DNA of 33,286 nt, taken from positions 1 through 33,286 of the forward strand of contig JANXYO010000065.1 of the NCBI GenBank assembly GCA_025356015.1, given 5' to 3'. Each line of letters starts with the position of its first letter. Position 1 is the first letter of the stretch. Origin of the DNA: Spirochaetaceae bacterium. Lineage in GTDB: Bacteria > Spirochaetota > Spirochaetia > Treponematales > Rectinemataceae. Positions 1 through 33,286 of this stretch are shown one piece after another. The notes below the pieces were generated by a model. The model saw only the letters and a list, made by a program, of their open reading frames with translations. It did not search any database and was not told where the DNA came from. Position numbers and translations under genes: made by a program.

Positions 1-200
1 ATCGTGATGACCTCGATGCCGCGTTCGGCGGCGAGGCGGGCGGCGGCGGCTCCCATGCCGTCGACCGGGTCGGCCTTGCCGAGGTCGTTCCTTATCTCCA
101 CCTTTGAGAGGCCGAGCGAGGCCGCGAGCTCGTAGAAGGCGGCGAGGCTCAGCGAGGGGCAGACCATCCGGTTGATGGCGAAGCGTTTCCTGTCGATCAT
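1..200 (-). CDS. TIM-barrel sugar isomerase/epimerase, partial (cut by window edge)
   Basis: Only the first 66 residues lie in the window. They begin MIDRKRFAINRMVCPSLSL and contain LGLSKVEIRNDL, the pattern of the first strand and helix of xylose-isomerase-like TIM barrels (the IolE/IolI/IolH group), where an opening Asn and a later VE(I/L)R are typical. The ATG at 198-200 is preceded by GGAGA that overlaps the stop of the upstream permease, so the two are translated together as one operon. Following an inositol-dehydrogenase-like gene and a sugar ABC transporter, a role in polyol or inositol breakdown (inosose isomerase or dehydratase) is plausible. The exact reaction cannot be read from this fragment. 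Confidence 0.75.
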   Translation of the reverse strand, partial: MIDRKRFAINRMVCPSLSLAAFYELAASLGLSKVEIRNDLGKADPVDGMGAAAARLAAERGIEVIT

Positions 201-211
201 TTTCCGTCTCC

Positions 212-1201
212 TTATACCTTGCGCGCGTTCTTCCTCATGTCGAACACGACAGCGAACACAATGATGACTCCCTTTACAATCTGCTGGAGGTAGGGCGAGA
301 CGCCCAGGAGGAGGAGGCCGTTGTTGAGTATGCCCAGGATGAGTATTCCCGCGACTATCCCCCCGACGGTTCCTATGCCTCCCGTGTGGCTGGTGCCGCC
401 TATCGTGGCTGCCGCGATCGCGTCAAGCTCGTAGTTGTTGCCCAGGGTCGCTATCCCCGAGGCGGCCCTGGCCGTGATGAGGACGCCAGCGAGGGCGGCG
501 CAGAAGCCCGAGAAGGCGTAGATGTAGATCAGGTTGCGCTCGACGCGGACGCCCGAGACCCTGGCCGCGTTGATGTTTCCGCCGATGAAGTAGACGTTCT
601 TCCCGAAGCGCGTGTGGTTGAGTAGGACCCAGGTCACGATGACCATGAAGATGAACACGCAGACTATGATCGGCATCGGGCCGAAGTTGCCCTGGCCCAG
701 GATCTTGAACTCGGGCCTTAGCATGGGCACGGGGTAGGCGTTCGTGAGCATGAGGGCCATGCCGCGCGCGATGATCATGAATCCCAGAGTGGCGATGAAG
801 GCGGGGATGGCTGTGTAGGCGATGAGCCAGCCGTTGACCATGCCCACGAGGGTTCCGGTGACCAGGCCTGCGATCACGGGGACGTAGACCGGGAGCAGGG
901 GGAGGTCCTTGAAGATCCTCGCGCTGTAGTCGTGCTGCTGGATGAGGCTGGCCGCGACCACCGAGGTGAGGGACACGATGGACCCGATCGAGAGGTCGAT
1001 GCCGCGCGACATGATGACCACGCCCACGCCCAGGGCCAGCATGCCCCTGCCCGATTCGGCGATGAGGACGTTGATCAGGTTGCCGGGCGTGAGAAAATCG
1101 GGGGAGAGCAGGGTGAGCGAGGCCCCCATGGCGCCGAGGACGATGAAGATCGCGTACCTGTTTACAATCTTCTGGACAAGTGGCGTCTGCAATGTTGCCA
1201 T
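212..1201 (-). CDS. Sugar ABC transporter permease (RbsC/MglC family)
   Basis: 329 residues, the normal size for BPD_transp_2 permeases of the ribose/galactose/xylose/inositol importers. It has about eight to ten hydrophobic segments and the family signature RGIDLSIGSIVSLTSVVAA near residues 65-85, plus GGTSHTGGIGTVGG around residue 270. It would form the membrane channel through which the binding protein delivers sugar, powered by the ATPase encoded just upstream (16-nt gap). The start chosen is the ATG at 1199-1201, preceded by AAGGAGAA. The substrate cannot be read from the sequence; the neighbouring IolG-like and IolI-like genes favour inositol or a related polyol. Confidence 0.9.
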   Translation of the reverse strand: MATLQTPLVQKIVNRYAIFIVLGAMGASLTLLSPDFLTPGNLINVLIAESGRGMLALGVGVVIMSRGIDLSIGSIVSLTSVVAASLIQQHDYSARIFKDLPLLPVYVPVIAGLVTGTLVGMVNGWLIAYTAIPAFIATLGFMIIARGMALMLTNAYPVPMLRPEFKILGQGNFGPMPIIVCVFIFMVIVTWVLLNHTRFGKNVYFIGGNINAARVSGVRVERNLIYIYAFSGFCAALAGVLITARAASGIATLGNNYELDAIAAATIGGTSHTGGIGTVGGIVAGILILGILNNGLLLLGVSPYLQQIVKGVIIVFAVVFDMRKNARKV

Positions 1202-1217
1202 ATCCGCGTTCTCCTTG

Positions 1218-2729
1218 TTAGGCGCTGGCTCGAAGGCTGTTCGTCGCGTACTTCATGATGAGCTCCTGGTTCGCGTCCTTGCGGTCCACGATCCCTGTGA
1301 CCCTGCCCTCGCAGACGACGACTATGCGGTCGCTCATGCCGAGGATCTCGGGCAGTTCGGAGGAGACCATGATGATTGTCTTGCCCTCGCCGGCGAGCCG
1401 GGTGATGATGTTGTGGATCTCGGCCTTCGCCCCCACGTCGATGCCCCGGGTCGGCTCATCGAGGATCAGGATGTCGGGGCTCGTGAGCAGCCACCTCGCC
1501 ACGAGGACCTTCTGCTGGTTGCCGCCCGAGAGGTTCGCGATGATCGTGTCGATCGAGGGCGTCTTGATGCTCAGCTTGTCGCGGTAGCTCGTCACGTCCT
1601 GGCTGATCTTGCGGTGGCGCAGGAGGCCAAGGGAGTTCACATAGGCCTTCATGTTGGCGATGATGGTGTTGAACTTCACCGAGAGCACGGGCACGAGGCC
1701 CGTGAGGCGCCTGTCCTCGGTGACGAAGGCCATGCCGGCGCCCATCGCGTCAACAGGTGAGTCGATCCGCACCTGCTTGCCGTCGATGAGGATCTCGCCT
1801 TTGCTCCTGCGCCTGAGGCCGAAGATGGCCTCCATGAGCTCGGTCCGCCCCGCGCCCACGAGGCCCGACACTCCGAGGATCTCGCCCCGGCGGGCGGTGA
1901 AGCTTGCGTCCTCGATGTGGCCGGGGACCGAGAGCCCCCTCACCTCGAGCTTGACCTCGCCGATCGGGCAGTCGATCTTGGGGAACATCTCGTCGAGGTT
2001 TCGCCCGACCATGTAGGATATGAGGGAATCGATCGTCATCTGCGACACCGGTTCGGTCACGATCCTGTTCCCGTCCCTGAGCACCGTCACCTCGTCGGCG
2101 ATCTCGAAGATCTCGTCCATCTTGTGGGTGATGTAGACGATGGCCACGCCCTTCGCCTTGAGCTTCCTGATCATGGCAAAAAGGTGCTCGACCTCGTTCG
2201 GCGTGAGGGCCGAGGAAGGCTCGTCCATGATGACGACCTCGGCGTCGTAGGACACCGCCTTGGCTATCTCCACCATCTGCATCCTCGCCACGGTGAGGTT
2301 GCGAAGCAGGGACTTGGGATCGAGGTCGAGCTCGAGCTCCTTGAAGAGCTGCTTCGTCAAGGAGAACATCTTCCCGTGGTCGATGAAGACGGGGAGGGCC
2401 TTGTGCATGGGCTCCCTCGCGATCCAGATGTTTTCCATGACGGTCCTGTCGACGACAGGGTTGAGCTCCTGGTGGATCATCGAGATCCCCATCCTGAGCG
2501 CGGTGATGGTGTTCGGTATGTCGACCTCCCGGCCCTTGAAGACGATCGTCCCCGCGGTTGGCCTGTGGATGCCGATGAGGCACTTCATGAGGGTGGACTT
2601 GCCGGCGCCGTTCTCGCCCATAAGGGCATGGACCACGCCGGCCTTGAGGTTGAGGTCGACGCCGCGCAGGGCGCGGACTCCCGGGAAGTCTCGGACGATG
2701 TTCCTCATCTCGAGTATGTATTCGCTCAT
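1218..2729 (-). CDS. Sugar ABC transporter ATPase, two fused nucleotide-binding domains (MglA/RbsA family)
   Basis: 503 residues. Domain 1 has Walker [10 protein letters not shown] (about residue 40) and Walker [13 protein letters not shown]. Domain 2 has the usual degenerate Walker A (GLVGAGRTE), an intact signature LSGGNQQKV and Walker [13 protein letters not shown]. One competent and one degenerate ATP site is normal for RbsA/MglA/XylG. The start at 2729 (MSEYILEM) was preferred to an in-frame upstream ATG because a GGGGGGAG Shine-Dalgarno lies just before it and this gives the family length. It energises the permease downstream. A strong hairpin separates it from the binding-protein gene. 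Confidence 0.93.
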
Positions 2730-2766
2730 GCTCCCCCCGTGAAGGTCGCTTTGGGCTGCCCTTGCA

Positions 2767-2800
2767 GGCGGCGGGAGGCCCACGGGGGCTCCCCGCCGCC
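2767..2800 (-). promoter_or_regulatory. GC-rich intergenic hairpin between binding-protein and ATPase genes
   Basis: Arms GGCGGCGGGAG (2767-2777) and CTCCCCGCCGCC (2789-2800) pair over 11 bp with one bulged base. There is no T-run after it in the direction of transcription (leftwards), so it does not look like an intrinsic terminator. Similar hairpins after binding-protein genes (malE-malF is the known example) protect the upstream mRNA from 3' decay and raise binding-protein output. That role here is an inference. Confidence 0.55.
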
Positions 2801-2827
2801 GCCGCCAGGCGGCGAAGCTTAACCGAA

Positions 2828-3748
2828 CTAGTACTTCGCTACGTTGTCGATAGTCACGGGCTCGAAGGGGACCCAGCCAAACTTGTCGATCTTCTGTCCC
2901 TTGGCAGCCTTGAGCGCGATCTCGAGGGCCACGCGGCCCTGGGCCTTGGCGTTCTGGAACACGGTCATGGCCATGTCACCGGCCTTCACAGCTTCCTTGG
3001 CGGGGGGCGTCGCGTCGATGCCCACGACCGGCACCTTCTTGAGGTCCCTGCCGGCCGACTTCATCGCCTCGATGGCGCCGAGGGCCATCTCGTCGTTGTT
3101 GCAGATGACGACGTCGAAGGGGCGGTTCGTCCCAAGCAGCTGCTGCATCTGGTTCATCGCCTTGAACCTGTCCCACTCGGCCGTGTCCTCGTAGACCTTG
3201 GTGAGTGTGAAGCCGGCCTTGGTCAGGGTCTCCTTGACGCCGCGGGTGCGCTCGTTGGTGTTCTCAAGGCCGAGCTGGCCCATGAACAGGACGTAGCGGA
3301 TCTCCTTCTTCCCCTGGAAGAACTTCGCGAGGAACTCGCCCTGCATGCGGCCGGCGTCGAACTCCTGCGAGCCGACATAGGCGGTCTTCACACCGTCGAT
3401 GACAGCGTCGCGGGGCCGGCGGTTGACGAACACCGTCGGGGTGCCCTTGGCGCGTTCGAGGATGGTCTCGACCGTGTCGGTGTTGATCAGGTTGACGATG
3501 ATCGCGTTGTATTTCTTGGTGACGAAAACGTCGACCTGTGTGAGCTGCTGGTTGACGTCCTGCTTCGCATCCTGGGAATCGATCGTCACGCCGGGGAAGG
3601 CCTTGCCGGCATCGAGGATGGCCTGCTCGAGGCTCGAGATGAACTGATCGCGATCGTAAAGCGTCACACCGATCTTCTGCGCGAACACAGGGGCCGCAAT
3701 CAAGCACACGGCCACGAGCACCAGCGCCCTTCTACTCCACTTGCCCAT
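2828..3748 (-). CDS. Periplasmic sugar-binding protein (MglB/RbsB-like, Peripla_BP_4)
   Basis: 306 residues. The N-terminus has a basic start, a hydrophobic core and the cleavage-like site AAPVFAQ, a signal peptide of about 23 residues. The mature protein begins [12 protein letters not shown] and includes [15 protein letters not shown] and [14 protein letters not shown], the hinge and pocket motifs of galactose/ribose/inositol-binding proteins. The start at 3748 has a perfect AAGGAGGAAG ribosome-binding site. A much longer in-frame ORF upstream reads through the dehydrogenase gene and is ignored. It is the second gene of the operon, 46 nt after the dehydrogenase. The closest familiar relatives are MglB and the inositol-binding IbpA; I cannot decide between sugars. 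Confidence 0.9.
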
Positions 3749-3794
3749 ACTTCCTCCTTGACCCACGCTCGCGGCCCCTTTGGGACCGCGGCTT

Positions 3795-4811
3795 TCAGAC
3801 CCGAACAATGCTCTGCAGGCGGAAGGACTCGGCCAGGGCAAAGCCCACCTCGGTCGCCGCCGTCCCGTCCCGTGCCGTGACGATCGGCTTCCTCCCGCAT
3901 AGCACGCAGTCGACGAATTCCCGCGCCTCGGCCATGAAGCCCTCGGCGAAACGCTCGTAGAAATCCTTGACGCACTCGACCCGCGCCCCCGCGGCGTCGA
4001 AGAGCTCCACCCGGTTCTTCGCCGGGGTGATGCCAATCTTGAGGGTGCCCTTGCTGCCGGTCACCTCGGTGTGGGTGTCGTGGCCGTGGAAGGCCGTCCT
4101 GCTCACGCTCAGGACAGCCATCTTGCCCGTCCTGAACCTCGCAAGGGCGACGGTGTTGTCGGCGTCGTGGACCGCCTCGAACTCGGGATGGACGAAGCTG
4201 CCGCCCATCGCGTGGACGCTCTCCACCTCGTCGCCGAGGAACCAGCGCGCGAGATCGATGTCGTGGATGTTCATGTCGAGGAAGATCCCGCCAGAAGTGG
4301 GGACGAACTTGACCTGGAAGGCCGCGTACTCGTCGAGGTCGACCGTCTGGGACCGCACGAGGAAGGGTGTGCCGATGGCGCCCTCGTCGACGAGGCGCTT
4401 GGCGTAGGCGAAGCTCGGGTCGAAGCGCCTCACGAAGCCGGGGAGGTAGACGAGACCCGGCCTCGACTCGACGGCCCTCTCGACGGCGCGGCATTCCTCG
4501 ACGTTGACGCCGATGGGCTTCTCGCAGAACACGTGGAGACCCTTCTCGAGGGCGAGTATTGACTGCTTCGCGTGGACTGCCGAGGAGCTGACGATGAAGG
4601 CGGCGTCTATCTGCCCGCTCGCGACCATCTCCTCGTAGCTGGTGTACAGGGCCTCGAGCGCGAGCTCGGAGCGGGCCCATTCGAGCTCCTCGTCCACGAG
4701 GCTGCAGGCGGCGGCGAGCCTGACATTGGGGAGTGAGGCGAGATTGGCCGCGTGGCGCTTGCCCAGCCTCCCAAGTCCCGCGATCCCGATCCTGACTTTT
4801 CCCTTGGGCAT
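3795..4811 (-). CDS. Gfo/Idh/MocA oxidoreductase, inositol 2-dehydrogenase-like
   Basis: 338 residues. A Rossmann fold opens with IGIAGLGRLGKRHA. The conserved catalytic EKP lies at about residue 97 (VFCEKPIGVN). The stretch GGIFLDMNIHDIDLARW carries the Asp-x-x-x-His pair that, with the Lys, forms the catalytic triad of IolG-type NAD-dependent inositol dehydrogenases. It is the first gene of the operon, about 60 nt downstream of a near-consensus promoter and a LacI-type operator. Oxidation of myo-inositol, scyllo-inositol or a similar polyol is the likely reaction. Family membership is firm; the substrate is inferred. Confidence 0.9.
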   Translation of the reverse strand: MPKGKVRIGIAGLGRLGKRHAANLASLPNVRLAAACSLVDEELEWARSELALEALYTSYEEMVASGQIDAAFIVSSSAVHAKQSILALEKGLHVFCEKPIGVNVEECRAVERAVESRPGLVYLPGFVRRFDPSFAYAKRLVDEGAIGTPFLVRSQTVDLDEYAAFQVKFVPTSGGIFLDMNIHDIDLARWFLGDEVESVHAMGGSFVHPEFEAVHDADNTVALARFRTGKMAVLSVSRTAFHGHDTHTEVTGSKGTLKIGITPAKNRVELFDAAGARVECVKDFYERFAEGFMAEAREFVDCVLCGRKPIVTARDGTAATEVGFALAESFRLQSIVRV

Positions 4812-4852
4812 TACCCGACCGCCCCTTGGTCGAAGCGATCGCCTGTCTTTGC

Positions 4853-4866
4853 TGCAAACGTTTTCA
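4853..4866. promoter_or_regulatory. LacI-family operator
   Basis: TGCAAACGTTTTCA is a near-perfect palindrome (12 of 14 positions) centred on CG, the standard core of LacI/GalR-family operators. It lies immediately downstream of the operon -10 box, at roughly +3 to +16 of the expected transcript, where a bound repressor would block initiation. The LacI-type gene starting at 5059 is the obvious candidate to bind it. Confidence 0.8.
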
Positions 4867-4876
4867 TATCAGAAGA

Positions 4877-4905
4877 ATTATCAATCGTCTTCGGCTTCCT
4901 GTCAA
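4877..4905 (-). promoter_or_regulatory. Sigma-70-type promoter of the sugar/polyol operon
   Basis: On the minus strand a perfect TTGACA (4900-4905) is followed after exactly 17 nt by GATAAT (4877-4882), five of six matches to the -10 consensus. Initiation is expected near 4870, giving a leader of about 60 nt before the dehydrogenase start at 4811. The operator directly overlaps the initiation region. Confidence 0.82.
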
Positions 4906-5058
4906 TTCCCATTCTCCAGAAAAGGCCGTGACATGGGGAATCCGGGCGGGCATGGGAGCGGGAGGAGCACCGGCAGGGATGGCCCGCACCCAAAGGGAGA
5001 TCACTTGTGCCGGGGCCCCGTGACCGGATAGATTGAATCCCCGAGGGGTCCCTTTGGC

Positions 5059-6066
5059 ATGACGAGCATCAAGGATCTGGCCAGGCTCGCGGGCGTCTCG
5101 CCCTCGACCATATCAAGGGCGGTCAACGGCAAGAAATATGTCAAGCCGGAGATACGCGAGCGCATCCTCGAGCTGGTCAGGGAGACGGGATACGTGCCCA
5201 ACAGCGCGGCCCGCTCAATGGTCCTCAAGCGCACCTTCACCGTCGGCATAGTGATCCCCGACACCTTCAACATGTTCCAGCGCCAGCTCTTCTCCACCGT
5301 CGAGCGCAGCCTCGAGGGCTTCGGCTACCATACATCCTTCTTCTTCGTCGTCTGGGAGCCCGAGAGCGAGCTGCGCTGTCTGCGGCGAATCAAGGCCGAA
5401 AAGCTCGATGGCATCATCATGATCCACGAGGTGGCCAGGCCGGAGTTCTACGACTTCCTCGCGAAATCCCAGCTCCCGGCAGTGCTCTGCACCTTCACCC
5501 GCGCGGGCGGCTTCTTCCATTCGGTCCACGTCGATGAGGAGGCGGCGGCGAGGACGGCGACCGAGCACCTGGTCTCCCTCGGCCACCGCAGGATAGGCCT
5601 CCTTTCCGGCACCCACTTTTCCTTCGGCGCGCAACGAGCCGAGGGCTACCGCTCCGGCCTCGCCGCCTCCGGCATCGAGGCAAGGGAGGCCGATGCCGTC
5701 CTTCTGCCCTCCTACACCCCGGAGGAGGGCCGCTCGGGCATGCGCGCCCTTCTCGAGCGCGACTTGGGCCTCACCGCCGTCTTCGCCGCCACCGACGAAC
5801 TCGCCATAGGGGCGGTACGCGCGCTCTACGAGGCCGGACTCAAGGTCCCGCGGGACGTCTCTGTCATAGGCTTTGACGACATCGACATCAGCGCCTACCT
5901 CTCCCCAGGCCTCACCACGGTGAGGCAGCCTATCAGGGAGATGGGGAAGCGCACCGCCGAGATCATGTCGAGGCTCATCGAGGGCCACCGCGAGCCGGGT
6001 GACTCTGTCTTCGGCCACGAGCTTGTCATCAGGGAGTCCACCAAGGGGCCGCCGAAGGGCAATTAG
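5059..6066 (+). CDS. LacI/GalR-family transcriptional regulator
   Basis: 335 residues. The N-terminal helix-turn-helix is TSIKDLARLAGVSPSTISRA, followed by the hinge-helix region YVPNSAARSM. A periplasmic-binding-like effector domain covers residues 60-330, with typical FAATDELAIGAVRAL and VSVIGFDDIDIS motifs. The start has GAGGGG about 10 nt upstream. It is divergent from the transport/dehydrogenase operon and faces the LacI-type palindrome at 4853-4866, so it most likely represses that operon until a sugar or polyol binds. No clear promoter was found for the gene itself in the shared 247-nt region. Confidence 0.93.
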   Translation: MTSIKDLARLAGVSPSTISRAVNGKKYVKPEIRERILELVRETGYVPNSAARSMVLKRTFTVGIVIPDTFNMFQRQLFSTVERSLEGFGYHTSFFFVVWEPESELRCLRRIKAEKLDGIIMIHEVARPEFYDFLAKSQLPAVLCTFTRAGGFFHSVHVDEEAAARTATEHLVSLGHRRIGLLSGTHFSFGAQRAEGYRSGLAASGIEAREADAVLLPSYTPEEGRSGMRALLERDLGLTAVFAATDELAIGAVRALYEAGLKVPRDVSVIGFDDIDISAYLSPGLTTVRQPIREMGKRTAEIMSRLIEGHREPGDSVFGHELVIRESTKGPPKGN

Positions 6067-6138
6067 GAGCGCGCCGCCCCTGCCATCCTCGGCCAGCCAT
6101 CCTCACATCCCCAGCCTGCCAAGCTCCCCCCGCCATCC

Positions 6139-6852
6139 TCAGAGAGCCTTCTCTCTGGGAAGGCTTAGCTGCTTGAACATCACGAGCGAGGCGTAGGTCA
6201 GGAAGATGAAGAGGGCGAAGGCGAGGGAGAAAAGAAGGGCCTTGGGATCCTGGGCCGCCTCCCCCATCCTCGGCAGGACGAGCTGGGGCGAGATGAGGAG
6301 GTCCCAGGAGTTGAGCCTCAGGAAGCGCCCCAGGTAGATGCCGAAGCCCGAGAGCAGGATGGCGACGAGGACGAGGATCCTCGAGGCGAGCCCCCCCCAG
6401 GCCCGTCTCATGAAGCCCTGGACGAACCACATCGAAACAAGGCCGATGAAGTGGCCCATGAAGGCGAAGGCAGCGTTCATGACGAGGTCGTACCAGAGCA
6501 TCGTGTCGTTTCCGATGCCGGCGCCAGAGCGCAGGTAGGTGCGGTTCACCACGTGGATGAAGTCGGTGAGGATGTAAGGCGAGTTCGGATAGAAGACGAG
6601 CCAGGCCAGGGCGAAAGGCGCGACCATGAGCTTCCTGGGCCGCCCGGGCGCGGCCGCCTGGACGGCGAGGCTGCCCGCCACGGCGATGAGATAGGGCACG
6701 CAGGCGAGGGCCAGGTTGAGGACGAGATAGAGGTACCAGATCTTCCCGGATATGAAGACCCGAAGGCCGTACAGGAGCACGCAGCCCAGGGCCGCGAGGC
6801 CTAGTATGGCCGACAGCCCCGCGAGTTCCGAAACCTTCCCCCGATCGCCCAT
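6139..6852 (-). CDS. DUF1361 integral membrane protein
   Basis: 237 residues with about seven hydrophobic segments. Conserved DUF1361 features are visible: YLYLVLNLALACVPYLI, WLVFYPNSPYILTDFIHV, MLWYDLV and RLNSWDLL near the C-terminus. The molecular function of the family is unknown. GAGGGACAGG precedes the ATG. The gap to the upstream thrS stop is 40 nt with no terminator, so it is probably co-transcribed with thrS and would then also be under T-box control. It converges with the LacI gene. The 72 nt between them hold three copies of GCCATCCTC but no terminator with a T-run. Confidence 0.85.
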   Translation of the reverse strand: MGDRGKVSELAGLSAILGLAALGCVLLYGLRVFISGKIWYLYLVLNLALACVPYLIAVAGSLAVQAAAPGRPRKLMVAPFALAWLVFYPNSPYILTDFIHVVNRTYLRSGAGIGNDTMLWYDLVMNAAFAFMGHFIGLVSMWFVQGFMRRAWGGLASRILVLVAILLSGFGIYLGRFLRLNSWDLLISPQLVLPRMGEAAQDPKALLFSLAFALFIFLTYASLVMFKQLSLPREKAL

Positions 6853-6892
6853 CCTGTCCCTCGGCCCCTAAGCCTTGATCGCCAGGCTCGCG

Positions 6893-8626
6893 CTACGCAT
6901 CTATCGCGCGAGCGGCGATCTTCTCGAGGACCTTGGCCTTGAAATCGGCCAGGGCCACCCCATTCTCCTGCCTCCCGTCGCGGTAGCGTATCGAGACGGC
7001 GCCGTCATCGAGCTCCTTCTGGCCCACGACGAGCATGTAGGGGATCTTCTGGTTCTGGGCGTCGCGGATCTTCGCGTTCATGCGCTCGTCGCTCAAGGAT
7101 GCCCTCGCGCGGATGCCGACCGCCTTGAGCTCGGCCGCCACCTTCTTCGCGTAGTCGGCGAAGGCCTCGCCCACGGGGATGACAACGGCCTGCTCGGGGC
7201 AGAGCCAGACGGGGAAGGCCCCCGCGTAGTGCTCTATGAAGACGCCGAAGAAGCGCTCGAGGGAGCCCAGGAGGGCGCGGTGGACCATGTAGGGCTGCTT
7301 GCGCTGGCCGTCCGAGTCGATGTACTCCATGCCGAAGCGCTCGGGCTCGTTCCAGTCGAACTGGATGGTGGTCATCTGCCACTCCCGGCCGATCGCGTCC
7401 TTCACCTTGAGGTCGATCTTGGGCCCGTAGAAGGCGCCGCCGCCCTCGTCCACCTCGTAGGCAAGGCCCTCCTTCTCGATCCCCCTGCGCAGGGACGCGA
7501 TGGCTGTGTCCCAGCGGGAGTCCTCGCCCACCGCCCCTTCCTTGGGCTTGGTGGCGAGGTAGGCCTTGATGTCCTTGAAGCCGAGGGTGCGCCACATGTG
7601 GAGGCTGAAGCGCAGGACCTCCTCGACCTCGTCCTCGATCTGCTCGGGGGTGCAGATGATGTGGGCGTCGTCCTGGGTGAAGCCGCGCACGCGCATGAGG
7701 CCGTGGAGGACGCCCGAGCGCTCGTAGCGGTACACGGTGCCGAGCTCGGCCCAGCGAAGCGGAAGGTCGCGGTAGGACCGGGTCGAGTTCTTGTAAATCA
7801 TGATGTGGAAGGGGCAGTTCATCGGCTTCACGAAATAGTCGTCCTCGTCGATCTTCATCGGCGAGTACATGTTCCCTTTGTAGAAGCCGAGGTGGCCCGA
7901 GGTCTCCCAGAGCCAGCTCTTCCCGATGTGGGGGGTGAAGAGGATCTCGTAGCCGTTCCTGTAGTGCTCCTCGCGCCACCAGTTCTCGAGCTCGACGCGG
8001 AAGCGCCCGCCCTTGGGGTGCCAGTACGCGAGGCCGGCGCCGGCCTCCTCGTGGGTGGAGAAGAGGTCGAGCTCCTTGCCGATCTTGCGGTGGTCGCGCT
8101 TCTCGGCCTCGACGACCATCTTGAGGTAGGCCTCGAGCTCGGCCTTGAGCGAGAAGCCGAGACCGTAGATGCGGGTGAGCATGGGGCGCTTCTCGTCCCC
8201 CCGCCAGTAGGCCCCGGCCACGGTCCTGAGCTTGAAGGCGTCGGGCCTGATCTCCCTGGTGCTCGCGACATGGGGGCCGCGGCAGAGGTCGACGAAGCCG
8301 TCCTGCTCGTAGGTGCTGATGGTCCCGTCCTCAAGGGCCTCGATGAGCTCGACCTTGAAGGGCTGGTCGGCGAAGAGCTTGCGGGCCTCGTCCTTGCTGA
8401 GCTCCCGGCGCACGAACTCGTGACCCCCGGCGACGATGCGGCGCATCTCCTTCTCGATCGCGGCGAGGTCGTCGTTCTGGATCGGCTGTGGAAGCTGGAA
8501 GTCGTAGTAGAAGCCGTTCTCGATCGCCGGCCCGATGCCGAGCATGGTGCCCGGGTAGAGCTTGAGGACGGCCTCGGCGAGGATGTGGCTGAGCGAGTGT
8601 CTGATGGTTTCGACGGTGGCGGACAT
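6893..8626 (-). CDS. thrS: Threonyl-tRNA synthetase lacking the TGS domain
   Basis: 577 residues, shorter than the usual ~640. The protein starts directly in the N2 editing domain (HSLSHILAEAV) and has no preceding TGS domain. Editing-site residues HSLSH and DLCRGPH are present. The class II core shows MNCPFHIMIY (zinc Cys), the motif 2 region YRYERSGVLHGLMRVRGF and motif 3 (VHRALLGSLERFF). The C-terminal anticodon-binding domain begins near PVWLCPEQAVVIPV. The start at 8626 has AGGGGG 8 nt upstream; the longer in-frame ORF runs back into the T-box leader and is not used. It charges tRNA-Thr and is regulated by the leader at 8640-9076. Confidence 0.96.
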   Translation of the reverse strand: MSATVETIRHSLSHILAEAVLKLYPGTMLGIGPAIENGFYYDFQLPQPIQNDDLAAIEKEMRRIVAGGHEFVRRELSKDEARKLFADQPFKVELIEALEDGTISTYEQDGFVDLCRGPHVASTREIRPDAFKLRTVAGAYWRGDEKRPMLTRIYGLGFSLKAELEAYLKMVVEAEKRDHRKIGKELDLFSTHEEAGAGLAYWHPKGGRFRVELENWWREEHYRNGYEILFTPHIGKSWLWETSGHLGFYKGNMYSPMKIDEDDYFVKPMNCPFHIMIYKNSTRSYRDLPLRWAELGTVYRYERSGVLHGLMRVRGFTQDDAHIICTPEQIEDEVEEVLRFSLHMWRTLGFKDIKAYLATKPKEGAVGEDSRWDTAIASLRRGIEKEGLAYEVDEGGGAFYGPKIDLKVKDAIGREWQMTTIQFDWNEPERFGMEYIDSDGQRKQPYMVHRALLGSLERFFGVFIEHYAGAFPVWLCPEQAVVIPVGEAFADYAKKVAAELKAVGIRARASLSDERMNAKIRDAQNQKIPYMLVVGQKELDDGAVSIRYRDGRQENGVALADFKAKVLEKIAARAIDA

Positions 8627-8639
8627 GGCGAGCCCCCTG

Positions 8640-9076
8640 GAAAAGAGCGCGATAAAAAACCGAAAAGGCCCCCGTCGGACGCCCGCCCGAACGGAAAGGC
8701 CCGCAGCGGGGGCCAGGAAGCCCCTCGCGCGCCTGGTTCGCAACGCGAACCGGGAATCCGGCCTTAGCGTAAGGACGAGTCTCCCGGGGGCCTGACAGGC
8801 CGACCAGCGAAAACCCGCGGTACCACCTTACTTCGACTCCCCTCCCCATGCGGGAATGCGGAAGCCGCGCTCGTCGCCGTTGACGCCGGCATACGGCCGG
8901 GAATACTCCCCTGGCGCCCGATGGCGCTGGCGGTTTCACCCCGACGGCTCGGGAGGGGTTTTCGCCATCGCGCTGCCCAAGGGACTCTCAGCCCCGCGGT
9001 CGGCGCATGGGCGCCAGCCGCGATGTCCCTCTCTCTGTGGGCGCCCTCGAAGGTTACTCGTCTCCGTCTTGGCCTT
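8640..9076 (-). ncRNA. T-box riboswitch leader of thrS (threonine specifier ACC)
   Basis: The minus strand holds the invariant T-box AAGGTGGTACCGCGG (8829 to 8815). Its antiterminator partner TCGTCCTTAC is at 8778-8769, where GTAAGG pairs with CCTTAC. Upstream are Stem I hallmarks in the right order: GACGAGTA (S-turn side), CAGAGAG (AG bulge), GGCTGAGAG (terminal-loop region), and GAA-ACC-G at 8937-8931. ACC is a Thr codon, and GGGGT before GAA can pair with ACCTT after AGTA, placing ACC in the specifier loop. Uncharged tRNA-Thr would bind and stabilise the antiterminator. A competing hairpin (8787-8750, with CCTTA/TAAGG inside) sequesters the antiterminator arm. The leader is long (~450 nt) and GC-rich. 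Confidence 0.94.
8654..8714 (-). terminator. Candidate intrinsic terminator/attenuator at the end of the T-box leader
   Basis: On the minus strand GGCCCCCG (8714-8707) can pair with CGGGGGCC (8674-8667). T-runs of four (8666-8663) and six (8659-8654) follow, ending about 28 nt before the thrS start. The loop is long (32 nt) and partly self-complementary. It does not overlap the antiterminator directly, so coupling would have to go through the intervening hairpins at 8750-8787 and 8735-8751. The terminator assignment is reasonable, the switching mechanism uncertain. Confidence 0.55.
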
Positions 9077-9082
9077 GGGGGA

Positions 9083-9112
9083 AGTATCGCTAGGAAGGTC
9101 GAGGACTGTCAA
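9083..9112 (-). promoter_or_regulatory. Promoter of the T-box-thrS transcript
   Basis: Minus strand TTGACA (9107-9112) and GATACT (9083-9088), spaced by 18 nt. Initiation near 9076 puts the whole T-box leader in the transcript. The perfect -35 box and the position just upstream of Stem I support it. Confidence 0.72.
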
Positions 9113-9220
9113 GATGAGGGCTGGAGAAGGAGGCTGCCAGATCGGGGGGCGAACCTTGGCCATCGGCCGCGCTGGAATGCCCCAAGGTGGGTTTTCGCAC
9201 GATTTTTGGCCCTCGGTCGA

Positions 9221-9248
9221 TTGCGCAAGGACGTTTTGATCGTATTAT
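9221..9248 (+). promoter_or_regulatory. Possible promoter of clpS-clpA
   Basis: TATTAT (9243-9248) is a good -10 box. TTGCGC 16 nt upstream is a weak -35. Initiation near 9255 would leave a ~95-nt leader containing a small hairpin CCCGC-GGAA-GCGGG. Apart from this and the divergent thrS promoter I see nothing in 9113-9350. Confidence 0.4.
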
Positions 9249-9350
9249 TGTCCTTCACGGCGGGGTAAATGGGCGGTACGAGACCCGCGGAAGCGGGAGC
9301 GCCTCTTGTTTTTGGCCTGCCTACTCGGTATTTTAAGGTAAGTAAATGCC

Positions 9351-9662
9351 ATGGCGGAAATTTCAGACATCAAAGGCGGGGTAAAGACCCACCAGGAAGA
9401 GAAGACCAAGGAACCCGAGGAGTTCCGTGTCATTCTCATCAACGATGACTTCACCACCATGGAGTTCGTCGTCTCGGTCCTCATGACGGTTTTCCACAAG
9501 CCATTGGCCGAGGCGACGCGCATCATGCTCGATGTCCACAAGAAGGGTAAGGGGATCGTGGGAGTATACAGTTACGACATCGCCGTGACGAAGATCAAAC
9601 AGGTGCATCTGCTGGCGAAGCAGAACGGCTTCCCGCTCAAGTGCACCATGGAGAAGGCGTAG
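9351..9662 (+). CDS. clpS: ClpS, N-degron adaptor of ClpAP
   Basis: 103 residues. After a charged flexible N-terminal tail of about 25 residues comes the ClpS core: FRVILINDDFTTMEFVVSVL (hydrophobic N-degron pocket, with the NDD and T-M-E-F-V residues), then VHKKGKGIVGVYSYDIA, the family's H-x-x-G-x-G segment and ClpA-contact surface. ClpS binds proteins with N-terminal Phe, Leu, Trp or Tyr and delivers them to ClpA. The ribosome-binding site AAGGTAAG is modest. The stop lies 4 nt before the clpA start, so the two are translationally coupled. Confidence 0.96.
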   Translation: MAEISDIKGGVKTHQEEKTKEPEEFRVILINDDFTTMEFVVSVLMTVFHKPLAEATRIMLDVHKKGKGIVGVYSYDIAVTKIKQVHLLAKQNGFPLKCTMEKA

Positions 9663-9666
9663 ATAG

Positions 9667-11949
9667 ATGAAGGTCAGCCAGGAAGTGCAGGCAATATTCA
9701 ACGCTGCGTACAACGAGGCGAAGCTCCGCAACCACGAGTATCTCACTCCGGAGCATATCCTCTATGCGGCTCTCTCGTTCGAACAGGTACGCACCATCCT
9801 CGTCGCCTGCGAAGCTGACATAGAGCAGCTACGCCGTGGCATGGAGTCCTACTTCGAGCAGAAGATCCCCCAGGTCAAGAATTCCGAGCCCGTCCAGACC
9901 GCTGGCTTCCAGAGCGTCATCGAGAGGGCCGTCCTCCAGTCCCAGGCTGCGGGCAAGGAGGAGGTCGAGGTCGCCGACGTCCTAGTCTCCCTTTACGACG
10001 AGGAGCGCAACTACTCCGCCTACTACCTGCGAAAATCGGGGGTCAAGCGCCTCCAGCTCCTCGAGGTCATCTCCCACGGCGAGGGCCACGACGGCGAGGC
10101 CTTCGAGGAGGACGAGGAGGAGGAAGAGGAGGAGGAGGAAGGACACGAGGAGCGCGAGGAACGCAAGCCCAGGGCCGCGGGGCGCATGAACCCCCTCGAG
10201 CGCTTCGCCTCCGACCTCACCAAGTCGGCCCGCGAGGGCAAGCTTGAGCCCGTGATCGGCCGCGAGGCCGAGATCGAGCGCACCATCCAGGTCCTCTGCC
10301 GTCGCCTCAAGAACAACCCCATCCACGTCGGCGACGCCGGCGTCGGCAAGACTGCCATCACCGAGGGCCTCGCCCAGCGCATCGTCGCTGGCACGGTGCC
10401 GCCGCGGCTGCGCGACTACACCATCTATGCCCTCAACATGGGCTCCCTCCTCGCCGGGACCAAGTTCCGCGGCGATTTCGAGGAGCGCGTCAAGCGCGTC
10501 GTCGAGGAGCTTCTCAAGAAGGAGAAGTCGATCCTCTTCATCGACGAGATCCACACGATCGTTGGCGCCGGCGCGGTCTCCGGCGGCTCCCTCGACGCCT
10601 CGAACCTCCTCAAGCCCGCCCTCACCTCGGGCAAGCTGCGCTGCATCGGTTCGACCACCTACGACGAGTACAACAAGTACTTCGAGAAGGACAGGGCCCT
10701 CTCGCGCCGCTTCCAGAAGATCGACATCGTCGAGCCCTCCCAGGGCGAGGCAGTCGAGATCCTCAAGGGCCTTAGGTCCAAGTACGAGGAGTACCACAAC
10801 GTCAAATACTCGGACGAGGGCCTCGAGCTCGCCGTCCGCCTCTCGGCCCAGTACATCACCGAGCGCCGCCTGCCCGACAAGGCGATAGACGTCGTCGACG
10901 AGGCCGGAGCCTGGGCCCGCATCAACGCGTACAAGAACGGGGCCGAGACCGAGACTGCCACCCTCGACATCTCCGAGCGCGAGATCGAGACCGTCGTCGC
11001 CAAGATCGCCCGCATTCCCGAGCGCTCCGTCTCCATGAGCGAGAAGGACAAGCTCGCCTCCCTCGAGGCCTCGCTGAAAGGGGACGTCTTCGGCCAGGAC
11101 AAAGCCCTCGAGGCCGTGGTCCAGGCGGTCAAGCGCAGCCGGGCCGGTTTCCGCCACCCCGACAAGCCGGTGGCCAACTTCCTCTTCGTGGGCCCCACGG
11201 GCGTCGGCAAGACCGAGCTTGCCCGCCAGCTCGCCAAGCACCTCGGGGTCTCCCTGCACCGCTTCGACATGTCGGAGTACCAGGAGAAACACACGGTGAG
11301 CCGCCTCATCGGCTCGCCCCCCGGCTACGTGGGCTACGAGGAGGGGGGCCTCCTCACCGACGCCATCCGCAAGACCCCCCATGCCGTGGTCCTCCTTGAC
11401 GAGATCGAGAAGGCCCACCCCGACGTCTACAACATCCTCCTGCAGATCATGGATTACGCCACCCTCACCGACAACCAGGGCCGCAAGGCCGACTTCCGCA
11501 ACGTCATCCTCATCATGACGAGCAACGCGGGGGCTCGGGACCTGGGCAAGAGCCTCATCGGCTTCGGCGACCGAGCGATCACCGAGACCGCGATCTCGGA
11601 CGCCGTCGAGCGGGCCTTCACCCCCGAGTTCCGCAACCGCCTGGACGCCGTGGTCCGCTTCGTGAACCTCCCGCCCGAGGTGATCGAGCGCATCGTCGTA
11701 AAGGCGATCGACGACTTCCGCGTCCAGCTCACCGAGAAGAAGGTCTCGCTCGAGGTGAGCGACGCCCTCATCAAGCACCTGGCAGAAAAGGGCTACTCGA
11801 GGGAGTTCGGGGCGCGCAACATCGGCCGCCTCGTCGAGGACAAGATCAAGACCTTCTTCGTCGACGAGGTACTCTTCGGACGCCTCGCAGAAGGCGGCAA
11901 GGCCGTCGCCGACCTCAAGGACGGCGAGGTGTCGATAGTCGTAACCTGA
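9667..11949 (+). CDS. clpA: ClpA, AAA+ unfoldase subunit of ClpAP protease
   Basis: 760 residues, the usual ClpA length. Order: N-domain (residues 1-140), an extremely acidic linker of mostly Glu near 145-165, AAA+ domain D1 with Walker A GDAGVGKT (about 221) and Walker [11 protein letters not shown], then D2 with Walker A GPTGVGKT (about 508) and Walker [12 protein letters not shown]. There is no ClpB-type middle coiled coil, which separates it from Clp[10 protein letters not shown] near residue 635 corresponds to the ClpP-docking loop (IGF where E. coli has IGL). The Glu-rich linker is longer than I would expect. No clpP is present in the window. Confidence 0.96.
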
Positions 11950-11954
11950 CAGCC

Positions 11955-12005
11955 GCCTCCTGGCGCGCGAGCTTGAGGGCACACAGACAAAGGGCGCTAG
12001 GAGGC
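11955..12005 (+). promoter_or_regulatory. Long-stem hairpin between clpA and the PAP2 gene
   Basis: GCCTCCTGGCGC (11955-11966) and GCGCTAGGAGGC (11994-12005) pair over 12 bp with one G-T wobble and a 27-nt loop. No T-run follows, so it is not a classical terminator. It could be an mRNA processing or stability element that lowers expression of the genes after clpA. Confidence 0.5.
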
Positions 12006-12028
12006 ATCTCATCAGAACCGAGCGGGCA

Positions 12029-12988
12029 ATGAAAGGGGCAAGCTACGCCGCGATGCCGCACGACGCTGTCATCGCGGCGTTTTCCCTCCTCCTGGCCGCC
12101 CTCTCCTTCGCCTACCCGGGCACGGCCTCCTCCTTCATGTTCGCCGGTGGCCCGACGCGGGGCTTCCGGGTAGGCCTGGCCCTTGTCGCCCTCGCCTTCC
12201 TGGCCTCCCTGGCCCCGCTCACCAGGACAGACGCGCCGGCCCCCTTGCGCTTCATCAGGACCTTCTACCCACTGCTCTTTGTCTTCCTCTTCTTCCAGGA
12301 GAGCATCCTGCTCTCCTCCCTGGTTTTCGGCGGCGCGGCCCGGGACGCCTCCTTCGCCGCCTTCGACGGCGCCCTCTTCGGCTTCCAGCCGGCGCGCGCC
12401 TTCTACCGGGCCTTCGAGGCCTGGCCTTGGGCCAACGAGCTCATGTTCGCGTCCTACTTCCTCTACTACCTCCTGCTCGGCATAACGCCCCTCATCGCCT
12501 GGTTCACCGGTCGCCAGAAAGAGGCCGAACGCCAGATATTCATACTGAGCGCGATGATGGCCCTGGTCTTCGGCTTCTATGTCTTCTTCCGCGTCGAGGG
12601 CCCCAAGTACTGGTTCCCTGACCTCCAGGCCCTTGGCTACGCCCATTTCCGCGGTGGCTTCTTCACAGCCTTCTTCCAGAGGGTCTTCGCGACGACAAAC
12701 CTCTATGGAGCCGCCTTCCCCTCGACCCACGTCTGCTTCACCGTGAGCCTCGCCATGTTCGCCCGCCGCATCGACAGGCGTCTCACCATTCCCTATGCGC
12801 TGGCCGCCCTCCTCGTGAGCCTCTCGACAGTCTACCTCTACGCCCACTACGTGGCCGATGTCCTGGGCGGGATCGCCGCGGCCTTTGTCCTCGTGCCCCT
12901 GCTGTCCCGCTCCTGGCCATGGGCCCTGGGCCTTTGCGCAAGGCTTTCCCGTCATGGCCGCCTCCCCGTCCTCGGGAGGGGAGAATGA
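12029..12988 (+). CDS. PAP2-superfamily membrane phosphatase/phosphotransferase
   Basis: 319 residues with about eight membrane segments. The active-site motifs of the PAP2_3 (Aur1/inositolphosphotransferase-like) branch can be read: FFRVEGPKYW, AAFPSTHVCFTVS (phosphatase motif 2) and STVYLYAHYVADVLGG (motif 3, catalytic His and Asp). Such enzymes remove or transfer phosphate on lipid head groups or polyprenyl diphosphates at the membrane surface. The start at 12029 has GAGCGG upstream; another ATG at 12053 is possible. Its stop overlaps the aat start (ATGA), so it is translationally coupled to aat although no functional link between them is known. Confidence 0.85.
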   Translation: MKGASYAAMPHDAVIAAFSLLLAALSFAYPGTASSFMFAGGPTRGFRVGLALVALAFLASLAPLTRTDAPAPLRFIRTFYPLLFVFLFFQESILLSSLVFGGAARDASFAAFDGALFGFQPARAFYRAFEAWPWANELMFASYFLYYLLLGITPLIAWFTGRQKEAERQIFILSAMMALVFGFYVFFRVEGPKYWFPDLQALGYAHFRGGFFTAFFQRVFATTNLYGAAFPSTHVCFTVSLAMFARRIDRRLTIPYALAALLVSLSTVYLYAHYVADVLGGIAAAFVLVPLLSRSWPWALGLCARLSRHGRLPVLGRGE

Positions 12989-13788
12989 GCGGCGCCAAGA
13001 GACGGAGACACGAGGCCTTCCCCTGGCTCGGCGAGGACCAGGCCTTCCCCTTCCCCTCCCCCGCGACGGCCGACGAGAACGGCATCGTCTGCGTGGGGGG
13101 GAACCTCTCTCCCGGCCTCCTTCTGTCGGCCTACCGCTCGGGCATCTTCCCCTGGTTCTCGCAAGGTGACCCCATCCTCTGGTGGAGCCCCGACCCGCGC
13201 TTTGTCCTCTTCCCGGAATCGATCCACGCGACAGAGAGCATGAAGAGGATCCTCAGGCGCGGAGTGCGCGTGCAGGGAGCCCCGGCGCGGCGCCGCTACG
13301 AGCTCTCCCTCGACACGGACTTCGCCGCCGTCATCGGCCATTGCTCGGCCACAGCCAGGCCCGGCCAGGACGGCACCTGGATCACCGAAGGCATGGCCGA
13401 GGCCTATATCGAGCTCCACGGCCTGGGCCTCGCCCACTCCGCCGAGGCCCGCCTCGACGGCAAGCTCGTGGGAGGGCTCTACGGCGTCTCGCTCGGATCG
13501 ATTTTCTTCGGGGAGTCGATGTTCAGCCACGAGGATGACGCCTCGAAGGCCGCCTTCATCCCACTGGTGTGGCGCCTGCGCGACGAGGGCTTCACCCTCG
13601 TCGATTCGCAAGTATATACTGATCACCTTGCCGGCCTCGGCGCCCGCGAGATTCCGCGGTCCGAATACCTAGACCTTCTCGCCGCGGGTCTTGCGAGCCC
13701 GACGAGGCGGGGCGACTGGGGGAGCCTCTTCCCCGGCTTCCCCGACTCTGCCGAGTACCGCCGAACCATACTGAAAGAGCCAGCATAA
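12985..13788 (+). CDS. aat: Leucyl/phenylalanyl-tRNA-protein transferase
   Basis: 267 residues, slightly longer than the E. coli enzyme because of an N-terminal basic extension. Conserved blocks are GNLSPGLLLSAYRSGIFPW, ILWWSPDPRFVLFP, TWITEGMAEAYIELHGLGLA and SIFFGESMFSHEDDASKAA, which hold the catalytic and aminoacyl-tRNA-binding residues. The enzyme moves Leu or Phe from charged tRNA onto N-terminal Arg or Lys, making an N-degron read by ClpS. The start at 12985 (MSGAKRRRHEAF) has GGGAGGGGAG just upstream and overlaps the previous stop. Presence in one run with clpS and clpA gathers the whole bacterial N-degron branch. Confidence 0.96.
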   Translation: MSGAKRRRHEAFPWLGEDQAFPFPSPATADENGIVCVGGNLSPGLLLSAYRSGIFPWFSQGDPILWWSPDPRFVLFPESIHATESMKRILRRGVRVQGAPARRRYELSLDTDFAAVIGHCSATARPGQDGTWITEGMAEAYIELHGLGLAHSAEARLDGKLVGGLYGVSLGSIFFGESMFSHEDDASKAAFIPLVWRLRDEGFTLVDSQVYTDHLAGLGAREIPRSEYLDLLAAGLASPTRRGDWGSLFPGFPDSAEYRRTILKEPA

Positions 13789-13792
13789 AGCC

Positions 13793-15607
13793 ATGAAACT
13801 ACTGTTCGTCCAGCTGCCCGTGCAGGATCCCAACTGGGAGAACGCCCGGGCCAACGTAGCCCTCGCCGCGGGCTATCTCGCCGCCTATGCAGAATCCCGC
13901 GGTCTCCTCAAGCGGGACGAATGGACCATCCTCGACCGCAGGGTCACGGACGCGGGCTCGGACGCCGCTGTGGTGGAAGCCATCGCCGCCGCCGACGCCG
14001 ACCTCGTGTGCTTCTCCCTGTACATGTGGAACCTCGAGCGCTCGGTCCACATCGCCGAGCGCGCCTCAGGCTCCGCACCCCGCGCGCGCTTCATCGCCGG
14101 CGGCCCCGAGGTCGTCACGGGCCAGGCCATCTTCGACTCCCCGGTCTTCGACACCCTCGTCGAAGGCGAGGGCGAGCTGCCCTTCTGCGAGCTTCTCGGG
14201 GACATCGCCGCGGGGCGACCCTTGAAGCGCCGCTACGTAGCCAAGGAAATCCTCGACCTCGCCACGGTGCCCAACCCCTACCTTGTCCACGCCCTGGGCT
14301 TCGAGACCGACAAGCCAGTCCACCTCGAGACCATGCGCGGCTGCCCCATGCGCTGCGGCTACTGCTACTACGGCAAGAACTTTCCCGAGGTCAGGCGTTT
14401 CGCCCGCGACGAGGCCTACAAGGTCATCGAGCTCGCCGGCAAGGCAGGTGTCCAGGAAGTCTACCTCATGGATCCCTCCTTCCAGGCCACGGAAGACCTT
14501 GCGGAGCGCCTGATCTCCTTCGCCCGCGCGAACACCTCGGGCCTCTCCATCCACGCCGAGCTCCGTCTCGAGTCGGTGACCGAGGAGACCGGACGCCTCT
14601 ACGCCACCGCGGGCCTCGCCTCGGCCGAGGTGGGCCTGCAAAGCATCAACCCCAAGGCCCTCGAGGCCGTGGGCCGGCTCTGGGACCGCGCGGGTTTCGA
14701 GCGCGGGGTCGACATCATGGAGAAGAACCGCATAGCCGTGAAGACAGGGGTCATACTCGGCCTGCCCTTCGACGGCTACGAGCAGGTGATCGAGACCTTC
14801 GACTTCCTGGGCATGCACGCCCTTGGCCAGGACGCCGAGCTCTACCCCCTGTCCCTCCTGCCGGGCACCCTCGTGCGAGAGAAGGCCGACGAGTGGGGCA
14901 TGACACGGATGGACCGCCCCCCCTACTGGGTCACCTCGACAGACTGGATCTCCCAGGACGACATGGCCGACGCCGTGGCCGCCTTCGAGGACGGCTTCGA
15001 CATCGAGTGGGCCTTCCCCCCCGCCCCCCACTTCAAGGACGACGAGGGCGGCTTCCAGGCCTTTGTCGACGCGAGGCGGAGCGAGAACCTCGACTGGATG
15101 CGGCTCAATCCCACCAAGCTCGCGAACTCGGTGACCATCCTCGCCGACGCCGACGACCCCGAGGGCCTCTCCCGCCTCGTGCGCGCCGCGCGGGACCTCA
15201 AGCGCGACAACCCCTACAGCCTCTACCAGATCGTCCTGCGCTCGGACACCCGCATCCCCTCGGACAAGCTCGCAAGCCGCATCCGCGACGCCTTCGCCAA
15301 CCGCGACCACTACTACGAACTCTCCCGATTCTTCTCCCTCGACCCCCAGCCCGGCTACCAGGTGAGGCTCTTCTTCGCGACCCGCAACCCCAGCCTCGCC
15401 TACCGCTCGATGGAGGAGGCCGCCGACCTCGAGACCCTCCTGGTGCTCACCGGAAAGGGCAGCTTCAACGCAGACCGCCTCGCCGAGCAGCTCCCCTTCG
15501 TCGCCTTCGACCGCGAGTCCATGCCCTTCGACAGGATCTACGAGCTCATGAGCATCTACGTGGACTACCGCCACATGCTGGTCGAGGCGCCCGAGGAGTT
15601 GTTCTAG
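13793..15607 (+). CDS. Radical SAM protein with N-terminal B12-binding-like domain
   Basis: 604 residues. Residues 1-150 look like a cobalamin-binding-type Rossmann domain (KLLFVQLPVQDPNW, ADLVCFSLYMWN, ARFIAGGPEVV), without an obvious DxHxxG motif. The radical SAM cluster CPMRCGYCYYG (C-x3-C-x2-C) lies near residue 184, then the barrel (VYLMDPSFQ, AEVGLQSINP). The C-terminal ~200 residues (DUF4080-like layout) are not recognised in detail. It starts 4 nt after aat with no terminator, so it ends the clpS-clpA-PAP2-aat run. Substrate unknown; methylthiotransferase-like or B12-dependent methylation chemistry are possibilities only. Confidence 0.88.
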   Translation: MKLLFVQLPVQDPNWENARANVALAAGYLAAYAESRGLLKRDEWTILDRRVTDAGSDAAVVEAIAAADADLVCFSLYMWNLERSVHIAERASGSAPRARFIAGGPEVVTGQAIFDSPVFDTLVEGEGELPFCELLGDIAAGRPLKRRYVAKEILDLATVPNPYLVHALGFETDKPVHLETMRGCPMRCGYCYYGKNFPEVRRFARDEAYKVIELAGKAGVQEVYLMDPSFQATEDLAERLISFARANTSGLSIHAELRLESVTEETGRLYATAGLASAEVGLQSINPKALEAVGRLWDRAGFERGVDIMEKNRIAVKTGVILGLPFDGYEQVIETFDFLGMHALGQDAELYPLSLLPGTLVREKADEWGMTRMDRPPYWVTSTDWISQDDMADAVAAFEDGFDIEWAFPPAPHFKDDEGGFQAFVDARRSENLDWMRLNPTKLANSVTILADADDPEGLSRLVRAARDLKRDNPYSLYQIVLRSDTRIPSDKLASRIRDAFANRDHYYELSRFFSLDPQPGYQVRLFFATRNPSLAYRSMEEAADLETLLVLTGKGSFNADRLAEQLPFVAFDRESMPFDRIYELMSIYVDYRHMLVEAPEELF

Positions 15608-15634
15608 TAGGGGGAGCACCCCGTCCGACAAAGA

Positions 15635-15856
15635 CCCCGCATCGCACTTTCATTTCGGGAAACGCGCGGGCGCAAGACGCGGGGCCCAGCTCGGCTGCGA
15701 GGGGTTTCGCTAGGTCCTCGGCCTGCGCTTCGTCAGAACAGTGGCGCAGGCCTGCGGAATCGCTCAACCCCTCTCCGCGTTCGGCGCTCATCGAATCGCG
15801 CCGAAGTCCCGCGTCTTGCGCCCGCGTACCGCTCGAAGAAATGATGCGATGCGGGG
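15635..15856. repeat. 222-bp nested imperfect palindrome (MITE-like or giant hairpin)
   Basis: Four nested pairs of inverted arms. CCCCGCATCGCA (15635-15646) pairs with 15845-15856, 12 of 12. CGCGGGCGCAAGACGCGGG (15665-15683) pairs with 15808-15826, 19 of 19. GAGGGGTT (15699-15706) pairs with 15766-15773. GGCCTGCGC (15720-15728) pairs with 15744-15752. The two outer pairs share one centre at 15745.5. Between them TCATTTC also matches TCATTTC on the other strand. No ORF of substance lies inside. No clear target-site duplication was found at the ends. Confidence 0.8.
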
Positions 15857-15931
15857 CCGAGTCTGCCGCAGCGGGGCCGGGCCGGCCGCGGCTCCCCCTC
15901 GCGCCGGCGTCCTCGGCCCAGCCTGGGAGGA

Positions 15932-15980
15932 GCAGAAGCGCTTCGCGCTTCTGCAAAGTGAATCCGCCTAGCGGATTCAC
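15932..15980. repeat. Pair of adjacent perfect hairpins, 10-bp stems with 3-nt loops
   Basis: GCAGAAGCGC-TTC-GCGCTTCTGC (15932-15954) is followed after AAA by GTGAATCCGC-CTA-GCGGATTCAC (15958-15980). Both stems are perfect over 10 bp, both loops are three bases, yet the two stem sequences are unrelated. No T-run follows on either strand, so they are not ordinary terminators. The rest of 15857-16079 is GC-rich sequence in which I see no gene. Confidence 0.8.
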
Positions 15981-16079
15981 TGGTCCTGCGGTCGCCTCTG
16001 CTACCCCCACTCCTTTGGATGAGGCGGCGGAGCGCAGGGAATTTGGGCCCGGGGTGGCCCTACCCTGACCGAGTATCAT

Positions 16080-16400
16080 TCCTCCGAGCTCGTCTATCGT
16101 TCCTCCGAGCTCGTCCATCGTTCCTCCGTGACCGGGAGCCGCTCCTCCATGACCGGGAGCCGGTCCTCCGTGACCGGCTGCCGCAGCGCGCCCGAAGGAG
16201 GCCCTCTCCTCCGTGACCGGGAACCCTTCCTCCGTGGCCGGATGCCGGTCCTCCGAGCCGGTCTGCCACCGCCCAGGCCACCGGAGGCCTTTCCTCCGTG
16301 GCCGGGAACCGTTCCTCCGTGGCCGGCTGCCGCAGCGCGCCCGAAGGAGGCCCTCTCCTCCGTGGCCGGCAGCCGGTCCTCCGAGCTCGGATGCCACCGC
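16080..16400. repeat. Phased 21-bp tandem repeat array, 12 units
   Basis: TCCTCCG (TCCTCCA once) begins at 16080, 16101, 16122, 16143, 16164, 16207, 16228, 16249, 16292, 16313, 16356 and 16377. Spacings are only 21 or 43 bp. Unit bodies are variants of TGACCGGGAGCCG or AGCTCGTC. A 40-bp segment beginning GGCTGCCGCAGCGCGCCC occurs twice (16176-16215 and 16325-16364). On the minus strand each unit shows GGAGGA, like a Shine-Dalgarno core. Open frames cross it on both strands (for example 16128-16781 plus, 15546-16409 minus), giving low-complexity peptides; none has a convincing start or family. Confidence 0.85.
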
Positions 16401-16418
16401 GTGCGTCATAGCGGTGAT

Positions 16419-16640
16419 GCCCCCGAGCTCGGCAAGGACCCCGCACGCGATATTGGGTCAGGCCCCCGCGAAAAAATGGGGCCCCCGAGCTCGACAGGGA
16501 CCCCGCACGCGATATTGGGTCGGGCCCCCGCAGAAAGAGATGAGGCCCCGAGCTCGACTGGGACCCCGCACGTGACATGGGTCAGGCCCCCGCAGAAATC
16601 GGTGGGGCCCCCGAGCTCGACAAGGATCCCGCACGCAAAA
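16419..16640. repeat. 63-bp repeat array, about 3.5 units
   Basis: Units are anchored by CCCGAGCTCG. GAGCTC occurs at 16425, 16487, 16550 and 16613, a period of 62-63 bp (three times 21). Each unit then contains GACCCCGCACGCGATATTGGGTC or a variant, then GGCCCCCGC. In two units GGCCCC and GGGGCC can pair around an A-rich loop. The first GAGCTC is 42 bp after that of the last 21-bp unit, and the CCGAGCTCG core is shared, so the two arrays look related. Between 16641 and 16749 lie only the short upstream region and ribosome-binding site of hicB. Confidence 0.82.
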
Positions 16641-16723
16641 AAGGCCATGCCCCCGGTCAGAATTCTGATGAAAGGCTCACTCTTCGATAAATCACCGCCA
16701 TTTCATCCCCAGCGATTCGGTTG

Positions 16724-16729
16724 TATGAT
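16724..16729 (+). promoter_or_regulatory. Possible -10 box of hicBA
   Basis: TATGAT lies 20 nt before the hicB start, with only a weak -35 (TTCATC) 17 nt further upstream. An AAGGAG ribosome-binding site follows just before the hicB ATG. The surrounding ~80 bp are clearly more AT-rich than the flanking repeats. Confidence 0.35.
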
Positions 16730-16749
16730 TGTAAGTAAGGAGTCAGCTC

Positions 16750-16962
16750 ATGCTCTTCCACGTTACGATCGAAGAAGATGAGGACGGATGGCAGGTCGCC
16801 GAATGCCTGGCTCTTCCCGGCTGTGTCTCGCAGGGGAGAGACGAGCAGGAAGCCTTGGCGAACATCAAGGAGGCCATTGAGGCCTGGCTTTGGGCCGAGG
16901 ACCAGAAGCATCTACGGGACAGGCCGGCTTCTGAAAGGGCGCCTGTCCTCGTCTCGGTATGA
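16750..16962 (+). CDS. hicB: HicB-family antitoxin, short form
   Basis: 70 residues. The partial RNase H fold of HicB is plain: FHVTIEEDEDGWQVAECLAL, PGCVSQGRDEQEALANIKEA and IEAWLWAE. It ends without the C-terminal ribbon-helix-helix or HTH domain of longer HicB proteins, so it may neutralise HicA without being a strong DNA-binding repressor. AAGGAG lies 7-8 nt before the ATG. The stop overlaps the hicA start (ATGA at 16959-16962). Confidence 0.9.
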   Translation: MLFHVTIEEDEDGWQVAECLALPGCVSQGRDEQEALANIKEAIEAWLWAEDQKHLRDRPASERAPVLVSV

Positions 16963-17183
16963 GCGTCCTTGCCAATATCTCGGGCAAGGCAGCCGTCGCT
17001 GCCTTCGAAAAAGCAGGCTGGACCTGTCGTGGTCAGGTCGGAAGCCACGCCGTGCTGACAAAACCAGGTTCCGCCGTGAACTTGTCGGTCCCGCAACACA
17101 AGGAGCTTGGCCCCGGCATCCTGCGAAGCCTAATACGGCACGCGGGCTTGAGTGTGGAGGAATTCCTGAAACTGCTGCCCTGA
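16959..17183 (+). CDS. hicA: HicA-family mRNA interferase toxin
   Basis: 74 residues with the double-stranded-RNA-binding-like HicA fold: GKAAVAAFEKAGWTCRGQVG, then GSHAVLTKPG with the catalytic His, LSVPQHKELGPGILRSLIRH, and the C-terminal GLSVEEFLKLLP. HicA cleaves mRNA and is held by HicB. Overlap with the antitoxin gene, antitoxin first, is the common arrangement in hicBA-type loci. No terminator was found in the 104 nt that follow, only scattered 7-bp inverted repeats (GATCCGC/GCGGATC and CTGAGCC/GGCTCAG). Confidence 0.9.
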   Translation: MSVLANISGKAAVAAFEKAGWTCRGQVGSHAVLTKPGSAVNLSVPQHKELGPGILRSLIRHAGLSVEEFLKLLP

Positions 17184-17287
17184 TCCGCCTGAGCCCGGCT
17201 GGAATGCCACTCGCAAAGGCCGAGGCGACCGCGGCTGATCGGGCGGCTATGAGGACGTCGCGGATCCCGATGGACCGCGGCCGCGGC

Positions 17288-18022
17288 TCAGCCCTTGTAG
17301 TTCTCCAGATAGCGCCTCACCGAACGCGTGAGCTCGAGGGCGAAGGGCGACATGTACTTCCGCGCGCAGTAGGCTTTCATGTACTCGTCGAAATCGAAGA
17401 CGCCGCCGGCGTGGCGCTTCTCGAACATCGCGCGGAGCTCGGCCGCGCCCTGCCGGGAGTAGCGGTTTTTCTGGACGAGGAAGTCCCTGTCGAAGCGTTT
17501 CGGTTTGGGCCGCCGCTGCTGGGCGGCGTCGGGATAGCCGTACACGAGGAAGGCCACGGGCAGGACGTACTCGTCGAGGCCGAGGATGGCCTCCACCTTT
17601 TCCTTGTTCTCGAGGATGTCGCCGATGTAGCAGGACCCGATGCCAAGGGCCTGGGCGGCGACCACGGTGTTCTGCGCGGCGACCACTGCGTCGACGCAGG
17701 CCAGGAGGGCGTCGCCCTGGCCGGGGTCGCGGCATTCGGCGCCGGCGTGGCGGTAGCAGTCGAGCCACCTCCTGCAGTCGGCCAGGAAGACCAAGGCCAG
17801 TGGGGCCTTCGCGACAAAGGGCTGGTCGTCGCAGACGATGGCCAGCTCGTCCTTGATGCCCTGGTCCTCGATCTCGAGGATCGTATAGAGGGCCTGGTTG
17901 CCCGCCGAGGGGGCCTGGATCGCAGCGTCGATGATGAGGTCCCGCTCCGCATCGGCTATCGGCCTGGGCTCGTAGGCCCGCACCGACTTCCGCTCGAACA
18001 GGGACTGGATGATCTGGTTCAT
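17288..18022 (-). CDS. Nitroreductase-family flavoprotein
   Basis: 244 residues. N-terminal FERKSVRAYEPRPI and IQAPSAGNQALYTILEI are the FMN-binding signatures. DAVVAAQNTVVAAQALGIGSCYIG and LPVAFLVYGYPD complete the typical fold of NfsA/NfrA-like oxidoreductases. The C-terminal ~60 residues extend past the minimal fold with an aromatic, basic tail. The start at 18022 has AAGGAGG at ideal spacing; the in-frame extension to 18238 is ignored. Likely an NAD(P)H-dependent reductase of quinones or nitro compounds; substrate unknown. It is divergent from ybaK. Confidence 0.9.
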   Translation of the reverse strand: MNQIIQSLFERKSVRAYEPRPIADAERDLIIDAAIQAPSAGNQALYTILEIEDQGIKDELAIVCDDQPFVAKAPLALVFLADCRRWLDCYRHAGAECRDPGQGDALLACVDAVVAAQNTVVAAQALGIGSCYIGDILENKEKVEAILGLDEYVLPVAFLVYGYPDAAQQRRPKPKRFDRDFLVQKNRYSRQGAAELRAMFEKRHAGGVFDFDEYMKAYCARKYMSPFALELTRSVRRYLENYKG

Positions 18023-18215
18023 GGGGCCTCCTTGAGGCAGGAAGGAAGGGCTTCCCGCTGCGTCGCGCAGTGTGCGGCGTCGGGCCGTGTGCGGCGCGCG
18101 GCAGTATGCCCCGGCCCCTGTCCTAGGGGCAATCGGCCCCCGCCTTGCCCCTCGAGGCCGCAGCGGAATACGATGGGCCATGGAACACGCGCAGGGAGAG
18201 GGGAGATAGGCGAAG

Positions 18216-18692
18216 ATGGCTGCGGTGCCCAAGACCAATGTCCAGCGCCTCCTCGAGGCCGAGGGGGTCGCGCATCGGGTCGCCTACTATGAGGTCGATC
18301 CCGAGGACCTCTCGGCGGCACCCGTGGCCGCGAAGATAGGCATGCCCCTCGAGCAGGTCTTCAAGACCCTCGCCGTCCTCGGCGACTCGGGGGAGCTGGC
18401 CCTCTGCTGCATCCCCGGCGACGCCGAGCTCGACCTCAAGAAGGCCGCCAAGGTCCTCGGGGAGCGGAGGGTCGCGATGCTCCCCCTCAAGGAGCTCGAG
18501 CCACGCACGGGCTATGTCCGCGGCGGCTGCTCACCCCTCGGCACGAAGAAGAAGTTCGCGACCCTGATCGACGAGACAGCCACCCTCTTCGACGAGGTCT
18601 CGGTGTCTGCGGGGAAGCGCGGCGTCCAGGTCATCCTCGACCCGAAGGAGCTCGCGGCCCTGGCCGGGGCGCTCTTCGCCGACATCACCTAG
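18216..18692 (+). CDS. ybaK: YbaK/EbsC-type Cys-tRNA(Pro) deacylase
   Basis: 158 residues, normal for the family. VFKTLAVLGD holds the catalytic Lys. CCIPGDAELDLKKAAKVLGE and TGYVRGGCSPLGTKKKFATL form the substrate cleft with the conserved GG-x-SP-x-G loop. The enzyme hydrolyses tRNA-Pro wrongly charged with Cys. AGGGGAGA precedes the ATG. It converges with the frameshifted metallo-beta-lactamase gene 19 nt beyond its stop. Confidence 0.93.
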   Translation: MAAVPKTNVQRLLEAEGVAHRVAYYEVDPEDLSAAPVAAKIGMPLEQVFKTLAVLGDSGELALCCIPGDAELDLKKAAKVLGERRVAMLPLKELEPRTGYVRGGCSPLGTKKKFATLIDETATLFDEVSVSAGKRGVQVILDPKELAALAGALFADIT

Positions 18693-18711
18693 GGCCTTGG
18701 CCGGCGGTACT

Positions 18712-19537
18712 TCAGGGAGCTGGCGCCTCGCCCTTGATCGCCGCGATGTAGCGTTCGGCCGAGGCTCCAAGGACCCGTTTCGCGTCCGAGCCGACCACCG
18801 AGTCCCACCAGGCGCCGTAGATGCGCTCGAACTCGAAGCCCTTGAGCGAGAGGACGATGCGGCGCACGGCCTCGGGCGCGAGGGGGATGAGGTTGGGGTA
18901 GCTGTACATGAAGCTCACCCAGCTCTTGTCGGCCACGACGTAGATCGAGTCGCCGGTGTGGAGGCTGCCCCTGCCCGAGGCGCCGTCCCGCCAGTGCAGG
19001 ACGGTGGAGCCGGCAAAGTGGCCGCCGACACGGACCAGGGTCACCCCGGGAGCTATCTCGAGCTCCTCGCCCTCCCAGTGGACGACGCAGAGGTCGCTGC
19101 GCATGAGCCAGGGTGCGTCGCCGGCGTGGAGGTAGACAGGGACGCCGCCAAAGCTCCTCGACCACTCGACGACCGAGGAGTAATAGTGGGGGTGGGAGAC
19201 GGCGATCGCGGCGAGCGAGCCCCTGGCCTTGAGCTCATGGACCGTCGCCTTGTCGATGTAGCTCAGACAGTCCCAGAGGACCTTGCCCGCCTGAGGTCGA
19301 GATGAGCATCGCCCTCTGGCCGATGGCGAAGACGGGCTCGGTCGAGATGCCCGTGAGCCCTGCCTCGATGGGGCGGAAGACGTTCCTGCTCGTCCGCGAG
19401 AGCTCCGACATTGTCGTCCACTCCTGTCCCTTCGGCCCGAGGTATTGCCGTGGGTCATCGCACACCTGACAGCGCTCGGGCGGGCCCTCGGTCTCGGCGA
19501 ACTGCGCGCCGCAGCGCGCGCAAATGTAGCTCTGCAT
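18712..19537 (-). pseudogene. Rubredoxin/metallo-beta-lactamase-fold hydrolase, interrupted by one frameshift
   Basis: The first frame (from 19537) gives a rubredoxin-like knuckle, YICARCGAQF and PPERCQVCDDPRQY, then TEPVFAIGQRAMLISTSGG. A second frame continues at once with GKVLWDCLSYIDKATVHELK, AIAVSHPHYYSSVVEWSRSF, GGHFAGSTVLHW and SYPNLIPLAPEAVRR to the stop at 18712. Removing one base from the CCC at 19286-19288 (GGG on the coding strand) restores a single 274-residue frame. The MBL part has HPHYYSS where classical enzymes have HxHxDH, which I recall as usual for this subgroup. Either a sequencing error or a true inactivating frameshift. No good ribosome-binding site was seen. Confidence 0.82.
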
Positions 19538-19606
19538 GTAGCGAAGATAAGAGCCCTCGCCCGAGGAAAGGAAGAGCGCGCCGTGGCAATCCCCCAGCCG
19601 GGCCGA

Positions 19607-19975
19607 CTAGGGCATGATCGTGGCCGTCGCGAAATTTGAAGAACCCTCGAAGGCTCCCACCGTCTGGTTGTTCACGGTGACCGAGCAGAACACATTGCCC
19701 GTGATTGTTCCCGGCAAGAGGGTGTCGACCCGGATCGACTGCGCGATGGGCCCTCCATAGGCCCTATAGCTGTATGCCCAGGTCTTTCCGTTCAGGGTCG
19801 CCGTGTTCGTCCCGTTGCTGTCAGTGTAGGTGATGCTCACCGTCGGATACCCCAAGGAATATCCTGGCGAACTGACCGAGTAGCTCACGTCGTAGCCATT
19901 TGAGTACAGGATGTCGCAGCCTGACAGGCTGCCGGCGAGCAGGCCAAGGGCGAAGAAACGGATCAATGGTTTCAC
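19607..19975 (-). CDS. Small secreted lipoprotein, unknown function
   Basis: 122 residues from a GTG start at 19975, chosen because GGGGAGAG lies just upstream and a signal peptide follows directly. KPLIRFFALGLLAGSLSGC ends in the lipobox LSGC, so the mature protein would begin at the Cys and be lipid-anchored. The rest is rich in Ser, Thr, Tyr, Gly and Asn (SYSVSSPGYSLGYPTVSITY) with alternating polar/hydrophobic residues, suggesting a small beta-sandwich. I recognise no family. It is divergent from the DUF7282 gene. Confidence 0.72.
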   Translation of the reverse strand: MKPLIRFFALGLLAGSLSGCDILYSNGYDVSYSVSSPGYSLGYPTVSITYTDSNGTNTATLNGKTWAYSYRAYGGPIAQSIRVDTLLPGTITGNVFCSVTVNNQTVGAFEGSSNFATATIMP

Positions 19976-20112
19976 GATGCTCTCCCCGCCATGCCTTGCA
20001 GGGCATGGCTTAGCAATACCATCAGCAATATATCCCGCCCTCCTTGAATCCACCGGCGACCCGCCTTCGTAGATACTGCATACCCCGGAGAGTCCGGGCA
20101 GGAGGGTCACAC

Positions 20113-20547
20113 ATGAGATCAGATTCCCTTGGCGGCCTAAGGCCGCTCATCGTCCTGGCTGCGCTGCTGGCGTTGGGGTCTGCAGGCCTCGCGGCCCAGG
20201 CGAGCTCGATAACGCCCTCGGTCCTTGTCCAGGACCAGGCGATCGACGATTCGCGAGTCGTCGTCCTCAAGGTCGTGAGCGCCGGGCCCGGCTGGATGGT
20301 GATCCACGCCGACGCCTCTGGCCATCCCGGAGCGGTCATTGGCTACTCGGTCGTGCGCGAGGGCGAGAACCTCAATGTGGTCGTTGCCATCGACGCGAAA
20401 AAGGCTACGCCCGTGCTGTACGCCATGCTCCATGTCGATGCCGGCGTCGTCGGGAGCTACGAGTTCCCGGGCCCTGATGTACCGGCCATGGCCATGGGTA
20501 CGATGGTGAGCCCTGCCTTCAAGGCCTCTCCACAGGCCGCATACTGA
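20113..20547 (+). CDS. Exported DUF7282-domain protein
   Basis: 144 residues. A signal peptide (LRPLIVLAALLALGSAGLAAQ) is followed by a DUF7282-like domain: SVLVQDQAIDDSRVVVLKVV, GWMVIHADASGHPGAVIGYS, LYAMLHVDAGVVGSYEFPGP. The conserved H-x-D and EFPGPD stretches are the family's marks; function unknown. The start at 20113 has GGAGGG 6 nt upstream. It is separated from the next, convergent gene by a perfect bidirectional terminator. The 137-nt region shared with the lipoprotein gene contains CCCGG-AGAGT-CCGGG but no clear promoter. Confidence 0.82.
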   Translation: MRSDSLGGLRPLIVLAALLALGSAGLAAQASSITPSVLVQDQAIDDSRVVVLKVVSAGPGWMVIHADASGHPGAVIGYSVVREGENLNVVVAIDAKKATPVLYAMLHVDAGVVGSYEFPGPDVPAMAMGTMVSPAFKASPQAAY

Positions 20548-20566
20548 TCATCGGCGTCTAGAGCAG

Positions 20567-20605
20567 AAAAGGGCCGCCCGTGGCAAAGCCTCGGGCGGCC
20601 CTTTT
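20567..20605. terminator. Bidirectional intrinsic terminator
   Basis: AAAAGGGCCGCCCG (20567-20580) and CGGGCGGCCCTTTT (20592-20605) form a perfect 14-bp stem with an 11-nt loop. The A and T runs at the ends serve both directions. It lies between the convergent DUF7282 gene and the permease operon. Confidence 0.93.
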
Positions 20606-20642
20606 CGCGGCCGCGCCTGGCCATGAGGCCGGCGTTCAGCTT

Positions 20643-21770
20643 TTATGCCAGCCCCGCGGCGACCAGGATGTCGAAGCCGTAGCCGGCGAGGATGGCACCG
20701 ATCCAGAGCACGGCCACCACGATGCCCACGACCTTCCAGCGGGCAATGGTGAGGGCCCCTGCGATGGCGCCCATGGAGGTCCCCGAGCCGGCGATCAGAA
20801 AGGCCATGATCGCGCCCTGGCTCATTCCCGAATCGAGCAGGGCCCGAACGAGGGGCAGGGAGGCCTCGGAGCTTATGTAAAGCGGAAGGCCGATGGTCGC
20901 GGCGAGGGGCACGCTGTACGCATGGCCCTTGCCAAAGAGAGCCGACATCCAGCTCGCGGGTATGAGGCCGTTGAGGACGTAGCCGATGAAGGCGAAGCCG
21001 ACGAACATGGGCAGGAGTTTCTTCGAGACCAGGGCGAGCTCTCCAAGGAAGGGCCCGAGGCGGGCCGACAGCCGGGTCGCAGCAAGACGCGCCCCGTGCG
21101 CCGCGGCCTCGGCCGGGCTGCCACGGTCGCTGCCACGGTCGCTGCCGCAGCTGCCGGCCGAGCCGCCCACGAAGGCTCCGGCTAGGACGGGCGAGAGGGC
21201 CGCGGCCTCATGGCGGACAAAGACGGGGGAGGCTGCGCTAGCAGGACGCGCCAGGGGCGCGGCTGCCGGGGCGGTGCAGGAGCACTCGGCCTTCGCCACT
21301 TCCTTCGCCGTCGCTTCGAAGCGAACCTGGCCGGCGAGGAGGCCTCGCCTCTCGAGCAGGGTCGCTATCCCGCCCCCGGCCAGACCGAGGACAATCGAGG
21401 CGCCGAAGTAGGAGACCGCGAAGGGCCAGCCGAAGAGGCCGGCGCTGTAGAACAGCTCCTCGGGGGAACTTAAAGGGGAGGCGACCATGAAGGCCACGAT
21501 GGGGGCGAGGGGCATGGTGCTTGCCATCATACCGAGGACGACTGCCGTGGTGCCGCAGGAGCAGAAGGGGGTGGCGACGGCCGCGGCCGTGGCGGTGAGC
21601 ACGCTCGCTCCGCTGTGCCGCTTCAGGTAGGCCGCGATCCTGTCGGCATCGACGAAGGCCTTGAGGACGGCCGCGACGAGTATGCTCACGAGCAGATAGG
21701 GCCAGTTGTGGGAAAGGGAAACGAGGGTCTGGATGCCTGAGTTCCTGGCGAGGGCGATGACGAAATCCAT
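20643..21770 (-). CDS. PF03773 permease (ArsP / SO_0444-like metal or metalloid efflux)
   Basis: 375 residues with two groups of four to five membrane helices. The family motif PFCSCGTTAVVLGMMAS is in the first half, with VAFMVASPLSSPEEL. GLPLYISSEASLPLVRALL and FLIAGSGTSMGAIAGAL are in the second. The central cytoplasmic loop carries a second Cys pair (AECSCTAP) and a repeat-derived GSDRGSDRGS coming from tandem 12-mers near 21120-21150. CGGAGGT precedes the ATG. Relatives export organoarsenicals or Cu/Zn. Lying 119 nt after a SigZ-like gene, it is probably part of the same metal or metalloid response. The gap holds three CGCGAAA motifs. Confidence 0.85.
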   Translation of the reverse strand: MDFVIALARNSGIQTLVSLSHNWPYLLVSILVAAVLKAFVDADRIAAYLKRHSGASVLTATAAAVATPFCSCGTTAVVLGMMASTMPLAPIVAFMVASPLSSPEELFYSAGLFGWPFAVSYFGASIVLGLAGGGIATLLERRGLLAGQVRFEATAKEVAKAECSCTAPAAAPLARPASAASPVFVRHEAAALSPVLAGAFVGGSAGSCGSDRGSDRGSPAEAAAHGARLAATRLSARLGPFLGELALVSKKLLPMFVGFAFIGYVLNGLIPASWMSALFGKGHAYSVPLAATIGLPLYISSEASLPLVRALLDSGMSQGAIMAFLIAGSGTSMGAIAGALTIARWKVVGIVVAVLWIGAILAGYGFDILVAAGLA

Positions 21771-21889
21771 GTACTACCTCCGGATGCCTGGTCTTCACCA
21801 ACACAGACGGAGGGCTCGCGAAAAGGACGCAGGGAAAGAACGCGAAAACGCGCGAAACGCCAGGGCGCTGTCCTAAAGCCCCCGCCAGC

Positions 21890-22471
21890 CTAGGGGGGAC
21901 AGGCCTTCCCGCCGCCCCCGCAGCTGCAGCAACGCTCCTGGTAGTCGATGATGCCACCGAGCCTGTCGAGCTCGAAGTGGCAGCATTCCAGGAGGAGGGC
22001 CTTGAGTTTCTCCCTCGCGCGCTGGACCCGGGACTTGGCCCCGGAGAGCGAGATGCCGGCTCGGCTGGCGAGCTCGGCCTGGCTCATTCCCTCGTACTCG
22101 GTGAGGATCAGGGCCTCGCGGTAGGGCTCGGGCAGCTGGGCCACGGTCTCCTTGAGCGAGAAGGCAAGGCGAGCGGCGGGATCGTCGTCGAGTTCGGGCG
22201 AGCCATAGCCTGCCTCGACATCCTCGCCGATCTCCTCGCTTTTCCTCCTCGCCCGGTAGCGGTCGATGATGAGGTTGCGCGTCACGCGGTAGATCCACTT
22301 CTCCATCGCCGTCCACTCCTGCATGCAGCACAGGCCGAGATGGACCTTGATGAAGACCTCCTGCAACAGGTCCTCGGCCTCGTCGCTGTCGGAGAGCCTG
22401 CCCCGGATGAAGGCAAGGAGGCGGTCAGCGTAGCGCCTCCACAGGAGCTCGAGCTGATCGCCCTCTATCAT
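21890..22471 (-). CDS. sigZ: SigZ-like RNA polymerase sigma factor with Cys-rich C-terminal tail
   Basis: 193 residues. Sigma region 2 is clear (LLWRRYADRLLAFIRGRL, DEAEDLLQEVFIKVHL, WIYRVTRNLIIDRYRAR), as is region 4 (LPEPYREALILTEYEGMSQA, GISLSGAKSRVQRAREKL). The tail LLLECCHFELDRLGGIIDY, then a cluster of four more Cys in the last 12 residues, matches the SigZ pattern. Cys-rich tails in ECF factors such as CorE bind metal directly. The start at 22471 has AGGGA overlapping the stop of the gene before it (7-nt gap). No anti-sigma gene is adjacent, consistent with direct sensing through the tail. Binding of a specific metal is inference. Confidence 0.88.
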   Translation of the reverse strand: MIEGDQLELLWRRYADRLLAFIRGRLSDSDEAEDLLQEVFIKVHLGLCCMQEWTAMEKWIYRVTRNLIIDRYRARRKSEEIGEDVEAGYGSPELDDDPAARLAFSLKETVAQLPEPYREALILTEYEGMSQAELASRAGISLSGAKSRVQRAREKLKALLLECCHFELDRLGGIIDYQERCCSCGGGGKACPP

Positions 22472-22478
22472 GGCTTCC

Positions 22479-23195
22479 CTACAGGCTCTTCGCGTAGCCG
22501 ACGAGATGCTCTTCCATCTCGGCCTGGCCCAGGGGCCGGTCGGCGTGGGAATCGACATAGAGCTCGGCGCCGAAGGCGGAGATTCTTTCGAGGAGGCCTT
22601 CTATCTCCCTGCGGTCGTAGCCCCTCACATAGAGGATGTCGCCAAGGAACAGGAGCTTCTTCTCGACCAGATGGAGGACGAGCGAGTCGTCGCAATGGCT
22701 GCTCCCGAGCTCGGTGACCACGGCGTGGAGGCCCCCCAGGTCGATCTCGAGACTACCCTCGAGGCCAAGCCGGGGGCCTTTCAGCTCGATCTGCCCCCTG
22801 TCGGCCCCGTACTCCTCGTCCAATATCCCCTCGAGGAGGGGATTCTCCTTGCCGGCCTCGACGCGGCCGTGGAAGGCCTCCTTCCTCCAGTCGAGGCCCA
22901 TCATCCTGCCGATATGGCCACGGCACTTCGCCGAGGACAGGGCCACGAGGTCGAAATCGGCCAGGCCAAACCAGTGATCGGAGTGGCTGTGGGATATCAC
23001 CGCGTATCCGGGCGCAGCGAGGCCCCCGGCTCCCATCGCCAGCTTCAGTTCCATGGCATGGGCATGGGATGCGCACGCGTCGAACATGAGGGTAGAGGAG
23101 GAGCCGCGGACGAGGCCTATGATCGGCCTGTCAAGCTCGGCGCAGGGCTCGGACCAGTAGACCTGGTCGTCAAGGGCATTGAGTCTGGTGCTCAT
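22479..23195 (-). CDS. Metallo-beta-lactamase-fold hydrolase
   Basis: 238 residues from the ATG at 23195; an upstream ATG at 23207 is equally possible, and neither has a good ribosome-binding site. The metal ligands are easy to see: VISHSHSDHWFGL (HxHxDH), TELGSSHCDDS, FLGDILY and VDSHADRP. The N-terminal part resembles glyoxalase-II/Flavin-type MBL enzymes less than small-molecule hydrolases, and I cannot name the substrate. It sits between a truncated monooxygenase-like ORF and sigZ with tight spacing, so it is probably expressed with them. Confidence 0.85.
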   Translation of the reverse strand: MSTRLNALDDQVYWSEPCAELDRPIIGLVRGSSSTLMFDACASHAHAMELKLAMGAGGLAAPGYAVISHSHSDHWFGLADFDLVALSSAKCRGHIGRMMGLDWRKEAFHGRVEAGKENPLLEGILDEEYGADRGQIELKGPRLGLEGSLEIDLGGLHAVVTELGSSHCDDSLVLHLVEKKLLFLGDILYVRGYDRREIEGLLERISAFGAELYVDSHADRPLGQAEMEEHLVGYAKSL

Positions 23196-23221
23196 GGAAA
23201 GGAGCATAGCACAGGCCGCGC

Positions 23222-23401
23222 CTACATCTCGACCATGACCTCGTAATGGGCCGATCTCTGGTCGAAGCGCGAGAGGATGGCCCGGGCCGCGGGCGGGACG
23301 ACGCAGGCCTCGTAGTCCTCGCCGGCGAAGACGCGGACCGCGTCGAGGTTGTCGAAGCGCATGATGGGCTCGGTCCAACCATGCCAAACCCGGCTTATCA
23401 T
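23222..23401 (-). CDS. Internally deleted antibiotic-biosynthesis-monooxygenase-like protein
   Basis: 59 residues starting MISRVWHGWT at 23401 with AGAGGG upstream. The head MISRVWHGWT and the tail MRFDNLDAVRVFAGEDYEAC plus VVPPAARAILSRFDQRSAHY match the two ends of a common ~100-residue dimeric alpha/beta barrel (ABM-like) protein. The middle ~45 residues, which would contain the first helix and two strands, are missing while the frame is kept. It is either a decayed relic or a minimal variant. It is the first ORF of the MBL-sigZ run, 26 nt before the chosen MBL start. Confidence 0.7.
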   Translation of the reverse strand: MISRVWHGWTEPIMRFDNLDAVRVFAGEDYEACVVPPAARAILSRFDQRSAHYEVMVEM

Positions 23402-23481
23402 GCTGCCCTCTTTGGTGCCTGGAATGGGTGGAGGATAGCATCCTGTCCCGGCGGCCGCTGGATGGTCTGCCCCTTTCAGGC

Positions 23482-23487
23482 TATACT
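23482..23487 (+). promoter_or_regulatory. Possible -10 box of the histidine kinase operon
   Basis: TATACT lies about 38 nt before the preferred kinase start, giving a short leader that contains the GGGAG ribosome-binding site. No strong -35 is seen. On the other side, AGGAT-AGC-ATCCT at 23431-23443 (approximate) is a small palindrome in the shared region. Confidence 0.35.
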
Positions 23488-23524
23488 TATGGCCATGTCG
23501 ACGAAAGGGGACGGGAGCCCGACC

Positions 23525-25225
23525 ATGGACAAGGGTGCAGGACCAGAGGCGGCGAGCCGTCAGGACGACGCCGTCCGGCAGAACCGGGTCCTCGTCGAGA
23601 TCCAGAATCTCGCCATGCGCCTCGCCTCCCTGCCCGCCGAGGCCGACCTCCCCTCGATCCTCGCCGAGGAGCTGCGCACCGCGACCGAGGCCGCGGCCGT
23701 CACCTTTGGCGAATTCCGGGAAGAAGACAGGAGCATCGTCCTTAGGAGCATCCGCACCGACTCCGGCCTCCTCGAGAGGTTCAGCAAGGCCACGGGGATC
23801 AGGCCGGCCGAGATAGTCTCTCGGGTCGACGATGCGACCTTCGCCGAGATGCTCGAAGCGGGCGTCGCCTACAGGGACAGCCTCTCCGAGGTGACCTTCG
23901 GGACGGTGAGCGAGCTCATCTCGGCAGCCGTGGGCAAGGTCTTTGGCATCGGGAAATTCGTCGGCATCTCCTATGTCTACGAGGGCAGGCTCTACGGAAC
24001 CTCGGTCCTCATCTTCCGCACGGGCGCGAGGCTCCCACGCGAGGATTTTCTTGGCGCCTTCTCGGCCCTTGCCGCACTGGCCCTTCGCCGGAGGGTGGCA
24101 GAGATCGAGGTCCACCGCCTCACCTCGGGGCTAGAGGGCATGGTCGAGGAGCGCACCCGCCAGCTCGTGGAGGCCAACCGTGCGCTTGAGAAGACCAACG
24201 CCGACCTCGAGATGACCCTCCTCGAGCTCAAGGCCGCCCAGTCCCGCCTCATCCTCTCGGAGAAAATGGCGACCCTCGGCCAGCTCATGTCGGGCATCGC
24301 CCACGAGCTCAACACGCCCATGGGGGCCATCCTCTCCTCGGCTCGGCGCGGCCTCGAGGGCCTTGAGACCTCCTTCCTGCCCACACTACGCTGGTACCTC
24401 GCCCTGGATGAGGGGCTGCGTCCCCTCTTCGAGGAACTCTATGAATCGGCAGCCCGTAGACGCATCGCCGACATGCTCCTTCCCTCGAGGGAGGACAGGG
24501 CCGAGCGCAGGCGCCTCGCCTCCCGCCTGGCCTCGAGGGGAATTGCCGCCGCCGAGGGCATCGTCGAGAGCCTTGCCGAGCTCGGGGCCCTGGGCCGCTT
24601 CGGCGAGCTCGAGGTCCGGCTCGCCGATCCCGAGATCCCCGAGCTCCTGTGGCAGGTGAAAAGTCTCTCCTCGACAGGCCGGTCCTTCGCCCTGATTGAG
24701 GCCTCGGCCCTCAAGGCTGCCCGGGTCGTCGAGGCCCTGAGGCTCTACGCCCGCAACGACTCCTCCCAGGCCCCCTCACTGGTGGACGTGGCGGCGAGCA
24801 TCGAGACCATCCTCACCCTCTACTACAACAAGACCAAGCACGCGGTTGAGGTCAGGCGCCTTTTCGCCCCCGGCATGGCCGTGATGGGCAGGGCCGAGGA
24901 GCTCGAGCGGGTCTGGGTCAACCTCGTCAACAACGCCCTCCAGGCCATGGAATACTCAGGCAGGCTCGATATCAGGATAGAAGGCCAGGGCAGTGATATA
25001 CTGGTGAGCGTAGCCGACGACGGGCCCGGCATCCCGGCTGGGATCAGGGGGAGGATCTTCGAGCCCTTCTTCACGACGAAGGGCGCCGGCGAGGGTACCG
25101 GCCTAGGCCTCGATATCGCTCGCAAGATTGTGGAAAGTCACGGAGGCAGCATCGCCTTCGAGTCGCGACCGGGTCACACCGTGTTCACGGTGCGTCTACC
25201 CGCCGCGGCGGGAGTTCGGCCTTGA
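23525..25225 (+). CDS. Cytoplasmic histidine kinase with GAF-like sensor and long H-to-N spacer
   Basis: 566 residues from the ATG at 23525; ATGs at 23489 and 23495 are possible, but the apparent -10 box lies too close to them. There are no membrane segments. Residues 20-190 look like a GAF-type domain. A coiled coil (200-245) follows, then the H box SGIAHELNTPMGAI with His260. The N box is VWVNLVNNALQAMEY, G1 DDGPGIP, F box FEPFFTTK, G2 GEGTGLGLDIARKIVESHGG. About 180 residues, mostly helical, lie between H box and N box, far more than usual. The stop overlaps the next start (TTGA). The kinase must act on the receiver encoded next. Confidence 0.92.
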   Translation: MDKGAGPEAASRQDDAVRQNRVLVEIQNLAMRLASLPAEADLPSILAEELRTATEAAAVTFGEFREEDRSIVLRSIRTDSGLLERFSKATGIRPAEIVSRVDDATFAEMLEAGVAYRDSLSEVTFGTVSELISAAVGKVFGIGKFVGISYVYEGRLYGTSVLIFRTGARLPREDFLGAFSALAALALRRRVAEIEVHRLTSGLEGMVEERTRQLVEANRALEKTNADLEMTLLELKAAQSRLILSEKMATLGQLMSGIAHELNTPMGAILSSARRGLEGLETSFLPTLRWYLALDEGLRPLFEELYESAARRRIADMLLPSREDRAERRRLASRLASRGIAAAEGIVESLAELGALGRFGELEVRLADPEIPELLWQVKSLSSTGRSFALIEASALKAARVVEALRLYARNDSSQAPSLVDVAASIETILTLYYNKTKHAVEVRRLFAPGMAVMGRAEELERVWVNLVNNALQAMEYSGRLDIRIEGQGSDILVSVADDGPGIPAGIRGRIFEPFFTTKGAGEGTGLGLDIARKIVESHGGSIAFESRPGHTVFTVRLPAAAGVRP

Positions 25226-25620
25226 GACGGATCATACTCTGTGTCGATGACGAAGCCATCATCCTCCTTTCCCTCACCGAAGAGCTCCAGGGTTACTTTG
25301 GGCAGGGCTACGCCTACGAGAGCGCGATGAACGCAGCCGAGGCCCTCGAGATCATCGACGAGGCCGAGGCCGAGGGCGACTGCATCGCCGTGATCCTCTC
25401 GGACTGGCTAATGCCGGGCATGAGGGGGGACGAGCTCCTCATGAAGCTGGGCCAGCGTCCCGCGACCATACCCAGCATCATGCTCTCGGGCCACGCAGAC
25501 GAGGCCGCACTTGAGGAGATAAAGGCCAAGGCGAAGCTTTCGGGCTATCTGCGCAAGCCATGGGACGGCACCGAGCTCGAGCGCATCGTCCGCAACTGCC
25601 TCGAGACCTGCAAGTCCTAG
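25222..25620 (+). CDS. Single-domain response regulator
   Basis: 132 residues from a TTG start overlapping the kinase stop by 4 nt. ILCVDDEAII holds the acidic pair, LSDWLMPGMRG the phospho-acceptor Asp61, IMLSGH the switch Ser, and LRKPW the Lys112. There is no output domain, so it must act by protein contact or as a phosphate shuttle. The SDWxMP-G-x-RGDEL and RKPW pattern resembles receivers of the type found next to HD-GYP or CheC-like outputs. A diffusible receiver plus soluble kinase suits control of the c-di-GMP genes downstream, but that link is inferred only from position. Confidence 0.93.
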   Translation: MRRIILCVDDEAIILLSLTEELQGYFGQGYAYESAMNAAEALEIIDEAEAEGDCIAVILSDWLMPGMRGDELLMKLGQRPATIPSIMLSGHADEAALEEIKAKAKLSGYLRKPWDGTELERIVRNCLETCKS

Positions 25621-25665
25621 GCCGCCGCCGCGCTTTCGTCCTTCCTGAATCCTAACTGTCCCGGT

Positions 25666-25671
25666 TATAAT
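25666..25671 (+). promoter_or_regulatory. Consensus -10 hexamer upstream of the methyltransferase gene
   Basis: TATAAT, perfect -10, lies 52 nt before the methyltransferase start. The -35 region (TTCCTG, 18 nt upstream) is poor, so an activator may be needed if this is a promoter. Confidence 0.4.
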
Positions 25672-25723
25672 TCCCACCTCGGCGCCGCGCCATCGCCTGC
25701 GGAGCTCCGAGGGAAGAGGCAGC

Positions 25724-26533
25724 ATGGGCTCCGGATACATCATGGAAGGCCAGGACGAGGTCAAGCGACTCGAGATGAAGACCGACGTGGCCGTCGTCGA
25801 GCGCTTCGCGAGGCTCGCCGGACTGGACACTGGCATGAGGGTCGTCGACGCGGGCTGCGGCCCGGGAATCACGACTTCCGTGCTGCGCGGCGTCGTGGGG
25901 GACACAGGCAGGGCTTCTGGCTTTGACATCTCCCCCAAGCGGATCGAGCGCGCCCTCGAGGCCTATTCCGGGCCGGGCACGCAGTTCACCGTCGGGGATT
26001 TCCGAGAGCCCCTCGAGGCCCTCGGCCGCTTCGATTTCGTCTGGAGCCGCTTCACCCTGGAATACTACCGAGCCGAGTGCTACGACATAGCCCGGAACCT
26101 GTCCTCCCTCCTCGAAGAGGGGGGGACACTCTGTCTGATAGACCTGGACCACAACTGCCTCTCCCACTACGGCATGAGTGAGCGGCTCGAGGCCGCCTTC
26201 ACCTCCGCCATGCGGCAGATCACTGAAGACGGAAATTTTGATCCCTACGCCGGTCGCAAGCTCTACTCCCACCTGCACCGCATGGGCTACCGGGAGATAA
26301 GGGTCGAGGCGGCTGCCCACCACCTGATCTATGGCGAACTCGGGGCTGTCGACGCCTACAACTGGGCGAAAAAGGTCGAGGTGATCGGCGCGAGGCCGGG
26401 CCTCGTGATACCCGGCTACTCGGGCCCCGCCGAGTTCTATGAGGACTTCATGGCTTTCTTTGAAAGCGAGGAGCGCTTCACCTACACCCCGGTCATCGCG
26501 GCCTGGGGCATCAAGGACAGTCAGTCGCCCTAG
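25724..26533 (+). CDS. Class I SAM-dependent methyltransferase
   Basis: 269 residues. Motif I is MRVVDAGCGPGITTSVL (about residue 38). The acidic end of strand 2 is SGFDISPKRIERA, motif II FTVGDFREPLE, post-motif FDFVWSRFTLEYY, motif III LLEEGGTLCLIDLDHN. The C-terminal third is aromatic-rich and probably forms the substrate cap. GAAGAGG lies 6 nt before the ATG; a second ATG at 25742 is possible. It converges with the HD-GYP gene, whose last 4 nt overlap its stop region. The target (small molecule, lipid or protein) cannot be told. Confidence 0.9.
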   Translation: MGSGYIMEGQDEVKRLEMKTDVAVVERFARLAGLDTGMRVVDAGCGPGITTSVLRGVVGDTGRASGFDISPKRIERALEAYSGPGTQFTVGDFREPLEALGRFDFVWSRFTLEYYRAECYDIARNLSSLLEEGGTLCLIDLDHNCLSHYGMSERLEAAFTSAMRQITEDGNFDPYAGRKLYSHLHRMGYREIRVEAAAHHLIYGELGAVDAYNWAKKVEVIGARPGLVIPGYSGPAEFYEDFMAFFESEERFTYTPVIAAWGIKDSQSP

Positions 26534-28485
26534 GCGGAAGGCACAGGGGAGAGCGAGGGGATAGAAGGAAGCCTCACCTTCCCGGAGTCCAGGGAGCGCA
26601 GCAGGGCCCCTATGACCTCCTGGTCAAGGTGGTGACATCCCTCCTTCCTGAGCATCTCGACGGCCTCCTCCAGGGGGAGTGGCTCGTGGTAGTGCCTCCT
26701 CGCCGTGATGGCCTCGAAGAAATCGGCCACGGCGATGATCCTCGCTCCCATGGGGATCTGGTCCCCGACGAGGCCCCTGGGGTAGCCCGTGCCGTCCAGC
26801 CTCTCGTGGTGGGCTCCGGCGATGAAGGGCACCGCTCGGTAGGCCCCGTTGAAGCTGACGCGCTCGAGGATCTCCTGGGTCTTCACCGAGTGGGTCTTTA
26901 TCTCCTCCCTCTCCTTGCCGCTCAAGGGACCGGTCTTCTTGAGGATGGAATCCTTGATCCCGATCTTCCCGTAGTCGTGAAGCAGGGAGGCGACCCGGAT
27001 CACATCGGTGGTCTCGCGGCCAAGCGAGAGCTCGCCGCATATCGCCATCGCGTACTCGGTCACCCGCTCCGAATGGCCCGCCGTAAGGCTGTCGCGCGCG
27101 TCGATGCTGGCAGCGAGGGTGCGCAGGATGGAACGGAACTGGCGCTCCCTCTCCTCGGTCAGCATCGCGTTGTAGAGGCTGATCCCGATCTCGGGAGCTA
27201 TGCCCATGAGGAGGTTTATGTCGCTCTCGAGCAGGGGGCGCTTGCTCCTGAGGTTGTCCACGGCCAGGACGCCGAGACATTCGTCCTCGTAGAGGATGGG
27301 GCAGCAGATGAAGGACTTCGAGCCCATCTTTCGAAGGAAATCGAGGCTCCTGGGCGAGAGCTCACCCTCGATCTCCTCGACATCGTTGACAAGGAAGGGC
27401 CTGCGCTTGCGGAAGCACAGGACGAAAGCTCCGCGGGAATCGGGACTGTCAAGGTGGAAACGGGTCTGGCGTATCACCTCGACGATGCTCGTCTCGTATC
27501 CATAACCCGTGCGGAACTCAAGGAGGCTCTTGTCCTCGCTCGCCAGCAGGATCATCCCGCGGTCGTAGTCCAGGTGCCTCCGCATCATCTCGATGACCTG
27601 GGAGAGCAGGCTGTCGGTCTGGCGGTACTTCGAGATGATGCGGCCTATCTCGTTGATCATCAGGGCGTGGTTGTAGTTCTTGTCGGCGTTGTCGAGGAAT
27701 TTCTCCGTCGTGGAGCGGAGGTTGTCGATGGCCGAGCCGAGCTCCTTCCTCTCGTAGTAACCGTAAACGAGCGACAGGATAAGAAGGACGGCCGCGGCTG
27801 CCCCGGCGAAATCCAGAACAGCAGATCCGGGCGCGAAAACGGCCATGGCCCCGAGGCCAAGGATCGCCGCTCCGGCGAAGATTCCCTGCACTCGCTTCCA
27901 GGTCGCGGCCGTGGACTCCCTCCAGATGATGTCGTAGCGGCAGGCGGGCGCGCCCCTGAAAGAACATTCATTGTGCTCGATGCGTGGCAGGCGGTAGTTG
28001 AAGCCCGCAACAATCGCATCAAAGAATCCCATCCTGTTCTCGCACTGATAGGGCTTTTCCCTAACGCCCTCCTTGGGCGAGATGGTCAGCTCGATGTGGG
28101 TGGGTCCAAGCCTGTGATACTCGTAAATCGTTGAGCGGGTGAAATTGGCGGCGATCTTGCTTATGGTCTCGAAGGCCTTGGCCGGTCCACCCAGGCCGAA
28201 GACATAGCGGGCGATGATCCCGAAGCTCTCGGGCGAAGCGTTGTAGCGGCCGGCCTCGCGGGCGATCGAGTGGTTGCCTGTCATGGCCACGAGACGATCG
28301 TGGAAGCGGTCGACCTGGGCCTGGGTGAACCAATGGCCGTCGTCCTCGACCTGGTAGGGTTCCATCCCCGCGTAGGCCAGGAGCTCGGTGACGTTTATAT
28401 AGGAATACCGGCTCTTGATGAGCTTCAGGTAGGTGATGGTGATCTTGCTGCTATAGAGCGGCGGCCCTTCGTCAGCCTCCGTCAT
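26530..28485 (-). CDS. HD-GYP c-di-GMP phosphodiesterase with V4R-like sensor, two membrane helices and GAF domain
   Basis: 651 residues. Residues 25-188 look like a V4R/heme-NO-binding-like sensor, ending with IEHNECSFRGAPACRYDIIW, whose two Cys are characteristic. Two membrane helices span about 200-217 and 222-243. A short coiled coil leads to a GAF domain (290-440, FICCPILYEDECLGVLAVDN). The HD-GYP domain (455-640) keeps HSERVTEYAM, ASLLHDYGKIGI and AHHERLDGTGYPRGL, so it should be active against c-di-GMP. Start 28485 was chosen because GGA lies 7 nt upstream; 28491 is possible. It overlaps the 3' end of the PilZ gene by 14 nt, so the pair is translationally coupled. Confidence 0.9.
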   Translation of the reverse strand: MTEADEGPPLYSSKITITYLKLIKSRYSYINVTELLAYAGMEPYQVEDDGHWFTQAQVDRFHDRLVAMTGNHSIAREAGRYNASPESFGIIARYVFGLGGPAKAFETISKIAANFTRSTIYEYHRLGPTHIELTISPKEGVREKPYQCENRMGFFDAIVAGFNYRLPRIEHNECSFRGAPACRYDIIWRESTAATWKRVQGIFAGAAILGLGAMAVFAPGSAVLDFAGAAAAVLLILSLVYGYYERKELGSAIDNLRSTTEKFLDNADKNYNHALMINEIGRIISKYRQTDSLLSQVIEMMRRHLDYDRGMILLASEDKSLLEFRTGYGYETSIVEVIRQTRFHLDSPDSRGAFVLCFRKRRPFLVNDVEEIEGELSPRSLDFLRKMGSKSFICCPILYEDECLGVLAVDNLRSKRPLLESDINLLMGIAPEIGISLYNAMLTEERERQFRSILRTLAASIDARDSLTAGHSERVTEYAMAICGELSLGRETTDVIRVASLLHDYGKIGIKDSILKKTGPLSGKEREEIKTHSVKTQEILERVSFNGAYRAVPFIAGAHHERLDGTGYPRGLVGDQIPMGARIIAVADFFEAITARRHYHEPLPLEEAVEMLRKEGCHHLDQEVIGALLRSLDSGKVRLPSIPSLSPVPSA

Positions 28486-30556
28486 GCCCATTTCCGTCAC
28501 TGGGAGTCCTCCTGAAGGTATTGTGCAATGAGTCGAAATAGGCGTCGGCGCGCTCCATGGCCAGTGCCCACAGAAGGTAGGTTTTTTCGTATCGAATGTC
28601 CCGCGCATCCAGATATTCAGGAGGATGGGCAAGGACTGGTATGTCCTCGGCGCCGTATTGGCGCAGGAGGGAGCGGGCCCCAGAGAACAGGGTCTCGGCG
28701 CGGAGCCTCTCCCTGTCTATGACGAGGACATGCAGGCAGTTGGTAAGGTTGGAGAGATTCAGCCCGAGGTCGGAGAGGGTCAGGACCAGAATTGCCAGGA
28801 GGCGGCCATCCTGCTTGAGGCAGAAGATGTGCCGTTCACGCTTGAATCCCTGGCTGACGAACTCGGCCGAGAGTGCCTCGTCGTCCAGGCCGTCCTCGAT
28901 CAAGTCCATCGCCTCGAGAAGAAGGCCTCCCGAGCCCTTTTCATACCAGCGGCGCAATTGGACCATCTCCTCGGCCCTTGCTGGAAAGAGCTGGAAAGGG
29001 CCCTCTCCTCCCTCATCGACCGGCCCAAGGTGGAAGTAGGCGAAAGCGTCGATCGAGGAGCCCTTGGGGTCAGCAATGTCCTTGACCACGTTGCCGAAGA
29101 CCCTGCTTGGGAATCGATTCTCCCTACGGTAGTAGCAGACAAGGTAGTCGATGTGGGCAGAGGGGTGAAGAAAGAATTCGTTGCCATAGCGGCCTATCTC
29201 GTCCAGTACTGCAACCCCGGCCATTCCGCTTCCGTCCCTTGATGCGGAATGGTGGTGGATGATCCAGGAATTGGAGTAGAAGCGGAGCATTGACATGTGG
29301 CCGAGGAGGCGGCCCCTATCCTGGACCAAGAAATGCCGGGCTATCGAAGGGCTTTCGAGGTAGAGCTTCTCATAGGTGCGCTTGAACTCTTCCTTGTGAT
29401 CGAGGATCGATTTGTACTTGGAGGGATAGATGAAGCCGGACTCGAAGAAGAGGCGCCAAAGCTCGTCCATGTCGATATTGCCACAGACTATGAGCCTGTC
29501 GTCGGCCGACTGGTGGAGGATGGCCGAAAGCCGAGCCTGGTCGACAACCGCCATGTCCAGAAGGACGATCCCGCAGCGAACACTCTCACCGCCATGGTCG
29601 GCATTGACCAGGTTCCTGTAGAGGACCTGGGCCCTGCAACTGAAGACCAGGCGGTTGGCGATTTCAACGCTTAGCTCGGGGATGATCAGGCCGGGAAGCA
29701 GAAGGGAACTCTCTACCCTCTCCTCGACCCCGAGACCCGCGCCGGAGATGTCGCGCACCGAGAGCTGGACTCGGTCGCCGGTTAGGGGATGGATGAAGCG
29801 CATGGTAGGAGCCGGCGAGAGAACGAAGCGGTTGCTGCGGTATTTCTTGGGCTTGAAGCGCCTGATGTTCGACAGGGATGGGGAGAGGACGAGCTCCCTG
29901 CTCTTCCTGCTGCCCACTGCGCGTATCACCCTGCACTCGCCCGAGTAGAGCAGGACCCCATCGCGGGAGAAGAAGGCGCTCACCGGGGCCGATGCGTTGA
30001 GCCAAGGAAGGGAACCCGCTGCCTCTCCATCGATCTTGATCCTGAAGGAGAGGGCATTGAAGTCCTCGAGCCTGCCCTCGAAGGCCATCCCTTCCTGGAC
30101 CAGGCGGGCCTGGATGCCCACGCTGGCGTGGCGGTCGATTTTTCGCGAGCTTTTCTCGTAGCCGCACTCAGGGATCCTGAACACGATGGCGGAATCGTCC
30201 TGGCGTAGCACCTCGGCCTTGACGACAATGTGGGTGCTGCCGTCGCTGATTACGAAATCCTCGCAGGCATATGCGGCCATGGCGCGGGCGACCCGGCCAG
30301 GGTGGAGCCAGCTGCATTCAAGGACCTCGTCGAGGCAGGGCAGCGGGCAGACTGATACTGTGATGTGCTCCCCGTTGCTTGGATGACGGAAGCTTGCGAG
30401 TATGGTACCACCGCGGAAGTTGATGAAGTTAAGCAGATTGAGGAGGTCCCGGCGCCTGACGCGCTTGCCCTGCGGCTGAACCGAACCTGCGCCGCCCAAC
30501 GTGTCATCACCGGTGGCCGGACCAGGCGCTGTCGCTTCGCTCATTTCCTCATGCAT
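28472..30556 (-). CDS. PilZ-domain protein fused to a GNAT-like acyltransferase domain
   Basis: 694 residues from ATG 30556 (AGGGA upstream; a GTG at 30583 is an alternative). Residues 35-130 resemble a YcgR-like N-domain. A first, degenerate PilZ-like segment starts RKIDRHASVGIQARL (138) with EDFNALSF. The clearer PilZ domain is 235-350 with KKYRSNRFVLSP and SVRDISGAGLGV, the R-x3-R and D-x-S-x2-G positions that bind c-di-GMP. From 360 on (DMDELWRLFFESGFIYPSKY, FLVQDRGRLLGHMSML, a repeat of the fold near 590) the layout looks like an N-acyltransferase. I have not seen this combination described. Membrane helices are absent. Confidence 0.78.
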   Translation of the reverse strand: MHEEMSEATAPGPATGDDTLGGAGSVQPQGKRVRRRDLLNLLNFINFRGGTILASFRHPSNGEHITVSVCPLPCLDEVLECSWLHPGRVARAMAAYACEDFVISDGSTHIVVKAEVLRQDDSAIVFRIPECGYEKSSRKIDRHASVGIQARLVQEGMAFEGRLEDFNALSFRIKIDGEAAGSLPWLNASAPVSAFFSRDGVLLYSGECRVIRAVGSRKSRELVLSPSLSNIRRFKPKKYRSNRFVLSPAPTMRFIHPLTGDRVQLSVRDISGAGLGVEERVESSLLLPGLIIPELSVEIANRLVFSCRAQVLYRNLVNADHGGESVRCGIVLLDMAVVDQARLSAILHQSADDRLIVCGNIDMDELWRLFFESGFIYPSKYKSILDHKEEFKRTYEKLYLESPSIARHFLVQDRGRLLGHMSMLRFYSNSWIIHHHSASRDGSGMAGVAVLDEIGRYGNEFFLHPSAHIDYLVCYYRRENRFPSRVFGNVVKDIADPKGSSIDAFAYFHLGPVDEGGEGPFQLFPARAEEMVQLRRWYEKGSGGLLLEAMDLIEDGLDDEALSAEFVSQGFKRERHIFCLKQDGRLLAILVLTLSDLGLNLSNLTNCLHVLVIDRERLRAETLFSGARSLLRQYGAEDIPVLAHPPEYLDARDIRYEKTYLLWALAMERADAYFDSLHNTFRRTPSDGNGHDGG

Positions 30557-30676
30557 TGGTGTTGCTTCCCTGCGTGTGGTCACGGCAGAGGTCCAAAAGG
30601 GGTTGGCGGAAGCGCTGTGAAGTCAGGGGTGTAGGCAATGTGCTGCTCCAGGCGCCTGATCCGATGTTGCCCTGTT

Positions 30677-30705
30677 AATGTGACGCCTGCTCCGCGCGCT
30701 GTCAA
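30677..30705 (-). promoter_or_regulatory. Probable promoter of the PilZ/HD-GYP operon
   Basis: Minus strand TTGACA (30700-30705), 17 nt, CACATT (30677-30682). The -35 is perfect and the -10 weak (three of six). Initiation near 30670 would give a leader of about 115 nt. Nothing else was recognised in 30557-30831 apart from the ribosome-binding site of the next gene. Confidence 0.5.
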
Positions 30706-30831
30706 GGCCAAAGTCGCTCGCGAAGGGAGCCGCATAAGCAAGAGGAGCCGGCGCCGCCCTAGCTGCCCTGTCGCATCGGGCATGCTACCATGATACCGCC
30801 TTGCGGGGGAAAAACACAAAAAGGTGGCATC

Positions 30832-31302
30832 ATGGAGGAATCACTGTCCATCAGGGTCTTCATAGAGAGCGAGGCCGGAAGCGGCATCCGCAACCGTTAC
30901 GACGAGACGAGCCTCGTCATTCGGGAATCCTTCCCCATAAGGGGCAGCTACCCCTATCCCTACGGCTTCATCCTCGACACCGGAGGCGGCGGCAGGGACT
31001 CCCTCGACTGCTATGTCCTGACGCCCAGGGAACTCACCGCGGGCTCGACCTGGTCATGCGAAATCGTGGGCCTTCTCGAGATGATCGAGGACGGGGAGAC
31101 CGACCACAAGATCCTTGCCGCCCTACCCGGCGAGGATCCGGCCCTCGGCGCTGAGCTTCGGGACAAGTTGGCCGCCTTCATCGAGGGCGTCTTCACTGCC
31201 TTCCCCGAGGCCAGGGTCGGGGTGGGCCGAATCCTTGGGCGGGAAGAGGCCGAGGCCCTGGTCAGGGCCTCGATGTCCTGGCAAGCCAAGCCCTACCTGT
31301 AG
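30832..31302 (+). CDS. Small divergent family I inorganic pyrophosphatase-like protein
   Basis: 156 residues. The core of soluble pyrophosphatases is visible: VFIESEAGSGIRNRYDETS, YPYPYGFILDT (the Tyr after P), RDSLDCYVLTPRELTAGS, VGLLEMIEDGETDHKILA. Compared with E. coli (D65-G-D67-P-V-D70) the first Asp of the metal site is Gly (GGRDSLD) while the other two remain. D97 appears to be Glu, D102 is kept. Catalysis may be altered. The AAGGTGG ribosome-binding site fixes the start at 30832 rather than at the upstream ATG 30790. Its 3' end overlaps the convergent SRPBCC gene by 10 nt. Confidence 0.8.
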   Translation: MEESLSIRVFIESEAGSGIRNRYDETSLVIRESFPIRGSYPYPYGFILDTGGGGRDSLDCYVLTPRELTAGSTWSCEIVGLLEMIEDGETDHKILAALPGEDPALGAELRDKLAAFIEGVFTAFPEARVGVGRILGREEAEALVRASMSWQAKPYL

Positions 31303-31736
31303 AATCCCTCGCGCAGGACGATCCCGTGCTCGAGCCAGGCCTTGAGGCAGCAAAGCATGTTGGTCCAGCCCTCGCAGTTCTTGTAGGAGGCCGCGAAGCC
31401 TGAGTCGGTGGGGAGCCAGCCGGACTCCTCGGCGGTGACAAGGGTCCTGTCCTTCCCTATGGCCTCGAAATGGATCTCCACCTGGGTTGAATAGGCTCCC
31501 TCGGCCGAGGCCCATTCGAGGATGATAAGGGCGTTCTTGAGCACCGACCTCACCCTGACCTCCACGGGGCCGGGGAAATCGGCGAAGTCCCAGACCACGA
31601 TCACCCCTCGCTCCAGCCTGCCCTTCGCCCCACCCGTCGCGAAATAGCGCGAGAGGCGCCCCGGATCGACGACTGCCTCGAAGACCTCGGCCAGGGGCTT
31701 CGCTACCCTGGCCTCGACCTTGAACCCTGGATCCAT
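31293..31736 (-). CDS. SRPBCC / AHSA1-type (START-like) protein
   Basis: 147 residues. KVEARVAKPLAEVFEAVVDP, LSRYFATGGAKGRLERG, VIVVWDFADFPGPVEVRV and the C-terminal GWTNMLCCLKAWLEHG helix are typical of the Aha1-C-like SRPBCC fold, a small hydrophobic-ligand pocket. GGAGAGGAGGGG precedes the ATG at 31736; the very long in-frame ORF upstream is read-through of antisense sequence. The ligand is unknown. It is divergent from the NlpC/P60 gene (69 nt between starts). Confidence 0.87.
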   Translation of the reverse strand: MDPGFKVEARVAKPLAEVFEAVVDPGRLSRYFATGGAKGRLERGVIVVWDFADFPGPVEVRVRSVLKNALIILEWASAEGAYSTQVEIHFEAIGKDRTLVTAEESGWLPTDSGFAASYKNCEGWTNMLCCLKAWLEHGIVLREGFYR

Positions 31737-31769
31737 GGCCCCTCCTCTCCTTGCTCCGCCTTGCTCTGC

Positions 31770-31798
31770 TTGACAGCTGGTGCCTCCGGGTCCACCAT
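31770..31798 (+). promoter_or_regulatory. Possible promoter placing transcription start at the NlpC/P60 start codon
   Basis: TTGACA (31770-31775) is followed after 17 nt by CACCAT (31793-31798, three of six). If used, transcription would begin within a base or two of the ATG at 31806, giving a leaderless mRNA, in keeping with the lack of a ribosome-binding site. Confidence 0.3.
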
Positions 31799-31805
31799 TC
31801 CCTCC

Positions 31806-33286
31806 ATGCGCAATATGATAATCATAGTGCTTCTCGCGGCGACGAGCCTCTGGGCCGACCCGACCATGACCGAGACCCGGCAACGCATTGTCGAGACCGC
31901 CCTCGGCTTCAAGGGCGTCCCCTATGTCTATGGCGCAGAATCTCCCGAGGCCTTCGACTGCTCGGGCTTCGTCCACTTTGTCTATCTCAAGGGCGCCGAG
32001 CTCAGCATCCCCCGGAATTCCCGCCAGCAATGGGTGGCCGGTTTTCCGGTGACCATGGACCAGATAAAGCCGGGAGATGTCTTTGTCTTCGACACCGTCG
32101 GGGGAGCGCCAAGCCATGTGGCCATCTACCTCGGCAACGAATCCATGATCCAGGCCGTCTCCGAGGGACGCGAGACCGGTGTCATCGTCTCCTCGACAAA
32201 GGACCATTACTGGGCGCCCCGCCTCCTGGGCGAGCGTTCCTTCCTCGACAAGCCAGGCCCCGTGCTCGCCCAGGCGGGGCCCCAGACCCCGGCTGCCGTC
32301 CAAAAACAGGCGGCGCCAGCGGCCCCGGCGGCCGCCGCTCCAGTGGCCGCCGCACCCCTCGCGCCAGCGGCCCCCCAGCCCCCCGCGACAGCGGCCGCCC
32401 TGCCCAAGCCAAGCCAGGCCCCGACCACCCCACGTTCTGTGCCGCCCACCGCGCCGGTACAGAGCCTCAGCCCTCCCCCCGGGGCCACGGCCGCGCCCCT
32501 GGCCCCTCCTCCACTGGTAGCCGCCCCCGGCGTAAGGCCGGCGGCGACGGCTCAGCCGGAGCAGGCTGTCTGCGAGATCGGCTTCACCCTCAGGCAGAAG
32601 CCCGAGGTCGTGACCGACAGGATCCCCACGGCCATCGGCACAATGCTCGAGTTCACAATCACCAACGACACGGGCCGGGATGACAGCTTCCAGATCGATT
32701 TCTACAGGGCCGAGGTCGACATGGCCAAGAACCTGAGCCTCTCGCACCAGGTCGTCTCGATAGTCCAGGGCGGGCATCTGACGATCGAGCCCTACCTCTT
32801 CAGCGAGAGCGGCACCTACAGGCTCAACGTGAAGACCAAGGGCAACACCCAGCTCATGCAGCGGAGCTTCCAGGTCGTGCGAATAGGAAAGGGCGGGGCC
32901 TTCCAGACCCTGGGCCCTGGCCAGGGCGCGAGCGCGAAAGTCTCGGCGGCCGGAGTCCCCGCGGGGACTCCCACGACAAAGGTCGGCATCATCCTCGAGT
33001 CCGCGGCCCTGGTCCAGGCCCCCATCGTCGAGCTTCCCATGGGAACGGCGATCGCCTTCCGCGTCGCCAACGGCACGGGGAAGGAGGGGGCATACCAGAT
33101 CACCTTCTACAAGGCCGATCCCAATCCCCGGAACAACCTCGTGCTCCGTGAGTCTAGGGTCACGATGCCAAAGGGCAGCTGGGAGGAACTCGAGAGCTGG
33201 CTCTTGACCGAGCCCGGGCTCTACCGCCTGATCGTAAAGACCGCCGACAATGAGCTCGTGGCCCAGCGCGATTACAGGGTGGGCGC
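31806..33286 (+). CDS. Secreted NlpC/P60 peptidoglycan hydrolase with Ala/Pro linker and repeated beta domains, partial
   Basis: At least 493 residues, running past the right edge. A short signal peptide (MIIIVLLAATSLWA) is followed by the NlpC/P60 domain: YVYGAESPEAFDCSGFVHFV (catalytic Cys) and GGAPSHVAIYLGN (His). A low-complexity linker of Ala, Pro and Gln covers about residues 155-255. Two related ~100-residue beta domains follow, each with (F/Y)-x-I-x-FY-(R/K)-A (FQIDFYRAEVD, YQITFYKADPN) and G-x-YRL-x-VKT (GTYRLNVKTK, GLYRLIVKTA). Such enzymes cut D-Glu to diamino-acid bonds of the cell wall. The start is uncertain: ATG 31806 or 31815, no clear ribosome-binding site. Confidence 0.88.
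   Translation, partial: MRNMIIIVLLAATSLWADPTMTETRQRIVETALGFKGVPYVYGAESPEAFDCSGFVHFVYLKGAELSIPRNSRQQWVAGFPVTMDQIKPGDVFVFDTVGGAPSHVAIYLGNESMIQAVSEGRETGVIVSSTKDHYWAPRLLGERSFLDKPGPVLAQAGPQTPAAVQKQAAPAAPAAAAPVAAAPLAPAAPQPPATAAALPKPSQAPTTPRSVPPTAPVQSLSPPPGATAAPLAPPPLVAAPGVRPAATAQPEQAVCEIGFTLRQKPEVVTDRIPTAIGTMLEFTITNDTGRDDSFQIDFYRAEVDMAKNLSLSHQVVSIVQGGHLTIEPYLFSESGTYRLNVKTKGNTQLMQRSFQVVRIGKGGAFQTLGPGQGASAKVSAAGVPAGTPTTKVGIILESAALVQAPIVELPMGTAIAFRVANGTGKEGAYQITFYKADPNPRNNLVLRESRVTMPKGSWEELESWLLTEPGLYRLIVKTADNELVAQRDYRVG

Follow-up and report, generated by a model that had tools for sequence, protein, structure and literature searches.

The thrS gene and the elements of its leader

The window, meaning the whole 33,286-nt stretch of DNA analyzed here (contig JANXYO010000065.1 of a Spirochaetaceae bacterium), carries on its minus strand the genome's only full-length copy of thrS, preceded by a leader whose elements run in the order promoter, Stem I, Stem II region, Stem III, T-box/antiterminator, terminator, and thrS (Table 1). 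The threonyl-tRNA synthetase has the second additional, catalytic, and anticodon-binding domains; it starts at the editing-domain region, and no Pfam match to a TGS domain was found in it. The nearest named relatives of this ThrS are from Spirochaetaceae and Treponema MAGs, and the host is a spirochaete. Divergent from the leader and thrS lie clpS (Pfam ClpS) and a clpA-like gene (9351-11949); clpS, as read by eye, apparently lies upstream in relatives such as L002 too.

Table 1. Features of the thrS locus in the window
Feature	Position	Strand	Basis
Sigma-70-type promoter: TTGACA 9112-9107, 18 nt, GATACT 9088-9083	9083..9112	-	10/12 consensus matches
T-box leader core	8793..9079	-	RF00230 model positions 1-219
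Stem I base and 5' side of specifier bulge (GACGGAGACGAGTA)	9055..9068	-	Sequence; near-identical in relatives
Stem I motif GGAGACGAGTA	9065-9055	-	Sequence
Distal Stem I motifs: AGAGAG 9036-9031, GCTGAGAG 8992-8985	8985..9036	-	RF00230 match; both kept in relatives
Specifier codon ACC (Thr) in GAAA-ACC-C-CTCC-CGAGC (8963-8947)	8957..8959	-	Conserved in related leaders
Stem II region, GTGAA / AGTA (AGTA 8907-8904)	8904..8939	-	RF00230 alignment
Stem III hairpin, directly 5' of antiterminator	8836..8866	-	Sequence reading; counterpart hairpin in relatives
Antiterminator: A1 8831-8826/8774-8769, A2 8818-8812/8781-8775	8769..8831	-	Covariation
T-box bulge UGGUACC within antiterminator	8825-8819	-	Sequence, covariation
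Terminator: 5' arm 8793-8773, 3' arm 8684-8666, hairpins enclosed	8666..8793	-	Folding energies, z -4.0
U-rich tail TTTTCGGTTTTTT after terminator stem	8654..8666	-	Sequence
Shine-Dalgarno-like AGGGGG, 6 nt before ATG (8626)	8633..8638	-	Sequence
thrS, threonyl-tRNA synthetase, 577 aa	6893..8626	-	Pfam PF07973, PF00587, PF03129

The leader is a genuine T-box. A search of the minus strand with RF00230, which a preliminary description of the locus had proposed as a check, gave a significant full-length match (9079-8793, model positions 1-219 of 219; E = 6.7e-9 for a search space of 741 bases, 9.2e-9 for the 4.17-Mb genome), and the whole-genome search returned it as the sole T-box. Its score of 46.1 bits lies below the curated cut-off of 93 bits, at which the Rfam scan missed the element; it was seen with a relaxed threshold. 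That description had also named the T-box AAGGTGGTACCGCGG (8829-8815), its partner CTCGTCCTTAC (8779-8769), and the Stem I motifs ahead of the thrS start codon, and all of them do stand in the right order on this strand. Stem I is long, judging by its distal motifs. The pattern scan found 2 promoter-like sites in the region (versus 0.1 in shuffles), the TTGACA ... -10 arrangement recurs in relatives' leaders, and the transcript is expected to start just before Stem I. The length and G+C content of the leader are as unusual as had been remarked, but both are common to relatives of the same family.

Specifier codon and the two alternative structures

The specifier bulge of Stem I is closed by the pairing of GGAG (9065-9062) with CTCC (8955-8952), and the codon within it, ACC (Thr), agrees with the downstream gene. 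Relatives have the block GAAN-ACC-N-CTCC with the same GGAG/CTCC closure. Among 68 spirochaete thrS leaders, one of which had the block out of view, ACC was present in all 67 that were readable (58 by pattern and 9 by eye), and the flanking bases varied (A, C, G, or T before; A, C, or G after). The TBDB rule, which places the specifier at positions 2 to 4 from the bulge end (PMC7778990), also picks ACC at 8959-8957. The specifier had previously been read as GAA-ACC-G; the codon and its amino acid were right, but that copy (~8936-8930) sits in the Stem II region, on the GTGAA side, where relatives do not keep ACC.

The antiterminator is supported by compensatory change. Over 42 distinct sequences, 96.9% of the cells in its arms were paired and 91 cells had changed on both sides (versus 29.4 in shuffles), counts that lean toward structure because each 3' arm was put where it paired best, with extra weight given to the CGTCC motif. 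The covariation score of 0.470 exceeded all 500 shuffles (0.193) and all slid versions (at most 0.172), with kinship among the leaders included in these counts and L229, whose arm was placed one base off, left out. A UGGNACC bulge inside a paired antiterminator, a trait of T-box leaders, is found at 8831-8769. The earlier proposal to look to relatives for conservation and covariation was borne out on both sides, in the invariant ACC and in this helix.

Beyond it, GGCCCCCG/CGGGGGCC close a very stable stem, whose U-rich tail ends ~28 nt before the ATG and is interrupted (TTTTCGGTTTTTT). The terminator stretch folds at -88.2 kcal/mol (z -4.0). Its 5' arm consists of the loop and 3' arm of the antiterminator (shared segment 8781-8773, loop from 8793), and in the folding model the two structures are mutually exclusive. 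The whole segment has a free minimum of -101.1 kcal/mol, compared with -91.6 kcal/mol when the antiterminator is forced (a difference of 9.5); before the terminator 3' arm is transcribed, the corresponding values are -72.0 and -71.0 kcal/mol, within ~1 of each other. Folding with and without the antiterminator constraint had been suggested, and these energies are its outcome. The terminator 3' arm lies ~85 nt beyond the antiterminator 3' arm, a measure that refines the ~50 nt first given for a T-run terminator. Hairpins between the two had been taken as possible intermediates of the switch; they exist, enclosed by one long terminator stem, and it is this stem itself that competes directly with the antiterminator.

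A terminator pattern scan did not flag the long-range stem (8793-8773/8684-8666), because the loop is too long for that scan. A terminator-like site that it did flag (8714-8698) was not favored, because it has no overlap with the antiterminator and shuffled sequences yield about one site of this kind each. At the same place, relatives have complementary arms of unrelated sequence, in many cases followed by 5 to 8 T in 8 bases, and the close relatives L011 and L105 have the window's terminator design.

Proposed sensing of tRNA-Thr and competing explanations

We consider the window leader very probably a tRNA-Thr-sensing, transcription-attenuating T-box of thrS. This reading starts from what the locus and its relatives demonstrate: the elements, their order and conservation, the covariation of the antiterminator, and the mutual exclusion of the two structures. 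By analogy with the T-box family, tRNA would bind and set the direction of the response. Stem I would show ACC to the anticodon GGU of tRNA-Thr, for which one gene was found in the genome (G000:C135:9710-9782, anticodon matching ACC). The 3' CCA of uncharged tRNA-Thr would pair with UGG in the bulge (8825-8819) and stabilize the antiterminator (8831-8769), and polymerase would continue into thrS. With charged tRNA-Thr, the antiterminator would give way to the stem 8793-8773/8684-8666 and its U-rich tail, and transcription would terminate ~30 to 40 nt before the thrS start codon. A long Stem I is associated with transcriptional T-boxes (review PMC7583486), and that of the window was counted accordingly. 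Counted on the other side were the RF00230 score (46 versus 93), the interrupted U-tail, the U/U73 mismatch, and the relatives that have no U-tract.

The mismatch concerns the variable base of the T-box. The window has UGGU (8825-8819), facing U73 of tRNA-Thr (L184:1501-1573), so the pairing of N with the discriminator that is usual in T-box leaders is absent; U73 is the discriminator of tRNA-Thr here and in all spirochaete genomes read (about 40). According to TBDB, N pairs with the discriminator in the majority of cases, with exceptions (PMC7778990), and because this pairing is usual rather than obligatory, the mismatch leaves T-box membership intact. Across 85 thrS-linked loci (a set that contains the Anaerolineae loci and in which a few entries duplicate one place), the variable base was U in 43, A in 33, G in 7, and C in 2; A fits U73 and G fits by wobble, but U and C do not. 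U is characteristic of the window's order and of several other lineages, most relatives of the window having UGGU, and related leaders elsewhere, in Anaerolineae and in some other spirochaetes, have UGGA. We suggest, tentatively and with some doubt, that throughout the order the thrS T-box may disregard the discriminator base, with UGGU (occasionally UGGC) set against an unchanged U73. If so, recognition of the acceptor end would depend solely on CCA/UGG, or else on a shifted pair that involves the next A.

Control of translation, with the same tRNA sensing and an alternative fold that hides the ribosome-binding site, would suit the interrupted U-tail of the window. It would also suit L098 and L104, and possibly L005, L013, and L107, which share the T-box core and have no U-tract after the stem; in the folds of L098 and L104, the Shine-Dalgarno region is paired to the antiterminator loop, and these relatives, perhaps with others, may be translationally controlled. 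For the window itself we regard such control as unlikely, given the very stable GGCCCCCG/CGGGGGCC stem with its U-rich tail, the like arrangement in L011 and L105, and the long Stem I. It is less credible still that the leader reads the +1 frame (CCC) and senses tRNA-Pro: the tRNA-Pro of this genome does have A73, which would pair with the U of UGGU where U73 of tRNA-Thr does not, but the downstream gene is thrS, the base after the invariant ACC varies among A, C, and G so that there is no conserved +1 codon, UGGA (which fits U73, not A73) occurs in related leaders that share the specifier, and no tRNA-Pro(GGG) was seen in the subset of the genome's tRNAs that was read. The low Rfam score and the discriminator mismatch might also be signs of a degenerate T-box that has lost its function, an explanation to which we give very little credence, since the helices have been kept through compensatory changes across long divergence and G+C-rich substitutions may explain the score.

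Distribution and origin in the Spirochaetota

A threonine T-box before thrS of a spirochaete, as first described, is supported, but the idea that it is an outlier is not. Of 39 genomes sampled from the window's family and order, 30 have a T-box, in all but a few directly before thrS, and the proposed comparison of thrS leaders recovered the same element in that position across both ranks; a near relative named by its ThrS match (JANYKC010000019.1) has it at the same place. Only 4 of these 39 genomes pass the default Rfam cut-off. Throughout the phylum, at least 72 of 393 Spirochaetota genomes carry a T-box, a lower bound set by stricter filters. Family f3 yielded none in 4 genomes in the near-kin search, and G324 and G426 were positive in the phylum search. 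In four termite-gut spirochaete MAGs (L017, L018, L019, and L020) with close ThrS, no T-box was found genome-wide, and it has probably been lost. A minority of spirochaete T-boxes stand on genes other than thrS (L007, L009, L141-L145, and L149), which by sequence reading include aspartyl-tRNA synthetase (L007), a tryptophan synthase beta-like gene (L009), and a transporter and a ligase-like gene (L141 and L142).

In a quick tree of ThrS, spirochaete enzymes of the window's type that are linked to T-boxes formed a 50-row clade (SH-aLRT 98) adjoining Anaerolineae enzymes that also carry T-boxes. The simplest reading is that thrS and its leader were likely acquired in one old transfer and then passed down mostly vertically in the Spirochaetota; the tree is unrooted and includes few Bacillota, so it does not give the direction of transfer. 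L015 (G025) has a ThrS of a different type (52% identity), but its leader groups with the leaders of the window's family (98), a pattern suggesting that the leader was kept and the gene behind it replaced. The leader DNA tree, with few well-supported branches, was used just for this placement.

The element is a known kind of system in an under-reported phylum. It resembles the transcriptional thrS T-boxes of Bacillota (RF00230, as in Bacillus subtilis) in its Stem I with specifier bulge and distal motifs, its Stems II and III, the UGGNACC bulge in an antiterminator overlapped by the terminator, the ACC specifier, and the thrS gene downstream. It differs from them in being a single element, where Bacillota are reported to have contiguous T-boxes on thrS (PMC12452182), in its very high G+C content, in its long terminator with inserted hairpins, and in UGGU facing U73. 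The thrS T-boxes of Anaerolineae (Chloroflexota; for example, L023, L024, L026-L028, and L031-L033) likewise stand directly before a related ThrS, but their variable base is A (UGGA, pairing with U73) and there are several T-boxes per genome rather than one. Translational T-boxes of Actinobacteria share the tRNA sensing and an antiterminator-like core, but mostly have a shortened Stem I and a sequestered ribosome-binding site in place of the long Stem I and U-tailed terminator seen here. According to open-access surveys, T-boxes occur in Firmicutes, Actinobacteria, Chloroflexi, Deinococcus-Thermus, and a few deltaproteobacteria; in one of them the count for 6 spirochaete genomes was 0 (Wels et al. 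2008, PMC2494555), and two further papers name only other phyla (PMC3766115; PMC2916919). We found no report of spirochaete thrS T-boxes in the largely open-access literature searched, and we claim no priority.

In several lineages of the Spirochaetota, T-boxes are common, as a rule with one per genome, before thrS, and most of them go unseen at the default Rfam cut-off. Their abundance bears on whether T-boxes spread from Firmicutes, and the mismatch of UGGU with U73 is a natural test of the importance of the discriminator pair.
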